This document shows positions 1 to 64,000 of a stretch of 64,000 nt of DNA, piece after piece. Within the stretch, counting starts at the first letter, position 1. The number at the start of each line of letters is the position of its first letter. Under the pieces are notes generated by a model that saw only the letters and a list, made by a program, of their open reading frames with translations, was not told where the DNA came from and made no database searches. Made by a program: the position numbers and the translations under genes. Origin of the DNA: Advenella kashmirensis W13003 (GTDB lineage Bacteria; Pseudomonadota; Gammaproteobacteria; Burkholderiales; Burkholderiaceae_B); the NCBI RefSeq assembly GCF_000506985.1, contig NZ_KI650979.1, forward strand, positions 1,736,710 to 1,800,709, read 5' to 3'.

Positions 1-156
1 GCTCATGGGTTCGATCAGAGACTGGTTGCCGTCGCGCAGGTCGGTACTCATCCAGATGGGAGGATGCTCGATTTTTTTGCTGGGCCAGGTACGGTCCGAG
101 AAATCGTGTTCAAACGCCTTGAAGGGGACGTATTTGGAAGCGGGATTGGAGATCAT
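1..156 (-). CDS. leuA: 2-isopropylmalate synthase, N-terminal fragment (runs off window)
   Basis: This is the first 52 codons of a gene whose remainder lies before base 1. The enzyme condenses acetyl-CoA with 2-oxoisovalerate, the first committed step of leucine synthesis, in the cytoplasm. The fragment starts [12 protein letters not shown] and contains [17 protein letters not shown], the start of the catalytic TIM barrel; the Arg-Asp pair and Gln of RDGNQ bind metal and substrate in this family. The ATG at 156 is preceded by AGGTG. A leucine-rich leader ORF lies 124 bases upstream, which fits amino acid control of this gene. Identity is confident; the rest of the protein cannot be judged. 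Confidence 0.93.
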
Positions 157-173
157 GATGCACCTATTTGGGG

Positions 174-240
174 GAATCCCGGTGCGGACAGACTTGGTTT
201 AAGCAGCGACGCCGGGATTCAGAATGATAAAACGGAATCC
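174..240 (-). promoter_or_regulatory. Mutually exclusive hairpins in the leuA leader
   Basis: Two inverted repeats share one arm. GAATCCCGG (174-182) pairs perfectly with CCGGGATTC (212-220), a 9-bp stem. The inner part of the second arm, 215-220, can instead pair with GAATCC at 235-240. A further 5-bp pair lies at 243-247 and 269-273. No clear U-run follows the 9-bp stem, so this may not be a classical terminator. Competing stems between a leader peptide stop (281) and leuA (156) suggest attenuation or translational coupling. The structure is visible; the function is inferred. Confidence 0.45.
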
Positions 241-280
241 TTGTGGCTTATACAGGGGCTGTCGAACTGCCACGAACGCT

Positions 281-451
281 CTAGGCTCGACAACCGATCG
301 CTAGCAGTAGCAGAGAAGAAGAGATCAACTGGGAAGAGGGGGCAACGGCAGAACGCGTTGCGCCAGACAGAGCCGCAGCCAGAATCATGCCGTCGCAAAC
401 GCTGTTGCGGCTGGCTGATGCATGGCGAGAGAATACGGGCTGGCTCTTCAT
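281..451 (-). CDS. leuL: Putative leucine leader peptide (leu attenuator)
   Basis: This 56-residue ORF lies upstream of leuA on the same strand. It ends SSSLLLLAIGCRA, and the four consecutive leucine codons read CTG CTA CTG CTA, including two of the usually rare CTA codon. A run of Leu codons close to the stop is the hallmark of leucine attenuators: ribosome stalling there reports charged tRNA-Leu. The stop lies 124 bases before leuA, and competing hairpins lie between. The start is uncertain: the ATG at 451 lacks a good ribosome binding site, and an internal Met at codon 22 is possible. An overlapping 79-codon frame (219-458) lacks such codons and was not chosen. Confidence 0.5.
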   Translation of the reverse strand: MKSQPVFSRHASASRNSVCDGMILAAALSGATRSAVAPSSQLISSSLLLLAIGCRA

Positions 452-525
452 AGCTCAACTATAAGAAAATTTGACCCGGCGCGCAAGTGATTTCTCTCCT
501 GCCGCGCCGATCTGTCCTTTTTTGG

Positions 526-1464
526 TCAGGTAATCGTGTGCTTGACCTCATCGCGCGGCGGGCGCAGGTGAGTGTCGTCGGATCGACCGATGGTCGGCTC
601 GGTCTGTTCTGAGCTGGATACTGCAGGGCGCTCTTTCGCTTCGCCCTGGTCGGCAACGTCCTGGATGACAGGCTCATCGCGCACGGTTGGCGGGGTGTCA
701 TCCGGTTGTGCCGGGGCTGCTTTTTTTACGACAGGTGGGGAGACCACCGGTTCGGGCGCCACGACAGGTTTGGCGGCGACCGCCTCTGGCTGTCGGGCTT
801 GCGCAGGCGCGTCCACAGCAACGGGGCGGGGCTGTGCAGTTGCGCTGTTCGTTTCGTTCAGCATGTCGCGCTCAACGGACGCGACCGGGCGGTTCGCGGT
901 CAGGGGAGCGGCCAATCGGTCATCTGCCGCAACCAGCGTACCTGGCCCCAGCAATCGCTCCTGATCACGGATCTGCGCCAGTTTGCTGACGCGGTTGTTG
1001 TCCAGTTCGTCCTTGGTCGTTTTCAGATTGCCGATATTGATGGGCTCGCTGCGGTCGCGCCAGACCCAGCCCAGCACGTCGCGGCCTTCGGGCGACAGAC
1101 TTTTGATCAGGTCGGCGGCGGTATCGGCAGGCACTGTTTTATAGGCGGCACGCTGCACGCTGCCGCTATACCAGGCACTCAGGAAAAAATACACGATCAG
1201 GGTCCCCAGCAGCACCACCGCCCACCACAGATACGGGTTGATGCTATGCAGGAAAGAAACCAGTTGTGCGTTAAACTTGTCCAGGAAAGCGTAGTCCTGG
1301 ACCGCGCCGAACTCAAGAATGCGCGCCGCGACCCACAGCCAGACGATGATTGTGACAATAATGACGGCGGCACGCATTATAATCCGTGGGGTAGCCAGCT
1401 TGAGCAGCGTTCTGCTTACCAGTCTGGCATCATTTTGCTGAACCGCGGCGTTGCTGTATTTCAT
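526..1464 (-). CDS. Conserved membrane protein of unknown function, two N-terminal helices
   Basis: The 312-residue protein has two hydrophobic segments, at about residues 25-50 and 75-98. A soluble stretch of about 90 residues follows (PADTAADLIKSLSPEGRDVL), then a long Ala/Pro/Val/Glu-rich tail from about residue 190 that is probably disordered. I do not recognise a characterised family. The Met at 1464 is preferred over the one at 1491, because the longer form would overlap the divergent rpoN start. Only 18 bases separate the two starts, so its promoter probably lies inside rpoN and the reverse. It is probably an inner-membrane protein with a cytoplasmic tail. Confidence 0.7.
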   Translation of the reverse strand: MKYSNAAVQQNDARLVSRTLLKLATPRIIMRAAVIIVTIIVWLWVAARILEFGAVQDYAFLDKFNAQLVSFLHSINPYLWWAVVLLGTLIVYFFLSAWYSGSVQRAAYKTVPADTAADLIKSLSPEGRDVLGWVWRDRSEPINIGNLKTTKDELDNNRVSKLAQIRDQERLLGPGTLVAADDRLAAPLTANRPVASVERDMLNETNSATAQPRPVAVDAPAQARQPEAVAAKPVVAPEPVVSPPVVKKAAPAQPDDTPPTVRDEPVIQDVADQGEAKERPAVSSSEQTEPTIGRSDDTHLRPPRDEVKHTIT

Positions 1465-1482
1465 AGGTAATCCAAATCCGAT

Positions 1483-2877
1483 ATGCGTCATGCGTTAGAA
1501 CTTCGAACCGGCCAGCAACTGGTGCTGACCCCTCAATTGCAACAATCTCTGCGTTTGTTGCAATGTTCTGCACTGGACCTTCAGGCAGAACTGGCACAGG
1601 CGTTGCAGGACAATCCCATGCTTGAACTCGTCGATAATAACCAAATATCCGACGAGAACACAAATGTAAGCGACAATGATGCCGAGCTTTTACAACAGGA
1701 CTGGTCTTCCCAGAACAGCCAGAAATCGCGTGATGACGAATATTTTCAGCCCGAAACCGCTGTCGACGTGTCGCTTTCCGAGCATTTGCTGGAGCAGTTG
1801 CGCCTGACCCACGCCTCGGAACGGGACGTCAACCTGGCCGAATATTTGATCGAGGAGCTGGACGATAACGGGTACCTGATGTCCAGTCTGGAAGACATTG
1901 CCGCCCTGTTTTCCGAGGAGGCCGATGTCAGCGAGGACGATCTGGCGGTCGCCTTGCGCCTGCTGCAATCCTGCGATCCACCGGGAGTGGGCGCGCGCAC
2001 CCTGTCAGAATGCCTGCTGTTGCAGTTGAATGTCGCCACCCTGGCCAATGCGCCGGAACCCGAAGTGCTCGATTGTGCCCGCCTGATCTGCGAGCACGGC
2101 CTGGAGGCGCTGGGACGAGCCGATATGGCGCAATTGCGGGCGATCACCGGAGCCGGAATAGACCGGATCCGGCAGGCACACTCGCTGATTCGACAACTGG
2201 ACCCACGCCCAGGCAAACTGTTTAGCGCGCCCACTGCCGATTATGCCGTGCCCGATGTGCTGGTGCGCAAGATCAAGGGGGAGTGGGTGCTGACCATCAA
2301 CCAGGCGGTCATGCCGTCACTACGCATTAGTGAGGGGTACGAAACGATGATCCGTCGCCTGGGCAAAGAGGCCGGCGCCGGTATCAGTGAACAGCTGGTG
2401 GCCGCCAAAGGGTTTATCCGGCAAGTCAGCCAGCGTTTTACGACCATTCTGGACGTATCGCGCGCCATTATGGACAAACAGCGCGAATTTCTGGAATATG
2501 GCATGGCGCGCATGCAGCCACTCACCTTACGGGACGTGGCCGATGCCGTGGGCATGCACGAGTCCACGATCTCCCGGGCGACCACGCAGAAGTTTATCGC
2601 GACCCCGCACGGGGTTTTTGAACTGAAGCGGTTTTTCGGTTCCGGCGTTGCGACCGACAGCGGTGAACATGCCTCGGCCACGGCGGTTCAAATTCGCATT
2701 CGTGATTACATCGCCGCCGAATCCGAGGCCAAGCCGCTATCGGATAGCCGCCTGACCGATATGCTGGCGCAGGAAGGGATCACGATCGCGCGCCGTACGG
2801 TCGCCAAATACCGTGAGGTACTGGGAATTCCATCGGCTTCCCTGCGCAAGGCGCGCGCCAGCCTGAACCAGGAGTAG
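1483..2877 (+). CDS. rpoN: RNA polymerase sigma-54 factor
   Basis: The 464-residue product directs RNA polymerase to -24/-12 promoters and needs an enhancer-binding ATPase. Region I is visible at residues 1-50 (GQQLVLTPQLQQSLRLLQ). The core-binding domain spans roughly 110-310. The helix-turn-helix follows (LRDVADAVGMHESTISRATT), and the RpoN box ARRTVAKYRE is at about residues 436-445. Length is slightly short for the family but all regions are present. In many proteobacteria rpoN follows lptB and precedes hpf; neither is here, so this copy is relocated or a second one. Its neighbour 18 bases upstream is divergent. Confidence 0.95.
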   Translation: MRHALELRTGQQLVLTPQLQQSLRLLQCSALDLQAELAQALQDNPMLELVDNNQISDENTNVSDNDAELLQQDWSSQNSQKSRDDEYFQPETAVDVSLSEHLLEQLRLTHASERDVNLAEYLIEELDDNGYLMSSLEDIAALFSEEADVSEDDLAVALRLLQSCDPPGVGARTLSECLLLQLNVATLANAPEPEVLDCARLICEHGLEALGRADMAQLRAITGAGIDRIRQAHSLIRQLDPRPGKLFSAPTADYAVPDVLVRKIKGEWVLTINQAVMPSLRISEGYETMIRRLGKEAGAGISEQLVAAKGFIRQVSQRFTTILDVSRAIMDKQREFLEYGMARMQPLTLRDVADAVGMHESTISRATTQKFIATPHGVFELKRFFGSGVATDSGEHASATAVQIRIRDYIAAESEAKPLSDSRLTDMLAQEGITIARRTVAKYREVLGIPSASLRKARASLNQE

Positions 2878-3053
2878 GCCGCTCAAACGATGTCCGCTCC
2901 GGGTGAATGCTTGGGTAGCCCATCCTGAAGGCATGATGTTGCGTCGTGGTACCGTGATCAGGCAAAAAATGGCTGTAACACGTTGAAAGCATGGGTTTAC
3001 TTGATATTTATTAAGAAACGTCCAAGCGTGCTTGCATCTTTTTTTGCCTTGGA

Positions 3054-3068
3054 TGATAATAACTCTCA
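3054..3068 (+). promoter_or_regulatory. Candidate Fur box overlapping the bfd start codon
   Basis: TGATAATAACTCTCA matches 12 of 14 defined positions of the 7-1-7 Fur core TGATAATnATTATCA. It ends on the A of the bfd ATG, so bound Fur would block the start region. Fur control of bfd under iron limitation is established in enterobacteria; here it is inferred from the motif and gene identity. Confidence 0.5.
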
Positions 3069-3334
3069 TGTATATTTGTATTTGTAATGCCGTCACCGAA
3101 GATGCCGTCGTGAACGCCATCGCCCAAGGCGCAACCACGCTGAGTGACCTGCAACAAGATCTGGGCGTCGCCACCAATTGCGGGTGCTGCGCACAAATGG
3201 CCTGTAGCTACCTCGAGCGCGCGGCCTGTAGTGGCACGCCTATCGAACATGATGGCGTCAATGACCATTGCGGCAAGGAAAAATGCGACGCGCTGGTGAC
3301 CGAATCCGTCGTGCTCTGGCGCTCAGCCGCCTGA
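3068..3334 (+). CDS. bfd: Bacterioferritin-associated ferredoxin, Cys-rich tail
   Basis: Bfd is a [2Fe-2S] protein that docks near the heme of bacterioferritin and supplies electrons to release stored iron. The start MYICICNAV aligns directly with E. coli Bfd, and the cluster ligands are Cys4, Cys6, Cys38 and Cys41. At 88 residues it is about 24 longer than E. coli Bfd. The extra C-terminal part carries Cys54, Cys68 and Cys73 with His61 and His67, and Cys46 lies just after the cluster. That part could hold another metal or be redox-active. No strong Shine-Dalgarno sequence precedes the ATG, and a Fur-like box overlaps it. A bacterioferritin gene follows on the same strand. Confidence 0.88.
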   Translation: MYICICNAVTEDAVVNAIAQGATTLSDLQQDLGVATNCGCCAQMACSYLERAACSGTPIEHDGVNDHCGKEKCDALVTESVVLWRSAA

Positions 3335-3559
3335 TTTTTCCAACAATTCATTCTAACGATTCATCGGATAACAGCGCTGGCGGTTGCTGAACAAAAACGC
3401 TTTCATTTCCATTCTCATTTACCACCTGCAGGCCTTTGATGCCCTGGACGCGTAAAGCCGCTCTCTTCCCCTTATAATTTCCTTTGACTGCACCTTGCGG
3501 CTGTGTTCATAGTCAGTCAGTGGCGACTGACGCTGCCGCTTACAGTAAAGGAAACGATC

Positions 3560-4036
3560 ATGAAAGGCGATAAGGACGTTCTTAAATTTCTGAACCGTCA
3601 ACTCACCAACGAGCTGACGTCAATCAACCAGTATTTTCTGCATGCCCGCATGGTCAAGAACTGGGGGCTGAATCGCTACAACAAAAGCGAGTATCACATC
3701 TCTATCGAGAAAATGAAAAATGCCGATGCCATCATCGAACGTATTTTTCTGCTTGAAGGACTGCCCAATCTGCAGGATCTGCACAAATTGCACATTGGTG
3801 AAAACGTCCCTGAAATTCTCAAGTGTGATTTGAAAATCGAAATTGATAATCACAAGACGCTGACCGAAGCCATTGCGCACTGTGAGAGCGTGCGTGACTA
3901 TGTCACGCGCGACCTGCTTCAGGAAAATCTGGAAGATGTCGAAGAGCAGATCGACTGGCTCGAGACCAATATCGAACTGGTTGGCAAGATCGGTCTGGAA
4001 AATTATCTGCAAAGCCAGATGGGCGATAACGACTGA
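3560..4036 (+). CDS. bfr: Bacterioferritin subunit with a degenerate ferroxidase centre
   Basis: The protein has 158 residues, the same length as E. coli Bfr, and aligns without gaps ([18 protein letters not shown] at the start). It forms a 24-subunit iron-storage cage. The heme ligand Met52 is kept. Of six di-iron ligands known from E. coli Bfr, only Glu18 and Glu94 remain; position 51 is Lys, 54 is Asn, 127 is Val and 130 is Gln. The subunit should therefore bind heme but not oxidise iron efficiently. Bacteria such as Neisseria build mixed cages from a ferroxidase-type and a heme-type subunit. A partner is expected elsewhere in the genome. bfd lies upstream and a terminator follows. Confidence 0.93.
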
Positions 4037-4067
4037 TTGCAGTTGTGCGAACAGCAGATATGCAAAC

Positions 4068-4092
4068 GGGCCTTCGCAGGCCCCTTTTTTTT
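4068..4092 (+). terminator. Intrinsic terminator of bfr
   Basis: GGGCCT, loop TCGC, AGGCCC, then an unbroken T run. It lies 31 bases after the bfr stop codon. Confidence 0.9.
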
Positions 4093-4099
4093 TATTATT

Positions 4100-4121
4100 G
4101 CCGCCGGATCTGGCCGGCGGC
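4100..4121. repeat. Perfect inverted repeat just after the bfr terminator
   Basis: GCCGCCGG, a six-base loop, then CCGGCGGC. It sits between the bfr terminator and the end of the convergent gene at 4157. No U-run follows on the minus strand, so it may only protect a 3' end or assist termination. Confidence 0.5.
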
Positions 4122-4156
4122 GCATTGCATTTGCAATGATATGAGTGGCGTTCAGT

Positions 4157-4720
4157 TTAGCGCGACGGACAATCGGATACATTGCCCCACGCGTTGTTCG
4201 CGCCACAATACTGATTGCGCACGCGCGACAGACATGAAGGCCGATCAAAAAAGCCGAGTGCACGACATTCACTCATGGCCTGATGGAAAGCGGGCTCCCA
4301 ATTGCCTGGTGCAGGTGCTGCGCGAGGCGAGCGGGGTGTGCGCCTGATGGGAACCATGTCCTGATCATTGCCGTTACTGCCATCCAGGGTATCGGTGGCG
4401 TCACCCATGGTGATTTCGCTATTGGTCGTCGTGACCGCCTGCTCAATGGCCTGTTCTCCCTGCGCTGCATCGACATGCCATTGCACGGATTCGGGCTGCG
4501 TGGGCACGCCCTGGGCGCCGCTCATGAGCGGTTGCTGGGGTTGCAACTGCACCGGACGACCCTGGGCATCAACCATGGGATTGGGGTCGGATGCCGTGAC
4601 ATTGGGAACATTGGCAGATGTCGGTGCGTGCTCGATCAGCCAGTCGCCGGCCTGCAGGCCGCCCCATGTAGCCGCACCAGCCACAATGAGAAGAGACAAA
4701 AATAATAAACGCCAGGACAT
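4157..4720 (-). CDS. Hypothetical exported or membrane-anchored protein with Cys-rich C terminus
   Basis: The 187-residue protein opens with one hydrophobic segment (residues about 3-20, WRLLFLSLLIVAGAATWGG) that acts as signal or anchor. A long low-complexity region rich in Gln, Pro, Asp and Thr follows. The last 45 residues are conserved-looking, with four cysteines (C-x8-C, then C-x9-C) that could form disulfides in the periplasm. The ATG at 4720 has GAGG seven bases upstream and is preferred to the ATG at 4726, which is too close to it. It lies 30 bases downstream of prfC and may be cotranscribed. No function is assigned. Confidence 0.65.
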   Translation of the reverse strand: MSWRLLFLSLLIVAGAATWGGLQAGDWLIEHAPTSANVPNVTASDPNPMVDAQGRPVQLQPQQPLMSGAQGVPTQPESVQWHVDAAQGEQAIEQAVTTTNSEITMGDATDTLDGSNGNDQDMVPIRRTPRSPRAAPAPGNWEPAFHQAMSECRALGFFDRPSCLSRVRNQYCGANNAWGNVSDCPSR

Positions 4721-4750
4721 CTGCATACCTCGGTTGTAATTCGGCCAATT

Positions 4751-6367
4751 TTAGCCGTTTTCCCCAAACACTTTACCGCCATGTTCGCGCATGGCGTGAA
4801 AATTAATCTCCGGATTCAGCTCCTGTGCCACCCGCAACTGGGCGGGAGAGGTAATCAGGAAAGCCAGTGCATCCACCACATCGTAGGCAATATGCGCTGC
4901 ATTGCTGTCGATGAACTTCTTGAGCGCCTTCGGGTTTTCGCTGGTCACCCAGCGTGCCATGGTATAGCGTGAAGGCATCATGCGGGCATCGGCGCCATAT
5001 TCTGTTTTGAGACGGTGCGCGACCACCTCAAATTGCAGCTGACCCACGGCACCCAGCAGTAGCGCGCCACCGGCCGCTTGCGGACGGAACACCTGAATCG
5101 CACCTTCCTCACCCAATTGAGTGAGGCCGGTGCGCAACTGCTTGGTGCGCAGCGGATCCTTGACTTCCACCGCCTGAAACAGCTCGGGCGCAAAAAACGG
5201 CAGGCCGGTAAATTGCAAGGTTTCGCCTTCAGTCAGTACATCGCCCAGCTGCAGCACGCCGTGGTTGGGAATACCAATTACGTCGCCGGCATAGGCTTCG
5301 TCAAGCAGATCACGCCGCTGCGACAGGAACGACACCACGTTGTTGGGGCGGATTTCCTTGCCGGTGCGGCTGACCTTCAGGCGCATGCCACGCTCGAAAC
5401 GACCGGAGCTGACGCGAACAAAAGCCACCCGGTCACGATGCGCAGGGTCCATATTAGCCTGAACTTTGAACACAACCCCTGAAAATTTGGTTTCATCAGG
5501 TTGCACAACGCGCTGCAACGCCTGCCGTGAACCGGGTTTGGGGGCCCATTCCACCAGCGTGTCCAGGACTTCCTGTACTCCGAAATTATTAATCGCGGAA
5601 CCGAAAAAGACCGGTGTCTGCCGGCCGGCAAGAAAAGCCTGATGGTCGAACGCGGGCGCGGCCTCCTGCAGCAGATCGATTTCTTCCTTTGCCTTTTCAA
5701 AGGCGCTGCCGAAACGCTTGCTGATTTCCGGATTCTCCAGGCCGTCGATGATATCGTCGTCATTGCTGCGTCGTTCCTGACCCGCCCGGAAAATACGCAT
5801 GCGATCGCGGCGGATATCGAAAACCCCGCCAAAAGACTTGCCCATACCGACAGGCCAGGAAAAGGGCACGGCGTCCATGCCCAGATGCGATTCGATTTCA
5901 GCCAGCAAATCCAGCGGTTCCTGGACTTCGCGGTCCATTTTGTTGATGAAGGTAATAATCGGCGTATTGCGTGCGCGACAGACCTGCAGCAGGCGAATGG
6001 TCTGAGGTTCTACGCCGTTGGCGGCGTCAATCACCATCAATGCGGCATCCACGGCGGTTAGTACACGGTAGGTATCTTCCGAGAAATCCTGGTGTCCGGG
6101 CGTGTCCAGCAGGTTGATCACGCAGTCGCGATATTCCATCTGCATGACTGATGAGGCTACCGAAATACCCCGCTGCTTCTCGATTTCCATCCAGTCGGAA
6201 GAGGCATGCCGGCTGGCTTTACGGGCCTTTACACTACCGGCGATCTGAATGGCGCCTGCGAACAGCAGCAGTTTTTCAGTGAGCGTGGTTTTACCGGCAT
6301 CCGGGTGGGAAATAATCGCAAAAGTCCGGCGACGGGCGACTTCCTGCGGAATGGAATGAGTAGACAT
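4751..6367 (-). CDS. prfC: Peptide chain release factor 3
   Basis: RF3 is a translational GTPase that removes RF1 or RF2 from the ribosome after peptide release. The 538-residue length is normal. The GTPase motifs are clear: SHPDAGKTT (P-loop), RGISVASSV (switch I), DTPGHQDF (switch II) and NKMDRE (G4). An EF-Tu-like domain II and the RF3 C-terminal domain follow. The start MSTHSIPQEVARRRTF was chosen because it gives the family's usual N terminus; an upstream in-frame Met at 6418 adds 17 unconserved residues. Confidence 0.95.
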   Translation of the reverse strand: MSTHSIPQEVARRRTFAIISHPDAGKTTLTEKLLLFAGAIQIAGSVKARKASRHASSDWMEIEKQRGISVASSVMQMEYRDCVINLLDTPGHQDFSEDTYRVLTAVDAALMVIDAANGVEPQTIRLLQVCRARNTPIITFINKMDREVQEPLDLLAEIESHLGMDAVPFSWPVGMGKSFGGVFDIRRDRMRIFRAGQERRSNDDDIIDGLENPEISKRFGSAFEKAKEEIDLLQEAAPAFDHQAFLAGRQTPVFFGSAINNFGVQEVLDTLVEWAPKPGSRQALQRVVQPDETKFSGVVFKVQANMDPAHRDRVAFVRVSSGRFERGMRLKVSRTGKEIRPNNVVSFLSQRRDLLDEAYAGDVIGIPNHGVLQLGDVLTEGETLQFTGLPFFAPELFQAVEVKDPLRTKQLRTGLTQLGEEGAIQVFRPQAAGGALLLGAVGQLQFEVVAHRLKTEYGADARMMPSRYTMARWVTSENPKALKKFIDSNAAHIAYDVVDALAFLITSPAQLRVAQELNPEINFHAMREHGGKVFGENG

Positions 6368-6680
6368 CTGGGGGTATTTTCTGGATATAAATGATGAGCA
6401 ATGGCCCTCATTGCCCAAAGCATAGGCAAGTGACCTGCAAACCCGTCATATTAAACGGAATTGGGTCGTTTGGTCTCGGAAATGCGGCGTAAGCGAATGA
6501 TTCTTCGGGATCTTGCAGAACTGAGGGATCGGTTTGGTTGATCATGCCGCTGACGGTTGATGATCATGCGAGTTGCGGATGAATCGAGCCATGCAATTAT
6601 CGTCGGCTTGGTGCCTCGTGCTGCGTTTGAGCGTCCGTTAACCGCGAGACCCCGTACAATAATCCTGGTTTTAGCTATTT
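6368..6680. other. Intergenic region between divergent prfC and amidase genes
   Basis: No gene was found in these 313 bases. A near-direct repeat, GGTTGATCATGC (6536-6547) and GGTTGATGATCATGC (6555-6569), could be a regulatory site. TACAAT at 6655-6660 is a possible -10 element for the amidase, without a well-spaced -35. Confidence 0.35.
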
Positions 6681-8117
6681 ATGGCAATTGCAATGACAAA
6701 TTTTCACTCCCTGTCCGCGACTGAACTGATGGTTCTCATCCGCACCCGTAAAGTGTCGCCGGTGGAACTGATGCAAGCTAGCCTGGCGAGGGCAGAAGCG
6801 CTGCAGCCCGTGCTGAACTGCTTCATCACGTTATGTGGCGACCAGGCCATGCAAAAGGCGCGCGAAGCAGAACAGGCTGTCATGGATGGCAAGCCATTAG
6901 GGCGTTTGCATGGCATACCTTATACCGTAAAAGATCTGGTGAATACCGCTGACATCCGCACTACGTTTGGCACAGTGCTGCATCAGGCCAATATCCCCAC
7001 CGAGGATGCGCCGGCCGTTGCCCGATTGAATGCCGCGGGCGCCATTCTGCTGGGCAAGACGACGACACCGGAATTTGGTTCCCAGCCCTTTACCCGCTCC
7101 CCGCTGTTCGGGCAGACCCGCAATGCATGGAATGCACAGCGCACCAGCGGCGGGTCCAGCGGAGGTGCCGCCGTTGCCACGGCAGCCGGTGTGACGCCTC
7201 TGGCTATTGCGACTGATGGAGGAGGCTCCACCCGAATTCCAGCTGCCTGCAATGGCGTGGTAGGCATCAAGCAAAGCAACGGCGTGGTGCCTCACAGCCA
7301 GGCTCAGGATCTGTTTGGCAACCAGACGTATGTTACGCCCACCACGCGCACCGTAGCTGATACCGGTTTAATGCTCGATGTCATGACAGGCGATTATGAT
7401 CTGGACCCATGGTCGATAAGAAGGCAATCGGTCGACTATGAAAAAGCCGCCTGTTATCGAGGCGACTTTTGTGGCAAACGTATTCGTTACTGCTATGCAC
7501 CCGAGGGCCGGACGGTCTCGAATGATGTGAAGGAAAATTTTGACGCTGCATTGCGGGTGCTTGAGGGCCTCGGGGCGACGCTGGAACCCTTTGATGCGCG
7601 CGATTTTATTGTCGAGCCTATTTGGAGAACAATCAATCATACCGTCTGGCGCGCACGCTTTCTGCCTCTGGTAGAAAAGCATGGTGATACGTTCAGCGAA
7701 ACGTTTCGACGACAGGTCTTATCGGCGGGTGATTTTTCCGCCATAGACTACCAGGAAGCGATGTTTGCCCGCACGAACCTGTTCAAGCGCTTGCAGGCGC
7801 TTTTCGATTCTGCCGACCTGCTGGTGACGCCGACCCTGACACGAACGGCGCTGCCACTGGACACAGACTTGTTCGACCCTTTTGAAATGGACGGTCGATA
7901 CTACGATGGTATTCGCACTCACTGGTACCCATGGACCATGGTATTCAATATGACCGGACATCCGGCAATCACGTTGCCGTCCGGTCTGGCGCGGGACGGA
8001 TTGCCTGTCGGGATTCAATTTGTGACGCGCTGGGGTAGTGATGAGCAGCTGTTACGTGATGCGGCCATCTTTGAACAGGCGATGGGCATCCCTGGTCAGC
8101 CGCCCGACGTCATATAA
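6681..8117 (+). CDS. Amidase-signature family hydrolase
   Basis: The 478-residue enzyme belongs to the amidase signature family, which hydrolyses C-N bonds of amides and includes GatA. The catalytic Lys is in YTVKDL (Lys84). The cis-Ser is in TSGGSSGG (Ser159/160) and the nucleophile in GGSTRIPA (Ser183). There is no signal peptide. It is not GatA, since gatB and gatC are absent. The substrate is unknown. The ATG at 6693 is an alternative start; neither has a strong ribosome binding site. A Bug-type solute receptor converges from downstream, but no operon link exists. Confidence 0.88.
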   Translation: MAIAMTNFHSLSATELMVLIRTRKVSPVELMQASLARAEALQPVLNCFITLCGDQAMQKAREAEQAVMDGKPLGRLHGIPYTVKDLVNTADIRTTFGTVLHQANIPTEDAPAVARLNAAGAILLGKTTTPEFGSQPFTRSPLFGQTRNAWNAQRTSGGSSGGAAVATAAGVTPLAIATDGGGSTRIPAACNGVVGIKQSNGVVPHSQAQDLFGNQTYVTPTTRTVADTGLMLDVMTGDYDLDPWSIRRQSVDYEKAACYRGDFCGKRIRYCYAPEGRTVSNDVKENFDAALRVLEGLGATLEPFDARDFIVEPIWRTINHTVWRARFLPLVEKHGDTFSETFRRQVLSAGDFSAIDYQEAMFARTNLFKRLQALFDSADLLVTPTLTRTALPLDTDLFDPFEMDGRYYDGIRTHWYPWTMVFNMTGHPAITLPSGLARDGLPVGIQFVTRWGSDEQLLRDAAIFEQAMGIPGQPPDVI

Positions 8118-8134
8118 CAGGCCGGTGCGGCCTG
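8118..8134. repeat. GC-rich hairpin between convergent genes
   Basis: CAGGCCG, loop GTG, CGGCCTG lies directly after the amidase stop. No T run follows on either strand, so it is at best a weak terminator. Confidence 0.45.
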
Positions 8135-8170
8135 CCTCATGTCAGCCGGGCCCGCTAGCCAAGCCAGACC

Positions 8171-9163
8171 TTACTCCATGCGAATACCGGTTCGTTTGAC
8201 AACCGGACGCCAGGTTTCGAGTTCCTCGTGGATTCGTTTTGACGTTTCCTCTGCGGTGGCCGGAGCGACAAGCAGCCCGCGTGTGGCCAGTTGCTCTTTT
8301 AGGTCAGTTGCGCCCGAGGCTGCTATGAAAGCGGCTTCCAGATTTTTGACCGTTTCGTCGGGTGTGCGGGCGGGAGCCACAATCGCGTAAAAGCTTGTGG
8401 CTGCCTTGAATTCGGGGAATCCCTGTGCCGCAAGTGTTTCCACCTTGGGCAGTGCCTCGAGTTTTTCGGTTCCGCTTACCCCCAGGAATTTGATTTTCCC
8501 GGCATCGTATAACGGCATCATGCTGGCAACAGCGTCCCAGCCGATCGGAACGACCCCACTGGCGACGTCCACTAGCATGGGCGAGGCACCCCGGTAGGCG
8601 ACGGGTTCGATTTTCGTGTGCTGGTTATCATTGAGCGCCAGAATGCCCAAGTGTCCCGAGCTGCCCAGTGTCGCAACGCCCAGGCTGGTGCCTTGGGTTG
8701 AGTGTTTGTGCGACCACTCCACAAATCCTTTCATATCGTCATAGGGCTGGGATGCGCCGGTGACGATAGCGGTTGGAATATTGACCAGCGTGGCAACCGG
8801 ACGTACATCTTTTTCCAGATCATATCCGGGATCTTTATAAGTCAGAGGAAAAATGGTCAGTAAAGGTGAGGGTGTCAGGTAGACGGTGGCACCGTCAGGT
8901 TTCGCGGTCAACACATGCTTCATACCGATACGTCCTGATGCGCCAGGCCTGTTTTCAACAATGACCGTACCTGCGCCGGCCTTGCGCAGCTGTTCCGCAA
9001 ATACGCGTGCTGTGGTATCGGCGGCACCGCCCGGTGCGTAGCCCACCACAATGGTCATCGGGTCGGGTAACGCGGCGTTGCTTTTGGCGTGCACCGGCAT
9101 GCTCACGATACAACAGGCAAGTATTAGAAAAAAGTGACGGCGTATTTGGAAGGCCGGTGGCAT
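8171..9163 (-). CDS. Bug/TctC family periplasmic solute-binding protein
   Basis: The 330-residue protein has a signal peptide ending near VHA (about residues 1-26). It also has the Bug-family start of the mature domain, MTIVVGYAPGGAADTTARVF, followed by ENRPGASGRIG. Bug proteins bind carboxylates and related solutes in the periplasm and are greatly expanded in Alcaligenaceae, often as orphans without membrane components. No tctA or tctB lies nearby, so this is an orphan receptor with unknown ligand. The start is supported by its position directly before the signal sequence. Confidence 0.92.
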   Translation of the reverse strand: MPPAFQIRRHFFLILACCIVSMPVHAKSNAALPDPMTIVVGYAPGGAADTTARVFAEQLRKAGAGTVIVENRPGASGRIGMKHVLTAKPDGATVYLTPSPLLTIFPLTYKDPGYDLEKDVRPVATLVNIPTAIVTGASQPYDDMKGFVEWSHKHSTQGTSLGVATLGSSGHLGILALNDNQHTKIEPVAYRGASPMLVDVASGVVPIGWDAVASMMPLYDAGKIKFLGVSGTEKLEALPKVETLAAQGFPEFKAATSFYAIVAPARTPDETVKNLEAAFIAASGATDLKEQLATRGLLVAPATAEETSKRIHEELETWRPVVKRTGIRME

Positions 9164-9321
9164 GTAATGATCTCCGTGAAAATGATGAAACGGCGTGCGT
9201 CATAGTGATAGTACGGGAAATCATATAGTGGCGCCACACTGTGGCTGGCGAATGGGCGGATTTGGTGATGCGTACCAGCCATGTCCTGTGTCGACTGCAG
9301 TGATGAGTGTGCGCCCCCTGG

Positions 9322-10476
9322 CTACCCTTTTCGCGAGGATAAAAACAGAACGACAAACCCCACAACCGCAGCCGCCAGCGAGCCGGCGAATACGCCGATT
9401 TTTGCCAGATCCTGCACTGCCGGATCAGTAAAGGCCAACGCGCCGATGAACAGGCTCATGGTAAACCCAATACCACAAAGCACGCTCACACCATAGATCT
9501 GCAGCCAGTTGGCCTGTTCGGGCTTGCGGGCAATGCCCAGTTTCACGGCCAGCCAGACCAGCCCGAAAATACCCAGTTGCTTGCCGGCGAACAGGCCGGC
9601 CGCAATGCCAATGACAACAGGATGGCTCAGCTGTTGCCAGGAGAATCCGTCGAACGATACGCCAGCATTGGCAAAGCCGAACACCGGCACAATCAGAAAG
9701 GCGACCCACGGGGACAGGCCGTGCTCCCATGCGAGCAGCGGGCCTGTCTCGGTGCCGTTGCGTTTGTTTGTCAGCGGCAGGGTCAGCGCCAGCGCGACCC
9801 CCGCCAGCGTCGCGTGAATGCCGGATTGAAACACATACCACCACATGAATGCGCCCAGTACCGCATAGGGCAGCCCACGCATGACGTTACAGCGATTCAG
9901 CACGATGAGCGCGGCAAGGGTGAGGGCGGCCAGTCCCAGATACAGGCTTTGTATGTCTGCCGTGTAAAACAGGGCAATGATGACGATTGCGATCAGATCA
10001 TCAATCACGGCCAGGGCAGTCAGGAACACTTTCAGCGAAAGAGGAACCCGTGAACCCAGCAGCGCCAGCACACCCAGTGCAAAGGCGATATCGGTCGCGG
10101 CAGGGACAGCCCAGCCGCGCGCCTGCTGGGCATCCTGGTAGTTAAAGGCAATATAAATGAGAGCAGGCACAATAACGCCCGCTACCGCCGCCATGCAGGG
10201 AAGCAACCGTTTCTGGCGTGTAGACAACTCGCCCGTGAGCAGCTCGCGTTTGACCTCCAGACCGACATACAGAAAGAAGACGGCCATCAGCCCGTCGTTG
10301 ACCCAGTGCAGGACCGACATGCCCGCGACATAACTGGACAGCGTAGAAAAATAGACAGTGGCCATGCCGGAATTGGCGGCCCAGATACCAATGAGGGCGG
10401 CGATCATCAGGATAATGCCCGAGGCCGGCTCGCTATTGAAAAAATGAACGACTTTGGAGGGGATATAGCGTTTCAT
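9322..10476 (-). CDS. nhaA: Na+/H+ antiporter NhaA
   Basis: The 384-residue, 12-helix inner-membrane protein exchanges sodium for protons and supports pH and salt homeostasis. The conserved adjacent aspartates of transmembrane segment 5 are in ALAVIDDLIAIV (Asp159 and Asp160), matching Asp163/Asp164 of E. coli. The unwound helix 4 motif ATDIAFALG with Asp129 is also present. Length is typical. It stands alone with its own promoter region; no nhaR is adjacent. Confidence 0.96.
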   Translation of the reverse strand: MKRYIPSKVVHFFNSEPASGIILMIAALIGIWAANSGMATVYFSTLSSYVAGMSVLHWVNDGLMAVFFLYVGLEVKRELLTGELSTRQKRLLPCMAAVAGVIVPALIYIAFNYQDAQQARGWAVPAATDIAFALGVLALLGSRVPLSLKVFLTALAVIDDLIAIVIIALFYTADIQSLYLGLAALTLAALIVLNRCNVMRGLPYAVLGAFMWWYVFQSGIHATLAGVALALTLPLTNKRNGTETGPLLAWEHGLSPWVAFLIVPVFGFANAGVSFDGFSWQQLSHPVVIGIAAGLFAGKQLGIFGLVWLAVKLGIARKPEQANWLQIYGVSVLCGIGFTMSLFIGALAFTDPAVQDLAKIGVFAGSLAAAVVGFVVLFLSSRKG

Positions 10477-10585
10477 GACAAACTTTTTTACGAACTAAGC
10501 CAGCAAGACTACCATATTTTCAGTTGTTTGTAAGCTTTTTTGGAATGCGAAAATCTCGTTATACCTGGAGCAGCAGCATGCGAGC

Positions 10586-11329
10586 TCAGGCGGGCATGGG
10601 AAGCGTGCCATCAACCAGGAAAACGGCCAGGCTGTAGCTAATAATTTTGCCTGAACGCAATTGTGTAAACGATACCCGATCGGCCGCCAGTTCACAGAAC
10701 CACTGACTGGTCTCATGCGGCTTTTTCTGCCGAAAGGCGTCCGGGGAAAACAGGCCCACGCACAGTCCACGCTCAGGATCGCGTGCCGAACAATATTCAA
10801 AGGCGTCGACCTGTGCTGCGCGCATCGCGGTGCCGACCAGCTGCGCTGCCAGGTAATGAACCGGGTCGGTCAGTTCTTCCTGGTATTGGCTGAACGGCGG
10901 CGCTTGTAACTGTATGCCCCTGGGCGTTTGATAGCGCACTGAAAACAGCGTATGTTCGCTGCGTATTCTGTCCTTGGCCGGCGTGTTCATTGAGTGCCAG
11001 AATACAAAGCGATAGAAGGCACTTTCGGCCAGCGCGGCACCGACGGTTTTGCCGCCGTAGAACAGGCTGCGTTCGTGAATGCGCCCGAAACGGGAGCCCC
11101 ATTTGAGCGGCGGGTAGCGAAAGGGGGTGCTCAGCAGATAGTGCAGCGAGGCGCAGTCGGCCTGGGAAACCGGCTTGGCCTGATCAAGCATTTGTTCAAG
11201 CAGGGCCTGTTCGTCCAGCGTGTCCACATAGCCCAGCGTGGCAATCTGTTCCTGGCTTTCCACCAGGCGATAGAGCTGTCCTTCAATGGAACGGATATGC
11301 TCGGGACCGTTGCATGCCTGCCAGATCAT
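10586..11329 (-). CDS. RES-domain toxin
   Basis: The 247-residue protein carries the RES fold, known in other Xre/RES pairs to degrade or modify NAD+. Candidate conserved residues are Arg21 (LYRLVES) or Arg80 (GSRFGR), Glu102 (ALAESAFYR) and Ser181 (YCSARD). It is translated from an ATG whose A lies inside the antitoxin stop codon (TAATG), so translation is coupled. The order, antitoxin then toxin, is standard for this family. At about 250 residues it is longer than the common 150-160 residue RES toxins, with about 60 extra N-terminal residues. Confidence 0.85.
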   Translation of the reverse strand: MIWQACNGPEHIRSIEGQLYRLVESQEQIATLGYVDTLDEQALLEQMLDQAKPVSQADCASLHYLLSTPFRYPPLKWGSRFGRIHERSLFYGGKTVGAALAESAFYRFVFWHSMNTPAKDRIRSEHTLFSVRYQTPRGIQLQAPPFSQYQEELTDPVHYLAAQLVGTAMRAAQVDAFEYCSARDPERGLCVGLFSPDAFRQKKPHETSQWFCELAADRVSFTQLRSGKIISYSLAVFLVDGTLPMPA

Positions 11330-11700
11330 TACACTTTGCCGCGAATGGCGTCAACAAACTGCAGAACCGTGGTCATGCCCTGAATGGTTTCGATCTGGGC
11401 GGCTGGAATGCCGCCTGTGATTTTATTGGGCGTGCGCATGAAATGGCGGATCCAGTCCTGGTCGCCACCGGTGAGGGCGAACAGGGCCCGGGCAAGCCGT
11501 AGCAGCAGCAAGGCCAACTCTCCCTGTTTGCTGCTTGGGTCCAGCGAGGCTGTGGTTTTGAGTCGACTGACAGCCGTGCGATGCATGCCCAGGGCGGCAG
11601 CCAGTTCGGCCTGTTTCAGGCCCAGCTGGTCGGCAGCACGCAGCACCGCTTTTGCCAGTACGGTTGCGGGTACAGGTTTGGGTTGCAGCAGGGCGGTCAT
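11329..11700 (-). CDS. Xre/MbcA/ParS-type antitoxin
   Basis: The 123-residue protein has an N-terminal helix-turn-helix (LGLKQAELAAALGMHRTAVSRL, about residues 26-47). The C-terminal half ends in the ParS-type toxin-binding region (GIPAAQIETIQGMTTVLQFV), which inserts into RES toxins. It is the first gene of the pair and overlaps the toxin start by one base. The palindrome upstream at 11742-11756 is its likely operator, giving autoregulation as known for the family. Confidence 0.87.
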   Translation of the reverse strand: MTALLQPKPVPATVLAKAVLRAADQLGLKQAELAAALGMHRTAVSRLKTTASLDPSSKQGELALLLLRLARALFALTGGDQDWIRHFMRTPNKITGGIPAAQIETIQGMTTVLQFVDAIRGKV

Positions 11701-11741
11701 AAGGCCTCCGGTTCAAATGTGTGATCCAAGTATAGCGCAAA

Positions 11742-11776
11742 TGTGCATTATGCACAAATTTTATAAAAATGTGCAT
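11742..11776. promoter_or_regulatory. Candidate operator of the RES/Xre pair
   Basis: TGTGCAT-T-ATGCACA (11742-11756) is a perfect palindrome in the antitoxin promoter region. A third half-site TGTGCAT lies at 11770-11776, 28 bases from the first. Near-matches occur towards the antitoxin start. Binding by the antitoxin helix-turn-helix is inferred. Confidence 0.6.
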
Positions 11777-11845
11777 ATTAAACAAATAGGCCGAACGCTG
11801 ACGAGCCGTCTTTTTGCAAAATTTACACGCTGCAACGACTTCTCT

Positions 11846-11859
11846 GTGAATGCATTCAC
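11846..11859. promoter_or_regulatory. 14-bp perfect palindrome upstream of lemA
   Basis: GTGAATGCATTCAC lies 74 bases before the lemA start, in the same intergenic region as the toxin-antitoxin operator but with a different sequence. It could be an operator for lemA; the regulator is unknown. Confidence 0.35.
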
Positions 11860-11932
11860 CTCAGTTTGCCCAAAAAGCGGCTATGATTACGACATTGTTT
11901 TTCCGATTCACTCTCTATGGGTTGCTACGAAT

Positions 11933-12589
11933 ATGAAACGATTTTTCGGATTGATGAGTGCCTTGATGCTGGCCGTGTTTTTGTCCGGTTGCGGTTATAA
12001 CCAGATCCAGACGCTCGACGAGCAGGTCAAGGCGGCCTGGTCTGAAACGCTGAATCAGTATCAGCGTCGTGCCGATCTGGTTCCCAAGATTGTGGCCAGT
12101 GTGAACGCCTATATGGTCAATGAGCGCGAAGTGCTCACGCAAGTGACCGAAGCCCGTTCCAAAGTGGGTAGCGTGCAGATTTCTGCCGATACGATCCCCA
12201 CGCAGGAACAACTGCAACAGTACCAGGCTGCACAAAATCAGCTGGGTTCTGCCCTGTCCCGTCTGATTGCCGTGTCCGAAAATTATCCGCAACTGAAGGC
12301 TGATGCATTGTTTCGTGATCTGAACGCGCAGCTTGAAGGCACCGAGAACCGGATTGCCACTGCGCGTGGCCGCTACATCAAGGACGTGCAGGCCTATAAC
12401 ACACTGATCCGCCAGTTCCCCACTCTGATCACAGCCAAGGTCATGGGTTATCAGGTCAAACCGAACTTCGGCACTGATAATCAGGATGAGATCATGCGCA
12501 ATCCTGAAGTCAAATTCGACACGGGTGCGTCGACCAATCGTGCGCCGGCAGGTAATGCCGCACCAGCCCAGCCTGCACCCGCCCAGTAA
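11933..12589 (+). CDS. lemA: LemA family lipoprotein
   Basis: The 218-residue protein has a lipoprotein signal (MKRFFGLMSALMLAVFLSGC) with Cys20 as lipid site, followed by the LemA helical domain (YNQIQTLDEQVKAAWSETLN, later YQRRADLVPKIV). The C-terminal 20 residues are Ala/Pro-rich. LemA proteins are membrane-anchored helical bundles of unclear role. They are commonly encoded beside TPM-domain proteins, as here. The ATG at 11933 begins the signal peptide. Its stop TAA overlaps an ATG of the next frame. Confidence 0.92.
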   Translation: MKRFFGLMSALMLAVFLSGCGYNQIQTLDEQVKAAWSETLNQYQRRADLVPKIVASVNAYMVNEREVLTQVTEARSKVGSVQISADTIPTQEQLQQYQAAQNQLGSALSRLIAVSENYPQLKADALFRDLNAQLEGTENRIATARGRYIKDVQAYNTLIRQFPTLITAKVMGYQVKPNFGTDNQDEIMRNPEVKFDTGASTNRAPAGNAAPAQPAPAQ

Positions 12590-12630
12590 TGTTGCTGTCT
12601 GCCGTTTTTCACACTCCAGGACAGATTGCC

Positions 12631-13557
12631 ATGTGTCGTTTGCAAGCGCTGTTTCGTATTCTGATTCTGCTTGTCGCCGTGACAAGTTTTGCTCCGGTCA
12701 TGGCGCAGCAGGAGGTCGCGGTTCCACAACTGACTGCCCGCGTGACCGATACGACCGGCACGCTGGATCAGGGACAGAAAGCGGCACTGGAATCCAAGCT
12801 GCAGGCGCTGGAAGAAAAGAAAGGCGCTCAGGTCTTTGTGCTGATGGTGCCGACTGTGCAGCCTGACACAGTCGAGAGTTATTCGCGCCGTGTGTTTGAC
12901 GCGTGGAAGGTGGGGCGTGCCAAAGTGGACGACGGCATTTTGTTTCTGATCGCCAAAAACGACAGGCGTATGCGGCTGGAAGTCGGCTATGGTCTGGAAG
13001 GCGCTGTGCCTGATGCATTGGCGTCGCGCATTATCAACGATTACGTCGCGCCCCATTTCAAGGAAAACGACTATGCCGGTGGCGTGAATGCCGGCGTTAC
13101 GGCCCTGGTGTCGCTGATCGAGAATGAAGCGCTGCCGGCGCCCGAAAAAAAAGCGCAGGCCAACGGCGACGAATTTGATGAAGGCCTGTTTGGTGAACTC
13201 GGCCCCATGCTGATGTTCGGTTTTTTTCTGATTGCCTTTTTTCCGCCCATCATTAGTGCCGTGGCGGCGGGTGTCATGCTGTTTGTGATCACTGGCAATA
13301 TTCTGTGGGCAGGCCTTGCAGCGATTGCCGCGCTGGTGATTGGCGGGGTTGCCCGCAAGATCGTGCCGCGCGGTGCGATCCGCGGCGCAAGACGCAATGG
13401 CGCCATTCTGGGCGGCGGTCTGGGCGGGCTTGGCGGCGGTTTCGGCGCCGGCCGTGGTGGTCGAGGGGGCGGCGGTTTCGGTGGCGGTTTCGGGGGTGGT
13501 TTTGGCGGCGGCGGTGGCGGCAGCAGTGGCGGCGGAGGAGCTTCAGGTGGCTGGTAA
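12631..13557 (+). CDS. TPM-domain membrane protein with Gly-rich tail
   Basis: The 308-residue protein has a signal peptide (about residues 1-24, ending PVMAQ) and a TPM domain (about 30-165, RVTDTTGTLDQGQKAALESK). Two hydrophobic segments span about 190-255, and the tail is almost pure Gly/Ser/Phe. TPM domains are periplasmic and were linked to photosystem repair in plants; the bacterial role is unclear. The ATG at 12631 has AGGA ten bases upstream and is preferred to the ATG at 12589, which overlaps the lemA stop but lacks a ribosome binding site. The tail DNA also encodes the ribosome binding site of the next gene. Confidence 0.88.
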   Translation: MCRLQALFRILILLVAVTSFAPVMAQQEVAVPQLTARVTDTTGTLDQGQKAALESKLQALEEKKGAQVFVLMVPTVQPDTVESYSRRVFDAWKVGRAKVDDGILFLIAKNDRRMRLEVGYGLEGAVPDALASRIINDYVAPHFKENDYAGGVNAGVTALVSLIENEALPAPEKKAQANGDEFDEGLFGELGPMLMFGFFLIAFFPPIISAVAAGVMLFVITGNILWAGLAAIAALVIGGVARKIVPRGAIRGARRNGAILGGGLGGLGGGFGAGRGGRGGGGFGGGFGGGFGGGGGGSSGGGGASGGW

Positions 13558-14044
13558 TAAGTGGGAATGGATTGGGCTGGACGGTCTGGATGGCTGGTGG
13601 CTGTCACGCCGTGTGTTTTCCAAAGCCATGCTGGAGCGGCTCACTCAGAAAATACACAGCAGCGAACAGCGACATGCCGGTGAGCTGGTGCTGGCGATCG
13701 AACACGATACGCCCGGACACAGCCGGGACACTGCGACCCGTGCGCTGGAAGTCTTTGGTCGTCTGAAAGTATGGGACACGCCCCTGCGTACGGGTCTGCT
13801 GCTGTACATTTCCCTGAATAAACACAAATTCGAGATCATCGCCGATCGCGGCATTCAGGTTGAAGCGGCAAAGTGGGAGGAAATATGTTCCCTTTTGCAG
13901 TCGCGTTTTGCGGCCAGAGAATATGAACAGGGGCTGCTGCAGGCCATTGAGACCATCGAAGAGATGCTGCAGAATACCTGCGGATCCGGTGCCGGGCCTG
14001 ATGACGGGCAGAATCATCTGCCGGATGCCCCGGTCCTGCTGTAA
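13547..14044 (+). CDS. Second TPM-domain protein, GTG start
   Basis: This frame encodes a 165-residue TPM-domain protein without a signal peptide (WWLSRRVFSKAMLERLTQKI, later GLLLYISLNKHKFEIIADRG). The GTG at 13547 has a strong GGAGGAG six bases upstream, inside the Gly-rich coding tail of the preceding gene, so the two genes overlap by 11 bases. It is the third gene of the lemA operon. The domain resembles the TPM part of the upstream protein but has no visible membrane anchor, so it may be cytoplasmic or work by binding its partners. Confidence 0.85.
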   Translation: MAGNKWEWIGLDGLDGWWLSRRVFSKAMLERLTQKIHSSEQRHAGELVLAIEHDTPGHSRDTATRALEVFGRLKVWDTPLRTGLLLYISLNKHKFEIIADRGIQVEAAKWEEICSLLQSRFAAREYEQGLLQAIETIEEMLQNTCGSGAGPDDGQNHLPDAPVLL

Positions 14045-14071
14045 TAGAAACGGCGGTCAAAAAAACGGGGG

Positions 14072-15463
14072 TCAACTTCCCGCGTTGGCCAGTATTTTGC
14101 CCAGTTCGCTTACCGCCGCATCGCGCCGGGAACCCGGCGAAAATTTACCGCCCAGCCTGGACCATTCGGGATAACTGCGTGCATCTCGCAAGGGCTCCGG
14201 CAAGGGCTGATCCCTGAGTTCCTCTTTAACCGCCTCGGACGATACTTTGACAGGCGCCATGTCGGCATGGCCGCGTAACTCCAGCGCGCGTATCAACTGA
14301 TGAGCGCGAATGGCCAGCAGGCGCAGAATCCCGTCCTCTACGGTGATTTCATGGTAACCCTGCAAACGGCCATACAATCGCTTGCCCAGTTTGTCCGTTC
14401 CCTGCCAGACACTGCCCAGTACACCGCCGATCAGCGCTGCAGTGCCCAGGCTCAGCCCGGCGGTAAACACATCAACCGCCGCGCCGGCCATGGCGCCCGC
14501 GGCAAAGCCTTTGCCGACCTGTATGCCCGTATCCAGTAATGCCTGTGGATTGAACAGATCCATATTCCAGCGCCCACCCTGCAGCGGAAGCGGTTGACCG
14601 GGGTAATCGCCGGAGCGGAAACGGTAGTGTTCAAGCAAGGCCTTGATGCCCGTCTGCTCACGTTGCCGGACTTTATCCTGCAGCAACTGTGTTGTGCGTT
14701 TGACGCTCTCGGTATCGGTCTGACTGCTCAGGCGCAACGCGGCGACGTCAATCAACATATCGGCCACCAGTGCAAAAGCAGCAGTGCGCCGGCGATCCCG
14801 CTGCACGCCCACGTCGTCGGACAGGGCTTGCAAAGTGTTCGCATGGGTATCAAGTACCAGCGCCAGCTTCTGGTAAAGCTGGGCTTCACCATCGATGGCC
14901 GGCGCCACGGTATCGAACTCAATGACCACATGCAGTCCCAGGCGGGCCAGCGTGGCTTTCCAGTCCTGCTTGCGTGCGTCGTCATCGTTGATGAAGTTGA
15001 GCACCGGCACCAGCGGTTTGCCACAGCGCGCCAGGATGGCAAGCTCATCTTTGTGTTTGGCCAGCACCGGATCGCGAACATCAATGACATACAGGCCCGC
15101 ATCACAGGCCATGAGTTTTCTCAGTACCCGGGCTTCCTGTTCAAAACGCCGTTTGCTTTCCGGCGAATCCAGAAATCGGGCAATGCTTTCCGGCCCGTCA
15201 TGACGGCTCCCCGTTTGTGCGTGCAACTGGTCCATATAGTCCAGCAGACCAATGCCATCTTCGAGGCCCGGCGTGTCGTACAGTTCCACCGCGGCCACGC
15301 CGTTAAGCAGCAGCCGGGCGCCCTCTACATGGCGGGTCGTGCCGGGGGCGTCGGATATCTGGCCGAAGCCCGCATCGTGCGTCAGTGTTCGTAGAAGTGA
15401 TGTCTTGCCGGTATTGGTGTGGCCAACGACGGCCAGGCGCAGGGCGGTCGTATCGGCAGTCAT
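14072..15463 (-). CDS. GTP-binding protein with DUF3482
   Basis: The 463-residue protein has an N-terminal TrmE/Era-like G domain: P-loop GHTNTGKTS (residues about 14-22), switch Thr in APGTTRHVEG, DTPGLED and a possible NF-x-ND base-recognition motif (LNFINDDD). The C-terminal part matches DUF3482, with a Gly/Ala-rich stretch (GFAAGAMAGAAVDVFTAGLS) that may touch membranes. Its ATG overlaps the stop of the upstream DUF2868 gene (ATGA), so the two are translationally coupled and probably work together. The cellular role is unknown. Confidence 0.88.
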   Translation of the reverse strand: MTADTTALRLAVVGHTNTGKTSLLRTLTHDAGFGQISDAPGTTRHVEGARLLLNGVAAVELYDTPGLEDGIGLLDYMDQLHAQTGSRHDGPESIARFLDSPESKRRFEQEARVLRKLMACDAGLYVIDVRDPVLAKHKDELAILARCGKPLVPVLNFINDDDARKQDWKATLARLGLHVVIEFDTVAPAIDGEAQLYQKLALVLDTHANTLQALSDDVGVQRDRRRTAAFALVADMLIDVAALRLSSQTDTESVKRTTQLLQDKVRQREQTGIKALLEHYRFRSGDYPGQPLPLQGGRWNMDLFNPQALLDTGIQVGKGFAAGAMAGAAVDVFTAGLSLGTAALIGGVLGSVWQGTDKLGKRLYGRLQGYHEITVEDGILRLLAIRAHQLIRALELRGHADMAPVKVSSEAVKEELRDQPLPEPLRDARSYPEWSRLGGKFSPGSRRDAAVSELGKILANAGS

Positions 15464-16845
15464 GGCGTCGCGATCCAGTCCGGCAGCGTATCGATATCGC
15501 TATGCACGGTGTCTGGCAGAAAACCGGCCTGGGCCAGCTGGGTCTGCCAGGTTGCCCGGCGGGAACCGCGGTCCGGGTGTTGCCACAATAGAATATGCGT
15601 GGCTCGGGCAAGCGACGCGAGTTCGGAAATCAGATGCAGTGTGCCGCGATCCGGCGTTTGCGCGGCGTCGACCACCAGCAGAAGGCCCTTAACCGAATGT
15701 GCGTGCAGCTTGTCCAGCAGGGCATGCCGCTGCTCGCGGGTTTCCAGGATGCCACCGTCCTGCGTATCCGGCGCGGCGGAAAAAACAGGCCAGGCGGGTC
15801 CGGGCGGTAATTCGATGCCGACATAAACCGGATCGGAAGAAAAGGGAAGGGTGGCATTGTCCTGGCGCTGCGCTGTGATGTCGTCCCCGGCCGGCGCGTC
15901 AATGCCCAGTCCTTCGCTGGTCGGCACCAGTCGCGTGACCAGACGGCTATAGGACGGCAGGTTGATATCCAGCGCCAGGCCCCGCAGTGCGCCGCGCAAT
16001 TGCCACAGGCACAGGATCAGGCTGAGTGCACGCACCAGCAGGCCGTAAACAAAGACCACGCCCAATAACCAGGCTGACCAAATGGCATAGGTATTTTCGG
16101 AGAGGGTGGCGCCCGCCGTGCTATGGCGAACCATATCGGCATCGGGCATGGGAAAGCCCAGAAGGCCGGGCAGGACGCCAAGCGTTCGGGTCAGTGACAC
16201 AAAGACGTCGGGCGACAGAATGGTGGTTTCCCATCCGAAGGTATAGCGCTGCGCCGCCAGCAGTCCCAGCATGGACAGCAGCGCGGCCAGAAAAAACAGG
16301 ACCCAGAATCCGTGGCTGACGCAGGACAGCGTCCATTTGAGCGCGCTGTTCTGAGAGAGCAGGGACACAAAGGACTGCGGCGCCAGCGCAGCTTCGGGGC
16401 CACGGGCGATTTTGCGACTGAGCCAGAGCCAGAGTTCGCCGAGCCAGCTGAATGTCTTGGCAGACAGAAAAAACGACAGAATCCAGAACAGGAATGTCAG
16501 GCTGTGTACGCCCAGCAGGGCGACAATAGCCAGTAGCACATTAATATGCCTGTCGGTGGCGCCCAGCACGCTGGCGGCGGTGCCAACGCCGCCCAAGACT
16601 GCAAGCACGGCAAGAATAAGCAATGCCAGTCGTGCACCATGGGTCCACTTGTCGATCAGTTGGCGGGTATTTTCGCGTTCGGCGATCAGGCGCGCCCGGC
16701 GGACAATCTTTTCTTCCGGCAGATCATTGCCGCTGCGCAGTTCCCGGATAAAAGCAGAGTCGTCCAGCGGCCCCCAGTGGTCTTCGCGCAGGCGAATGGC
16801 TTCAGTCAGCCAGAAATCTTTGAATGAAAATTGACGACGGGCCAT
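15460..16845 (-). CDS. DUF2868 membrane protein, partner of the DUF3482 GTPase
   Basis: The 461-residue protein has a soluble N terminus (FKDFWLTEAIRLREDHWGPL). About four to five hydrophobic segments lie between residues 70 and 290, including LALLILAVLAVLGGVGTA and WVLFFLAALLSMLGLLAA. A C-terminal cytoplasmic domain of about 150 residues contains LLLVVDAAQTPDRGTLH. It is the first gene of a two-gene operon with a GTPase. DUF2868/DUF3482 pairing is a known but uncharacterised arrangement. A role in envelope or stress physiology is only a guess. Confidence 0.82.
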   Translation of the reverse strand: MARRQFSFKDFWLTEAIRLREDHWGPLDDSAFIRELRSGNDLPEEKIVRRARLIAERENTRQLIDKWTHGARLALLILAVLAVLGGVGTAASVLGATDRHINVLLAIVALLGVHSLTFLFWILSFFLSAKTFSWLGELWLWLSRKIARGPEAALAPQSFVSLLSQNSALKWTLSCVSHGFWVLFFLAALLSMLGLLAAQRYTFGWETTILSPDVFVSLTRTLGVLPGLLGFPMPDADMVRHSTAGATLSENTYAIWSAWLLGVVFVYGLLVRALSLILCLWQLRGALRGLALDINLPSYSRLVTRLVPTSEGLGIDAPAGDDITAQRQDNATLPFSSDPVYVGIELPPGPAWPVFSAAPDTQDGGILETREQRHALLDKLHAHSVKGLLLVVDAAQTPDRGTLHLISELASLARATHILLWQHPDRGSRRATWQTQLAQAGFLPDTVHSDIDTLPDWIATP

Positions 16846-16865
16846 TGCGCGTGCAAGGACGAGGA

Positions 16866-17222
16866 CTATTGTTTAAACCAGCGATTGGCTGCTACATCGG
16901 CCTGCTGCTTCACGTCGGGGGTGATATAGTAGGCCACTGCCGCCAGGGCCGCCACGATCACACTGAGGTCATCGGTAAAGCCAACGGCAGGAATAAAGTC
17001 GGGAATGGCGTCCAGAGGCAGCACCAGATAGGCCAATGCACCATAAATCACACGGCGGGCCCAGGCAGGCGTCGCCGGATTGCGCACGGCAAAAAACAGC
17101 AACAGGGCTTTCTGGACTACGGTGCGCCCCGCACGTTTGGCGACACGGGCGATTTTCCTGATCATACCGGGTGGTTTCTCAGTATCCAGTGTGTTAGCGT
17201 CAATCGTATGGTAGCGAGCCAT
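16866..17222 (-). CDS. YkvA/DUF1232 family protein
   Basis: The 118-residue protein contains the DUF1232 core ARRVIYGALAYLVLPLDAIP followed by DFIPAVGFTDDL, typical of YkvA proteins. One or two hydrophobic helices suggest membrane association. It lies 20 bases upstream of the DUF2868 gene on the same strand and may be in that operon. The role of the family is unknown. Confidence 0.85.
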   Translation of the reverse strand: MARYHTIDANTLDTEKPPGMIRKIARVAKRAGRTVVQKALLLFFAVRNPATPAWARRVIYGALAYLVLPLDAIPDFIPAVGFTDDLSVIVAALAAVAYYITPDVKQQADVAANRWFKQ

Positions 17223-17263
17223 GAGCCCCCCGTAAGCAGTGAAAACAAGACGTATAAAACAAA

Positions 17264-17288
17264 AATGCGTGCTCGGTGAGCACGCATT
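17264..17288 (-). terminator. Intrinsic terminator after the GlsB/YeaQ gene
   Basis: AATGCGTGCTC, loop, GAGCACGCATT is a perfect 11-bp stem. On the minus strand it is followed by TTTTGTTTT. It separates the upstream GlsB/YeaQ gene from the YkvA gene. Confidence 0.85.
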
Positions 17289-17306
17289 CTTTATAACATG
17301 TCGCGA

Positions 17307-17555
17307 TCAGGAGCGCTTGGCGATCAGGCCATAGATGAAAAGAACGATAATGGCGCCGATCACAGAGGCAATCCAGCCGGCAGCATCACCTTGCGCATAC
17401 CATCCCATTGCCTGGCCCAGATAAGTGGCCACGATAGAACCGACAATACCCAGGATAGTGGTGAGAATGAAACCCATGGACTGGCTGCCGGGCATAATCG
17501 CACGGGCAATCAAGCCGACAATAAAACCAATCACGATCGTAACGATAATTGACAT
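17307..17555 (-). CDS. GlsB/YeaQ/YmgE family stress membrane protein
   Basis: The 82-residue protein is made of three hydrophobic helices with the family's Gly motifs (GFIVGLIARAIMPG, GFILTTILGIVGSIVATYLG). The family (transglycosylase-associated) consists of small inner-membrane proteins often induced by stress. The ATG at 17555 has AGGAGCAC upstream on the minus strand. It is a single-gene unit ending in a strong terminator. Confidence 0.9.
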   Translation of the reverse strand: MSIIVTIVIGFIVGLIARAIMPGSQSMGFILTTILGIVGSIVATYLGQAMGWYAQGDAAGWIASVIGAIIVLFIYGLIAKRS

Positions 17556-17772
17556 ATTCTTGTGCTCCTGAAAATGAAGGGATGGACCGACAGCTGTAGC
17601 ATTTCCGATCATATAGGAAGGCATTTTATCGTACAAATGCAAAATGTTTCCATATATTAAAAGGAACGCGCAGCACAGGTGTTGCGGCAGTCCGTTTTTC
17701 AAGCATACCGGGCACAGTGGTTTGCTCTGTGAATCGGCGGACATTTTTAATCAATTATTGTCAGGATGTGGT

Positions 17773-18708
17773 TTATCTGCGTCGATCTGTTGCTTGATTG
17801 ATACGGCGGTGCGTATTCGGTGGTGTGACGCGCAGGAATCGCAGCAGCTTGCCGCCGAAAATATTGATGCCCAGTCCGATCACCACGACCGCACTGCCCA
17901 GCCATTGCACCGTGGACAGCGTTTCATGCAATACCAGCTCGGCCGAGAGCAGCCCGATGACGGGAATCAGCAAGGACATGGGCGTAACCAGGCTGACCGG
18001 ATGTTGCGCAAGCAGTCTGCCCCACAAATAATACCCAATAAAGGAGGCCGCATAGGCCAGGTACATAACCGACCCCACCCCCATCCAGGACAGATTGCTG
18101 ACACTGTGCATGATCAACTGCGGTCCTTCGATCAGCCAGGAAGCCAAGAGAAACAGGAACGCCGGGAACACGGCACCCCAGGTGAGCAGGCTGAACATGT
18201 TGACGGCCGGGCCGGCCTTTTTAATGACAATATTGCCACAACCCCAGCTGAAAGCTGCGCACAGAGTCAGCATGAAAGCAAACAGGGGAACAGGTTGCGC
18301 TATATCGGCCCCCATTTCAATAATGCCCAGTCCCAGTGCTGCGACAATCATGGCGATGATACTGTGCACCCGAACCTTTTCATTTAACAGCAGTGCCGCG
18401 ATCAGAACAGAAAAGAAGGCTTGCGATTGCAAAACCAGCGACGCCAGGCCCGCCGGCATGCCCAGCGCAATGGCACTGAACAGAAACGCAAATTGTCCAA
18501 AGCACAGCGTCAGGCCGAATAACAGCAGCAATTTGAGTGGGATGACCGGCCGCGGGATAAACAGAATGGCGGGGAAGGCTACGAGGGCAAAACGCAGAGC
18601 GCCCAGCAATAACGGGGGAAAGGCATCAACGCCAAACTTGATGACGACAAAATTGAGTCCCCATAACAGAACAACAAGCAAGGCAGCGAGCCAATGGCGC
18701 AACGGCAT
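17773..18708 (-). CDS. eamA: EamA-like DMT exporter (O-acetylserine/cysteine type)
   Basis: The 311-residue protein has ten predicted helices in two EamA repeats. It closely follows E. coli EamA in the first repeat (LLWGLNFVVIKFGVDAFPPL, later GMPAGLASLVLQSQAFF). EamA exports O-acetylserine and cysteine in E. coli. The substrate here is inferred only from similarity. It is a single gene; the basic C-terminal tail is not conserved. Confidence 0.82.
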   Translation of the reverse strand: MPLRHWLAALLVVLLWGLNFVVIKFGVDAFPPLLLGALRFALVAFPAILFIPRPVIPLKLLLLFGLTLCFGQFAFLFSAIALGMPAGLASLVLQSQAFFSVLIAALLLNEKVRVHSIIAMIVAALGLGIIEMGADIAQPVPLFAFMLTLCAAFSWGCGNIVIKKAGPAVNMFSLLTWGAVFPAFLFLLASWLIEGPQLIMHSVSNLSWMGVGSVMYLAYAASFIGYYLWGRLLAQHPVSLVTPMSLLIPVIGLLSAELVLHETLSTVQWLGSAVVVIGLGINIFGGKLLRFLRVTPPNTHRRINQATDRRR

Positions 18709-18786
18709 GGGATCCCATGAACAGTGAAAGACGAAAGCATTGATTATGCGCCAGCGTGACCATGCCCTGCAAGCGCCTTGCGCGAC

Positions 18787-20106
18787 TTAACCGGCAGAAG
18801 TGATGGTCAGAGCGATCCGATGCTCGCGCCAGCCGTTGACAAAATACCCGGTGTTATCGGTCGTGAGCTCGGGCTGCTGCTGCCCCGCTGCATTGGTCGC
18901 GCGGCAAGCCAGTTCGACGTGACCGGCAGGTAATGTCAACGTGATCTCGAACAGACGCCAGGCAAACGGACCGAAATCGGCGCCGGTCAAGGCTGCCGCC
19001 TGCCAGTGCCGGCCACCATCTGCGCTGACTTCGATCCGGGTCACGGCGGACGAGCCGCCCATGGCAACGCCTTGCACCCGGACCGATCCGGCTTTGATCT
19101 GGATATCCGACCCTGTGGGCGAGGTGATCCAGGACTTGACGGGCAGACGCCAGGCGGGAATCGTCAAATCCGTCGCGCCCGGGCGCAAGGGGACGCGAAA
19201 GTCAGCAGTCTGGATATGGGCGCTGGATTCGTCCCGGGTAAAGGCGATGCGCTTGACGTATTTGATGTAATTGATGCTGGCGTAACCAGGGAGCACCAGA
19301 CGCAGCGGTCCGCCATGGGCCACGGCAAGCGGTTCGCCGTTGAGCTGCCAGGCCAATAGCGCATGCGTCAGTGCCGAGAGCGGAACAGAACGTTCCACCC
19401 GGGTGAAGTCCGACGGAATGCCGTCGGGCAGGCTGTCGGCGCCCATGGCGGTCAGAAAGCGACTATCCGCGTTCACACCGCCCAGTTCATGTACGACGGT
19501 GGCCAGGGGGACCCCCGTCCAGATCACGCAGCCTGCGCCGCCTGTCTGCCACGGGGTGCCCACGGCCGGTTGCGCCTGCAGCCCGCGCCCATTCTCCGCG
19601 CACTGCAATACGGCAGCGACGGTTCGGGTCGGCATGGCCTGCAGTTCGGCCAGGGTATACGCATCGGGTTGACCCACGCCGGAAAACGAGACCGCCCATT
19701 CCGGACCCTGCGCCAGCAGGCGTTCGGCCGGAGGCAGGGCATTGTCGCGAACAAACAGGCAGCGTGTCGGCGTGATGACCTGTCTACCCAGCACCTCCCG
19801 GCGTGTTTCAATGGCGTGCGGGTTATGCACAATCAGACAGTCAGCCTGCTTCCAGGACAGCTCGGCGGGCAGCGGCTGGGGAGCGACCGGAGGGGGTGGC
19901 GGTTGCTGCGTCGCAGGTGACGCGGTCGCTGGCGTAGAAGCGGGGGGTGTAGAAGGAGATGAGGACGCTGCCGTGTCGCCAGACCCCGAGGCGCTTGCGG
20001 GATCAGTGTTCGCATGCAATTTCCCTGATGCGACGCCCAATGCAAAGCCGAGGGCCTGGATCAAACGAATGCGCCGTTGCGGGCTGGCGGGAGGGGGGCG
20101 TTGCAT
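18787..20106 (-). CDS. Sulfite-oxidase-family molybdopterin protein, periplasmic
   Basis: The 439-residue protein begins with a signal-like segment containing an Arg pair (about residues 11-32, ending KLHA). A Ser/Thr/Pro/Ala-rich linker spans about residues 35-80. The oxidoreductase domain follows with the molybdenum-ligating Cys169 in VLQCAENGRG, then HGGPLRLVLPGYASINYIK. A Mo-cofactor dimerisation domain comes last. The family includes SorA and SoxC. The substrate loop reads FVRDNALPP, whereas sulfite oxidases usually have Arg-x-His, so the substrate may not be sulfite. No cytochrome partner (sorB, soxD) is adjacent. The electron acceptor is unknown. Confidence 0.82.
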   Translation of the reverse strand: MQRPPPASPQRRIRLIQALGFALGVASGKLHANTDPASASGSGDTAASSSPSTPPASTPATASPATQQPPPPPVAPQPLPAELSWKQADCLIVHNPHAIETRREVLGRQVITPTRCLFVRDNALPPAERLLAQGPEWAVSFSGVGQPDAYTLAELQAMPTRTVAAVLQCAENGRGLQAQPAVGTPWQTGGAGCVIWTGVPLATVVHELGGVNADSRFLTAMGADSLPDGIPSDFTRVERSVPLSALTHALLAWQLNGEPLAVAHGGPLRLVLPGYASINYIKYVKRIAFTRDESSAHIQTADFRVPLRPGATDLTIPAWRLPVKSWITSPTGSDIQIKAGSVRVQGVAMGGSSAVTRIEVSADGGRHWQAAALTGADFGPFAWRLFEITLTLPAGHVELACRATNAAGQQQPELTTDNTGYFVNGWREHRIALTITSAG

Positions 20107-20353
20107 GACTGGGCCTGTTGAATCTGACAGTGGGCGGAGTGATCGTCGCGCAGGAAAACAGGCTCCATCTTATGGATTAATGTGCAGCCTGTAAACTGAA
20201 AACGCATGGCCGGTGATCCGCATTTGGGTCGCAAGCCAGGTAACGGCCTTTATGTCCTTTGGTTTTCGCACAGGCCAGGCGAGTATGTCACAATCATGAA
20301 ATATAAAGTTTTTAACATCGTCCAATTGTTCCCGACACATATATGAGGTTCGA

Positions 20354-21325
20354 ATGAAGGTCGCAATCCATTCCATTGCAGCCGCGCTGCTGGCATTTTC
20401 GGGTGCGGCGGCTGCCGATACGCTGGTTCTGTATACCAGCCAGCCGGCAACTGACGCGCAAATGACCGTTGATGCATTCCAGAAAGCCAATCCGGACACC
20501 AAAGTGCAATGGGTCCGGGATGGCACCACCAAGCTAATGACCAAGTTGCGCGCCGAGTTGAACGCGGGTGTCGCCAAGCCCGATGTGTTGCTGATTGCCG
20601 ACAGTGTGACGCTGGAACAATTAAAAAAAGAAAATCTTCTTTTAGCCTCTCCATCCGCAGAACGAGATCAGTATGATCCGGCCCTGTATGACAAGGATGG
20701 CTATTATCATGGCACGAAGCTGATCACCTCGGGCATTGCATACAATACCCGTGCGGCGCAAAAACCCGCATCGTGGCACGATCTGGTGCGGCCTGAATAT
20801 AAAAACCAGGTCTCCATGCCCAGTCCGCTGTACTCCGGTGCCGCCATGATTCATCTGTCGGCCCTGACCACCAATCCGGAGTTCGGATGGAAATACTATG
20901 AGGCGCTGAAAGCGGGCGCCGTCGCATCGCAAAAGGGTAACGGCGGGGTGCTGACCGATATCGCTTCCGGCGGCAAGCCTTACGGTATTCTGGTCGACTA
21001 TATGGCCATTCGTGAAAAGGCCAAGGGTGCACCAATAGAATTTGTCTTCCCCAAAGAAGGGGTCAGTCTTGTGACCGAACCGGTGGCGATTATGAAATCG
21101 GCCAAAAACCCTGCCGCGGCAAAAAAATTCGTCGATTTTGTGCTTTCTCAGCAGGGCCAGGAACTGGTTCTGAAGCAGGGCTATATTCCTGGGCGCAATG
21201 GGATGAAAACCCCCGCCGGTTTCCCGGAACGTGATCAAATTAAGCTGTTGCCGTTTGATGCGGCCAAAGCGTTGCAGAACGCCAATGCCGACAAGGAAAA
21301 ATTCAGCCAGATATTTGGCGGCTGA
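20354..21325 (+). CDS. ABC transporter periplasmic binding protein, FbpA-like
   Basis: The 323-residue protein has a signal peptide (residues about 1-21, ending GAAAA) and the class-II binding fold (LVLYTSQPATDAQMTVDAF, later PDVLLIADSVTLEQLK). This branch serves ferric iron, thiamine or 2-aminoethylphosphonate uptake. I cannot decide the ligand; the context lacks phosphonate catabolic genes. It is the first gene of a three-gene ABC operon, with the start supported by GAGG just upstream. Confidence 0.85.
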   Translation: MKVAIHSIAAALLAFSGAAAADTLVLYTSQPATDAQMTVDAFQKANPDTKVQWVRDGTTKLMTKLRAELNAGVAKPDVLLIADSVTLEQLKKENLLLASPSAERDQYDPALYDKDGYYHGTKLITSGIAYNTRAAQKPASWHDLVRPEYKNQVSMPSPLYSGAAMIHLSALTTNPEFGWKYYEALKAGAVASQKGNGGVLTDIASGGKPYGILVDYMAIREKAKGAPIEFVFPKEGVSLVTEPVAIMKSAKNPAAAKKFVDFVLSQQGQELVLKQGYIPGRNGMKTPAGFPERDQIKLLPFDAAKALQNANADKEKFSQIFGG

Positions 21326-21487
21326 TCGCATTCCGGTCTGGTTCGGCAAAGGGTTGCCAATCCAGACCCGGCATGCGATATCAGACCTGTCGGTTTTTCC
21401 GCTTTCCGGCAGGCGCCCGTATCCCGGGCTATTTATCCCGGCGGGCTCTATTTATGATCACGCAATAACCACGCGACAAACATTCAG

Positions 21488-23236
21488 ATGAGTGGCCGTC
21501 ATCAGGCTGACGCTCTGAATTTTATTATGGCAACATCCTCTTCTTTTCTGCACTCCTTCGGCAGGACTCCGGCATCAGCCATCACACCAGTGCTGTTGTG
21601 CCTGGTGCTGGTGCTGGCCGTGCTTCCGCCGGCTCGTCTGCTCCTGTTGGCGCTGATGGACTTGCCCGCGGGCGATCAGGGCGCGATGTGGTCCATGCTG
21701 AGCAATCCGTCAACCTGGCGGGCGACCGGCAACAGCCTGTTGACCTCGGGTCTGGCGACCCTGCTTTCGGTTCTGCTGGGCACGATTTTGGCATTGCTGG
21801 TCACGTTGACGGATATCCGCGCCAAAGGTTTCTGGGTCTTTATGATCATGTTGCCGATGATGATTCCGCCACAGGTCACTGCCTTAAGCTGGCTGCAACT
21901 AAGCGGCCCGGGCAGTGCCTTGCTGCAGATGCTTGACCTGGCACCTGCGCTGGGCAGCCCGCAGCATCTGCGATCATGGTGGGGCATTTCGCTGCTGATG
22001 GGCATTCAGCATGCGCCGCTGGTCTATCTGGCCTTGCGCAGCAGTCTGATGGCCCTGCCCAAGGAGCTGATCGAAGCGGCTCGCCTGGCTGGCGCTTCCC
22101 AACGCGATGTGGTGCGCGACATGATTTTGCCGCTCTGTCGCAATGGTCTGCTGGCCGGTGCGGCCATTGCATTTGTCTCGGCATTGGGCAATTTCGGCAT
22201 CCCTGCCATGCTGGGGATTCCAGTCTCTTACTATGTCCTACCGACCCTTATTTATCAGAAAATGGCCGATTTCGGACCGGATATGCTGGCTGATGTATCC
22301 AGCCTGTCTGTCATGATCGGCGTGGTAGCGCTGGTCGGCGTGATTGCCCAGCAGCGGTTCTCCGCAAACATGCCGCTGACCGGCATGCCCGGGCGACCGC
22401 TGGCATTCTCGCTGGGCCCGGCACGCTGGAAGGCCGAGCTGGCCTTGCTTCTGCTGGTGCTTGTCATTGTGGTGGTACCGTTGATTGCATTAGTGTCCAG
22501 TTCGCTGGTCGCGGCCATGGGGGTTCCCCTAACGCTGGAGACCGCCAGCCTGAATGCCTATGAACAGATTATCTTCCATCAGAGCGTGACGTTTCGGGCA
22601 TTTTCCAACAGTACGCTTCTGGCTGCGAGCGCTGCGCTGATCCTGGCCTGTCTCTGTCTGCCGATGGGTTATCTGTTCGTGCGTTTTCCGTCACGCGTCA
22701 ATACGGTACTGCAGGGCATCATCGACGTCCCGTACGCCATTCCCGGCGTGGTATTGGCTGTGGCGTGCATTCTGCTGTTTGCCCGCCCCTTGCCGCTTAT
22801 CCACGTCACGTTGTACGGCTCGCTGGGCTTGATTCTGTTTGCCTATCTGTCCCGCTTTATGACAGTGTGTCTCAAGCCGATACAAAGCAGCATGCTGCAA
22901 CTGGACCCTGCGCTGGAAGAAGCGGCGCAACTGTGTGGCGCCGGGCCGTTGCGACGGTTGCGTGATATCGTATTTCCACTGCTGGCCCCTGCGGCATTTG
23001 CCGGTATGTTGCTGGTTTTTCTGATTGCGATCAATGAGCTGACCGTATCGGCGCTCCTATGGAGCGCGGGAAATGAGACGCTGGGTGTGCTGGTTTTCAA
23101 TCTGGATGACGGAGGCGAGACCGTTCTGGCCTCGGCTGTCGCGGTGCTGATCGTACTGATGGTGCTGGTTCTGATGCTTTGCCTGAGCGCGCTGGGCAAG
23201 CGTCTTCCGCAAGGAGTGATTCCATGGCGCAACTGA
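21488..23236 (+). CDS. ABC transporter permease with two fused permease domains, FbpB-like
   Basis: The 582-residue protein has about twelve helices in two homologous halves. Each half carries an EAA loop that contacts the ATPase: EAARLAGASQRDVVRDMI (about residue 197) and EEAAQLCGAGPLRRLRDIV (about 478). Fused FbpB-type permeases are typical of ferric iron and aminoethylphosphonate systems. It lies 162 bases after the binding-protein gene. The in-frame ATG at 21527 is an alternative start; neither has a clear ribosome binding site. It overlaps the ATPase gene by 13 bases. Confidence 0.9.
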   Translation: MSGRHQADALNFIMATSSSFLHSFGRTPASAITPVLLCLVLVLAVLPPARLLLLALMDLPAGDQGAMWSMLSNPSTWRATGNSLLTSGLATLLSVLLGTILALLVTLTDIRAKGFWVFMIMLPMMIPPQVTALSWLQLSGPGSALLQMLDLAPALGSPQHLRSWWGISLLMGIQHAPLVYLALRSSLMALPKELIEAARLAGASQRDVVRDMILPLCRNGLLAGAAIAFVSALGNFGIPAMLGIPVSYYVLPTLIYQKMADFGPDMLADVSSLSVMIGVVALVGVIAQQRFSANMPLTGMPGRPLAFSLGPARWKAELALLLLVLVIVVVPLIALVSSSLVAAMGVPLTLETASLNAYEQIIFHQSVTFRAFSNSTLLAASAALILACLCLPMGYLFVRFPSRVNTVLQGIIDVPYAIPGVVLAVACILLFARPLPLIHVTLYGSLGLILFAYLSRFMTVCLKPIQSSMLQLDPALEEAAQLCGAGPLRRLRDIVFPLLAPAAFAGMLLVFLIAINELTVSALLWSAGNETLGVLVFNLDDGGETVLASAVAVLIVLMVLVLMLCLSALGKRLPQGVIPWRN

Positions 23237-24249
23237 CCCTGGACAATATCAGCAAGCATTATGGCGACCATGCCGTTGTGGACGAGATCAGCCTGGCTAT
23301 CGAGAAAGGGCAATTTGTGGCCCTGCTTGGGCCCAGCGGCTGCGGCAAGACAACGACGTTAAGAATGATCGCCGGTTTCGAGCAACTGGACACTGGTCGC
23401 ATTCTGTTGAACGACATCTTGCTCGCTTCCCCCGAGCATCATACCGAGCCGGAGCGGCGCAATATGAGTATGGTTTTTCAGTCGTACGCATTGTGGCCAC
23501 ATAAAACGGTGCTGGACAATGCAGGTTATACCTTGTCGCTCAAAGGCGTCAGGGGTCAGGCTTATCGTGATCAGGTATTTGCGGCACTGGAAACGGTCAA
23601 TCTGGGGCATCTGGCAGATCGTTATCCTCAGGCCCTGAGCGGAGGGCAGCGTCAGCGCGCGGCGCTGGCCCGCTGTCTGGTGTCCCATCCGGAGGTCGTT
23701 CTGCTGGACGAACCTCTGGCGAATCTGGACGTGCATCTGCGCGCGTCAATGGAAGCGACCTTCAGGCAATTTCATGACCGCACTGGCGCCACGTTCATTT
23801 ATGTGACGCACGATCAGGCTGAAGCCATGGCCATGGCGGACCGGATTGCGGTCATGAATCATGGCAGACTTGAGCAATGGGATACGCCGGAAAATCTGTA
23901 TCGGCGTCCGGCTTCGCGCTGGGTGGCCACGTTTATCGGCAAGGGATCGGTGCTGGACGTACCCAGTCATGTGCATGGCAAGCATCTGCGCGCCGATGAC
24001 ATTGGCAACCTTCTGTCCAACGCCGGTGCCATGCACCGGGGCGCGATGCTGGTACGTCCCGAGGACGTTACTGTCGTGGCCGAGGGCGCCCGGGTCACGG
24101 TGCGCCATCGGGTCTATCAGGGAGAGCGGTACCAGTATATCGCCGACCTGGCCGATGGTCAGCCACTGACGTTTTACCACAGCCGTTTGCTGGACCATGG
24201 ACAGATCGTACAGGTGCAGATCGCCCATGCCTGGGGACTGGATTTGTAG
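23224..24249 (+). CDS. ABC transporter ATP-binding protein, FbpC-like
   Basis: The 341-residue ATPase shows Walker A GPSGCGKTT, Q-loop MVFQSYALWPH, signature LSGGQRQRAALARCL, Walker B VVLLDEPLANLD and the switch His in YVTHDQAEAM. A C-terminal TOBE-like regulatory domain follows from about residue 240. It overlaps the permease gene, so translation is coupled. It completes the three-gene uptake system. Confidence 0.92.
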   Translation: MAQLTLDNISKHYGDHAVVDEISLAIEKGQFVALLGPSGCGKTTTLRMIAGFEQLDTGRILLNDILLASPEHHTEPERRNMSMVFQSYALWPHKTVLDNAGYTLSLKGVRGQAYRDQVFAALETVNLGHLADRYPQALSGGQRQRAALARCLVSHPEVVLLDEPLANLDVHLRASMEATFRQFHDRTGATFIYVTHDQAEAMAMADRIAVMNHGRLEQWDTPENLYRRPASRWVATFIGKGSVLDVPSHVHGKHLRADDIGNLLSNAGAMHRGAMLVRPEDVTVVAEGARVTVRHRVYQGERYQYIADLADGQPLTFYHSRLLDHGQIVQVQIAHAWGLDL

Positions 24250-24258
24250 CGCCGGTCC

Positions 24259-25707
24259 TTATTGTCCCGGACACTCCGCGCATTCTCCTGCCAGATCTTC
24301 GGCCAGGCGCAATTGCGCGCTCAGGTCGCGCAGTGCAGTACGTACGCCTTCTTCAATCACCGGATGATAAAACGGCATGTCCAGCATTTGCGCAATGGTC
24401 ATCTTCTGCTGATGGGCCCATGCCAGCAGATGCGCCAGGTGTTCGGCTGCCGGACCGACCATTTCTGCACCCAGCAGGCGGCCGCTGCCATGTTCGGCAT
24501 AGATGCGCAGATGCCCCTTGTTAATGCCCATGACGCGACTGCGACCCTGATTGCGGAAGGATACTTCACCCACCGCATAGCAACCACAATTGTCATAGGT
24601 ATTGCTGATTTCCTTAAAGCGCATGCCGATGCTGGCGATCTGTGGATCACTGAAGACAACACTCAGTTGCGAGCGGCGCAGACCTTCTGAAATCGCAGGA
24701 AAGTGGCCGGCGTTGGTGCCTGCAATCATGCCCTGGTCAGAAGCTTCGTGCAGCAACGGCAATTGATTGGAGGCGTCTCCGGCAATAAAAATGTGTTCCG
24801 CACTGGTTTGCATGGTGTAGCGATCCGCCTTGGGAACGCCGCGTTCATCCAGCTCAATGTCAAACGTATCCAGGCCAAGATTATCGACGTTTGGTTTGCG
24901 ACCCGTGGCGGCAAGCAGATAATCTACTGTCACCGAGCCGCTTTTGCCGTCTTCGGTATAGTCGACTTTGACACCTTTACCGCTTTCAAGCAGACTGACA
25001 CTGGTATCGGCATCCAGATGCAGCTTCATTTCACTGTTGAAAATTTCCAGTGCCTTTTCCAGGATGACCGGGTCAGTAATACCGCCCAATGCATTGTCCT
25101 TCCCGAAAATGTGAACCTCAACGCCCAGGCGGTGCAGTGCCTGTCCGATTTCCAATCCGATCACACCGGCGCCGAATACGGCGACGCTGGCCGGCAATGT
25201 TTCCCAGTCGAAGACATTGTCGTTGATGATCAGGCGATCCCCCAGGGATTGCCAGGCTGGTACCACGAAGGGACGCGAGCCGGTGGCGATCACGATGCGC
25301 TGGGCGGTAATCTCGGTATGCTCGTCTACAACAATAACGTGTTCGTTCCTGAAGCGCGCCCGGCCCAGGATACGTCGATCCGCCGGAAAGGCTTCGACGT
25401 CTTCCAGCACAAATCCGACAAAGCGGTCGCGCTCTTCGCGGACGCGTTTCATGACTTCGTGGCCTTCGATGCGCAGGGCGCCGTCCGGATGGATGCCGAA
25501 CTGGTCGGCTTCACGCACATGATGGGCGGCATCGGCGGCCGCGATCAGCAGCTTCGAAGGCATACATCCGACGCGGGCGCACGTGGTGCCAAACATGTGA
25601 TCTTCTACCAGATAGACATTTTCAGTGGCCTTGCGGGCGGCGCGAAAGGCGCTCATGCCAGCGGTGCCACCGCCAAGAATGACGACATCGGCGTTGATTG
25701 ACTTCAT
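24259..25707 (-). CDS. Dihydrolipoyl-dehydrogenase-like flavoprotein disulfide reductase with C-terminal CxxC
   Basis: The 482-residue protein has the FAD motif VVILGGGTAGMSA and the active-site disulfide motif TTCARVGCMPSK. The NAD(P) motif is VAVFGAGVIGLEIGQ, the second FAD motif is HIFIAGDASN, and the dimer-interface catalytic His-Glu is in FYHPVIEEG. It ends GECAECPGQ, giving an extra CxxC at the extreme C terminus. Lipoamide dehydrogenases normally lack such a pair, whereas mercuric reductase and large thioredoxin reductases use C-terminal Cys pairs to reach their substrates. No 2-oxoacid dehydrogenase genes are nearby. A peroxiredoxin-glutaredoxin gene lies upstream on the same strand. 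The substrate is unknown. Confidence 0.87.
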   Translation of the reverse strand: MKSINADVVILGGGTAGMSAFRAARKATENVYLVEDHMFGTTCARVGCMPSKLLIAAADAAHHVREADQFGIHPDGALRIEGHEVMKRVREERDRFVGFVLEDVEAFPADRRILGRARFRNEHVIVVDEHTEITAQRIVIATGSRPFVVPAWQSLGDRLIINDNVFDWETLPASVAVFGAGVIGLEIGQALHRLGVEVHIFGKDNALGGITDPVILEKALEIFNSEMKLHLDADTSVSLLESGKGVKVDYTEDGKSGSVTVDYLLAATGRKPNVDNLGLDTFDIELDERGVPKADRYTMQTSAEHIFIAGDASNQLPLLHEASDQGMIAGTNAGHFPAISEGLRRSQLSVVFSDPQIASIGMRFKEISNTYDNCGCYAVGEVSFRNQGRSRVMGINKGHLRIYAEHGSGRLLGAEMVGPAAEHLAHLLAWAHQQKMTIAQMLDMPFYHPVIEEGVRTALRDLSAQLRLAEDLAGECAECPGQ

Positions 25708-25772
25708 ATTCGATTCCTGATGTTGGAGGTTTCTGACGCGCAAGCAGTTCTGATTCTACCGGCGTGCGGGCG

Positions 25773-25811
25773 AAAAAAAAAGCAGCGGCATCACGAGCGT
25801 GAGCCTGCTGC
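25773..25811 (-). terminator. Intrinsic terminator of the peroxiredoxin-glutaredoxin gene
   Basis: On the minus strand GCAGC, GGC and TCACG pair with CGTGA, GCC and GCTGC. A run of nine T follows directly. It separates the hybrid peroxiredoxin gene from the flavoprotein gene. Confidence 0.9.
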
Positions 25812-25964
25812 CGTCGATTCGGCGGGGGTCATTGCAATGCAGTGAGCGCGACTGTGCACGCTTCTGGCCTGCTTGCCGGAACGGATCCGGCAGGTGCCGC
25901 GATCTGGACAGTTTACCGCTGAAAGCCGGGCTGTCCGATCGCTGCCGCGATGACGTTGCGCGGA

Positions 25965-26699
25965 TTACTTACCAGCGAAGTGTGCTGCCAGCTCGTCGCT
26001 GCCACCAATATACTGGCCACCGATGAAAATTTGCGGTGTGCTGGTTTTACCGGTAATCGCGCGGATGGCCACGGTGCTGGCATCCTTGCCCAGAACGACT
26101 TCTTCGTATGGCAGGTCTTTTTCCGTCAGCAGTGCTTTGGCTTTGGCGCAGTAGCCGCAACCAGGCTTGCTGAACATGACGATGGAAGGCTTGTCCTGAT
26201 AGTCTTTATCGATATAGCGGATCATGGTGTCGGCATCAGACACTTCAAACGGATCGCCTTCTTTTTCAGGTTCGATAAACATTTTTTCGACCACGCCGTC
26301 TTTGACGAGCATGGAGTAACGCCATGAACGTTTGCCAAAGCCCAGGTCGTTTTTGTCGACCAGCATGCCCATGCCTTCGGTAAATTCGCAGTTGCCGTCA
26401 GGAATAACAGTGATATTGTCGGCTTCCTGTTGGGATTTCCATTCATTCATGACGAAGGTATCGTTTACGGAAACGCAGACAATCTCGTCAACCCCGCGTT
26501 CCTTGAACGCTTTGGCCAGTTCGTTGTAACGTGGCAGGTGGGTAGAGGAGCAGGTTGGCGTGAATGCGCCAGGCAGTGAAAAGACGACAACCGTCTTGCC
26601 TTTGAAAAGATCATCAGTGGTTACTTTTTCCCATGCGTCGCCTGAGCGGACAGGAAATGTAACGGATGGGACGCGTTGGCCTTCTTTATTCTGCAACAT
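25965..26699 (-). CDS. Peroxiredoxin-glutaredoxin fusion (Prx5-Grx)
   Basis: The 244-residue protein joins a Prx5-type peroxiredoxin (residues 1 to about 160, peroxidatic Cys in [12 protein letters not shown]) to a glutaredoxin (about 170-244, CGYC in [12 protein letters not shown] and [15 protein letters not shown]). Such hybrids reduce peroxides with glutathione, the glutaredoxin domain recharging the peroxidase. The ATG has AAGGAA upstream. It is a single-gene unit with its own terminator, and the AT-rich upstream region holds its promoter. Confidence 0.95.
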
Positions 26700-27006
26700 A
26701 GATGGGTTCCTTATGTTAGTGAAACAAAACAGTCAATGACATCAGCGATTGTCCAAATCTGACTGGTCACATCGCCTTTGTTCATCAGATGTATCCATTG
26801 TACGCAATGGATTTTAATTAGTAAAATTTATTATTTTTATATTATTGATAGTTAAAATAAAAAACAACGTCGATACTATATCTCTTGCGGTCGTCGGTGA
26901 CGCACGGTGTCAAATTTATTTTAAAAAATGGAATTAATGACAATTAGATGAAATTAAACTAAATTTAATATATATTAAATGTAATTTAACAACAATTATA
27001 GCATAT
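26700..27006. other. AT-rich intergenic island
   Basis: These 307 bases hold no gene. From about 26810 the sequence is strikingly A+T rich compared with its surroundings and contains a perfect 18-base palindrome, ATTTAATATATATTAAAT, at 26963-26980. The promoter of the peroxiredoxin-glutaredoxin gene should lie in the part nearest 26700. The rest may be a nucleoid-protein (H-NS/MvaT-like) binding tract or a scar of lost DNA. Confidence 0.5.
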
Positions 27007-27918
27007 TCAATCAAATAAGGAAAGGATGTAGCTCAGCAGAAAAGGGGCCACCAAGCTTAGCACAACCCCTGAAAACACAGCCGTGACCAGAAAGGAGCTA
27101 CCTGTCGTTTTACGAACGATGGGCAGAGTTGTGTCCATGGCAGTGGCGCCTGCGGCGCCAATGCCGGACATCGGATAGCGTGCGCCGGCGAAGAACAGAA
27201 CCACAATAGACAGCAATTCCCGGAAAAGGTCGGTGAGCAGGGCGGTTGCGCCGTAGAATTCGCCCAGTCTGGCGGTGACCAGTACCCCCGAGAGCGAGAA
27301 CCAGCCAAACCCGCTGGCCAGCAACAGGCCGTGCCGGATATCGGCGCCGGTTGCCCAGGCAATAAACGCACCACCGAGCAGCGAGGCAATCATGACCACA
27401 ACGGGCAACGTAAACATGGCGGGTCGAATCGCACTGCGCTGCAACGGTGTATGGGCCAGATCCGCGCCGATCAGGAATAACAATACGTAGAGAAAAAACT
27501 CGGTTCCCGGGATTGGCAATGAAAGCGTCCAGCGGGTCATCAATACGGCCAGACCAAGACCGACGAGCAGGAAGGCCAGGGCGATGCCGCATTCCCGGAT
27601 AACGTGCACAATACCCAGGTCGCTCTGGGCGACCTGCGTCTTGCGTCCGGCGCGGAACAGGGCCATGAGCACCACGGAGCAGAACAGGGTGATTCCCAGC
27701 GAGTAGAGCGCGGCGGTTTTCAGGATAAGCAGCACCTGTTGCATAACCGATAGTTGCAGTCCGAAACGGTAGCCGATGGCAAACAGCATAATCCAGACAA
27801 ACGGCGTAATGGCGCGGGACAGCACGTTCACCGTACGCGGCGAAAGCAACAGGCCGATAAGATAGCCCGCAAGCAGCCATGCGGCAATCGGAAGCAGGGA
27901 CAGTAATAAGGAGGTCAT
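27007..27918 (-). CDS. lysO: LysO-like lysine exporter
   Basis: The 303-residue protein has about eight to ten helices and matches the LysO/YbjE family in length and in motifs such as GFGWFSLSGVLV and GAAGATAMDTTLPIV. LysO exports L-lysine in E. coli. The ATG at 27918 begins MTSLLLSLLPIAAW; longer upstream frames add unconserved residues. It lies 74 bases downstream of the acetyltransferase gene. Function is inferred from the family. Confidence 0.82.
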   Translation of the reverse strand: MTSLLLSLLPIAAWLLAGYLIGLLLSPRTVNVLSRAITPFVWIMLFAIGYRFGLQLSVMQQVLLILKTAALYSLGITLFCSVVLMALFRAGRKTQVAQSDLGIVHVIRECGIALAFLLVGLGLAVLMTRWTLSLPIPGTEFFLYVLLFLIGADLAHTPLQRSAIRPAMFTLPVVVMIASLLGGAFIAWATGADIRHGLLLASGFGWFSLSGVLVTARLGEFYGATALLTDLFRELLSIVVLFFAGARYPMSGIGAAGATAMDTTLPIVRKTTGSSFLVTAVFSGVVLSLVAPFLLSYILSLFD

Positions 27919-27992
27919 GAAAACAGCAATGGACAGGGATGTGAGACAAAAACAGGTCTGCGGCAGGCCGCCGGCGGGCGAGGCGCAGGACC

Positions 27993-28595
27993 TTATCTGG
28001 CCAGTTTTTCCTTGAGTTGCTGCTTGATCTGAGGCCATTCGTCCCGCGTGACACTGTACATATGGGTGTCGCGCACCGTGCCGTCGCGCCGCAGGGCATG
28101 GCCCCGCAAGACGCCGTCTTTTTTCGCGCCCAGCCGTTCAATGGCTTTTTGCGAACGCTGGTTCAGGTTGTCGGTGCGCCAGCCCACGACATTGGCGGCA
28201 AGTGACTCGAAGGCGTAATACAGCATGAGATATTTGCACACCGTATTGACATGCGTACGCTGCCAGGATTGCGCGTACCAAGTGTAACCAATTTCCAGTC
28301 GGGCAATATCCGGAACGATATCGTGATATCGTGTCGTGCCTATGATCTTGCGGGATTTGGCGTCGAGCACCACGAACGGCAGCATATGGCCGTCTTTCTG
28401 CCCCTTCAGGGCGGCTTCGATATAGGCGGTTTCCTGACCCGGCTCGGGAACCGAGGTAAACGTCAGATTCCAGAGTTCGCCGTCTGCCGCCGCGTTGCGC
28501 AGACCTTCTGCATGGGCAAGGCGCATGGGTTGCAGCACGATGCCATGGCCTTCCAGCTGAATGGGCGCAAGGGGTTTGGGAAAAGGTGTAATCAT
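27993..28595 (-). CDS. GNAT acetyltransferase, RimJ/RimL type
   Basis: The 200-residue protein fits the RimJ/RimL/YjdJ acetyltransferase group: IIGTTRYHDIVPDIARLEIG (acetyl-CoA-binding strand), YTWYAQSWQRTHVNTVCKY and VGWRTDNLNQRSQKAIERLG. It probably acetylates a small molecule or protein N terminus. The Met at 28595 (MITPFPKPLAPIQLEGHG) was chosen because upstream residues are not conserved. It may share a transcript with lysO. Confidence 0.85.
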   Translation of the reverse strand: MITPFPKPLAPIQLEGHGIVLQPMRLAHAEGLRNAAADGELWNLTFTSVPEPGQETAYIEAALKGQKDGHMLPFVVLDAKSRKIIGTTRYHDIVPDIARLEIGYTWYAQSWQRTHVNTVCKYLMLYYAFESLAANVVGWRTDNLNQRSQKAIERLGAKKDGVLRGHALRRDGTVRDTHMYSVTRDEWPQIKQQLKEKLAR

Positions 28596-28758
28596 AGGGT
28601 GAATCCCGCAAGGACCGAAGGTCAAAAACAGCCATTATAAAGAATATTGGTATGTCGTCCATATTCGGTCTGGTGGGTTCCCTGGGAAAGTCCGATTGGT
28701 AAAAGTCTTACTACAGGTGATCCCTAGTGGTCAGGAACTTTACAAATTAGTACTATCT

Positions 28759-28801
28759 CGGGTTAAGGAAACCCGGGCACGTTCTGCCGCCGGTCGGCGG
28801 C
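28759..28801 (+). promoter_or_regulatory. Stem-loops in the 5' leader of the basic amino acid ABC operon
   Basis: Two adjacent hairpins precede the operon: CGGGTT/AACCCG (28759-28764 with 28770-28775) and GCCGCC-GGTC-GGCGGC (28786-28801). No T run follows either. They may stabilise or regulate the leader. No known riboswitch class was recognised. Confidence 0.35.
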
Positions 28802-28853
28802 TCGCGCCGGTGCGTTTCCGATGTTTGACGAAATTTCAGGAAGTAAAAGTACC

Positions 28854-29657
28854 ATGAACATGAAAAATTGGCTGCTCGCCGTGACGCTGAGTGTGTCTGC
28901 CGGGTTGGGCGCAACTGCGTCTGCCAGCGACTGGAAAGAACTCAAAATTGGCATTGAACCGGGGTATGCGCCCTTTGAGTACAAAAATGCCCAGGGCGAA
29001 ATTGTGGGTTTTGACGCGGATGTCATGACCGAAATCTGCAAGAAGCTGCAGACCAAATGCGTCTGGGTCGAACAGTCCTTCGACAGTCTGATTCCGGCGC
29101 TGGCCGCCCGCAAAATTCAGTTAATCCATTCCAGCATGCAGATTACGCCGCAGCGTAAGAAAGTATTGGCTTTCAGCCAGCCGATCTACGGCATTCCCAC
29201 TCAACTGATGGCACGCAAGGACAGCGGCCTGCTGCCGACAGCCGAAGCGCTCAAGGGCAAACGGGTCGGCGCCTTGCAGGGAAGTACGCAGGAAACCTAT
29301 GCCAAGCAGAAATGGGGTAGCAAGGGCGTACAGATCGTGTCCTATCAGGACCAGAATCAAACGTTTGCCGACCTGACTGCGGGTCGCCTGGATGCTGCCA
29401 TTATTGAAAAGCCTAACGGCCAGAGCGGTTTTCTGAGCAAGCCCGAGGGCAGCAATTTTGCTTTCCTGGGTGATGCCATTACCGATGATGAAGCGCTGAC
29501 CGGCGAAATTGCCATTGGCTTGCGTAAATCCGACGATAAACTGAAGCAGGCTGTCGACTCGGCGCTGGCCCAGCTGCAACAGGACGGCACGGTAACAAAA
29601 ATCGCAGAAAAGTATTTCAAGCCGGGTGAAATCGATCTTAAAAACGTGAAGCAATAA
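28854..29657 (+). CDS. Basic amino acid ABC transporter binding protein (LAO/HisJ type)
   Basis: The 267-residue protein has a signal peptide (residues 1-24, ending ASAS) and the family-3 binding fold: LKIGIEPGYAPFEYKNAQGE, then GFDADVMTEICKKL. These are typical of lysine/arginine/ornithine and histidine receptors. It begins an operon with two permeases and an ATPase, spaced by 2 bases, a 4-base overlap and 7 bases. AGGAAG precedes the ATG. The exact ligand is not decided. Confidence 0.92.
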   Translation: MNMKNWLLAVTLSVSAGLGATASASDWKELKIGIEPGYAPFEYKNAQGEIVGFDADVMTEICKKLQTKCVWVEQSFDSLIPALAARKIQLIHSSMQITPQRKKVLAFSQPIYGIPTQLMARKDSGLLPTAEALKGKRVGALQGSTQETYAKQKWGSKGVQIVSYQDQNQTFADLTAGRLDAAIIEKPNGQSGFLSKPEGSNFAFLGDAITDDEALTGEIAIGLRKSDDKLKQAVDSALAQLQQDGTVTKIAEKYFKPGEIDLKNVKQ

Positions 29658-29659
29658 AG

Positions 29660-30349
29660 ATGTTTTTGCATGGTTATGGCGCCCAGATTTTGAGTGGAAC
29701 CTGGGAAACCATCAAGCTGTCTTTACTGTCGTTGCTGGTGGCGTTTGTGCTGGGCCTGATCGGCGCCAGCGCCAAGCTGTCCGGCAACGGCCTGCTGCGT
29801 GGTATCGCCCAGGTTTATACAACACTCATACGAGGCGTGCCCGATCTGGTGCTGATGTTGCTGATCTTCTTCAGTATCCAGATGGGCCTGAACGAACTGA
29901 CCGATATGCTGGGCATGCAGGTCATCGAGATCGAACCGTTTTATGCGGGTGTACTGACTATCGGTTTTATCTACGGTGCCTATTTTGCCGAGACTTTCCG
30001 GGGCGCATTCATCTCGGTCCCGCGTGGCCAGCTGGAAGCGGCGCGCGCCTATGGCATGCGCCGCGGTCAGGTGTTCCGGCGCGTGCTCTTTCCGCAAATG
30101 ATGCGTTTTGCGTTGCCCGGTATTGGCAATAACTGGCAGGTGGTGCTCAAGGCGACCGCCTTGGTCTCCATTATCGGTCTGACCGATCTGGTGCAGGTGA
30201 CCCAAAGCGCAGGTCGTGCCACTTCGTCCATGTTTCTGTTCATTTGCGTGGCGGGGTTCATTTATCTTGTGCTGACCACGGTGTCCAATATTGTCCTCTC
30301 GCTGCTGCAACGCAAGTATGCTGTGGGTGTACGGGAGGCCCAATTGTGA
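29660..30349 (+). CDS. hisQ: Amino acid ABC transporter permease, HisQ type
   Basis: The 229-residue inner-membrane protein has about five helices and the EAA loop QLEAARAYGMRRGQVFRRVL. The N-terminal half contains the family motif TLIRGVPDLVLMLLIFF. It starts two bases after the binding-protein stop, and its TGA stop overlaps the GTG of the next permease. HisQ here denotes the family; the substrate may be lysine or arginine. Confidence 0.9.
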   Translation: MFLHGYGAQILSGTWETIKLSLLSLLVAFVLGLIGASAKLSGNGLLRGIAQVYTTLIRGVPDLVLMLLIFFSIQMGLNELTDMLGMQVIEIEPFYAGVLTIGFIYGAYFAETFRGAFISVPRGQLEAARAYGMRRGQVFRRVLFPQMMRFALPGIGNNWQVVLKATALVSIIGLTDLVQVTQSAGRATSSMFLFICVAGFIYLVLTTVSNIVLSLLQRKYAVGVREAQL

Positions 30350-31080
30350 TCGAATCGTTCAACAATTTTCTGACCATCCTGAACGACTATTGGAAACCGC
30401 TGCTGTTCTGGGACGGGACTGAATTTTCAGGTCTGGCCGTCACCCTTTGGGTGCTGGTGCTGGCGCTGGTCCTGGGGTTGGTGCTGGCCATTCCCCTGTC
30501 CGTGGGCCGGGTCTCCAAAAACCGTTTGCTTGCGTGGCCCATCTGGTTTTTCAGTTATATATTCCGGGGCACACCGCTGTATGTGCAGATTTTACTGATC
30601 TATAGCGGAGTGATCGGTCTTGAGTTCGTGCGCGAGACGCCGGCGCTGCAGACCTTCTTCATGAGTGGCTACAACTGCCTCGTGCTTGCGTTAATGCTCA
30701 ATACGCTGGCCTACACCACGGAAATATTCGCCGGATTCATTAAAAATACGGCACACGGTGAACTGGATGCCGCGCGCGCATTTGGCATGAGCCGGTATAA
30801 AATGTATACACGTATTATTCTGCCTTCTGCGTTGCGGCGTGCGTTACCGGCCTACAGCAACGAAGTCATTCTGATGTTGCATGCCACGTCGCTGGCCTTT
30901 ACCGCGACAGTGCCGGATATTCTGAAGGTCGCGCGCGATGCCAACGCCGCCACTTATCTGACGTTTGCCTCCTATGGCGCTGCCGCCATTTTGTATATGG
31001 GCGTTTCATTTATTCTCGTTGCGCTGTTCCGCAGGCTTGAGAAAAGAACGCTGGGCTTTTTGGGCCACAGCCAACACTAG
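30346..31080 (+). CDS. hisM: Amino acid ABC transporter permease, HisM type (GTG start)
   Basis: The 244-residue permease begins at a GTG (VIESFNNFLTIL) that overlaps the hisQ stop as GTGA, with GGGAGG nine bases upstream. Earlier in-frame starts would run far into hisQ. The EAA loop is GELDAARAFGMSRYKMYTRI, and the motif FRGTPLYVQILLIY is typical of the group. It pairs with HisQ to form the channel. Confidence 0.9.
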   Translation: MIESFNNFLTILNDYWKPLLFWDGTEFSGLAVTLWVLVLALVLGLVLAIPLSVGRVSKNRLLAWPIWFFSYIFRGTPLYVQILLIYSGVIGLEFVRETPALQTFFMSGYNCLVLALMLNTLAYTTEIFAGFIKNTAHGELDAARAFGMSRYKMYTRIILPSALRRALPAYSNEVILMLHATSLAFTATVPDILKVARDANAATYLTFASYGAAAILYMGVSFILVALFRRLEKRTLGFLGHSQH

Positions 31081-31087
31081 GATTGTT

Positions 31088-31855
31088 ATGTTTAAACTTG
31101 ATGTTCAGGGCATCCATAAGTCTTATGGACAAAACGAAGTATTGAAGGGTGTATCGCTGCAGGCCAAGGCGGGCGACGTGATCGCCATGATCGGCTCCAG
31201 CGGGTCCGGGAAGAGCACGTTTTTGCGTTGCATCAATTTCCTGGAGCAACCCAATAGCGGCACCGTTTCCCTCGACGGCGAAACACTGACCGTCGCCAAG
31301 GATGCCAAGGGACGCCTGCGCGTGTCCGACGAAAAGCGCCTGCAGGTCTTTCGCACCAAGCTGGCCATGGTGTTTCAGCACTTTAACTTGTGGGCGCACA
31401 TGACCGCACTGGAAAACATTATCGAGGCGCCAATTCATGTGCTGGGTGTGCCGAAGGCAGAAGCCATTGAACGCGCACGCCAGTACCTGAACAAGGTCGG
31501 ATTGCCTGCCGCCGTAGAGAGCCAGTACCCGTCCCAAATGTCTGGCGGACAGCAGCAGCGCGTGGCCATTGCCCGGGCGCTGGCCATGGAGCCCGAAGTC
31601 ATGCTGTTCGATGAGCCCACCTCGGCACTCGATCCCGAACTGGTGGGTGAAGTCTTGCGCGTCATGCAAAAACTGGCCGAAGAGGGGCGCACCATGATCG
31701 TGGTTACCCACGAAATGGGCTTTGCCCGCAATCTGGCCAGCCATGTCATGTTCCTGCATCAGGGCACAGTGGAAGAGGAAGGACCGCCTCAAGAGGTATT
31801 TGGCAACACACGCAGTCCGCGCCTGCAACAGTTCCTGTCCGGAAACCTGAAGTAA
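31088..31855 (+). CDS. hisP: Amino acid ABC transporter ATPase, HisP type
   Basis: The 255-residue ATPase shows Walker A GSSGSGKST, Q-loop MVFQHFNLWAH, signature MSGGQQQRVAIARAL, Walker B VMLFDEPTSALD and the switch His in VVTHEMGFA. Length and order match HisP. It is the last gene of the uptake operon, seven bases after hisM. Confidence 0.94.
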   Translation: MFKLDVQGIHKSYGQNEVLKGVSLQAKAGDVIAMIGSSGSGKSTFLRCINFLEQPNSGTVSLDGETLTVAKDAKGRLRVSDEKRLQVFRTKLAMVFQHFNLWAHMTALENIIEAPIHVLGVPKAEAIERARQYLNKVGLPAAVESQYPSQMSGGQQQRVAIARALAMEPEVMLFDEPTSALDPELVGEVLRVMQKLAEEGRTMIVVTHEMGFARNLASHVMFLHQGTVEEEGPPQEVFGNTRSPRLQQFLSGNLK

Positions 31856-31946
31856 TGCCGGGGGATCGTGCCCTGGCTCAGCCACCCGTCCTGACTGGCG
31901 TCGTTACGGTTGCCCTCATCTGTGAGTTGCTGCGCCAGACTGGAGA

Positions 31947-32777
31947 ATGCCCGTGGGTGTACTGACGATTATCGCCTTGCTCTGCCTGGGCGCTTTCGGT
32001 GGCTTTATGGCCGGCCTGCTTGGCGTGGGTGGTGGAATGGTGCTGGTGCCGTTTCTCACCTTGCTGTTTGGCGCAACCCTCATGTCCCCCGATCTTGCTG
32101 TGCATTCGGCCATTGCCACCAGCATGGGCATGATTCTTTTCACTTCTTTGTCCAGCATGCGCGCCCATCATCGCCAGGGCGCCGTGCTCTGGTCGGTGGT
32201 CTTTACCCTGGCGCCGGGCATTTTGCTGGGGGGGCTGTTATCCGGTGGTGCGGTTTTCGCCTATTTGCATGGCGCAGCCCTGTCGCTCTTTTTTGCGCTG
32301 TTTGTCGGTTACTCCGGTTTTAATATGTTGCGCAACAAAAAACCCAAGCCGTCCCGGCAACTGCCCGGCATGGTCGGGCGGACCGCGGCGGGAACAGGAA
32401 TCGGGTTTATTTCCGGCCTGGTGGGTGCGGGTGGTGGTTTTCTGTCGGTGCCGTTCATGGTCTGGTGCAATGTGCCCTTGCGCAATGCGGTGGCCACGTC
32501 TGCAGCACTGGGTTTTCCCATTGCATTGTCCAATAGCGTGGGTTACATCCTGTCCGGAATCCGGGAAGTGGGTGTGCACGACGGAATGCTGGGATACATT
32601 TACTGGCCTGCGCTGATACTGCTGGTCGTCATGAGCGTGTTGATGGCGCCCTTCGGTGCGCGTATGGCGCACACGCTGCCAGTGGATAAACTGCGCAAGG
32701 TGTTTGCCGGTTTGCTGTTCGTACTGGCTGCATTCATGTTGTTCAAGGCGATTCAGCAGTTTGGTCTGTTTGCCTGA
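31947..32777 (+). CDS. TauE/SafE family permease
   Basis: The 276-residue membrane protein has about eight helices in two repeats, each with the family's Gly motif (AGLLGVGGGMVLVPFLTLLF and SGLVGAGGGFLSVPFMVW). Members include exporters of sulfite, sulfoacetate and other anions. The gene is 91 bases after hisP and might be read through, but it is functionally unrelated to it. The window's organosulfur genes make sulfite export plausible; this is an inference. Confidence 0.88.
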   Translation: MPVGVLTIIALLCLGAFGGFMAGLLGVGGGMVLVPFLTLLFGATLMSPDLAVHSAIATSMGMILFTSLSSMRAHHRQGAVLWSVVFTLAPGILLGGLLSGGAVFAYLHGAALSLFFALFVGYSGFNMLRNKKPKPSRQLPGMVGRTAAGTGIGFISGLVGAGGGFLSVPFMVWCNVPLRNAVATSAALGFPIALSNSVGYILSGIREVGVHDGMLGYIYWPALILLVVMSVLMAPFGARMAHTLPVDKLRKVFAGLLFVLAAFMLFKAIQQFGLFA

Positions 32778-32891
32778 TCACAGCATGTCTGTGCGACTGC
32801 GCATACCAGTCGCGACACCCGCTGCGGTCGTCGTGGTACCGGCCCGGCCGTATCATAAGATAGACAAATGGGAAGCAATCCTGCCACTCTC

Positions 32892-33749
32892 TTAGCGGCG
32901 GGGCGGGCTGAACACCCGGGCGTCTTCATAAAAAACCGGATCTTCGTTGGCGGGGTCCCAGCCTGGAATACCCATGACCGGCAAGGGGCAATGCGGCTTG
33001 GCCTGCAACTGGCCCGGTGACAACATGTCCGCCAGCACTTGTGCCATGACATGATCCACTTCGTCGGCACCAGTACCCTCGGGGACGCGTATCACATTGG
33101 CGGTCAACGCCTTGTACGGCCTGGCGCATTTTTCCAGCAGGGCGTGACCGATGGGGGCGACGTGTGCCTGGGCCCACAAGGTTCGCTCGTGAACGAAAGC
33201 GCGTTGCCAGTCTCGTTCGGCAATCGCCTCCCACAAGGGCGGTGGTGCGAGCAGAAACAGGCCGCCCTCATCCAGCAGCGTAATCGTATCCCGAATTATT
33301 CCCCGGCGCTGACCCACGCCCTGGCGCGCAATCTGTTGCGACTGGATGCGATTGAATACCGACTTGACTTCAGGAAACCGAAACCAGCACAGGCCGTTGA
33401 AAAAATCGTGTTCGTTGTCACGGGTGGGGCACAAGCCGGTCTGGCCGATAAACTGTTCATAGGCCACCCCGGCAGGCAAGGCCGATTGAGGAACAAAACG
33501 GACAGGACACGCGGCCGGGGCCAGCGCGTTCAGCAGATCGGCTACCGTTGTCGCAGAGGCATCCAGGCCGCAAGCGGACATCGGCAGCGCCTGCTGCCAG
33601 CGCTCCCCACCCGGGAGCCAGTTTTTTAGCGGGTCCCACCACGGACGTGCCAGATCCAGCGTAGATAACACATCAACAATCATGGGGTTCAGCGATGCAT
33701 TCAGTTGCACGCGCAAGGCTTTATTTAAACGTGATGGCGGGTTCGACAT
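32892..33749 (-). CDS. DUF3025 family protein
   Basis: The 285-residue soluble protein resembles DUF3025: YEQFIGQTGLCPTRDNEHDF followed by FNGLCWFRFPEVKSVFNRIQ, then LPVMGIPGWDPANEDPVFYE near the end. The family is uncharacterised and common in beta- and gammaproteobacteria. The Met at 33749 overlaps the upstream creA gene by 29 bases, which implies translational coupling or a later start. Confidence 0.82.
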   Translation of the reverse strand: MSNPPSRLNKALRVQLNASLNPMIVDVLSTLDLARPWWDPLKNWLPGGERWQQALPMSACGLDASATTVADLLNALAPAACPVRFVPQSALPAGVAYEQFIGQTGLCPTRDNEHDFFNGLCWFRFPEVKSVFNRIQSQQIARQGVGQRRGIIRDTITLLDEGGLFLLAPPPLWEAIAERDWQRAFVHERTLWAQAHVAPIGHALLEKCARPYKALTANVIRVPEGTGADEVDHVMAQVLADMLSPGQLQAKPHCPLPVMGIPGWDPANEDPVFYEDARVFSPPRR

Positions 33750-34218
33750 CGCCCCAGGGCATAAGCGGCACGACCGAAATGCTGTTGTACGGAGAACCGT
33801 CAATGAGTTTTTCACTGACCACAAGATAAATCAGCGAATTGTTGGCCGTATCGACCAGACGGGATACATTCAGACCCTTGAAAAGAAAACTCATGCGCTG
33901 CGTAAAAACGTCCTCCTGGACTTTGCGTACCGGCTTTGCCGCCTTCAAGGGTCCGACCTGGCGGCAGGACAGCGCAAAGCGCGAAGGGTTTTCAGCTAGT
34001 CCCAATGCGCCCGATACACCGCCGGTCTTGGCGTATGACAGATGGCAGGTGACGCCTTCTATTTGCGGGTCCTGAAAAGACTGTACGCAGACCTTGTCAT
34101 TGTTTACGATACGCCAGGTCGTGCTGACGCAGCCGATTTCGTCGGCACTTGCGGTAACCGGATGAGTGATGGCAAGGAGCGCGAGGCAGGCACACAGAGC
34201 TTGAAAGAATCGTTTCAT
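33721..34218 (-). CDS. creA: CreA family periplasmic protein
   Basis: The 165-residue protein has a signal peptide (MKRFFQALCACLALLAITHP, cut near ASA) and the CreA core (DEIGCVSTTWRIVNNDKVCV, later FLFKGLNVSRLVDTANNSLI). E. coli creA lies next to creBCD, but its role is unknown; no creBC is here. The ATG at 34218 directly precedes the signal peptide. Confidence 0.9.
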   Translation of the reverse strand: MKRFFQALCACLALLAITHPVTASADEIGCVSTTWRIVNNDKVCVQSFQDPQIEGVTCHLSYAKTGGVSGALGLAENPSRFALSCRQVGPLKAAKPVRKVQEDVFTQRMSFLFKGLNVSRLVDTANNSLIYLVVSEKLIDGSPYNSISVVPLMPWGDVEPAITFK

Positions 34219-34403
34219 GATGAATGCGGAAATAAGGTGGATGTCGGCAAAGAGTGTACACGCAATTGCATGCCCGGTGCACCACTTGCGGCCCGGTACC
34301 ATCGCGGTACGACCTGCGTAGGCGCAGTGGCCGGAAAATACGACTACAATGGATCGGCAATCATATCCAGATTGGGATCGGCAATCGCATAAAGATCATT
34401 CTT

Positions 34404-34793
34404 ATGGACAAACTACGAATTGATAAATGGCTCTGGGCGGCGCGTTTTTATAAAACGCGCTCGCTCGCAGCCACGGAAATCGGCAAGGGCAGGGTGCTTG
34501 TCAATGACCAGCCGGCCAAGCCCGCGCGCGAAGTCGCCGTGGGCGATCGGGTATCGGTCAGGCGCGATCAGACCACCACGATTATCCAGGTGCTGGCGCT
34601 GTCCGCAGTCCGCGGACCGGCGCCGGTTGCCCGTACGCTATACGAAGAAACCGAAGAAAGTCGCGTGGCCCGTGAAGCCGCGCAGGAAAACCGGCGCCTG
34701 GCCAGCGAACCGGCACTCAGCATTATCCAGGGACGGCCCACCAAACGCGATCGCCGCCATCTGGAGCAGGTCAAAAAAGGATTTGACGGCTAA
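34404..34793 (+). CDS. hslR: Heat shock protein 15 homolog, S4 RNA-binding domain
   Basis: The 129-residue protein begins MDKLRIDKWLWAARFYKTRS, a standard S4 domain start, with KGRVLVNDQPAKPAREVAVG in the RNA-binding loop and a basic C-terminal tail. Hsp15 rescues stalled 50S subunits that still carry peptidyl-tRNA. Upstream in-frame Met codons give unconserved extensions, so the Met at 34404 was chosen. It is divergent from creA. Confidence 0.92.
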   Translation: MDKLRIDKWLWAARFYKTRSLAATEIGKGRVLVNDQPAKPAREVAVGDRVSVRRDQTTTIIQVLALSAVRGPAPVARTLYEETEESRVAREAAQENRRLASEPALSIIQGRPTKRDRRHLEQVKKGFDG

Positions 34794-34975
34794 GATGGCC
34801 TTTTTGCAGAGGCAAGGCCGGCAGATTGTAAGTAGCGGTTAAACAGCGGTATTCCCATCTATCAATTTGTGCGGGATGATTTTACAATCGGGTTCATTCA
34901 TGTGTCGCACAGCCCGTGCAAGACGGGTTTGACCGGCTGTACAGGATAGATACTCAAGAACAGAGGAGCACAGAC

Positions 34976-36763
34976 ATGTTGTTCAATACGAAACCGGGTC
35001 GGCTTTCATTGTCGGCGATCTTCATCAGCCTGTCCCTGGCGCTGGGCGCGGGCACCGCGATCGGCCAGGAGCAGCCTGCCGCAGCACGTACAGTCAATCT
35101 GCCGGCGCCACCGACCATCAAATATGACTATGACATGGATATTTTCCATCCGGTCATTGCCAAAAACGGCATGGTGGCATCCGAGCAGCGACTGGCGTCG
35201 GATATTGGTCTGGAAATTCTCAAAAAAGGCGGCAACGCCGTTGATGCCGCCGTGGCCGTCGGCTTTGCGCTGGCCGTGGCATTGCCCAACGCGGGTAACC
35301 TGGGCGGTGGCGGTTTCATGATGGTGCATGATGCCAAGTCCGGCAAAACCATTGCCCTGGATTTTCGTGAAATGGCGCCGGCCAAGGCAGGCCGCGACAT
35401 GTATCTGGATGACAAGGGTCAGGTCATCAACAACAAGTCCCTGTACACACACTTTGCTGTTGGTGTGCCCGGCACGGTCAAGGGAATGGAACATGCCCTT
35501 AAAAAATGGGGCACCATGTCGCTGGCCGACGTGATCCAGCCGGCTATCGCGCTGGCTGAAAAAGGCTATGCGGTCAGCCCGACGCTGGCCGAGGCGCTGG
35601 AGGTCGAGAAGGATAATCTGGGTAAATGGGACACGACCAAGGCCGTTTTTTTCAAAGACGGCGAGCCGCTTAAGGCCGGCGACCCGCTGGTTATGAAAGA
35701 CCTTGCCGCCTCCATGAAAATGATTGCAGAGCAGGGTAGCGATGCATTCTACAAAGGTGCCATCGCCGACCAGATCGTGCAGGAAATGAGCAAGCATCAG
35801 GGCCTCATCAGCAAGGAAGACCTGGCCAACTATAAAGTGGTTGAGCGTGAACCGGTCACGGGCGAGTACCGCGGCTATCAGGTGGTGTCCATGCCGCCGC
35901 CAAGCTCGGGCGGTATCCATATCATTCAGATGCTGAATGTACTGGAGCACTTCCCGCTGAATGAAACCGGTCCCAACAGTGCCAAGACCATTCGCCTAGT
36001 GGCCGAAACCATGAAGCGCGCCTATGCCGACCGGTCTGAATATCTGGGCGATACCGACTTTGTGAAAGTACCGCAAAAGGGACTGATCGCCAAATCATAT
36101 GCCGACGATCTGGCGCGGCTGGTAGGTGAAGACAAAGTCACTCCTGCAAAGGATATCAAGCCCGGCGGTCCGCAAAAATATGAAAGTGACCAGACCACCC
36201 ATTATTCTGTCGTGGACAAGGATGGCAATGCCGTTGCCGTGACTTACACGCTGAACCTGAATTTCGGTAGCGGCATTGTCGCTGGCAACACCGGTATTCT
36301 GCTGAACAATGAAATGGACGACTTTTCGGCCAAACCCGGCGTGCCCAATGCCTTTGGCCTGATCGGGGGCGATGCCAACGCCATCGAGCCCGGCAAACGA
36401 CCGCTGTCGTCCATGACGCCGACCATGGTGCTCAAAGACAACAAGCCGTGGCTGGTCACCGGCAGCCCCGGCGGTGCACGCATTATCACAACCGTATTGC
36501 AGACCCTGATCAATAGTATTGATTTCGGCATGAACCCGGCGGTGGCTGCTGCATTGCCGCGCTTTCATCATCAATGGCTGCCCGACGAACTGCGTCTGGA
36601 GCCCGGTTTCAGTCCCGACACGATCGATCTGCTTAAAAAACAGGGTTACAAGGTGGTGATCAAACCGACGATGGGACGGACCCAGACTATTCAGATTCGC
36701 GATAATATGATGTACGGCTTCTCGGATCCGCGTAACCCGGACGGGGTCACGGTCGGATTCTGA
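34976..36763 (+). CDS. ggt: Gamma-glutamyltransferase precursor
   Basis: The 595-residue periplasmic enzyme cleaves glutathione and transfers the gamma-glutamyl group. It has a signal peptide (about residues 1-30, ending TAIGQ). The autocleavage site is before Thr407 in ESDQTTHYSVVDKDG, which starts the small subunit. Substrate-binding motifs LLNNEMDDFSAKPG and KRPLSSMTPTMV follow. It closely follows the E. coli enzyme around the active site. GAGGAG precedes the ATG at 34976. A terminator follows. Confidence 0.96.
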   Translation: MLFNTKPGRLSLSAIFISLSLALGAGTAIGQEQPAAARTVNLPAPPTIKYDYDMDIFHPVIAKNGMVASEQRLASDIGLEILKKGGNAVDAAVAVGFALAVALPNAGNLGGGGFMMVHDAKSGKTIALDFREMAPAKAGRDMYLDDKGQVINNKSLYTHFAVGVPGTVKGMEHALKKWGTMSLADVIQPAIALAEKGYAVSPTLAEALEVEKDNLGKWDTTKAVFFKDGEPLKAGDPLVMKDLAASMKMIAEQGSDAFYKGAIADQIVQEMSKHQGLISKEDLANYKVVEREPVTGEYRGYQVVSMPPPSSGGIHIIQMLNVLEHFPLNETGPNSAKTIRLVAETMKRAYADRSEYLGDTDFVKVPQKGLIAKSYADDLARLVGEDKVTPAKDIKPGGPQKYESDQTTHYSVVDKDGNAVAVTYTLNLNFGSGIVAGNTGILLNNEMDDFSAKPGVPNAFGLIGGDANAIEPGKRPLSSMTPTMVLKDNKPWLVTGSPGGARIITTVLQTLINSIDFGMNPAVAAALPRFHHQWLPDELRLEPGFSPDTIDLLKKQGYKVVIKPTMGRTQTIQIRDNMMYGFSDPRNPDGVTVGF

Positions 36764-36820
36764 GCGGGAGCGCCAGCTACGGTGCGTCGCGGTCTGCGCG
36801 AGGCAGATTGATTCTCTGAA

Positions 36821-36855
36821 AACGGTGCCGGATAATTGCCGCACCGTTTTTTTGT
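36821..36855 (+). terminator. Intrinsic terminator of ggt
   Basis: AACGGTGC (36821-36828) pairs with GCACCGTT (36841-36848), followed directly by a T run. It lies between ggt and the next gene on the same strand. Confidence 0.9.
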
Positions 36856-36893
36856 TTGTTGGCGTCAGAACAGTTACACAAGAAAGGAAGGGC

Positions 36894-37949
36894 ATGTACC
36901 AGTCACTCAATCAATTATTGAATATCAAATATCCCCTGATCCAGGCACCTATGGCGGGCGTCTCCACGCCGGCGCTGGCTGCCGCTGTATCCGAAGCCGG
37001 TGGGCTGGGATCGCTGGGTCTGGCATCGGCTTCGCTGGATCAGGCTCGCAGCATGATTGAAGAAGTTCAGCGTCTGACGCGCAAGCCGGTTAATATCAAT
37101 TTCTTCTGTCATAAACCCACCGTGCCTGACCAGGCAGCCAATCAGGCCTGGCTGGCGCATCTGCATCCGATGTTCGAAGAGTTTGGCGCCACGCCGCCGG
37201 CCGATTTACAGGACATTTACCGACCATTCCCCGGTTATGACGACATGCTGCAACTGGTTCTGGAGACGCGTCCGGCCGTGGTCAGTTTTCATTTCGGGCT
37301 GCCTTCAGCTGATTACATAAAGGCCTTACAGAACGCCGGGATCGTGCTGATGGCCAGCGCAACCACGCCGGCCGAGGCCAAACAGATTGAAGCTGCGGGT
37401 ATCGATGTCCTGGTTGCCCAGGGCTACGAGGCCGGTGGGCATCGTGGTGTGTTCGATCCGGAAAACGGCGATGCCCAGTATGGTACCTTTGCCCTGGTGC
37501 ATATGCTGGCAACACAATCGTCATTGCCCGTGGTGGCTGCCGGTGGCATTATGGACGGCGCCGCGATCAAGGCAGCGCTGGCCCTGGGTGCCGCGGGAGT
37601 TCAGTGTGGCACGGCGTTTGTGCTGTGCCCGGAATCGGCTGCCAATGCGGCTTATCGCGAGGCACTGCAAAGTGAGCGTGCATATGAGACGCGCGTGACC
37701 ACCACGTTGTCTGGTCGTGCGGCGCGTGGGTTGCGCAATCGACTGTATATTGATGAGCCTGCAGGTGCGCGCCCGCCAACCCCTGGCTATTCAATGACCT
37801 ATGACGCGGCCAAAGCGCTGAACGCGGCTGCCAGCGCCAAAGGCAATTTTGATTTTGCCGCGCAATGGGCGGGGCAGGCAGCCGCGCTCGCTCGTCCCAT
37901 GTCGGCAGCCGATATGGTGCAGACGCTGGTGAAAGAAGCGGGCTGGTAG
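36894..37949 (+). CDS. Nitronate monooxygenase family flavoprotein
   Basis: The 351-residue TIM-barrel enzyme uses FMN to oxidise alkyl nitronates. It shows KYPLIQAPMAGVSTPALAAA at the N terminus, the catalytic His in AQGYEAGGHRGVF and the phosphate-binding PVVAAGGIMDGAAIKAALAL followed by GAAGVQCGTAF. AGGAAG precedes the ATG at 36894. It has its own promoter region after the ggt terminator and converges on the CoA-transferase gene. Confidence 0.9.
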   Translation: MYQSLNQLLNIKYPLIQAPMAGVSTPALAAAVSEAGGLGSLGLASASLDQARSMIEEVQRLTRKPVNINFFCHKPTVPDQAANQAWLAHLHPMFEEFGATPPADLQDIYRPFPGYDDMLQLVLETRPAVVSFHFGLPSADYIKALQNAGIVLMASATTPAEAKQIEAAGIDVLVAQGYEAGGHRGVFDPENGDAQYGTFALVHMLATQSSLPVVAAGGIMDGAAIKAALALGAAGVQCGTAFVLCPESAANAAYREALQSERAYETRVTTTLSGRAARGLRNRLYIDEPAGARPPTPGYSMTYDAAKALNAAASAKGNFDFAAQWAGQAAALARPMSAADMVQTLVKEAGW

Positions 37950-37973
37950 GCTGGTACGCGTCTGCCCGTTCAG

Positions 37974-39350
37974 TCAGCCCGCCCGCCATGATGGATCATC
38001 ACTGCCCCACAAACCGCCTACAGCCGAGAATTGGGTATGACTGTCCAGGCTGAAGGCGGGGCGCGATTGCACTACAATTCCGGACGGGCTGGGCTGGCTG
38101 GTCTGCCAGGCTGACACATCGGTCAGCGCGGTGCCTCGATCCGCCGCAGGTCCCTGATTCAGCAGCCAGTGGGCTGTGGCCAGCAGATGAGCCTGGATAC
38201 GCCAGGTTCCGCCCACCTCGCTGCGCCATTTGAGCGCGCGCAAAATCCCTGCCGCCAGCAGATACCCCGTGGCATGATCCAGCGTCTGCGCCGGCAGGGC
38301 GCCGGGCGTGAAACCGTCCTTTGACTCGAGCATGCCGATACCGGTGGCGGCCTGAACAATACTGTCAAAGCCACGCCGGTCTCCCCAGGGGCCAGCAAAC
38401 GTCCATGCAGACAGCGTGGCGTGAATCAGATGCGGATAATCGCGGGCAAGCGTGGCGCTGTCCAGTCCGAAAGCAGCCAGCGCCTGGGGGCGATAACCGG
38501 TCACCACTACATCTGCGGTGGCCAGCAGTTCGTGCAAGCGATGCAGCGATTCGGGCTCTCGCAGGTCAAGCAATGCCGAGCGCTTGTCGGCACCCGTATC
38601 GACATGTTGCACCGGCAGTTCGGGCATGGCCGGGTTATCGATCCGCAGCACATCGCAGCCGAGGTAGCCCAGCGTGCGGGTTGCCACGGGCCCGGCAATC
38701 ACGCGGGTCAGGTCCAGTACACGCGGGGCGCCTTCTGACGCACGCAGTGGCGCAGGCACATGTGGAGCGATATTGTCGATGGCAAGCAGGGGGATGGCGG
38801 CTGCTGCCCGCGCCTGTGGCGACTGCTGCCATTGCGCGGCGTCCCGGACGCGAACGGCAATTCCCTTTGCCGCAGTGACCGTGTCTTCAACGTCGCCGGC
38901 CTGCGCCTGTGTCAGTGTGTCGGCCAGCTGCTCGCGCGTGGCGTCATCGGGCAGGCCGAGTGCGTCAAGCAGGCGTTGCCGGTGATGGGGATAGTTGCCG
39001 TGAAGCCTGACCCAGCCGTCACGGGTTCGGAAGAATCCTGAATGCGATTTGAAAACGGCAGCGTGTTCGCCATCTATGGTCTGCAACTGGTCGTTGCGAA
39101 AGGCAACCGATACCTGTGCCGGCTCGACTATTGCCTTGCGAGCCTGCCGCAGATCGGCGGCGGCGAGTGCGGCGGCGGCCACGGCGCCGCAAGCCAGTTC
39201 ACTGACTTGCAGATTGGATGGTAGAAAATTGCCCTGGCCCAGCTGCAGATGAGCTTCTACATCGTGTGGCGACAATTGCAGTACAGGCAGGACATCCGCC
39301 AGCAGGCGATTGGAGACCCGTGATGTTGGTGCAGATGGCCGGCGCGTCAC
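37974..39350 (-). CDS. Class III CoA-transferase (CaiB/BaiF family), GTG start
   Basis: The 458-residue protein has the family signature GAPRVLDLTRVIAGPVATRT followed by LGYLGCDVLRIDNP, here at about residue 210 rather than at the N terminus. The preceding 200 residues resemble a CaiB C-terminal half (VFKSHSGFFRTRDGWVRLHG), as in two-half CoA-transferases. No single catalytic Asp was assigned. The GTG start overlaps the stop of the upstream nitroreductase gene as GTGA. The substrate is unknown. Confidence 0.85.
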   Translation of the reverse strand: MTRRPSAPTSRVSNRLLADVLPVLQLSPHDVEAHLQLGQGNFLPSNLQVSELACGAVAAAALAAADLRQARKAIVEPAQVSVAFRNDQLQTIDGEHAAVFKSHSGFFRTRDGWVRLHGNYPHHRQRLLDALGLPDDATREQLADTLTQAQAGDVEDTVTAAKGIAVRVRDAAQWQQSPQARAAAAIPLLAIDNIAPHVPAPLRASEGAPRVLDLTRVIAGPVATRTLGYLGCDVLRIDNPAMPELPVQHVDTGADKRSALLDLREPESLHRLHELLATADVVVTGYRPQALAAFGLDSATLARDYPHLIHATLSAWTFAGPWGDRRGFDSIVQAATGIGMLESKDGFTPGALPAQTLDHATGYLLAAGILRALKWRSEVGGTWRIQAHLLATAHWLLNQGPAADRGTALTDVSAWQTSQPSPSGIVVQSRPAFSLDSHTQFSAVGGLWGSDDPSWRAG

Positions 39351-40060
39351 GATGCTTCTCCGTCCAAAGCCGTATGAAACACCGTAAATTCGTCAATGCC
39401 GATACGACTGGTCGAAAACTGGTTCGCCGGGTGGCTGACGTCCTCATAGCCCAGTGAAATGCCGCAGGCAATAATCTGGTCGTCGGCGATCTTCAGGTGT
39501 TGCCGGACAATATCAGGATAATTGCACAGCGCTGCCTGGGGACAGGTGTGCAGTCCGAGCGAGCGGGCGGCGATCATGATGCTCTGGATGAACATGCCGG
39601 TATCCATCCAGGTGCCGGTCTCCATATCATTGTCCAGGGTAATGAACAGCACCACCGGCGCATCGAAAAAAGCAAAATTGCGGCCATGCTGGCGTTTCAT
39701 GCCGGCCTTGTCGTCCCGTGTAATGCCCAGTGTGTTGTACAGGGACCAGCCCGTTTCACGGCGGCGCGCAAGATAAGGTTCCCGCCATTTGACAGGATAG
39801 TACTGATACTCGCGATGCTCCGGTTCGCCGCGCTCATGGGCTTGCAGCAGCGCCTGCGATAGCCGGTCCCGGATGGCGCCCGAGACCACATGTACTTTCC
39901 AGGGCTGGATATTGCTGCCGCTTGGCGCGCGCGCAGCTGCATGCAAAATGCGGCGGATATCACCGGGGTCGACCGGGTCGGACAAAAAGCCGCGAACGCT
40001 TTTGCGACTCAGAATGGCCTGCAGGGTTTCATTGTCTGGAAGGGGATCTCGATTGTTCAT
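39347..40060 (-). CDS. Nitroreductase family flavoprotein
   Basis: The 237-residue protein has the FMN-binding start SRKSVRGFLSDPVDPGDIRR and ARAPSGSNIQPWKVHVVSG, plus GMFIQSIMIAARSLGLHTCP, all typical of NfnB/NfsA-like nitroreductases. These reduce nitro groups, quinones or enones using NAD(P)H. It is the first gene of a pair with the CoA-transferase, coupled by a 4-base overlap. Confidence 0.9.
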   Translation of the reverse strand: MNNRDPLPDNETLQAILSRKSVRGFLSDPVDPGDIRRILHAAARAPSGSNIQPWKVHVVSGAIRDRLSQALLQAHERGEPEHREYQYYPVKWREPYLARRRETGWSLYNTLGITRDDKAGMKRQHGRNFAFFDAPVVLFITLDNDMETGTWMDTGMFIQSIMIAARSLGLHTCPQAALCNYPDIVRQHLKIADDQIIACGISLGYEDVSHPANQFSTSRIGIDEFTVFHTALDGEAS

Positions 40061-40402
40061 ACGAAGTCCGGTTGGTTGATCGCAATAGCAGGTGAAATAG
40101 GCCACTGCCACAATGGCTACTGACAGTCACTTCACTTTACCATTTTTTATGACCGGGCAAGATGCCTTTGCCGGCGTCATGATGCATGATAATGACCTGT
40201 GAGGCATGGGTAAGCTACACCGGGGCATTTGAAAATGACCGAAAATTCTAATGCGAATCGCGTCTTATCTTATCGCAAAAAAAACGTTCCCTATTTAAAG
40301 CTGCATCCGTAGACTTTGAATCACGGTGATTGCAACGTTTCCATGAATATTGCAATTGAAATATCACCGGAAAGCCGATCAATCACCAAAAGGATTCATT
40401 CT
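40061..40402. other. Intergenic region between divergent nitroreductase and tauD-like genes
   Basis: No gene of its own was found. A palindrome TCATG-ATG-CATGA lies at 40177-40189. The stretch before the dioxygenase gene should carry the promoter of the sulfonate island. No clear CysB or Cbl site could be assigned by eye. Confidence 0.4.
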
Positions 40403-41365
40403 ATGAGCACGACAGCATTGAAAGTGCGGGAGCTTCCCGTCGAGCAGCAGATCCGGATTCAGCCTCAGTCAGGCTATACCGGTGCGCTGGTCACCGGCGT
40501 CAATCTGACCAAACCGCTCTCGACCGATCAGATAGCAACCATCCGTGGTGCACTGAACAAATGGGGCGTGGTGTACTTTCGCGACCAGCATCTGAACCAC
40601 GCCCAGCATATCGCGTTCGGCCGCCAGTTCGGCGACGTCACGCCCGGTCATCCTTACGAAGGCGACGGTGCGCCCACCGGGTTTCCGGAAATTCATACGG
40701 TCTCACCCGATGCGTACCGCAAGCGCTATGGCGAGCATTATCGCAAGCAGGAAGGCAGCAATGGTCCGGGCTGGCACGCCGATGTTACGCCATTGATCAA
40801 TCCGCCCGCCTACTCTATTCTGCGCGCAGAAACCGTACCTGATTTCAGCGGAGATACCCATTTCACCAATGTCGCCGCAGCCTACCGCGGCCTGTCCCGG
40901 CCGGTTCGGGATCTGATTGACCATTTGCGTGCCGAGCACCGGTTCGGCTCCAGCCAGAGTGCAGAACGCAGTAATGAAAAGATCGGCGAATGGGTACGCA
41001 ATAAACCCCTGGCCTCGATTCATCCGGTCGTGCGCCTGCACCCGGACACCGGCGAGAAAGTCATTTATGTCAATCCATCGTTTACGCGGCAAATTGTCGG
41101 TGTCTCTCCAAGAGAAAGCCGTCATATTCTGGATCTGCTGTTCGAACATCTGGCCAACCCGGTGTACACCGACCGCTTCCGCTGGGAACCGGGTTCCATC
41201 GCGTTCTGGGATAACCGCGCGGTACTGCATCTGGCGCCGCGGGATTTCGAACATCTGGACGTGCAGCGTATCCTACATCGCATCACCCTGGTCGGTGATA
41301 TCCCGATCGGGCCTGACGGCCTGCGCTCGACATCCATCGAGGGCGAGCCTTTTTTGGCGGCGTAA
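40403..41365 (+). CDS. TauD/TfdA family Fe(II)/2-oxoglutarate dioxygenase, copy 1
   Basis: The 320-residue enzyme belongs to the family that oxidises the carbon next to a sulfonate or sulfate ester and releases sulfite or sulfate plus an aldehyde. Iron ligands are His125 and Asp127 (PGWHADVTP) and His276 (AVLHLAPRD). Arg289 and Arg293 (QRILHRITLVGD) bind 2-oxoglutarate. The ATG at 40403 has AGGA nine bases upstream; an earlier in-frame Met exists at 40343. It opens an island with ssuC, ssuB, ssuA and a second dioxygenase. Taurine or alkylsulfate are possible substrates. Confidence 0.9.
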   Translation: MSTTALKVRELPVEQQIRIQPQSGYTGALVTGVNLTKPLSTDQIATIRGALNKWGVVYFRDQHLNHAQHIAFGRQFGDVTPGHPYEGDGAPTGFPEIHTVSPDAYRKRYGEHYRKQEGSNGPGWHADVTPLINPPAYSILRAETVPDFSGDTHFTNVAAAYRGLSRPVRDLIDHLRAEHRFGSSQSAERSNEKIGEWVRNKPLASIHPVVRLHPDTGEKVIYVNPSFTRQIVGVSPRESRHILDLLFEHLANPVYTDRFRWEPGSIAFWDNRAVLHLAPRDFEHLDVQRILHRITLVGDIPIGPDGLRSTSIEGEPFLAA

Positions 41366-41449
41366 ACGGTTTGCACTGTTCAATACAGTGATGCCCCCTG
41401 GCGGCGGCATCACTGACGCGCCTTTCTCAATCAAGTCAAAGTGAGTCCT

Positions 41450-42370
41450 ATGGTTTCCCCGTCCTCAGGCATCGTATCGTCGTTGCCCGATTTTCCAAAT
41501 GAATTGCTGCATCGCTCTGAACGCGCGCCGACTTACATATCGAGCCCGTCCGTGCCGGCAGAGCTGGTGGATCCAACTGTCATCGCGCAAGTGCGCCGGC
41601 CCCAGAGCCGACTGCCGCGCTCGGTTCAGCGTCTGTTGGGTCCCGTGTTGTTGCTGGCTGGCTGGCAGTTGCTTAGCACCTTGGAGATTTTTGACCAGCG
41701 CACCACACCGGCGCCGTGGACGGTGATTCACACGGCCTGGACGTTGCTGGCCTCGGGCGAGTTGCAGACCCATTTGTGGGCGTCGCTACAGCGGGTGCTG
41801 GCCGGCCTGGCGCTGGGACTGGGTATCGGGCTGACCGGCGCCATTGCCAGTGGCCTGTCGCGCGCCGGCGAAAACATCGTGGATGCCAATATGGAAATTC
41901 TGCGCGCCGTCCCAAATTTTGCGCTGCTGCCGGTGCTGATCGCCTGGTTTGGTATCGGCGAAGACTCGAAAATTATTCTGATCTCGCTGGGTGTGCTGGT
42001 GGCCATTTACATCAACACCTACAGCGCTATTCGCAATGTCGATGCCTCGCTGATTGAAGCGGCCACAACGTTTGGTGTCAAGCGCCGTGAGTTAATCACG
42101 ACTGTCATTCTGCCGGGTGCGTTGCCCGGCTTCCTGGTCGGGCTGAGGATTGCGCTGACCAGCGCCTGGCTGGCCCTGATTTTTGCCGAAACCATTAACG
42201 CGCCGCTCGGACTGGGACGCATGATGTCTGATGCACGTGAGTATTTCAGGATCGATATTATTTTTGTGTTGCTGGCGAGCTATGCGATTCTGGGGCTGTT
42301 GTCTCTAAGTCTGGTCAGATATCTGGAATCAAGGCTGTTGCAGTGGCGGAGGGTTTTCGATGGCCAATAA
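41450..42370 (+). CDS. ssuC: Aliphatic sulfonate ABC transporter permease, SsuC/TauC type
   Basis: The 306-residue inner-membrane protein has about six helices after a 50-residue soluble lead. The EAA loop is ASLIEAATTFGVKRRELITT. Family motifs FALLPVLIAWFGIGEDSKII and LIFAETINAPLGLGRMM are present. A GTG at 41441 is an alternative start. It overlaps ssuB by 11 bases. Gene order C-B-A is unusual relative to the E. coli ssuEADCB arrangement. Confidence 0.9.
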   Translation: MVSPSSGIVSSLPDFPNELLHRSERAPTYISSPSVPAELVDPTVIAQVRRPQSRLPRSVQRLLGPVLLLAGWQLLSTLEIFDQRTTPAPWTVIHTAWTLLASGELQTHLWASLQRVLAGLALGLGIGLTGAIASGLSRAGENIVDANMEILRAVPNFALLPVLIAWFGIGEDSKIILISLGVLVAIYINTYSAIRNVDASLIEAATTFGVKRRELITTVILPGALPGFLVGLRIALTSAWLALIFAETINAPLGLGRMMSDAREYFRIDIIFVLLASYAILGLLSLSLVRYLESRLLQWRRVFDGQ

Positions 42371-43070
42371 CGATGCGGTCCGGGTGCATGCGCTCAATAA
42401 GGTATTCGGCAATCACGCAGTTCTGAACGGCTTGTCGCTGTCAATCGGCCAGGGCGAGTTTGTCGCGCTGCTGGGTCGCAGCGGGTCGGGTAAAAGTACG
42501 TTTCTGCGTGTGCTGGGTGCACTGGATGGTCAGGTAACCGGGCAGATTCGGGTACCGGCCCGGCGTGCGATTGTGTTCCAGGAGCCCAGACTATTCCCCT
42601 GGCAGCGGGTCATGCGAAACGTGACGGTCGGGCTACCCCAGACCCGATCCACCCGTGAACAGGCGCTGGGCGCCCTGAGCGAAGTGGGGCTGGATCGGCA
42701 TGCGCAGGCCTGGCCGCGCACGCTGTCCGGTGGCGAGGCGCAACGAGCTGCCCTGGCCCGGGCGCTGGTGCGGGACCCACAACTGTTATTGCTTGACGAG
42801 CCTTTTGGTGCACTGGATGCGCTGACGCGGCTGCGCATGCATGTGCTATTGCGCAATCTGTACGAGCGACACCGGCCTGCTGTGTTGCTGGTGACGCATG
42901 ACGTAGACGAAGCCATCCTGCTGGCAGATCGCGTACTGGTGCTCACCGATGGCCGCATTTCTTTTGACGAACCGGTATCGATCGATGATCCGGTACGACG
43001 CAACAGCCCCCGCTTTGATGCGTTGCGTGCGTCGCTGTTGCAGGAGCTGGGCATTGTCCAGCAGGCCTGA
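42360..43070 (+). CDS. ssuB: Aliphatic sulfonate ABC transporter ATPase, SsuB/TauB type
   Basis: The 236-residue ATPase has Walker A LLGRSGSGKST, Q-loop VFQEPRLFPWQRVM, signature LSGGEAQRAALARAL, Walker B LLLLDEPFGALD and the switch His in LVTHDVDEAI. VFQEPRLFPW is characteristic of SsuB, TauB and nitrate ATPases. It overlaps ssuC and precedes the binding-protein gene by 40 bases. Confidence 0.92.
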   Translation: MANNDAVRVHALNKVFGNHAVLNGLSLSIGQGEFVALLGRSGSGKSTFLRVLGALDGQVTGQIRVPARRAIVFQEPRLFPWQRVMRNVTVGLPQTRSTREQALGALSEVGLDRHAQAWPRTLSGGEAQRAALARALVRDPQLLLLDEPFGALDALTRLRMHVLLRNLYERHRPAVLLVTHDVDEAILLADRVLVLTDGRISFDEPVSIDDPVRRNSPRFDALRASLLQELGIVQQA

Positions 43071-43110
43071 TGAATTGTTTATGTTTTTGTCGATTTTTGT
43101 AGAGGGAATT

Positions 43111-44343
43111 ATGCCGTTTGTGTTATCCGGCTCCAGGGGCCGCTTCGTCTCACATGTCTTACACGCACTGGCACGCCGCCGTTTGAAATCCATTGTGCCG
43201 ACGATCATGCTGACGTGCTTTTCTGTCGCCGCCGCCGCGGCCGTCTCGGGTGAGCAGGCCTCGCTGGATAAAAAACTGCACGATGCCGTGCCCGCCGGTG
43301 TGCGGCTGATTGTCGCGGAACAAAGTGACCAGTTCTCAATTCCCTGGAAATTGTCTGCGCTGGGAGAGAACGCGCCTTACAACGTGACGTTCGCCAATTT
43401 CAACGGCGGTCCTGCCGTGCTCGAAGCGCTGGTATCGGGCGCGGTCGATGTGGGCTTTATCGGTGAGGCGCCGTTGCCCATTGCCCTGGCTTCGGGCGTG
43501 CAGGATCTCAAAGTGATTGCGGCCATCGCCAATCCGGGCAGTCCTGGCAATATTTTCCTGGTCGCGCAGCCCGGTAGCGGAATTCGAAAGGCACAGGATC
43601 TGGCAGGCAAAACCATTGCCTATCCGCCGGGTACAGGCAGGCACATGATTTTGAGCGGCATTCTGCATTCAGCCGGTCTGGATATCCGTAAAGATATCAA
43701 GAGCGTCACCCTGGCCGGTTCGGAAGTTGCTCCGACCTTTGCTTCGCGTTCAGTGGATGCGGCCATTGTGCTGGGCCAGCAACTGTTCAGACTGGGCAGC
43801 CCGCCCATCGTGGAAGACGGGACGGGGCATAACTGGGGACTGAATGTGCTCGTAACCCGGCAATCGGTACTGGACGATCCGGCCAAAGCCCGTGCGCTGG
43901 CTGATCTGACCCGGCGCGCGGTTCAGGTCCTGAACTGGCAGCAGCGCCATGCAGAACAATGGATCCGGGCCAGCTATGTCAGGCAGCAGGGGCTGACGTA
44001 CGAACAGGGCAAGTATTTGTTCGATAAATCGGGGCTGGGCACCTACTATCCCATACAAAGTGAACTGAAACAGGTCTACCAGCAAATTGCTGATGGTCTG
44101 TACGAAACCGGTGCGTTGCAGAAAAAAGTAACGGTGGCCCCGTTTCTGGATACTCGTTTCAATGACATTGTGGTCGAACAGAACCGGCTGGATGGCATTG
44201 TTCCGAAGCCGCTGGAGAACGATAGTCATGCCGTGATCCATTCGCATGACGCAAGGACTGATGCAACCTCGTCTGAATCCGCTGCCGCACCCGGTACAGG
44301 ATCGGCGGTCGTGACCGCCGGTGCGGCCGCTGCGGTTCCCTGA
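43111..44343 (+). CDS. ssuA: Sulfonate/sulfate-ester binding protein, SsuA type, extended C terminus
   Basis: The 410-residue protein has a long signal region (hydrophobic core about residues 30-50, IVPTIMLTCFSVAAAAA) and the SsuA/NMT1 fold (NVTFANFNGGPAVLEALVSG, then AVDVGFIGEAPLPIALASG). SsuA proteins are usually near 320 residues; this one has about 70 extra, including a C-terminal Ala/Ser/Gly-rich tail. AGAGGGAATT precedes the ATG. Codon use in the tail looks ordinary. The ligand should be an organosulfonate or sulfate ester. Confidence 0.88.
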   Translation: MPFVLSGSRGRFVSHVLHALARRRLKSIVPTIMLTCFSVAAAAAVSGEQASLDKKLHDAVPAGVRLIVAEQSDQFSIPWKLSALGENAPYNVTFANFNGGPAVLEALVSGAVDVGFIGEAPLPIALASGVQDLKVIAAIANPGSPGNIFLVAQPGSGIRKAQDLAGKTIAYPPGTGRHMILSGILHSAGLDIRKDIKSVTLAGSEVAPTFASRSVDAAIVLGQQLFRLGSPPIVEDGTGHNWGLNVLVTRQSVLDDPAKARALADLTRRAVQVLNWQQRHAEQWIRASYVRQQGLTYEQGKYLFDKSGLGTYYPIQSELKQVYQQIADGLYETGALQKKVTVAPFLDTRFNDIVVEQNRLDGIVPKPLENDSHAVIHSHDARTDATSSESAAAPGTGSAVVTAGAAAAVP

Positions 44344-44382
44344 AATCAGTGCACATCAAAACACAGAAAAAACGGAGTCGAT

Positions 44383-45354
44383 ATGTCATATGTAATTGAA
44401 AAAACAGAATCGGATAACGCGGTCAGTGCAAGGGCGGTCGAGTCCGGGTTGACCGTAACGCCTCTGACTGCCCATATAGGCGCGCAGATCGACGGCGTTG
44501 ACTTGCGCTTTGACCTCACGGCCAGGCAGGTGGCGGCCATTCGTGCCGCGCTTTTGCAGTGGAAGGTGGTTTTCTTTCGGAATCAGTATCTCAGCCACGA
44601 ACAGCAGGTGGGTTTCAGCCGGCAATTCGGACAGCTGACGGTGGGTCATCCGGTTTTCGGGTATGTGGAGGGTCACCCCGAAATTTACTCGGTCGGACGC
44701 AACCGCAAGGCCAACCGGTTTGCAGGCCCGCGTCTGGTGCGCCCTTGGACTGGCTGGCATACGGATGTCACTGCCGCTGTCAATCCGCCGTTTGCCTCTA
44801 TTTTGCGTGGGGTGACGATTCCTCCATACTCCGGAGATACGCAATGGACCAATCTTGTCACGGCATATCGGGGATTGTCGCCTGCGCTCAGGACATTTGT
44901 CGACACGCTCACCGGCGAGCACCGGTTTACGCCGCCAGAGGGAGCACAGGCCAAATCGGATTTTGTAGATGATGTCAAAAGACGGCCGCTGGTTAGTCAT
45001 CACCCGCTGGTGCGGGTGCATCCCGAAACGGGTGAACGGGCACTGTATGTCAGCCCCTCATTTCTAAAGCATATTGTAGGGCTGGCACCACGCGAAAGCG
45101 AGCAGTTGCTGCAATTGTTGTTTGAACATGTGATTCGTCCGGAATATACGGTCAGATTCAAATGGGAACCCGGCTCAATTGCCTTCTGGGACAACCGCTC
45201 AACCGCCCATTTGCCGCCGGTCGATATTTTCGATACCGAGTTCGATCGGCAGCTTTATCGCACGACGCTGGTGGGCGATGTACCGGTTGGGGTCGACGGA
45301 CGGGAGTCTGTGGCCGTAGAGGGCGAGCCGGTACTGGCGCATGTTGCCGATTGA
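44383..45354 (+). CDS. TauD/TfdA family Fe(II)/2-oxoglutarate dioxygenase, copy 2
   Basis: The 323-residue paralogue of the gene at 40403 keeps every catalytic residue at the same numbering: His126 and Asp128 (GWHTDVT), His276 (STAHLPPVD), Arg289 and Arg293 (RQLYRTTLVGD). Substrate-pocket segments differ, for example EGHPEIYSVGRNRKANRF against GFPEIHTVSPDAYRKRYG. The two may therefore act on different sulfonates or sulfate esters delivered by the same transporter. It closes the island and is followed by a hairpin. Confidence 0.9.
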   Translation: MSYVIEKTESDNAVSARAVESGLTVTPLTAHIGAQIDGVDLRFDLTARQVAAIRAALLQWKVVFFRNQYLSHEQQVGFSRQFGQLTVGHPVFGYVEGHPEIYSVGRNRKANRFAGPRLVRPWTGWHTDVTAAVNPPFASILRGVTIPPYSGDTQWTNLVTAYRGLSPALRTFVDTLTGEHRFTPPEGAQAKSDFVDDVKRRPLVSHHPLVRVHPETGERALYVSPSFLKHIVGLAPRESEQLLQLLFEHVIRPEYTVRFKWEPGSIAFWDNRSTAHLPPVDIFDTEFDRQLYRTTLVGDVPVGVDGRESVAVEGEPVLAHVAD

Positions 45355-45378
45355 AGAAAAGGCCGCAAGTTGCGGCCT
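45355..45378 (-). terminator. Terminator between convergent dioxygenase and pirin genes
   Basis: AGGCCGCAA and its complement form a stem at 45359-45378. On the minus strand it is followed by TTTTCTT, so it suits the pirin gene. The same hairpin lies just after the dioxygenase stop and may serve both. Confidence 0.7.
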
Positions 45379-45488
45379 GTGAGCGCGGCTTTGTCGTGGC
45401 GTTGTGAGCGGCCGCTGATCTGTTTATCCACCATTCCGGCATATTGTCTCCTCGTGCCGGAACGGTGGCTTTTCGTTGTTGGCGAACC

Positions 45489-46196
45489 CTAAGCCTGCGC
45501 CGGCAAATCAAATACCAGCACTTCGGCATCACGGCCGTTTTCCAGCCGCACGCCTATTTCATCTGTGATTTTCAGGGCATCACCCGCCTGTAGCGCCAGT
45601 CCGTTGACCGTCACGCTGCCGGTGGCCACGTGCACGTAGCCAATCCGTCCCGCATCCAGCAGATGTTCAAGCGGCGCATCTCCATCAAGAATGCTGGCGT
45701 AGATACGTGCATTCTGGTGGATCAACACGGAACCGTCGGTGCCGTCAGCAGAGGCGATAAGCCGCAGGCGACCCTTTTTTTCATCGCGGGTGAAGTGCTT
45801 TTCTTCATAGCCTGGAGGCAGACCCTCTCTGCATGGTTCTATCCAGATCTGTAAAAAGTGCACGCCTTCTTCCGAAGAGCCGTTATATTCACTGTGCATG
45901 ACGCCAGTGCCGGCACTCATGCGCTGCACATCGCCGTAGCCGATGACAGAGCCGTTGCCCATGCTGTCAGAATGCGCAAGTTTGCCCTCTAGCACATATG
46001 AAATAATCTCCATATCGCGATGACCATGCTTGCCGAAACCACGCCCGGGTTCTACACGATCTTCGTTAATGACAAGCAAGGGACCAAAGCCCGAATGGGC
46101 CGGATCATGATAGCCGCCAAAGGAAAAGGAATGGCGGGAACTGAGCCAGCCATGCTCGGCTACGCCGCGTTCTTCGTTTTTTCTGATTTTCAGCAT
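45489..46196 (-). CDS. Pirin family protein
   Basis: The 235-residue bicupin has the pirin core: SFSFGGYHDPAHSGFGPLLV, GFGKHGHRDMEIISYVLEGK, then SAGTGVMHSEYN. Metal-binding His residues in GKHGHRDME and MHSE are present. Bacterial pirins include quercetin 2,3-dioxygenases and metabolic regulators. The Met at 46196 gives the usual N terminus. It is divergent from a LysR gene, its likely regulator. Confidence 0.92.
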   Translation of the reverse strand: MLKIRKNEERGVAEHGWLSSRHSFSFGGYHDPAHSGFGPLLVINEDRVEPGRGFGKHGHRDMEIISYVLEGKLAHSDSMGNGSVIGYGDVQRMSAGTGVMHSEYNGSSEEGVHFLQIWIEPCREGLPPGYEEKHFTRDEKKGRLRLIASADGTDGSVLIHQNARIYASILDGDAPLEHLLDAGRIGYVHVATGSVTVNGLALQAGDALKITDEIGVRLENGRDAEVLVFDLPAQA

Positions 46197-46346
46197 TTTG
46201 CGTATGTCCTGATAAAAAGTTGAAGCGATTCGGGGCGGCCTCTGATCGGGCTGCAAGCGGTTGCAGCCATCTGCACGCCGTCTGTCGTTGTATCGCTGAT
46301 ATAAATATTGTATGGGGTATAGTACGAATTCTGTAGAGCGAAATTC

Positions 46347-46360
46347 GGAATAGTTATTCC
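46347..46360. promoter_or_regulatory. Palindrome in the pirin-LysR intergenic region
   Basis: GGAATA-GT-TATTCC is a perfect inverted repeat, 26 bases before the LysR start. It is a candidate LysR binding site controlling both genes. Confidence 0.4.
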
Positions 46361-46385
46361 TTAAACTGGAACAATCACGACCACC

Positions 46386-47306
46386 ATGTCACTGAATGCA
46401 AATGATCTGATTCTTTTTGCGCAAGTTATGGATGCGGGCAGTTTTTCTGCGGCAGCCGAGCGCACGGGTCTGCCCAAATCTACCCTGTCGCGACGGATCA
46501 GTGGGCTGGAAACCGAACTGGGGGAAAGACTCATTACGCGAAGCACGCGCAAGTTGATGATCACCGATTTCGGCCAGGAAGTGCTGGAACATGCCCAGAG
46601 ACTGGTCGATGAAACGGAATGCACGGCTGCCTTTGCGCGAGACAGGCAGGCGACGCCTCAGGGCACACTGCGCATCTCTTTGCCGTCCGACTTTTTTGAG
46701 CAGGTCATTGCTGATTTCGTACAGCACTTCTCGATATTGCACCCCAAGGTCAGGCTGGAGATGGATCTGTCGGCCAGAAGGGTTGATCTGCTGGCCGAGC
46801 GGTTCGATGTTGCGATCCGCGTGGCCTCCACATTGCCCGACGACAATACCCTGGTCGCACGTCGTCTGGCGGCCATCGTCACGTCTCTTTACGCCAGCCC
46901 AGCCTACGTCAGCCAATATGGAGAACCGGCCGATCCGTCTGATCTGAAAAATCATCACGGCTTGATGCTGATGAATAGCGTGGGCGAAAGCCGGCCCTGG
47001 CGGCTGACGCGAGGCAACGATTTCTGGGAAGGTTACCCGGCCCGTGCTTTCAGTTCGAACTCATTGGGATTGCATCGGGCTATCGTGCTAAAGGGCATGG
47101 GCATCGGCGGGTTGCCGCAGCCCATGGTGGCATCCGCCGTGAAAGAGGGTTTGCTGGTTCCGGTTTTGCCGGAATGGCATTCACGCGAGGCCATTGTCTG
47201 GTGTGTGACACCGGGCCGTCGTCTGCTCTCGCCTGCAACGCGCGCATTTATTGAGGTGTTCAGCGAGGTCATGCAAAAGAGCGAGGCGTTCAAACATACG
47301 CGGTAG
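46386..47306 (+). CDS. LysR family transcriptional regulator
   Basis: The 306-residue protein has the LysR helix-turn-helix (FSAAAERTGLPKSTLSRRIS, about residues 19-38, then ELGERLITRSTRKL) and a C-terminal effector domain (TLRISLPSDFFEQV onward). The divergent pirin gene 189 bases away is the most likely target. In other proteobacteria similar regulators control pirin or quinone-response genes. The effector is unknown. Confidence 0.92.
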   Translation: MSLNANDLILFAQVMDAGSFSAAAERTGLPKSTLSRRISGLETELGERLITRSTRKLMITDFGQEVLEHAQRLVDETECTAAFARDRQATPQGTLRISLPSDFFEQVIADFVQHFSILHPKVRLEMDLSARRVDLLAERFDVAIRVASTLPDDNTLVARRLAAIVTSLYASPAYVSQYGEPADPSDLKNHHGLMLMNSVGESRPWRLTRGNDFWEGYPARAFSSNSLGLHRAIVLKGMGIGGLPQPMVASAVKEGLLVPVLPEWHSREAIVWCVTPGRRLLSPATRAFIEVFSEVMQKSEAFKHTR

Positions 47307-47343
47307 CCTTGCTTAACAGGTATTATCAATATCCCAATTGAAA

Positions 47344-47370
47344 AAACCACATCCGCAATGGATGTGGTTT
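47344..47370 (+). terminator. Hairpin after the LysR gene
   Basis: AAACCACATCC and GGATGTGGTTT form an 11-bp stem with loop GCAAT. The A-rich lead on the plus strand would become a T run on the minus strand, so it can end transcription from either side. Confidence 0.75.
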
Positions 47371-47422
47371 GATGATACTCGTGATATCCAGGCGGGGACG
47401 CGCCGCGCCCCGTATCCAATGC

Positions 47423-47698
47423 TTAGTTCAGATAGTCCTGCTCATCAGGATTGGCAGCGCGATAGGCGGCCAGTTCGTTCATCACATCGGCGTGGCTTTT
47501 GGTGCTGCGCACAATGATTTTTGGATAGCTCGCATCAGTGGTGTTGCTTTGATCAGCGACGATATCCTGTTGTACAGGGCTGACAAAATTAGTAACGTCC
47601 GGATAGGCAGTGTCGGAAAACTCATACGCATCGGATGCATGGGCAGCACCGGCAACAAAAGCGGCGCCAAAAAGAAGGGAAGCAAGTACGTTTTTCAT
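47423..47698 (-). CDS. Small secreted protein, DUF4148-like
   Basis: The 91-residue protein has a signal peptide (MKNVLASLLFGAAFVAGAAH, cut after HAS) and a short acidic mature part ending DVMNELAAYRAANPDEQDYL. This layout resembles DUF4148 proteins, numerous in Burkholderiales with unknown role. The start directly precedes the signal peptide. Confidence 0.7.
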   Translation of the reverse strand: MKNVLASLLFGAAFVAGAAHASDAYEFSDTAYPDVTNFVSPVQQDIVADQSNTTDASYPKIIVRSTKSHADVMNELAAYRAANPDEQDYLN

Positions 47699-48182
47699 GA
47701 TTGTGTAACTCCATAAATGATCGGTTGAAATCCGCGGAGGGTGTTCGGGTTTGAAACACGTCGCTGGTTTCAGTGAGTTCATTATGGGCTTTTAAAATCG
47801 ATAGAAAAATACTTATTACAGAATTATTAATTCCATATATGGAACAATCAGCTATTTTTAAGGAAGATTTATTTTAACTATTTCCATATTTGATACAAAC
47901 TATCGACCCGACCAAGAATATACAGGATTTGACGCCGTTTTACCACTGGCAACTTCGTTGTCGACCAAGGGATATCCCGAGGTATTGAGTGCTTGACAGG
48001 CCAAAATATTGAATAGCATACTACGATCTTACTTATCAGATGTCCTACAATAACTAGCATTTCATCGTCTATATGAAGTTTGAGACGATGGCATTCAACT
48101 TATTTATATGTATAAGATGTCATACAACATTGGAAGGACACTATGAAGCTGATTTCTGCCCTGCCCATATGGAAGTCTTGCC
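47699..48182. other. AT-rich intergenic region upstream of the SMP-30 gene
   Basis: No gene is supported in these 484 bases. An imperfect direct repeat, AGATGTCCTACAATA and AGATGTCATACAACA, ends near 48050 and 48130. An 8-bp inverted repeat CATCGTCT/AGACGATG lies at 48063-48090. These look like operator sites for the downstream SMP-30/TRAP genes. Confidence 0.45.
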
Positions 48183-49070
48183 ATGAATGAACATCGGGTC
48201 GAGCGCCTTGGCAATATGATCTGCGCAGTAGGAGAAAGCCCCGTATGGCATGGTCCTGAACAGGCGCTTTACTGGACGGATATACCTGCAAAAAAACTCT
48301 GGCGCTATGAAACCGAAAGCGGTATCGCAAGTCAGTGGGATCTGCCGGAAATGGCTGGCTGTATTGCAATGCAGCACGATGGCGGCTGGTTGGCTGCGAT
48401 GGAAACGGGAATTTTTGCCATGCCGACATTGACGGCAGGGCAGACTCCTGCAGTGCAACGTATGACAACCGTGATGCATGCGCGCGCAGGAATGCGCTTT
48501 AATGACGGGCGCTGTGATCGGCAGGGTCGTTTCTGGGCCGGTACCATGTTGATGGACATGACTGAAGGCGCAAGTGCCGGTCAGTTGTATCGCTATGCGG
48601 TCGGAGAATTCAGCGTTCCGATTCCCGATTCACTGATTGTGCCCAATGGCATGGCGTTCAGTCCGGACGGGCGCACGATGTATTTATCCGACTCGCATCC
48701 TTCGCGCAAAACAGTGTGGCGGTACGACTACGATCCCGACACGGGCATTCCTGCCAACCGTCGCACTTTCATCGCAGCTTTACCGGCGGGGCGCCCTGAT
48801 GGTGCTGCGGTGGACCAGGATGGCTGCTACTGGATTTGCGGTAACGAGGCAGGCACGATTTACCGTTATACCCCCGATGGCAGGCTGGATCGCAGCCTGT
48901 CTGTGCCGGTTCCGCGCATCGCCATGTGTGCGTTTGGCGGGAGAAATCTTGACACGCTTTTTGTGACATCCATACGTGGGGCAGGCGCGGGCCCCGATGC
49001 GCTGGATGGCGCGATCTTTGCCCTGCGGCCAGGTACGTGCGGACTGGAGGAACCCGCCTGTCGCGCTTAG
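48183..49070 (+). CDS. SMP-30/gluconolactonase family protein
   Basis: The 295-residue six-bladed propeller enzyme likely hydrolyses a sugar-acid lactone. Metal-binding residues are visible as Glu18 (VGESPVWH), Asn in [12 protein letters not shown] and Asp in [12 protein letters not shown], with [19 protein letters not shown] in between. There is no signal peptide. It is followed by a TRAP transporter operon, so lactone hydrolysis and sugar-acid uptake may be linked. Confidence 0.9.
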
Positions 49071-49192
49071 CCATGGCGGCCAGTTGTATCCATGGTGGTT
49101 TCGTCTGGTGCGCATGCATTGCCGCCAGCAGGTTTTATCACGCTTTTATTACCAACAACAATACCTATCCCTATCCTTATTGGAGGAAGACA

Positions 49193-50176
49193 ATGCAACC
49201 CATCTCTCGCTGTTTCGGTCAGATCGTGACCGTCACCGTCCTTGCCCTTGCAGGCATGGCTGCCGCTCAGGCGCTTGAACTGCGTTCGGCCGACATTCAT
49301 CCCAAGGATTATCCCACTGTGAAAGCGGTGGAGTACATGGGCGATGTGCTTAAGAAAAAAAGCGACGGGCGTATCACCGTCAAGGTGTTTTCAGGCAGTG
49401 CCCTGGGCAGCGAGGACGACTCGATTGAACAGGTCAAACTGGGTGCCCTGGCAATGGCGCGGGTCAGCAGTGCTGCCATGCATAACATTTGTGAAACCAC
49501 GCGCGTACCTTCGCTACCGTTTTTGTTTCGCTCGGTCGAGCATCAGCACAAGGTCCTGGACAGCGATATTGGAAAACAGATCCTGAAGTCCTGCGAAGAC
49601 GCCGGTTTTGTGGGGCTGGCGTGGTATGACAGCGGTGCTCGTTCCATGTACACAAAAAACAAACCGGTCAAAAGCGTGGCCGATGTAAAGGGCATGAAAA
49701 TCCGCGTCCAGCAATCCGATTTATCAGTCGCGATGGTGGAGGCAATTGGGGCCAATGCAACACCCATGCCCATGGGCGAAGTCTATACTGCGCTCAAGAC
49801 CGGTCTGGTGGACGCCGCAGAAAACAATTTTCCCAGCTATGACAGTGGGCATCATTTCGAAGTGGCAAAGTATTTCTCGCTGACCGAGCACACCATGACA
49901 CCCGAAATACTGGTGTTCTCCAAACGGCAGTGGGACAAGCTGCCCGAAGCAGACCAGAAGCTGATCCGCGAAGCAGCACAGGAGTCAGTTCCCTATATGC
50001 GCAAGTTATGGGCGGAACGTGAGCTTAAATCACGTGCCGTGGTCGAGAAGGGCGGCGCGCAAGTGATCGAGCCGGACAAGGCTTCGTTCCAGGCGGTAAT
50101 GAAGCCGGTATACGACCGTTTCGTGACCACGCCTGAAATGAAAGATCTGGTTGCCCGCATCCAGGCGGTGAAATAG
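49193..50176 (+). CDS. dctP: TRAP transporter binding protein, DctP type
   Basis: The 327-residue protein has a signal peptide (residues 1-25, ending AAAQA) and the DctP fold, with the carboxylate-binding Arg in [14 protein letters not shown]-type context (about residue 165). [20 protein letters not shown] is characteristic. TTGGAGGAAG precedes the ATG. DctQ and DctM follow directly. The ligand is probably a sugar acid, judged from the lactonase upstream. Confidence 0.93.
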
Positions 50177-50184
50177 GAGTGACG

Positions 50185-50757
50185 ATGACAGCACAACTGA
50201 TCGAATCCAAAACGGTCAACGATGTTCAGGCGGAGAGGCCCGGTTGTGGCAGCGCCTCTCCGCTTGATCTCTTTACCTGCACCTGCGCACGGCTTGCCCG
50301 TGTGTGCATGATGCTCAGTGTCATCGGTCTGGTCTGCCTGATCGCGGCGGTAGCGTTCCAGGTCTTCGGGCGTCATGTCCTGAACAGCACGCCGACCTGG
50401 GCTGAAAGCCTGTCGCTGCTTCTGGTGCTGTTCGTGACCATGATGGGGGCGGCTGTCGGCGTGAGGGATGCCGGCCATATCGGCTTTGAGTCCCTGGCCG
50501 ATCTGCTTTCACCTCCGGCCAAGCGGCGCCTGTGCCTGGTTGTGCACGCACTGGTGCTCCTGTTCGGCGCAATGATGGCATGGTACTGCGGCGAACTTGC
50601 CGTTTCGGTGCATGCAGTAAAAATTCCCAACCTGGGCCTGTCCGAAGCATGGAAATATGTTCCGGCGCTGCTCTCGGGCGTGCTGATTGTTCTGTTTTCG
50701 CTTGAACATATCATCGCGACGTATCGCAATCAAAAGGTGGTGCTCGCATGGCTTTGA
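50185..50757 (+). CDS. dctQ: TRAP transporter small permease, DctQ type
   Basis: The 190-residue membrane protein has four helices and the DctQ motif WAESLSLLLVLFVTMMGAAV followed by RDAGHIGFESL. AGGAG lies five bases before the ATG at 50185. It overlaps dctM by 10 bases. The first 35 residues are soluble and not typical of the family. Confidence 0.9.
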   Translation: MTAQLIESKTVNDVQAERPGCGSASPLDLFTCTCARLARVCMMLSVIGLVCLIAAVAFQVFGRHVLNSTPTWAESLSLLLVLFVTMMGAAVGVRDAGHIGFESLADLLSPPAKRRLCLVVHALVLLFGAMMAWYCGELAVSVHAVKIPNLGLSEAWKYVPALLSGVLIVLFSLEHIIATYRNQKVVLAWL

Positions 50758-52031
50758 CACTTTTATCCTTGTCTTTCATGGGCTTCCTGATCATCGGCGT
50801 ACCGGTGGCCTTTGCCATCGGCCTGGCCTCTATTGCCACGATCGCTTTTGAAGACCTGCCCATTGCGGTTGCATTTCAGCAGATGACTTCAGGCATGAAC
50901 GCGTTTTCGTTCCTGGCCATCCCGTTTTTCATCTTCACCGGCGAACTCATGCTGTATGGTGGCATCGCCGATCGTATCGTCAATTTCGCCAAATCGATGG
51001 TAGGTCATGTGCGCGGTGGCCTGGGTATGTCAAATGTGGTTGCCTGCACGCTTTTTGGCGGGGTTTCAGGTTCGCCGGTAGCCGATGTGTCCGCCATGGG
51101 GTCGGTCATGATTCCCATGATGAAGCGCGAGGGCTACCACGCAGATTATGCCGTCAACGTCACCACGCATGCGGCGCTGGTAGGCGCCCTCATGCCTACC
51201 AGTCACAATATTATTATTTATACCCTGGCCGCTGGCGGCAAAGTGTCGATTGCGGCCCTGATTGCCGCAGGCATTGTACCTGCCGTGATCCTGACGCTGT
51301 GCAATTTGCTGGCCGCCTACCTGGTGGCGCGCAAGCGCGGTTACCCTGCCGGCACCTTTCCTGGCTGGCAGATCGTGTTCAGTTCCATGGTGGCAGCCAT
51401 ACCCGGCATGTTTGTGATTGTGCTGATTATTGCCGGGATCCTGAGCGGCGTGTTCACTGCCACCGAGTCGGCTGCCATTGCCGTGCTCTATTCGCTGCTG
51501 CTGACTGGTCTCGTCTATCGTTCCCTGACCATGCAACAGTTTGTCCGCGCCGCGGCCAAAGCGGTGAAAACAACAGGCGTGGTGCTGTTGCTGATCGGCA
51601 TTTCGGCTACGTTCGGCTACCTGATCGGATTTTATGGCGTGGCTGAAAAAACCGGTGAGCTGATGGCCTCCATATCCACCAGTCCCTGGGCGATTTTTCT
51701 GATGGTAAACCTGTCGCTGTTTGTATTGGGCACCTTCCTGGACATGGCGGCCACCATTCTGATCTGCACGCCGATCTTCCTGCCGATTTGCATGCAGTAT
51801 GGCATGGGACCAGTGCAATTCGGTATCGTCATGCTGCTCAACTGTGCCCTGGGCCTGAACACCCCGCCGGTAGGGACTACGCAATTTGTGGGCTGCGCCA
51901 TCGGGCAGGTTTCGGTAGGCACCGTTATGCGTACCATCTGGCCGTTCTATGGCGCATTGATTCTGGCGCTGGCGCTGGTGACTTACGTGCCGGCGTTTTC
52001 GCTATGGTTGCCGGAGCTTTTGATGAAGTAA
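50748..52031 (+). CDS. dctM: TRAP transporter large permease, DctM type
   Basis: The 427-residue membrane protein has about eleven to twelve helices with DctM motifs FFIFTGELMLYGGIADRIVN, GGVSGSPVADVSAMGSVMIP and LNTPPVGTTQFVGCAIGQ. It forms the sodium-coupled channel of the TRAP system. The operon ends in a terminator 12 bases later. Confidence 0.94.
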   Translation: MALTLLSLSFMGFLIIGVPVAFAIGLASIATIAFEDLPIAVAFQQMTSGMNAFSFLAIPFFIFTGELMLYGGIADRIVNFAKSMVGHVRGGLGMSNVVACTLFGGVSGSPVADVSAMGSVMIPMMKREGYHADYAVNVTTHAALVGALMPTSHNIIIYTLAAGGKVSIAALIAAGIVPAVILTLCNLLAAYLVARKRGYPAGTFPGWQIVFSSMVAAIPGMFVIVLIIAGILSGVFTATESAAIAVLYSLLLTGLVYRSLTMQQFVRAAAKAVKTTGVVLLLIGISATFGYLIGFYGVAEKTGELMASISTSPWAIFLMVNLSLFVLGTFLDMAATILICTPIFLPICMQYGMGPVQFGIVMLLNCALGLNTPPVGTTQFVGCAIGQVSVGTVMRTIWPFYGALILALALVTYVPAFSLWLPELLMK

Positions 52032-52043
52032 AGCCTGAAGCAA

Positions 52044-52083
52044 AGAGACGGGCAGCCGCAAGCGCTACCCGTCTCTTTTTTAA
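52044..52083 (+). terminator. Intrinsic terminator of the TRAP operon
   Basis: AGAGACGGG and CCCGTCTCT form a 9-bp stem followed by six T. It follows dctM and precedes a convergent gene. Confidence 0.9.
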
Positions 52084-52164
52084 AAATTGCTTCCATGGCA
52101 TGGATATCAGGTGCGCCGCTCAATTTGAGTATCGCGCCGCTCCTCTATCGGCCATTGCGACCCA

Positions 52165-53496
52165 TTAGCGTTTATGTCCCGACGAAATACCCATAGCAAA
52201 GGCCGGCGTCGTCCGGCTTTTGTATTGATAGTCTACCGGTCTTTCCGCAATTTCGCGTACGGTGCGGTTAGGATCGATCATCAGAGCCGCGATGGCACCC
52301 ACCAGCAGCAGGCCACCGGAGATCAGAAATGGCAGCGTATAACTGCCTGTCGTCTGGATCAGGAAACCAAAAACCACAGGTGAAATCGCCCCGGCCAGTC
52401 CGAAACCAGAATTCATCATCCCGCCAGCGGTACCGGCGTATTTTCCGGCAATATCCATGGGCAGGCTCCAAAGGACCGGATTGGTTAATTCCAGGAAGAA
52501 AAAACACGCGGAAATAAGCACAATGGCAATCAGCGGATCGCGAATGAATATCATCGGCATGATACACAGGAATGCCAGGAACAGGCCAAGCGACAACACT
52601 GACACGCGGGCAAAACGCAGGCGCTTGGTGCGGATGTACAGCTTGTCCGAAATCACGCCACCAAGCGTATCGCCAATGACCCCGGCAAGCAGGGGCAGCG
52701 TGGTAAATAGGGCCATTGCCTTCAGGTCAAACCCCCTGTCGTCTTTCAGGTACGAGGGCAGCCAGGTTAAAAATACCCACAACGACCAGCCGTAGCAAAA
52801 ATCCACAAATGTCACCAGCCACATCTTGCTGATCATGTCCTTCCATGGCGTTTTGCCGGATGCCTTGTTTTTGCGCGCCGGTTCACCGATTTCCTCGATT
52901 TCGGCAGGCGTGATGGTTTTGTGCTGATGGGGGGTATCCGTGAATAACAGCAGATAGGCCAGGCTCCACAAAAGGCTGATGACGCCCAGCACGATGAATG
53001 CTTCACGCCAGCCTGCGTAGTAGACGATAGCCAGTACGATGGGCGGCGTGATGGCGCCGCCCAGCCGGGAAAAGCTATGCGTAATACCCTGGGCAAAGCC
53101 GCGTGAAGATTTGGGCATCCACGAGGTCATTGCGCGCGTCGCTGTCGGGAAGGCGCCTCCTTCGCCCACACCAAGCAGTACCCGCATAATCACAAGCGTG
53201 ATCAAGCCGCCGATAAATCCGGTCAGCAATGTTGCCAGTCCCCAGATCAGAGACAGGATCAACAGAATTTTTTTGGGTCCGAACCGGTCGGCCAGCCATC
53301 CCCCCAATATTTGCATCACCAGGTAGGGATAGGCAAATGCGGAAAAGATGAACCCGAGTTCGGTTGGTGAAAGATTGAACTCTTTTGCAATAAACGGTGC
53401 TGCGACAGCGATATTGACCCGGTCTACATAAGCGATGAAATACATTGCGCAAAGCAGGCCCAGTATCATATGTCTGGTTTTTATATTCCTGATCAT
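52165..53496 (-). CDS. sauU: MFS transporter, probable sulfoacetate permease
   Basis: The 443-residue 12-helix protein belongs to the anion:cation symporter group of the major facilitator family, with FIAYVDRVNIAVAAPFIAKE and the loop GGWLADRFGPKKI. Its position after sauS and sauT matches SauU of Cupriavidus necator, reported as the sulfoacetate importer. GGGAGACAAC precedes the ATG. The substrate rests on synteny. A hexuronate or tartrate carrier is an alternative by sequence alone. Confidence 0.78.
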   Translation of the reverse strand: MIRNIKTRHMILGLLCAMYFIAYVDRVNIAVAAPFIAKEFNLSPTELGFIFSAFAYPYLVMQILGGWLADRFGPKKILLILSLIWGLATLLTGFIGGLITLVIMRVLLGVGEGGAFPTATRAMTSWMPKSSRGFAQGITHSFSRLGGAITPPIVLAIVYYAGWREAFIVLGVISLLWSLAYLLLFTDTPHQHKTITPAEIEEIGEPARKNKASGKTPWKDMISKMWLVTFVDFCYGWSLWVFLTWLPSYLKDDRGFDLKAMALFTTLPLLAGVIGDTLGGVISDKLYIRTKRLRFARVSVLSLGLFLAFLCIMPMIFIRDPLIAIVLISACFFFLELTNPVLWSLPMDIAGKYAGTAGGMMNSGFGLAGAISPVVFGFLIQTTGSYTLPFLISGGLLLVGAIAALMIDPNRTVREIAERPVDYQYKSRTTPAFAMGISSGHKR

Positions 53497-53541
53497 GTTG
53501 TCTCCCTAATGGTTATGTCATGATGATGATGTCGGCAATTT

Positions 53542-55068
53542 CTACAGCTCCAGCAGTTTCAAGCGTTGAACTTTTCCTGAGGGCCCTCTGGGCAACTCAG
53601 CCACAAAACGGAACGCGGCAGGCGATTTATAGCTGCCCAGCTCCTTTAAACAAAATTGGTTAATATCCCTGATCAGATCATCGTCGTCACGTGCAGTCAT
53701 GCGCTTGACGATGTAGGCAGCGATATTTTGTCCATAATGTTTGTCATCGATACCCACCACGGCCGCGTCCAGTACATCGGGGTGCAGCAGCAGTATTTCG
53801 TCTATCTCGCGTGGCGCAATATTTTCGCCACCTTTGATGATCAGTTCCTTGACACGGCCTGTAATGAAATAAAAGCCATCAGCATCGCGGTAGCCCAGAT
53901 CGCCCGTGCGTAACCAGCCGTCGTGCGTGAATGTTTTTCTGGTCTGTTCATCAGATTTGTAATAACCAAGCATAACGTTCTCGCCCCGGACTAAAATTTC
54001 TCCTTTTTGTCCTGCAGGCAAGGGGTTTCCCTCTTTATCTACAACGGTGGCCTGTACCCCGGAGGGGCGACCGATACTGCCGATCTTGCGCTGCGCGGGA
54101 TCGTACGGGTTGCTGAATATCGGCGCGGCTGTTTCTGTCATCCCCATGGTTTCAATAATGCCAATGCCGAAACGTTCTTCAAAAGATTTGTGATGAAACG
54201 GCGCCAGCGCCGCCGATGCCGAGCGGCAGAAGCGGATCCGGCTGCGATCAATCGCGCAGGGTGTTTCATCATTGATCAAATAGCTGATAATGGTAGGAAC
54301 AGCATTGATCCATGTACATTGAAATTTCTGCACGCGAGGCCAGAAATGGGTCGCCGAGAATTTGCTGTCGATAATGACGGCGGCGCCCGAGAGCAGGGGT
54401 GTCAGCAAGTTAACCACCAGTGCATTAATGTGATAGAGCGGCAATACGCAAAGGCAGCGGTCGGATTTTTCCAGAAGATGCTCCGCCGCGATGGCACGGG
54501 CGCTGGCAAGCAAGTTCGCGTGAGAAAGCATCACGCCCTTGGGAACGCCGGTCGTACCCGAGGTATACATCAGCAGTGCGGGTTGGCTTGCCGGCACAGG
54601 AGCCCGCGGGCTGGCCGGCAACGGAGCGAGTGTCAGCGTCGGCAGAGCGGGATCGGTCGCGGAAACCGTCATGACGGTGGCTCGTGTTCCGCTGCTTTGC
54701 ATGGCCGCCGCCACCAGCGGTTCCAGTTCTGAGTTGGTAAAGACAACACGCGTATCCGAATGTCCAAGGATATAGGCCAGTTGCTTTTCCTGGCACAGCA
54801 GATTAATCGGATTAATGATGTAGCCACCATACATGGCGGCCAGAATGATTTTCGCCGTGTTCACTCCATTCGGCAAGAACACCGAGATCGTCTCTCCGGG
54901 CATCACGCCCAGGGCAGACAACTGTCTGGCGAAAACCCTGCACTCGGTCGTCATATCGGCGTAGGCCTGTGACTGTTCAGTGATCGCGTCGACCAGATAG
55001 GGATCGTCACCCGCGTTTGCAGCGTTGTGATCAAGCAGACTGGCAATCGTCATGGTATTTTCAGGCAT
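53542..55068 (-). CDS. sauT: AMP-forming acyl-CoA ligase, probable sulfoacetate-CoA ligase
   Basis: The 508-residue protein has the AMP-binding signature LLMYTSGTTGVPKGVMLSHA, the core motif DGWLRTGDLGYRDADGFYFI and the catalytic Lys in PSGKVQRLK. In the known pathway SauT activates sulfoacetate to sulfoacetyl-CoA. It overlaps the upstream acylating aldehyde dehydrogenase gene by 8 bases, and the MFS gene follows after 45 bases. Specificity for sulfoacetate is inferred from the four-gene context. Confidence 0.8.
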   Translation of the reverse strand: MPENTMTIASLLDHNAANAGDDPYLVDAITEQSQAYADMTTECRVFARQLSALGVMPGETISVFLPNGVNTAKIILAAMYGGYIINPINLLCQEKQLAYILGHSDTRVVFTNSELEPLVAAAMQSSGTRATVMTVSATDPALPTLTLAPLPASPRAPVPASQPALLMYTSGTTGVPKGVMLSHANLLASARAIAAEHLLEKSDRCLCVLPLYHINALVVNLLTPLLSGAAVIIDSKFSATHFWPRVQKFQCTWINAVPTIISYLINDETPCAIDRSRIRFCRSASAALAPFHHKSFEERFGIGIIETMGMTETAAPIFSNPYDPAQRKIGSIGRPSGVQATVVDKEGNPLPAGQKGEILVRGENVMLGYYKSDEQTRKTFTHDGWLRTGDLGYRDADGFYFITGRVKELIIKGGENIAPREIDEILLLHPDVLDAAVVGIDDKHYGQNIAAYIVKRMTARDDDDLIRDINQFCLKELGSYKSPAAFRFVAELPRGPSGKVQRLKLLEL

Positions 55069-56491
55069 GGTGGAATCTCCCTAAGTAATCGGCAAAGATC
55101 GTGTCCACCTGCGGCTCTCTTGCGGGAATCGTCTGGACCACACGTGTGATATTCAAATAGTGGCGGTAGTGCATGTTGTCGGAGAAACTGTTACCACCCC
55201 AGGTCCCGCAGCCCATTGACAGTGAGAAGGGCAGGCCGTTATCGAAATTGCCGCCCGTGGCAAAGCAGTGTGCCTGGTTGACGATGACCCGTGATACCGG
55301 CAGCGTCATCCCCAGATCCCGGGCACGGTCCGGCTTTGCCGTATGCAGCCCGATCGAATGGCCCGCTCCCATATAGCCGTATATCTCACTGGCAATGCGT
55401 TTGGCATCTTCAAAATCCTTTGCTTTGTACACTGTCAGCACAGGCGCCAGTTTTTCTCCGGAAAAGGGGTGGTCACGACCGAATCCGTCTTCCTGCACCA
55501 TGAGATATGCGGGGGCGCTCGCGTTGGTGGTTATATCGATTTTTGCCGCTTGCATGATATGGGCGGCGCTCTTTCCCGATGCCACCGGGGTGAGCTTGCC
55601 TTCATGCCACATGACGTCCTGCAGGCGCTGCTTGTCGTCGGCAACCAGCATCATTCCACCTTCTTTTTCCAGCGCTTGCAGCATCGCATCGTAGACAGGC
55701 GCGACGATAATCACGCTGTTTTCGGAAGAGCAACTGGTGGCGTTGTCGAATGTCTTGGACTGACGGATCAGGCTGGCCGCCTTTGGCAGATCTGCCGATT
55801 CATCCACAATGCTGGTCACATTGCCGGCGCCCACGCCAAACGCCGGCGTGCCGCTGGTATGGGCCATGCGGACATTGGATTGAGAGCCAGTCGCTACAAC
55901 GAGATCGGCCTGTTGCATGAGCGCTGCTGTTGCGGCCTTGCTGATGGGCTCAGGCAGAATCTGTACAAGATCGCGCGGCACACCTATGCGATCGAATTCG
56001 TCATGAATAAATTGCAGCAGCAGGCTGCTGGTACCAGCGCCTTTGGGCGACGGCGCCAGGATAACGGCGTTGCCGCATTTAATTGCGTTGATGATCTTAT
56101 TGGCGGGTGTCGCGCCCGGATTGGTAGAGGGCGTGATCGCCGCCACCACGCCCACGGGTCGGGCGATTTGCGTAATCCCTGTATCGGGGTCGGTGTGTAT
56201 CACACCTGTGGTCGTGACGCCTTCAAGGTCTCTCAGGAGCCCCAGTGTCTTGCGGTGGTTCTTACGTATTTTATCGGGTACGTTTCCCAGGCCTGTGTCA
56301 TCTACTGCTTTTTCGGCCAGCAGGCGGTTTCTTTCCGGCTCCATGATCGCCCAGCCGACCGCCAGCACGGCGTCGTCGATGCGTTGCTGGTCGAAGGCGG
56401 AAAATTGCTTTTGTGCGGCACGTGCCCGCTCCACAACAAGCGCGACAGCCTGCGTGATGTGTTCCGGATGACTGCTGTGAATAGTATCCAT
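55061..56491 (-). CDS. sauS: CoA-acylating aldehyde dehydrogenase, probable sulfoacetaldehyde dehydrogenase
   Basis: The 476-residue protein is of the acylating type, related to the N-terminal half of AdhE, with catalytic Cys254 in FDNATSCSSENSVII. It also shows RPVGVVAAITPSTNP and GGNFDNGLPFSLSMGCGTWG. It interconverts an acyl-CoA and its aldehyde with NAD(P)H. In C. necator SauS reduces sulfoacetyl-CoA to sulfoacetaldehyde. The start at 56491 (MDTIHSSHPEHI) was chosen over an upstream Met that lacks conservation. No xsc gene is in the window, so the next step is encoded elsewhere. Confidence 0.82.
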   Translation of the reverse strand: MDTIHSSHPEHITQAVALVVERARAAQKQFSAFDQQRIDDAVLAVGWAIMEPERNRLLAEKAVDDTGLGNVPDKIRKNHRKTLGLLRDLEGVTTTGVIHTDPDTGITQIARPVGVVAAITPSTNPGATPANKIINAIKCGNAVILAPSPKGAGTSSLLLQFIHDEFDRIGVPRDLVQILPEPISKAATAALMQQADLVVATGSQSNVRMAHTSGTPAFGVGAGNVTSIVDESADLPKAASLIRQSKTFDNATSCSSENSVIIVAPVYDAMLQALEKEGGMMLVADDKQRLQDVMWHEGKLTPVASGKSAAHIMQAAKIDITTNASAPAYLMVQEDGFGRDHPFSGEKLAPVLTVYKAKDFEDAKRIASEIYGYMGAGHSIGLHTAKPDRARDLGMTLPVSRVIVNQAHCFATGGNFDNGLPFSLSMGCGTWGGNSFSDNMHYRHYLNITRVVQTIPAREPQVDTIFADYLGRFHHA

Positions 56492-56563
56492 TGTAGCTCC
56501 CTGGACAGATCGAATCGAATTTGTAATATTTCTGAAAATATAGGGTATGCTCAACAGTTAAAC

Positions 56564-56630
56564 GTCCCGAAAATTGACATTCCGCATTTGCCGCAGAGCA
56601 CAAGAAGTGCTTTTTGTTGATTTTCGGGAC
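56564..56630. promoter_or_regulatory. Inverted repeat operator between sauS and sauR
   Basis: GTCCCGAAAAT (56564-56574) and ATTTTCGGGAC (56620-56630) are perfect complements, 45 bases apart, and similarity extends to 14 of 16 positions. They frame the promoter region between divergent genes. A small AGCAC/GTGCT hairpin with T run lies between them. Binding by the adjacent IclR-type regulator, with looping or cooperative dimers, is the likely role. Confidence 0.6.
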
Positions 56631-56697
56631 AAAAAAACTATAGTGGAGAAAAAAGAACAGGTCGCATCGACCGAAAAATCATGGAGGAACAAGAGAG

Positions 56698-57456
56698 ATG
56701 AGTTCAACAGACAACGCGGCAGCAATAAGGTCATTCCGCGTCCTGGAGATTTTGGCCATGGCAGGTCGCCCGATGCCGTTAAGCGAAGTCGTGAAAGAGA
56801 TCAACCTGCCCAAACAGACGGTGCATCGCATACTCAAACAGCTTGAAGCTGCCTGGCTGATCGTGCAGGTCTCGGACAGTAAAAAATATGAATGCTCGGC
56901 ACGGATACGCCATTTTTCACTGAAGGTGCTGATGAGCTCCGGCAGTCTGGCGGTCGAACGCCATGCTTTGCTTAGCGAACTGGTTGAACGCGTCGAACTC
57001 AATTGCAATCTGACGGCGATCAGCGGACATGAAATTATTTATCTGGACCGGGCCCAGCATCCCAATGCCATGCGGCTGAGTCTGAAACCCGGTTCGCATG
57101 TGCCGATGCACTGTTCGGCCAGCGGCAAATTATTATTAAGTCTGCTGCCCAAACAGCGTCGTGATCGTTTGCTGCACAGTCTGCCTTTGCGCGCGCGAAC
57201 GGCGCAGAGCATTGTCGAACCCGAGGTGCTGGACGCTGAGCTGACGTGTACTCGAAAACGCCGTTACGGCACCAGCCGGCATGAACATGTTGAAGACATG
57301 AATGCGATCGCCGTGCCGGTTCAGGTGGGGAAGAACAGAATATGCGCCGCCGTGGCGGTGCAGGCGTTTGAGCAAGAGCGCAGTTTTGATCAACTGATGG
57401 AACTGATGCCGACACTGCAGCAGACGGCCGGTGAAATTGCCAAGACATTTCTGTAG
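56698..57456 (+). CDS. sauR: IclR family regulator, probable SauR
   Basis: The 252-residue protein has an N-terminal winged helix-turn-helix (RSFRVLEILAMAGRPMPLSE, then EINLPKQTVHRILKQLE) and a C-terminal IclR effector domain (HVPMHCSASGKLLLSLLP). It is divergent from sauS and lies next to a long inverted repeat. The position matches the regulator of the sauRSTU cluster. The effector may be sulfoacetate or a CoA ester; this is inferred. Confidence 0.82.
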   Translation: MSSTDNAAAIRSFRVLEILAMAGRPMPLSEVVKEINLPKQTVHRILKQLEAAWLIVQVSDSKKYECSARIRHFSLKVLMSSGSLAVERHALLSELVERVELNCNLTAISGHEIIYLDRAQHPNAMRLSLKPGSHVPMHCSASGKLLLSLLPKQRRDRLLHSLPLRARTAQSIVEPEVLDAELTCTRKRRYGTSRHEHVEDMNAIAVPVQVGKNRICAAVAVQAFEQERSFDQLMELMPTLQQTAGEIAKTFL

Positions 57457-57531
57457 GGTAACTTTGCCCAGGCAAGCGGCAGGCTGTGGCGGGGTCGCCC
57501 GTCAGGGCCGGCCGCCTTTGCTGTGCTGACT

Positions 57532-58326
57532 TCAGGCTCTTTTGAGCTGCTTATTGCGCGACTTTCTGAACACGACCTCCAGCAAGAGCAACACAACAGT
57601 GATGGCAATCAAAAATGTACTGATGGCGGCGATGACCGGCTCCATATTCATGAGCAGGCTGTTCCAAATCCGGACCGGCATGGTTTCGCTGTCCAGCCCT
57701 GACAGGAACAGGGAAACGATCAGTTCGTCGAACGAAGTCAGGAAACTGAAGAACAGGGACGACAGAATACCCGGAACGGCAAGTGGGATGACCACATGCC
57801 TGAACGTGTAGAACTTGCTTGCGCCAAAGACTTCAGCGGCGCGCTCGACTGAAATATCGATGTTCTGAAGTGCACTGATCAGAATCAAAAGCACCACGGG
57901 AATGGCAAGCATGGCATGGCAGATGGCGATCCAGAGTTTTGATCCGACCAGATCCAGTGGCACCGAGGTGAAGTACAGGGCGACCGCAGTGATAATGGTG
58001 GGAATGATCAATGGCAGCAGGCAAAAGGAAACAAGCAGTTTTTTATTGCCATAAGTGCCTCTGACCAGCGAGTAGGCGCCCAGGAATCCCAGTGTTGTCG
58101 CGATCACGCTGGCCAGCAGTGCAATCACAAAACTGGTGACAAGGGACTCCATCCATTCAGGACTGGAGAAAAACGCCTGATACCATTTGACCGAAAGCGT
58201 CGTCGGAGGAAATGCCATATAGCTGCTTTCTCCGAAAGACATAATGACTACGATTGCAATGGGCGCAATAAGCACGATGCAGAGCAAAAACGAAATAAAG
58301 TTGACAATTCTTAGTTGATTGCGCAT
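57532..58326 (-). CDS. Polyamine-type ABC transporter permease, PotC-like
   Basis: The 264-residue inner-membrane protein has six helices and the EAA loop ISVERAAEVFGASKFYTFRH. FLTSFDELIVSLFLSGLDSETMP-type residues after it are characteristic of PotC/YdcV permeases. It is the last gene of a five-gene operon and lies 8 bases after the other permease. Confidence 0.9.
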   Translation of the reverse strand: MRNQLRIVNFISFLLCIVLIAPIAIVVIMSFGESSYMAFPPTTLSVKWYQAFFSSPEWMESLVTSFVIALLASVIATTLGFLGAYSLVRGTYGNKKLLVSFCLLPLIIPTIITAVALYFTSVPLDLVGSKLWIAICHAMLAIPVVLLILISALQNIDISVERAAEVFGASKFYTFRHVVIPLAVPGILSSLFFSFLTSFDELIVSLFLSGLDSETMPVRIWNSLLMNMEPVIAAISTFLIAITVVLLLLEVVFRKSRNKQLKRA

Positions 58327-58334
58327 GGCTTTTC

Positions 58335-59210
58335 CTATTTTCCCAGCATTTTGTCAAGATCGGTATACTTGCAGTAAATGGCATAGATGATCAGAGTGAT
58401 CACCAGCAGGAAGAGCGCCAGGGCAGACGCCAGTGGCCAGTTCACCGAAACCTCGATATTGCGCTGGATCAGCGTGGCAAGCATGACATCGTTCGGTCCG
58501 CCCATCAGGGCAGGCGTAATAAAGAAGCCGACCGCCAGAATATAAACAATCAGAAAACCGGACACGATTCCGGGCATACTCAGGGGAAAGAAAACGCGAC
58601 GGAATATGTAGAAATTGGAAGCGCCCATGCTGCGACCTGCCTGCAACAGCCACATGTCGATGCCTTTCATGGTAGAAAAAAGCGTCAGCACAAAGTAGGG
58701 CAGCAGCACATAAGTCATGCCAATGGTGACGCCCACCATGTTGTACATCAGATTGAGAGGCTGATCGATCAGGCCGATCTGTATCAGCACGGTATTGATC
58801 ACGCCGCGGGTCCCCAGGATAATCATCCACGAATAGGTTCGTACGATAATGGACGTGAAGTAGGGGACGATGACGCAGATCACAATCAGCGTGAAACGGA
58901 ACGAGCCCGATCGCGTCATGGTGTAGGCTACCGGATAGGCACACACCAGCGCCAGCAGCGTGACAATGAGAGAGAGCCAGACAGTCTTTAATGCAACCGA
59001 AATAAACAGATTCGAGCTGAACGTCTCAAGGAGCATGACCAGAAAATTGCCGTCGTAGTCCAGGGCCGATTTGACAAAAAACCAGCCGATAGGCAGAACG
59101 AAGAAAATCAGTAAAAACGCCAGGACCGGATACAGCAGCATCTCGTTGTTGAAGGTCATCCGCCGCGCCGCGGCCGGCTGGCTGGCCGTCAGGACAGAAT
59201 CATTATGCAT
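58335..59210 (-). CDS. Polyamine-type ABC transporter permease, PotB-like
   Basis: The 291-residue inner-membrane protein has six helices, the EAA-like loop WLLQAGRSMGASNFYIFRRV and TSIIVRTYSWMIILGTRGVI, typical of PotB/YdcU. It overlaps the ATPase gene by 8 bases. Together with PotC it forms the channel. Confidence 0.9.
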   Translation of the reverse strand: MHNDSVLTASQPAAARRMTFNNEMLLYPVLAFLLIFFVLPIGWFFVKSALDYDGNFLVMLLETFSSNLFISVALKTVWLSLIVTLLALVCAYPVAYTMTRSGSFRFTLIVICVIVPYFTSIIVRTYSWMIILGTRGVINTVLIQIGLIDQPLNLMYNMVGVTIGMTYVLLPYFVLTLFSTMKGIDMWLLQAGRSMGASNFYIFRRVFFPLSMPGIVSGFLIVYILAVGFFITPALMGGPNDVMLATLIQRNIEVSVNWPLASALALFLLVITLIIYAIYCKYTDLDKMLGK

Positions 59211-60264
59211 GTTGAATAATCCTTATGTCTTCCGGGGCCTTCCAGTTGAGCGTGACCGGGTCGCCTATATCAAAAATCTTCATGTCGGTCGTGTTGGTGA
59301 CGTCGGCATAGACCTTCGCGGATGAATTCAGATTCACCTGATAGCGTACGATATGGCCCAGAAACGAGACATGCATCACTTCTCCGTTCAGTGAGGGCGG
59401 ACCATCCGCGCCCTGTCCTTTTGACGCCGACAGCAGCAGGCGCTCGGGTCTGATGAACAGGCAATCGCCCTGCTTCATTTGAATCTCGCTGCGCACGGCG
59501 GGCTGCACCGCATCAAAATCCAGGAGATTGGCTTCGCCGAGAAAGCCCGCCGCAAAAACGTTCCTGGGGGATTCGTACACCTCGCGTGGTGTTCCCAATT
59601 GCTCGATCTGTCCGTTATTCATGATGGCGATCCGGTCAGACATGTTCATGGCCTCTTCCTGATCATGAGTAACAAACACAACCGTCATATTCAGGCGGCT
59701 CTGCAGTTCTTTGATTTCCATCTGCATCTGATATCGCAAATTTTTGTCCAGCGCGCCCAGCGGTTCGTCCATCAGCACAACCTCCGGATGGAAAACAATA
59801 GCTCGCGCCAGCGCCACCCGTTGCTGCTGGCCGCCGGACAGTTCTTTTGGAAGCCGCTTTTCGAATCCGGCCAGACGGACCAGTTCGATAGCCCATTTGG
59901 CGCGCTCCGCGCTCTCGCGGGACGCGTACTTGCGTACCTTCAACGGGAACATGACATTTTCCAGCACAGTCATATGCGGAAACAGGGCGTAGTTCTGAAA
60001 CACCATGCCCAGATTGCGCTCCTGTGGGGACAGCCCGCTGATATCACGACCGTCAAGCAGGATCCTGCCGCTGTCGGGCAGCACAAAGCCCGCCAGCATC
60101 ATGAGTGTGGTTGTCTTGCCCGAGCCGCTGGGACCCAGCAGGGAGAAAAACTCGCCCGGCTGGATGTCCAGATGAATGTTATTAACCGCCCGAAAAGAGC
60201 CAAATGACCGGCTGATGCTCTCGAAGCGGATATGCCCTTTTTTGTTTACGCGTTCAGAATCCAA
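59203..60264 (-). CDS. Polyamine-type ABC transporter ATPase, PotA-like (TTG start proposed)
   Basis: The 353-residue ATPase has Walker A GPSGSGKTT, signature LSGGQQQRVALARAI, Walker B VVLMDEPLGALD and a C-terminal TOBE domain. A GTG at 60273 lies directly on the AAGGA ribosome binding site, so the TTG at 60264, eight bases after AAGGAG, is the more likely start. It overlaps the end of the binding-protein gene. Confidence 0.9.
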   Translation of the reverse strand: MDSERVNKKGHIRFESISRSFGSFRAVNNIHLDIQPGEFFSLLGPSGSGKTTTLMMLAGFVLPDSGRILLDGRDISGLSPQERNLGMVFQNYALFPHMTVLENVMFPLKVRKYASRESAERAKWAIELVRLAGFEKRLPKELSGGQQQRVALARAIVFHPEVVLMDEPLGALDKNLRYQMQMEIKELQSRLNMTVVFVTHDQEEAMNMSDRIAIMNNGQIEQLGTPREVYESPRNVFAAGFLGEANLLDFDAVQPAVRSEIQMKQGDCLFIRPERLLLSASKGQGADGPPSLNGEVMHVSFLGHIVRYQVNLNSSAKVYADVTNTTDMKIFDIGDPVTLNWKAPEDIRIIQHA

Positions 60265-61325
60265 TTTGCCCACTCCTTGCTAACATTTGCACGATTTTTT
60301 GACCACCAGTCGGCGTTGATAAGAAAGCCGTGTTCACGGGTGCGCTCACCGCCGGGGATTTTTGCCTGAATTTCTGGGGTCAGCGCATCAAATCCCGCCT
60401 GAGTAACAGGGCCGCTGTTCCACTGGGCGCTGAACTGGCTTTGCACTTCCGGACGCAGGCAGTAATCAACGAGCTTTTGCGCCTGCTCCAGGTTTTTTGC
60501 TTTCTTCAGAATGGCGTAGGCCTGAACCCGAACACCATGCTGATTCCAGTTAATGGCCAGCGGCGCGTTATTTTCGATCCCTTTCAGAATCCGGGTGCTC
60601 CATACTGAACTCAGATCCGCATCGCCCGTCGTGAGCATTTGAATGGACAGTGCGCCAGATGTCCAGAACTTCGAAATACCCGGTTTGATGCGGCTAAGCG
60701 ACTTGAGGGCACGTGGAATATCAAGCGGGTACAGCTTGTCCATGGGTACGCCATCGGCCAGCAACGCCAGTTCCAGGTTGGGTGTGCCCGTATCCATATC
60801 TGCCAGAGCCCGGCTTCCGGGCGTTTTCTTGTAATCCCAGAAATCGGCCCAGGTGGATGGTACCGAATCCTTGTTAAATTTCGTCGTGTTGTAGCCCATG
60901 ACATCGGCATACACAAAATTGCCGACGTAATTATCATGTTTGTATTGCGCGATAATATCGTTCGGATCGGTGTGCTTGAAGTTTTTATAGTCGATCGGAG
61001 CCAGCTCACTGGCCCACTGCAGCAGTACGCTGTCATCATTATCGATCACATCAATCTCAATATTGCCAGACCGGATCATGGCCTCAAGCTTGCCTGTGGT
61101 GGTTGCCACAGGGATGACGCGAATACCTGTTTCTTTGGTGAACGGTTCGTAAATCAGTTTCTTGCGGATATTGTCGTACTCACCTCCAGGGGAGCGAATC
61201 ACCACGCGTTCCTGCGCGGCCTCGGCATTTTTAACCCAAATCATTGGTGCAACGGCCGATACACCGGCCAGTTTCAATATCGTTCGGCGTTGCATTGAAG
61301 TCGCCGATTTTTTTTCATTTGTCAT
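60246..61325 (-). CDS. Polyamine-type ABC transporter binding protein, PotD-like, Tat-like signal
   Basis: The 359-residue protein has a twin-arginine signal (QRRTILKLAGVSAVAPMIWV, cut near AEA) and the PotD/PotF fold (KLIYEPFTKETGIRVIPVAT). Most PotD proteins use Sec signals. The neighbour encodes a D-amino-acid-dehydrogenase-like oxidase, so the ligand may be an amino acid derivative or amine rather than spermidine. AGGAG precedes the ATG. Confidence 0.88.
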   Translation of the reverse strand: MTNEKKSATSMQRRTILKLAGVSAVAPMIWVKNAEAAQERVVIRSPGGEYDNIRKKLIYEPFTKETGIRVIPVATTTGKLEAMIRSGNIEIDVIDNDDSVLLQWASELAPIDYKNFKHTDPNDIIAQYKHDNYVGNFVYADVMGYNTTKFNKDSVPSTWADFWDYKKTPGSRALADMDTGTPNLELALLADGVPMDKLYPLDIPRALKSLSRIKPGISKFWTSGALSIQMLTTGDADLSSVWSTRILKGIENNAPLAINWNQHGVRVQAYAILKKAKNLEQAQKLVDYCLRPEVQSQFSAQWNSGPVTQAGFDALTPEIQAKIPGGERTREHGFLINADWWSKNRANVSKEWANWILNA

Positions 61326-61336
61326 CCTCGTGTCTC

Positions 61337-62584
61337 CTAAAAGCGGTTAAGTCGATAGGGGGTAATATCAATGTTGCTGGCCGTCCCTGAGATGAGGTCT
61401 GCCAGTATCTCTGCGGATTTGGGTGCGCCGGTCATGCCCGTGTGACCATGTCCGAAACCCAGGAAAAGTCCTGGCAGATGCGGTACGCGATCAAGTATAG
61501 GCAGGCTGTCCGGGGTGGACGGGCGAAATCCGAGCCAGAATTCCTTTTTCAGGTTGATATCCAGGCCCGGAAAAAGTGTTTTTGCGTGACGAACCAGCAG
61601 TTGCTCACGAGTCATATTGGGTGCCACATCCAGTCCTGCGATTTCGACAAACCCGGCAACCCGGATGTGGTCGGCCATGGGGGTCATCGCCACGGCGCGT
61701 GTTTTGTCCATGATGGGCAGGGGCAGTGCCAGCGCTGCCGGATCGAAAGAAACGTGATAGCCCCTTTCCGTTTCCAGCGGCACATGAATGTTCAGCCCGT
61801 CAAGCAAGCGATTGGCCCAGGCGCCCGCGCAAATCACAAGGCGGCTTGCGCGGGCGTTTCGCGTGGCAAGGATAATGCGGTAATCACCCGATGCGTCGTC
61901 ACGGCTGATCCCGTTCACTCTTTGGCGGACCAGTTGACCACCGTTATCCAGAAACTGCTGCAAGAGTGCCTGCACCAGTCGGAGCGGAGTCGAAGCGAAC
62001 CCGTTTTTTTCATAGAGCTGGCCGTGGCTGATGCGATCTGAAATACCTGGTACAAGGTCACGTACTTCGTGCGCGCGAAGCAGGCGCGGCGCTACACCGT
62101 TGTCTGTCTGTATCTGTCCGCTAATGGGGTCGGCCTGCTGGTTGCGCTCCCAAACATGCAGTTGTCCGGTCGTCACGATGAGCCTGGATGCGGCATCTGT
62201 ACCCAATAGCGAGCGATAAATGGCGTCAGCGTTTCCATGCAAGGCGCGCAGGGCACGTGCCTGCTGCAGGACTGATTGTTTGCGGCTGCCCGAACGCAGC
62301 CATTGCAACAGCCATGGCAGTGCCGTGGGTAAATAGCGTTTGCGAAGACTGAGCGGTCCCTCGCGATCCGTCAGCCAGCCGGGTATTTTTTTGACCATGC
62401 CGGGCATGGAAATGGGAATGCAGCTGTCGATGCTGATCAGACCGGCGTTGCCAAAGGATGCACCGGTTCCCGGCGCCCGCTCATCAATTACGGTGACTTT
62501 CCAGCCACGCTGCTGCAGGGTGACCGCGGTGCACATGCCAACAATTCCGGCTCCGATAATGGTCACTTCGCCTATGCCGTTCAC
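61337..62584 (-). CDS. FAD-dependent oxidoreductase, DadA-like (GTG start)
   Basis: The 415-residue protein starts at GTG with AAGGAG eight bases upstream. It has the FAD motif EVTIIGAGIVGMCTAVTLQQ and the DadA-like C terminus LFLGFGHGHTGMTGAPKSAE. The family oxidises D-amino acids or N-substituted amino acids to oxo acids. It is the first gene of the operon with the PotDABC-like transporter, so it probably oxidises the imported compound. Longer upstream frames are rejected because they run through the promoter region. Confidence 0.88.
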   Translation of the reverse strand: MNGIGEVTIIGAGIVGMCTAVTLQQRGWKVTVIDERAPGTGASFGNAGLISIDSCIPISMPGMVKKIPGWLTDREGPLSLRKRYLPTALPWLLQWLRSGSRKQSVLQQARALRALHGNADAIYRSLLGTDAASRLIVTTGQLHVWERNQQADPISGQIQTDNGVAPRLLRAHEVRDLVPGISDRISHGQLYEKNGFASTPLRLVQALLQQFLDNGGQLVRQRVNGISRDDASGDYRIILATRNARASRLVICAGAWANRLLDGLNIHVPLETERGYHVSFDPAALALPLPIMDKTRAVAMTPMADHIRVAGFVEIAGLDVAPNMTREQLLVRHAKTLFPGLDINLKKEFWLGFRPSTPDSLPILDRVPHLPGLFLGFGHGHTGMTGAPKSAEILADLISGTASNIDITPYRLNRF

Positions 62585-62720
62585 GACGGGTACTCCTTGC
62601 TCTGTAGATTGTCTCTGGGTTGTTTTTTTACCAGCTTTGTCTGGTTTGAAAGCAATATACCAGTTACCCGTCTTTCTATATAATGAATAATTCGGGCGGT
62701 GCCGGTGAAATAAATTCATA

Positions 62721-63695
62721 ATGAACATCAAGCAACTAAACCACATTGTGACCCTGTCGGAAATGCTCAACTTCAGCAAGGCGGCTGAACGGGTACATCT
62801 GAGCCAGTCAGCGCTCAGTAAGAGCGTTTCCTCCTTCGAAGAGGAAATCGGGATCCTGATATTCGACCGCAGCAAGAACACAGTTGCGATTACGCCAACC
62901 GGCGCGTTTGTCATTGAACACGCCCGCCATCTCATTGGTTCGCTCACCAGTTTCAATAAAAATATTGAATATCTGAAAACCGGTAACCAGGGCACGATCA
63001 AAGTCGGTGCCGGCCCGTTTCCTGCAAAATGCTTTTTGCATCACGCCATCAGGCAGTTCCGTGAGCATTATCCAAAAATCTCCATTGATATCAGAATAGA
63101 CAACTGGAGAAGCCTGCTCGGGCTGCTCAAGGAAAGGGAGATTGATTATTTCATTGCCGATATCCGCAGTCTCGATGACGACCCGGAACTGGACATCCAC
63201 CCCATAGGCGGTCTGACGCTCGCCCTGTTTTGCGATCCATCCCATCCGCTGGTTCGCGACGATCCTGCGCGCTCAATCCGGCCGCGGGAAATTCTGGACT
63301 ATACCTTTGCGTCGGTCAGTCTGCCATCGCTGGTTTTCTCGGAGCTCAAGCACAGCCTGAGCCTGAATCACAACGATACCTTTTCGGTTGATCTCAAATG
63401 TGATGACATGGGATTGATCACGCGCCTGGTTCCGCAATCGGACATTATTTTTTTAAGCAGTCATTTGATGATGGAAGATGCATTGCGCGACGGCACGGTA
63501 GTCCGGCTCAATATTCCCATGACCCGCAATCGTTTCGGCGAATGGGCGCTGGTGCAGATCAAAGGCCAGAAACTAGTGCCTGCGGCAGAAAGTTTTGCAC
63601 ACATGATGGCGGACATTGTGCGCGCCGGCAGCCTTGTCGACCACGAAAAGTACGGTATCAAGCGAAACGAACCGTTGAATTTTCAGCGAAAATAG
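62721..63695 (+). CDS. LysR family transcriptional regulator
   Basis: The 324-residue protein has the LysR helix-turn-helix FSKAAERVHLSQSALSKSVS (about residues 18-37) and an effector domain from about residue 90. It is divergent from the oxidase/ABC operon, 136 bases away, and is its likely activator. TATAAT-like sequence lies in the shared intergenic region. Confidence 0.92.
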   Translation: MNIKQLNHIVTLSEMLNFSKAAERVHLSQSALSKSVSSFEEEIGILIFDRSKNTVAITPTGAFVIEHARHLIGSLTSFNKNIEYLKTGNQGTIKVGAGPFPAKCFLHHAIRQFREHYPKISIDIRIDNWRSLLGLLKEREIDYFIADIRSLDDDPELDIHPIGGLTLALFCDPSHPLVRDDPARSIRPREILDYTFASVSLPSLVFSELKHSLSLNHNDTFSVDLKCDDMGLITRLVPQSDIIFLSSHLMMEDALRDGTVVRLNIPMTRNRFGEWALVQIKGQKLVPAAESFAHMMADIVRAGSLVDHEKYGIKRNEPLNFQRK

Positions 63696-63761
63696 TCAGC
63701 GTTGTCAGCGCTTCGGGGTCGCATTAATACGGGAAAAAATGAAAAACATCGCAACCCTGAT

Positions 63762-64000
63762 TCAGATCGCACGCAGGCGCGCCGCGGGCGGATTTTCCTG
63801 TTCCAGCATCGCCGTGGCCGAATGCCACAAATGGCGGCTCATGGCTGCGTAGGCTTCATCCGGGTTACCGGCCAGGATAGCGCGTGCTACGGCTTCGTGC
63901 TGTGCGATTGAAGTCTTGATAATCGAGTCGGTCCCCATCACGCGTTTCAGATGGGTCATGAACACCGCCAGCTGATACCGGTCAATGAGTTCGGCCAGTT
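63762..64000 (-). CDS. GntR family regulator, FCD domain, C-terminal fragment (runs off window)
   Basis: Only the last 79 residues are present: LAELIDRYQLAVFMTHLKRV, then SIAQHEAVARAILAGNPDEA and AYAAMSRHLWHSATAML. This is the end of an FCD effector domain of a FadR-type GntR regulator, with its metal-binding His in QHEAV and RHLWH. The DNA-binding part lies beyond base 64000. It converges on the LysR gene. Confidence 0.82.
   Translation of the reverse strand, partial: LAELIDRYQLAVFMTHLKRVMGTDSIIKTSIAQHEAVARAILAGNPDEAYAAMSRHLWHSATAMLEQENPPAARLRAI

Follow-up and report, generated by a model that had tools for sequence, protein, structure and literature searches.

Flavoprotein disulfide reductases encoded beside a fusion of peroxiredoxin and glutaredoxin (Prx-Grx) appear in the literature under several names. 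The neisserial reductases NGO0925 and NMB0947 and Vibrio cholerae VC2638 lie beside a Prx-Grx gene by locus number; their membership of the family studied here is derived from locus order alone, and VC2638, next in number to prxA (VC2637), is a putative member. The gonococcal gene is printed as gor (PMC6172773, PMC2881104, PMC3135505), and a table in the last of these sources gives NGO0925/NMB0947 as gor and NGO0926/NMB0946 as peroxiredoxin. NGO0925 is also listed as dldH in metabolic work (PMC10470122), and NMB0947 is named lpdA2 (PMC5031443). The printed names of the neisserial reductase thus conflict, with glutathione reductase on one side and dihydrolipoamide dehydrogenase on the other. 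Haemophilus influenzae HI0572 (PGdx; PDB 1nm3), a hybrid of Prx5-type peroxiredoxin and glutaredoxin that is described as glutathione dependent (PMC1361801), is built like the fusion protein of the present locus (P0002) and is its best PDB match, with an E value of 1.6e-110. The best structural match of the reductase, PDB 3ic9 from Colwellia psychrerythraea, belongs to the same NF004939/PRK06292 family and aligns over 468 residues with a TM score of 0.94, but it has no cysteine in the loop at residues 374 to 376, and the alignments exclude its last 20 or so residues. Mercuric reductase (MerA) and the large thioredoxin reductases (TrxR/TGR) share the disulfide reductase fold and an extra C-terminal redox or metal-binding pair with the present protein; their ends are CC or Sec containing, whereas the present reductase ends in a CxxC that is linked to a cysteine motif in a loop. 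In Vibrio alginolyticus, the fish-vaccine antigen called "DLDH" has been modelled with 3IC9 as the template (60.17% identity; PMC8089398), so it probably belongs to the NF004939-type family and not to the classical dihydrolipoamide dehydrogenases (E3). A search of the open-access literature, with subscription journals mostly outside its scope, found no enzyme assay of an NF004939 family member.

The window (the whole stretch of Advenella kashmirensis W13003 DNA that was analyzed, 64,000 nucleotides) contains such a gene pair (Table 1). The Prx-Grx gene lies upstream of the reductase gene on the same strand, as the initial annotation had noted, with a gap of 257 bp, and this order is kept in all 129 loci (at least 50% identity) in which both genes were found, with a median gap of 168 bp. 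Translation from an upstream TTG instead of the ATG would give a reductase of 494 rather than 482 amino acids. The protein contains exactly six cysteines, at positions 43, 48, 374, 376, 476, and 479, which are the catalytic pair plus four cysteines of a tail and loop set. The C-terminal CxxC of the initial annotation is present, though not five residues from the end as claimed, since the last cysteine (C479) is the fourth residue from the end; the loop pair had gone unmentioned. The intergenic hairpin of the window was not listed by a simple hairpin scan, and similar hairpins followed by T8 occur in all three Advenella loci (L031 to L033). It is possibly a partial terminator, and because this hairpin with its T9 stands between them, prx-grx and the reductase gene need not form a single simple transcript. 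The closest named relatives of the reductase are Advenella proteins (86 to 87% identity), and L031 has neighbors of the same kinds as those of the window on both sides.

Table 1. Features of the prx-grx/reductase gene pair, with positions in the window
Feature	Position	Strand	Basis or remark
Prx5-type peroxiredoxin fused to glutaredoxin (P0002), 244 aa	25965..26699	-	Pfam Redoxin + Glutaredoxin
Terminator-like hairpin + T9 between both genes	25768..25822	-	-21.7 kcal/mol, z -3.3
Flavoprotein disulfide reductase (P0001), 482 aa from ATG	24259..25707	-	NCBIfam NF004939
Catalytic CARVGC disulfide, C43-C48	25564..25581	-	C43 and C48 invariant in 87 rows (alignment A1); coordinates calculated from residue numbers
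Loop CGC, residues 374-376	24580..24588	-	Co-varies with tail CxxC
Hairpin residues E405-H406-G407	24487..24495	-	Top two (407, then 405) by Fisher test against the tail among the 278 other variable core columns
Catalytic base motif H448-P-V-I-E-E453	24349..24366	-	H448, P449, E452, and E453 invariant (A1)
C-terminal CAEC (C476/C479), then PGQ and stop	24271..24282	-	Protein sequence; tails of relatives

The reductase matches the NF004939 model "dihydrolipoyl dehydrogenase" (PRK06292.1-1) with 720.8 bits against a cut-off of 435. It contains the superfamily domains PF07992 (Pyr_redox_2) and PF02852 (dimerisation), the CxxxxC motif, and the His-Glu dyad, with C43, C48, H448, and E453 invariant in the 87 rows, which makes it a flavoprotein disulfide reductase and bears out the complete core that had been claimed for it. 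It falls below the cut-offs of the canonical E3 model TIGR01350 (269.5 against 408.8 bits), the glutathione reductase model NF004776 (197.7 against 480), the mercuric reductase model TIGR02053 (266.1 against 454.45; the tail is CAEC, with no vicinal CC), and the large thioredoxin reductase/TGR model TIGR01438 (93.4 against 475.85). Two other E3s of the same genome pass TIGR01350 with 533.6 and 489.8 bits. One belongs to pyruvate dehydrogenase and the other to 2-oxoglutarate dehydrogenase, and each is clustered with its E1 and E2 genes away from the reductase gene. At the strand end of the NAD domain, both of these E3s have an acidic residue, whereas the window reductase has Gly202. This position is acidic in none of the 112 family rows, which have Gly, Ala, Ser, Thr, or Asn instead, and the following position, 203, is basic in only 46 of the 112 rows (39 Arg and 7 Lys). 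The sequences thus give no clear sign of a preference for NADPH.

As annotated, the gene would encode an ordinary spare dihydrolipoamide dehydrogenase. NF004939 and the best structure, 3ic9, are both named dihydrolipoyl dehydrogenase, the neisserial names dldH and lpdA2 agree with them, and a lipoate-protein ligase gene adjoins the reductase gene in L163. Against a spare E3 stand the missed TIGR01350 cut-off, which the genome's own two E3s exceed, and the lack of oxoacid-dehydrogenase genes adjoining the reductase gene in the window, an absence that the initial annotation had also reported. In a study of V. cholerae in flies, deletion of VC2638 is described as causing no virulence defect, whereas gcvT, gcvP, and gcvH deletions were defective; this evidence is weak because the authors suggest redundancy with VC2412 (PMC5473594). 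On balance, a spare E3 appears quite unlikely.

The core could also reduce GSSG, replace or back up glutathione reductase (Gor), and feed the glutaredoxin domain of the neighboring protein, the tail being a side issue. All 11 genomes of the family comprising Neisseria and its kin, among 60 genomes with the reductase, are without a Gor match at an E value of 1e-100 or below (the family was named through five proteins of one of its genera that are identical to named Neisseria proteins). The name gor of the gonococcal gene and the use of glutathione by the H. influenzae Prx-Grx hybrid (PMC1361801) point in the same direction. However, Gor occurs in 27 of the 60 genomes with the reductase and in 36 of 57 genomes without a strong match to it (Fisher p 0.064, kinship ignored), the 57 having been taken from the listed rows below the cut-off of each search, so they may hold weaker relatives of the reductase. 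The NF004776 score is also far from its cut-off, and the window genome itself encodes Gor (617.8 bits), so that GSSG reduction by the reductase would be redundant there. We regard a substitute for Gor as possible but doubtful. The idea that the tail marks genomes with missing Gor was rejected for want of a clear link: 13 of the 22 tailed genomes and 14 of the 38 untailed ones have Gor.

The terminal CxxC is no chance occurrence: 41 of the 112 proteins with at least 50% identity (counting the one from the window) have it, against none of 34 more distant ones (below 50% identity); the loci are the best scoring of each search plus 40 further ones, a nonrandom set in which close relatives are overrepresented. 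The first tail cysteine follows the active-site histidine by 28 residues in 60 of 73 tailed proteins and by 27 in the other 13. The residues between the histidine and the CxxC vary, and the tail mostly ends in a short Gly-containing stretch. In a core tree of 122 rows, 40 of the 41 tailed rows fall into one clade of 59, which has an SH-aLRT value of 93, just below the tool's mark of 95, and within which the tail was repeatedly lost; the 41st, L111, lies outside. The tail CxxC is thus conserved mainly within one clade, and the conservation that the initial annotation had proposed to check holds in that clade with repeated losses and, L111 excepted, ends there. A recent stop codon or frameshift was considered as the cause of tail loss and rejected, with no remnant of the tail seen by eye after the stop in eight untailed loci (L002, L047, L082 to L084, and L086 to L088).

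The tail does not follow the Prx-Grx gene. Of the 41 tailed proteins, 28 have a Prx-Grx gene within the available stretch (mostly 1.5 kb on each side), and 13 do not. Of nine independent tree pairs, tail and Prx linkage change in the same way in a mean of 0.5 pairs and in opposite ways in 1.8, with no difference in 6.7. In 60 genomes hand-picked among those with a close reductase match, other matching genomes having been left out, the fusion is present in 12 of 22 tailed and 35 of 38 untailed genomes; the ten tailed genomes that lack it include two with a short Prx match as the only hit and one that is 88% complete. Because tail and linkage dissociate both on the tree and across these genomes, the tail is not simply there for the neighbor, and adaptation to Prx-Grx was rejected as its sole cause. 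The suggestion that the CxxC serves the fusion protein, made when the locus was first annotated, is not supported. Both glutaredoxin cysteines are kept in all Prx-Grx proteins compared (52 tailed and 72 untailed), and no cysteine is among the eight Prx-Grx columns with the greatest difference between tailed and untailed genomes.

These results also bear on a shuttle of the TrxR or MerA type, in which the terminal CxxC would swing to C43-C48 of the partner subunit and hand on electrons or a metal ion to a large substrate, for example Prx-Grx. C476 and C479 follow the active-site histidine by 28 and 31 residues, a tail length that we take to be close to that of Plasmodium TrxR. The fold is shared with MerA (PDB 1zk7; TM score of 0.85). 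The C-terminal cysteine pair of MerA is described as delivering to the opposing monomer (PMC10587081), and the C-terminal center of mammalian TR is described as a substrate of the N-terminal center (PMC3530482). Six of the eight most different Prx-Grx columns lie in the glutaredoxin domain, a distribution that kinship alone could explain. In contrast, the tail does not track Prx-Grx, its best correlates are a loop at 374/376 and a hairpin at 405 to 407 and not active-site residues, and the scores miss the MerA (266.1 of 454.45) and TGR (93.4 of 475.85) cut-offs. The analogy also leaves the linked loop cysteines unexplained, and we consider such a shuttle unlikely.

The column that best separates tailed from untailed rows is 376, with cysteine in 80% of 40 tailed and 1% of 71 untailed rows (L111 omitted), followed by columns 371, 406, 370, 28, and 297; column 374, in the same loop, has cysteine in 53% of tailed and 3% of untailed rows. 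In 155 distinct proteins (of 197 rows, 34 with less than 50% identity were dropped, and eight exact duplicates were merged, reducing 163 to 155), cysteine at 374/376 and the tail CxxC occur together in 65, are both absent in 80, and occur singly in 8 (tail only) and 2 (loop only), so that 65 of 73 tailed but only 2 of 82 untailed proteins have the loop cysteine. With any cysteine at aligned positions 370 to 377 counted, the numbers are 67 both, 79 neither, 6 tail only, and 3 loop only (Fisher p 1e-32, kinship ignored); the loop was defined at first as 373 to 376 and then widened to 370 to 377 after the rows had been seen, and the count was repeated with 374/376 alone. Each of the loop-only proteins (L012 and L054, and L128 in the wider count) retains a single tail cysteine, while untailed L108, L123, and L126 have one tail cysteine and no loop cysteine. 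Of the eight tailed proteins without cysteine at 374/376 (L009, L010, L055, L057 to L059, L132, and L146), L009 and L010 have a cysteine at 371 instead and L057 to L059 have one at 406; L055, L132, and L146 have none at 374/376, 371, or 406. L111 was excluded from the tailed set at first, its tail looking like chance and its position being outside the clade, and was later counted as tailed on the basis of its aligned CxxC and loop cysteine, a choice that favors the co-variation reading.

The association remains when kinship is controlled. In eight independent contrasts, a mean of 6.3 agree between loop (374/376) and tail and 0.0 disagree, with a median sign-test p of 0.031 (range, 0.016 to 0.125); for the wider loop, 6.4 agree and 0.1 disagree. 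The test rests on few events, and the median p is 0.0625 without L111 and 0.219 with the first 112 rows. By Fisher test, columns 407 and 405 lead the 278 other variable core columns, with 138 almost equal to them, and the kinship-controlled agreement of these three (4.0, 3.0, and 2.8, respectively) is weaker than that of the loop. Column 138 is distant from the loop in sequence, yet it is nearly as strong as 405. No published account of linked tail and loop cysteines was found in the open-access literature (subscription journals being mostly outside the scope), and their co-variation, as read from sequence comparison, is a new finding.

The same pattern is repeated within a single genus. The reductase is present in 45 of 46 genomes of Neisseria, and among 25 Neisseria loci (L178 to L202), all 14 tailed ones have a loop cysteine and none of the 11 untailed ones does; five of the 14 match named Neisseria proteins of the earlier set exactly, which is how the genus was recognized, and the untailed L191 has a cysteine further along, at the strand. 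Tailed Neisseria proteins mostly have one loop cysteine, so a four-cysteine site is not universal. The split of the genus into members with tail and loop and members with neither offers a natural comparison set. Elsewhere, L213, L215, and L220 have additional tail cysteines together with a CxC loop.

The cysteines might be neutral passengers, specific to lineages and without a joint function, and tail and loop were indeed each lost several times while the gene pair was kept. This explanation would have to account for two separate segments being gained and lost in parallel and for a tail spacing of 27 or 28 residues in 73 of 73 tailed proteins despite variable intervening residues, and it seems to us improbable. 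The gain and loss of the tail cysteines in step with those of the loop suggest instead a second thiol or metal site, rather than merely an arm that carries electrons to the neighboring protein.

The AlphaFold2 monomer models of the window reductase and L003 have mean pLDDT values of 93.5 and 90.9, respectively, but the last 12 and 18 residues are poor, with tail values of 53/44 and 61/49, and because of this low confidence, docking of the tail is seen in neither model. Strand 399-405 ends where residues 405 and 407 are located, and the order of strands puts it next to strand 377-383, which follows the loop. By comparison with glutathione reductase structures, this edge of loop and hairpin is presumably the end of the sheet that points away from the substrate pocket of the partner subunit.

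Our preferred reading, to which we assign a probability of about 0.5, is that the protein is an NAD(P)H disulfide reductase of an OxyR-linked stress defense that acts on a small disulfide and has a second thiol or metal site formed by tail and loop. It would be an NAD(P)H-driven flavoprotein, not the E3 of an oxoacid dehydrogenase, and electrons would run from NAD(P)H via FAD to C43-C48. From there, they would reach a small or protein disulfide in a pocket that, as is usual in the family, would be completed by H448' and E453' of the partner subunit. The substrate would most likely be GSSG or another low-molecular-weight disulfide, and the glutaredoxin domain of the neighboring protein would be supplied in this way as well. 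The second site is proposed on the basis of the co-variation and of the 2+4 cysteine count of the window reductase. On the dimerisation domain, the tail CxxC and loop 374/376 would meet at the far edge; the simplest forms of such a site would be a Cys4-type metal (putatively zinc) center or a disulfide by which the tail is pinned or switched. This site would be accessory to catalysis, because many homologs keep the gene pair but lack the whole cysteine set. More tentatively, the CxC loop and CxxC tail may form a redox-sensitive metal site that acts as a switch responding to oxidants or metals, or as a second exit site for electrons; no description of a regulatory thiol center of this kind in the superfamily was found in the open-access literature.

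The link to OxyR draws on gene order and on described regulons. A gene above the curated OxyR cut-off lies near the pair in 3 of 10 loci with listed neighbors (L038 of Enterobacillus, L042 of Zobellella, and L171), and none was found in the stretch of the window that was read. V. cholerae prxA is described as divergent from oxyR, with expression that peroxide increases and loss of oxyR decreases (PMC3534063). In Neisseria, control of kat, gor, and prx is ascribed to OxyR (PMC2881104), and prx and gor are assigned to its regulon (PMC6172773). In two studies, V. cholerae prxA mutants are reported to be no more sensitive to peroxide (PMC3534063; PMC3040672), and one of these reports greater sensitivity to a nitric oxide donor (PMC3040672), so "peroxide defense" may be too narrow a term. 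Three loci without an adjacent Prx-Grx gene have other neighbors: a ferritin-domain (Dps-like) gene lies near the tailed L158, the lipoate-protein ligase gene adjoins the tailed L163, and an AhpC-type peroxiredoxin gene is near the partly tailed L165.

In the core tree, the window reductase, together with L031 to L033, groups with Neisseria-like proteins (SH-aLRT of 91 with 20 rows and 99 with 21 rows), and L089, L095, L096, and L102, from the same family as the window organism, form a separate group (100). The window Prx-Grx shows 72 to 74% identity with that of Neisseria, slightly above the 67 to 71% shared with those four. Since the reductase groups with Neisseria, and Prx-Grx is slightly closer to it, rather than with their own family, the sequence comparison suggests horizontal transfer of the prx-grx/reductase pair.

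The reductase gene stands beside a Prx-Grx fusion gene in many proteobacteria, and authors are split between glutathione reductase and lipoamide dehydrogenase as its product. The linked four-cysteine trait provides a direct means of separating these readings, and it may reveal a new site of control or exit in an enzyme superfamily that has been studied very thoroughly.
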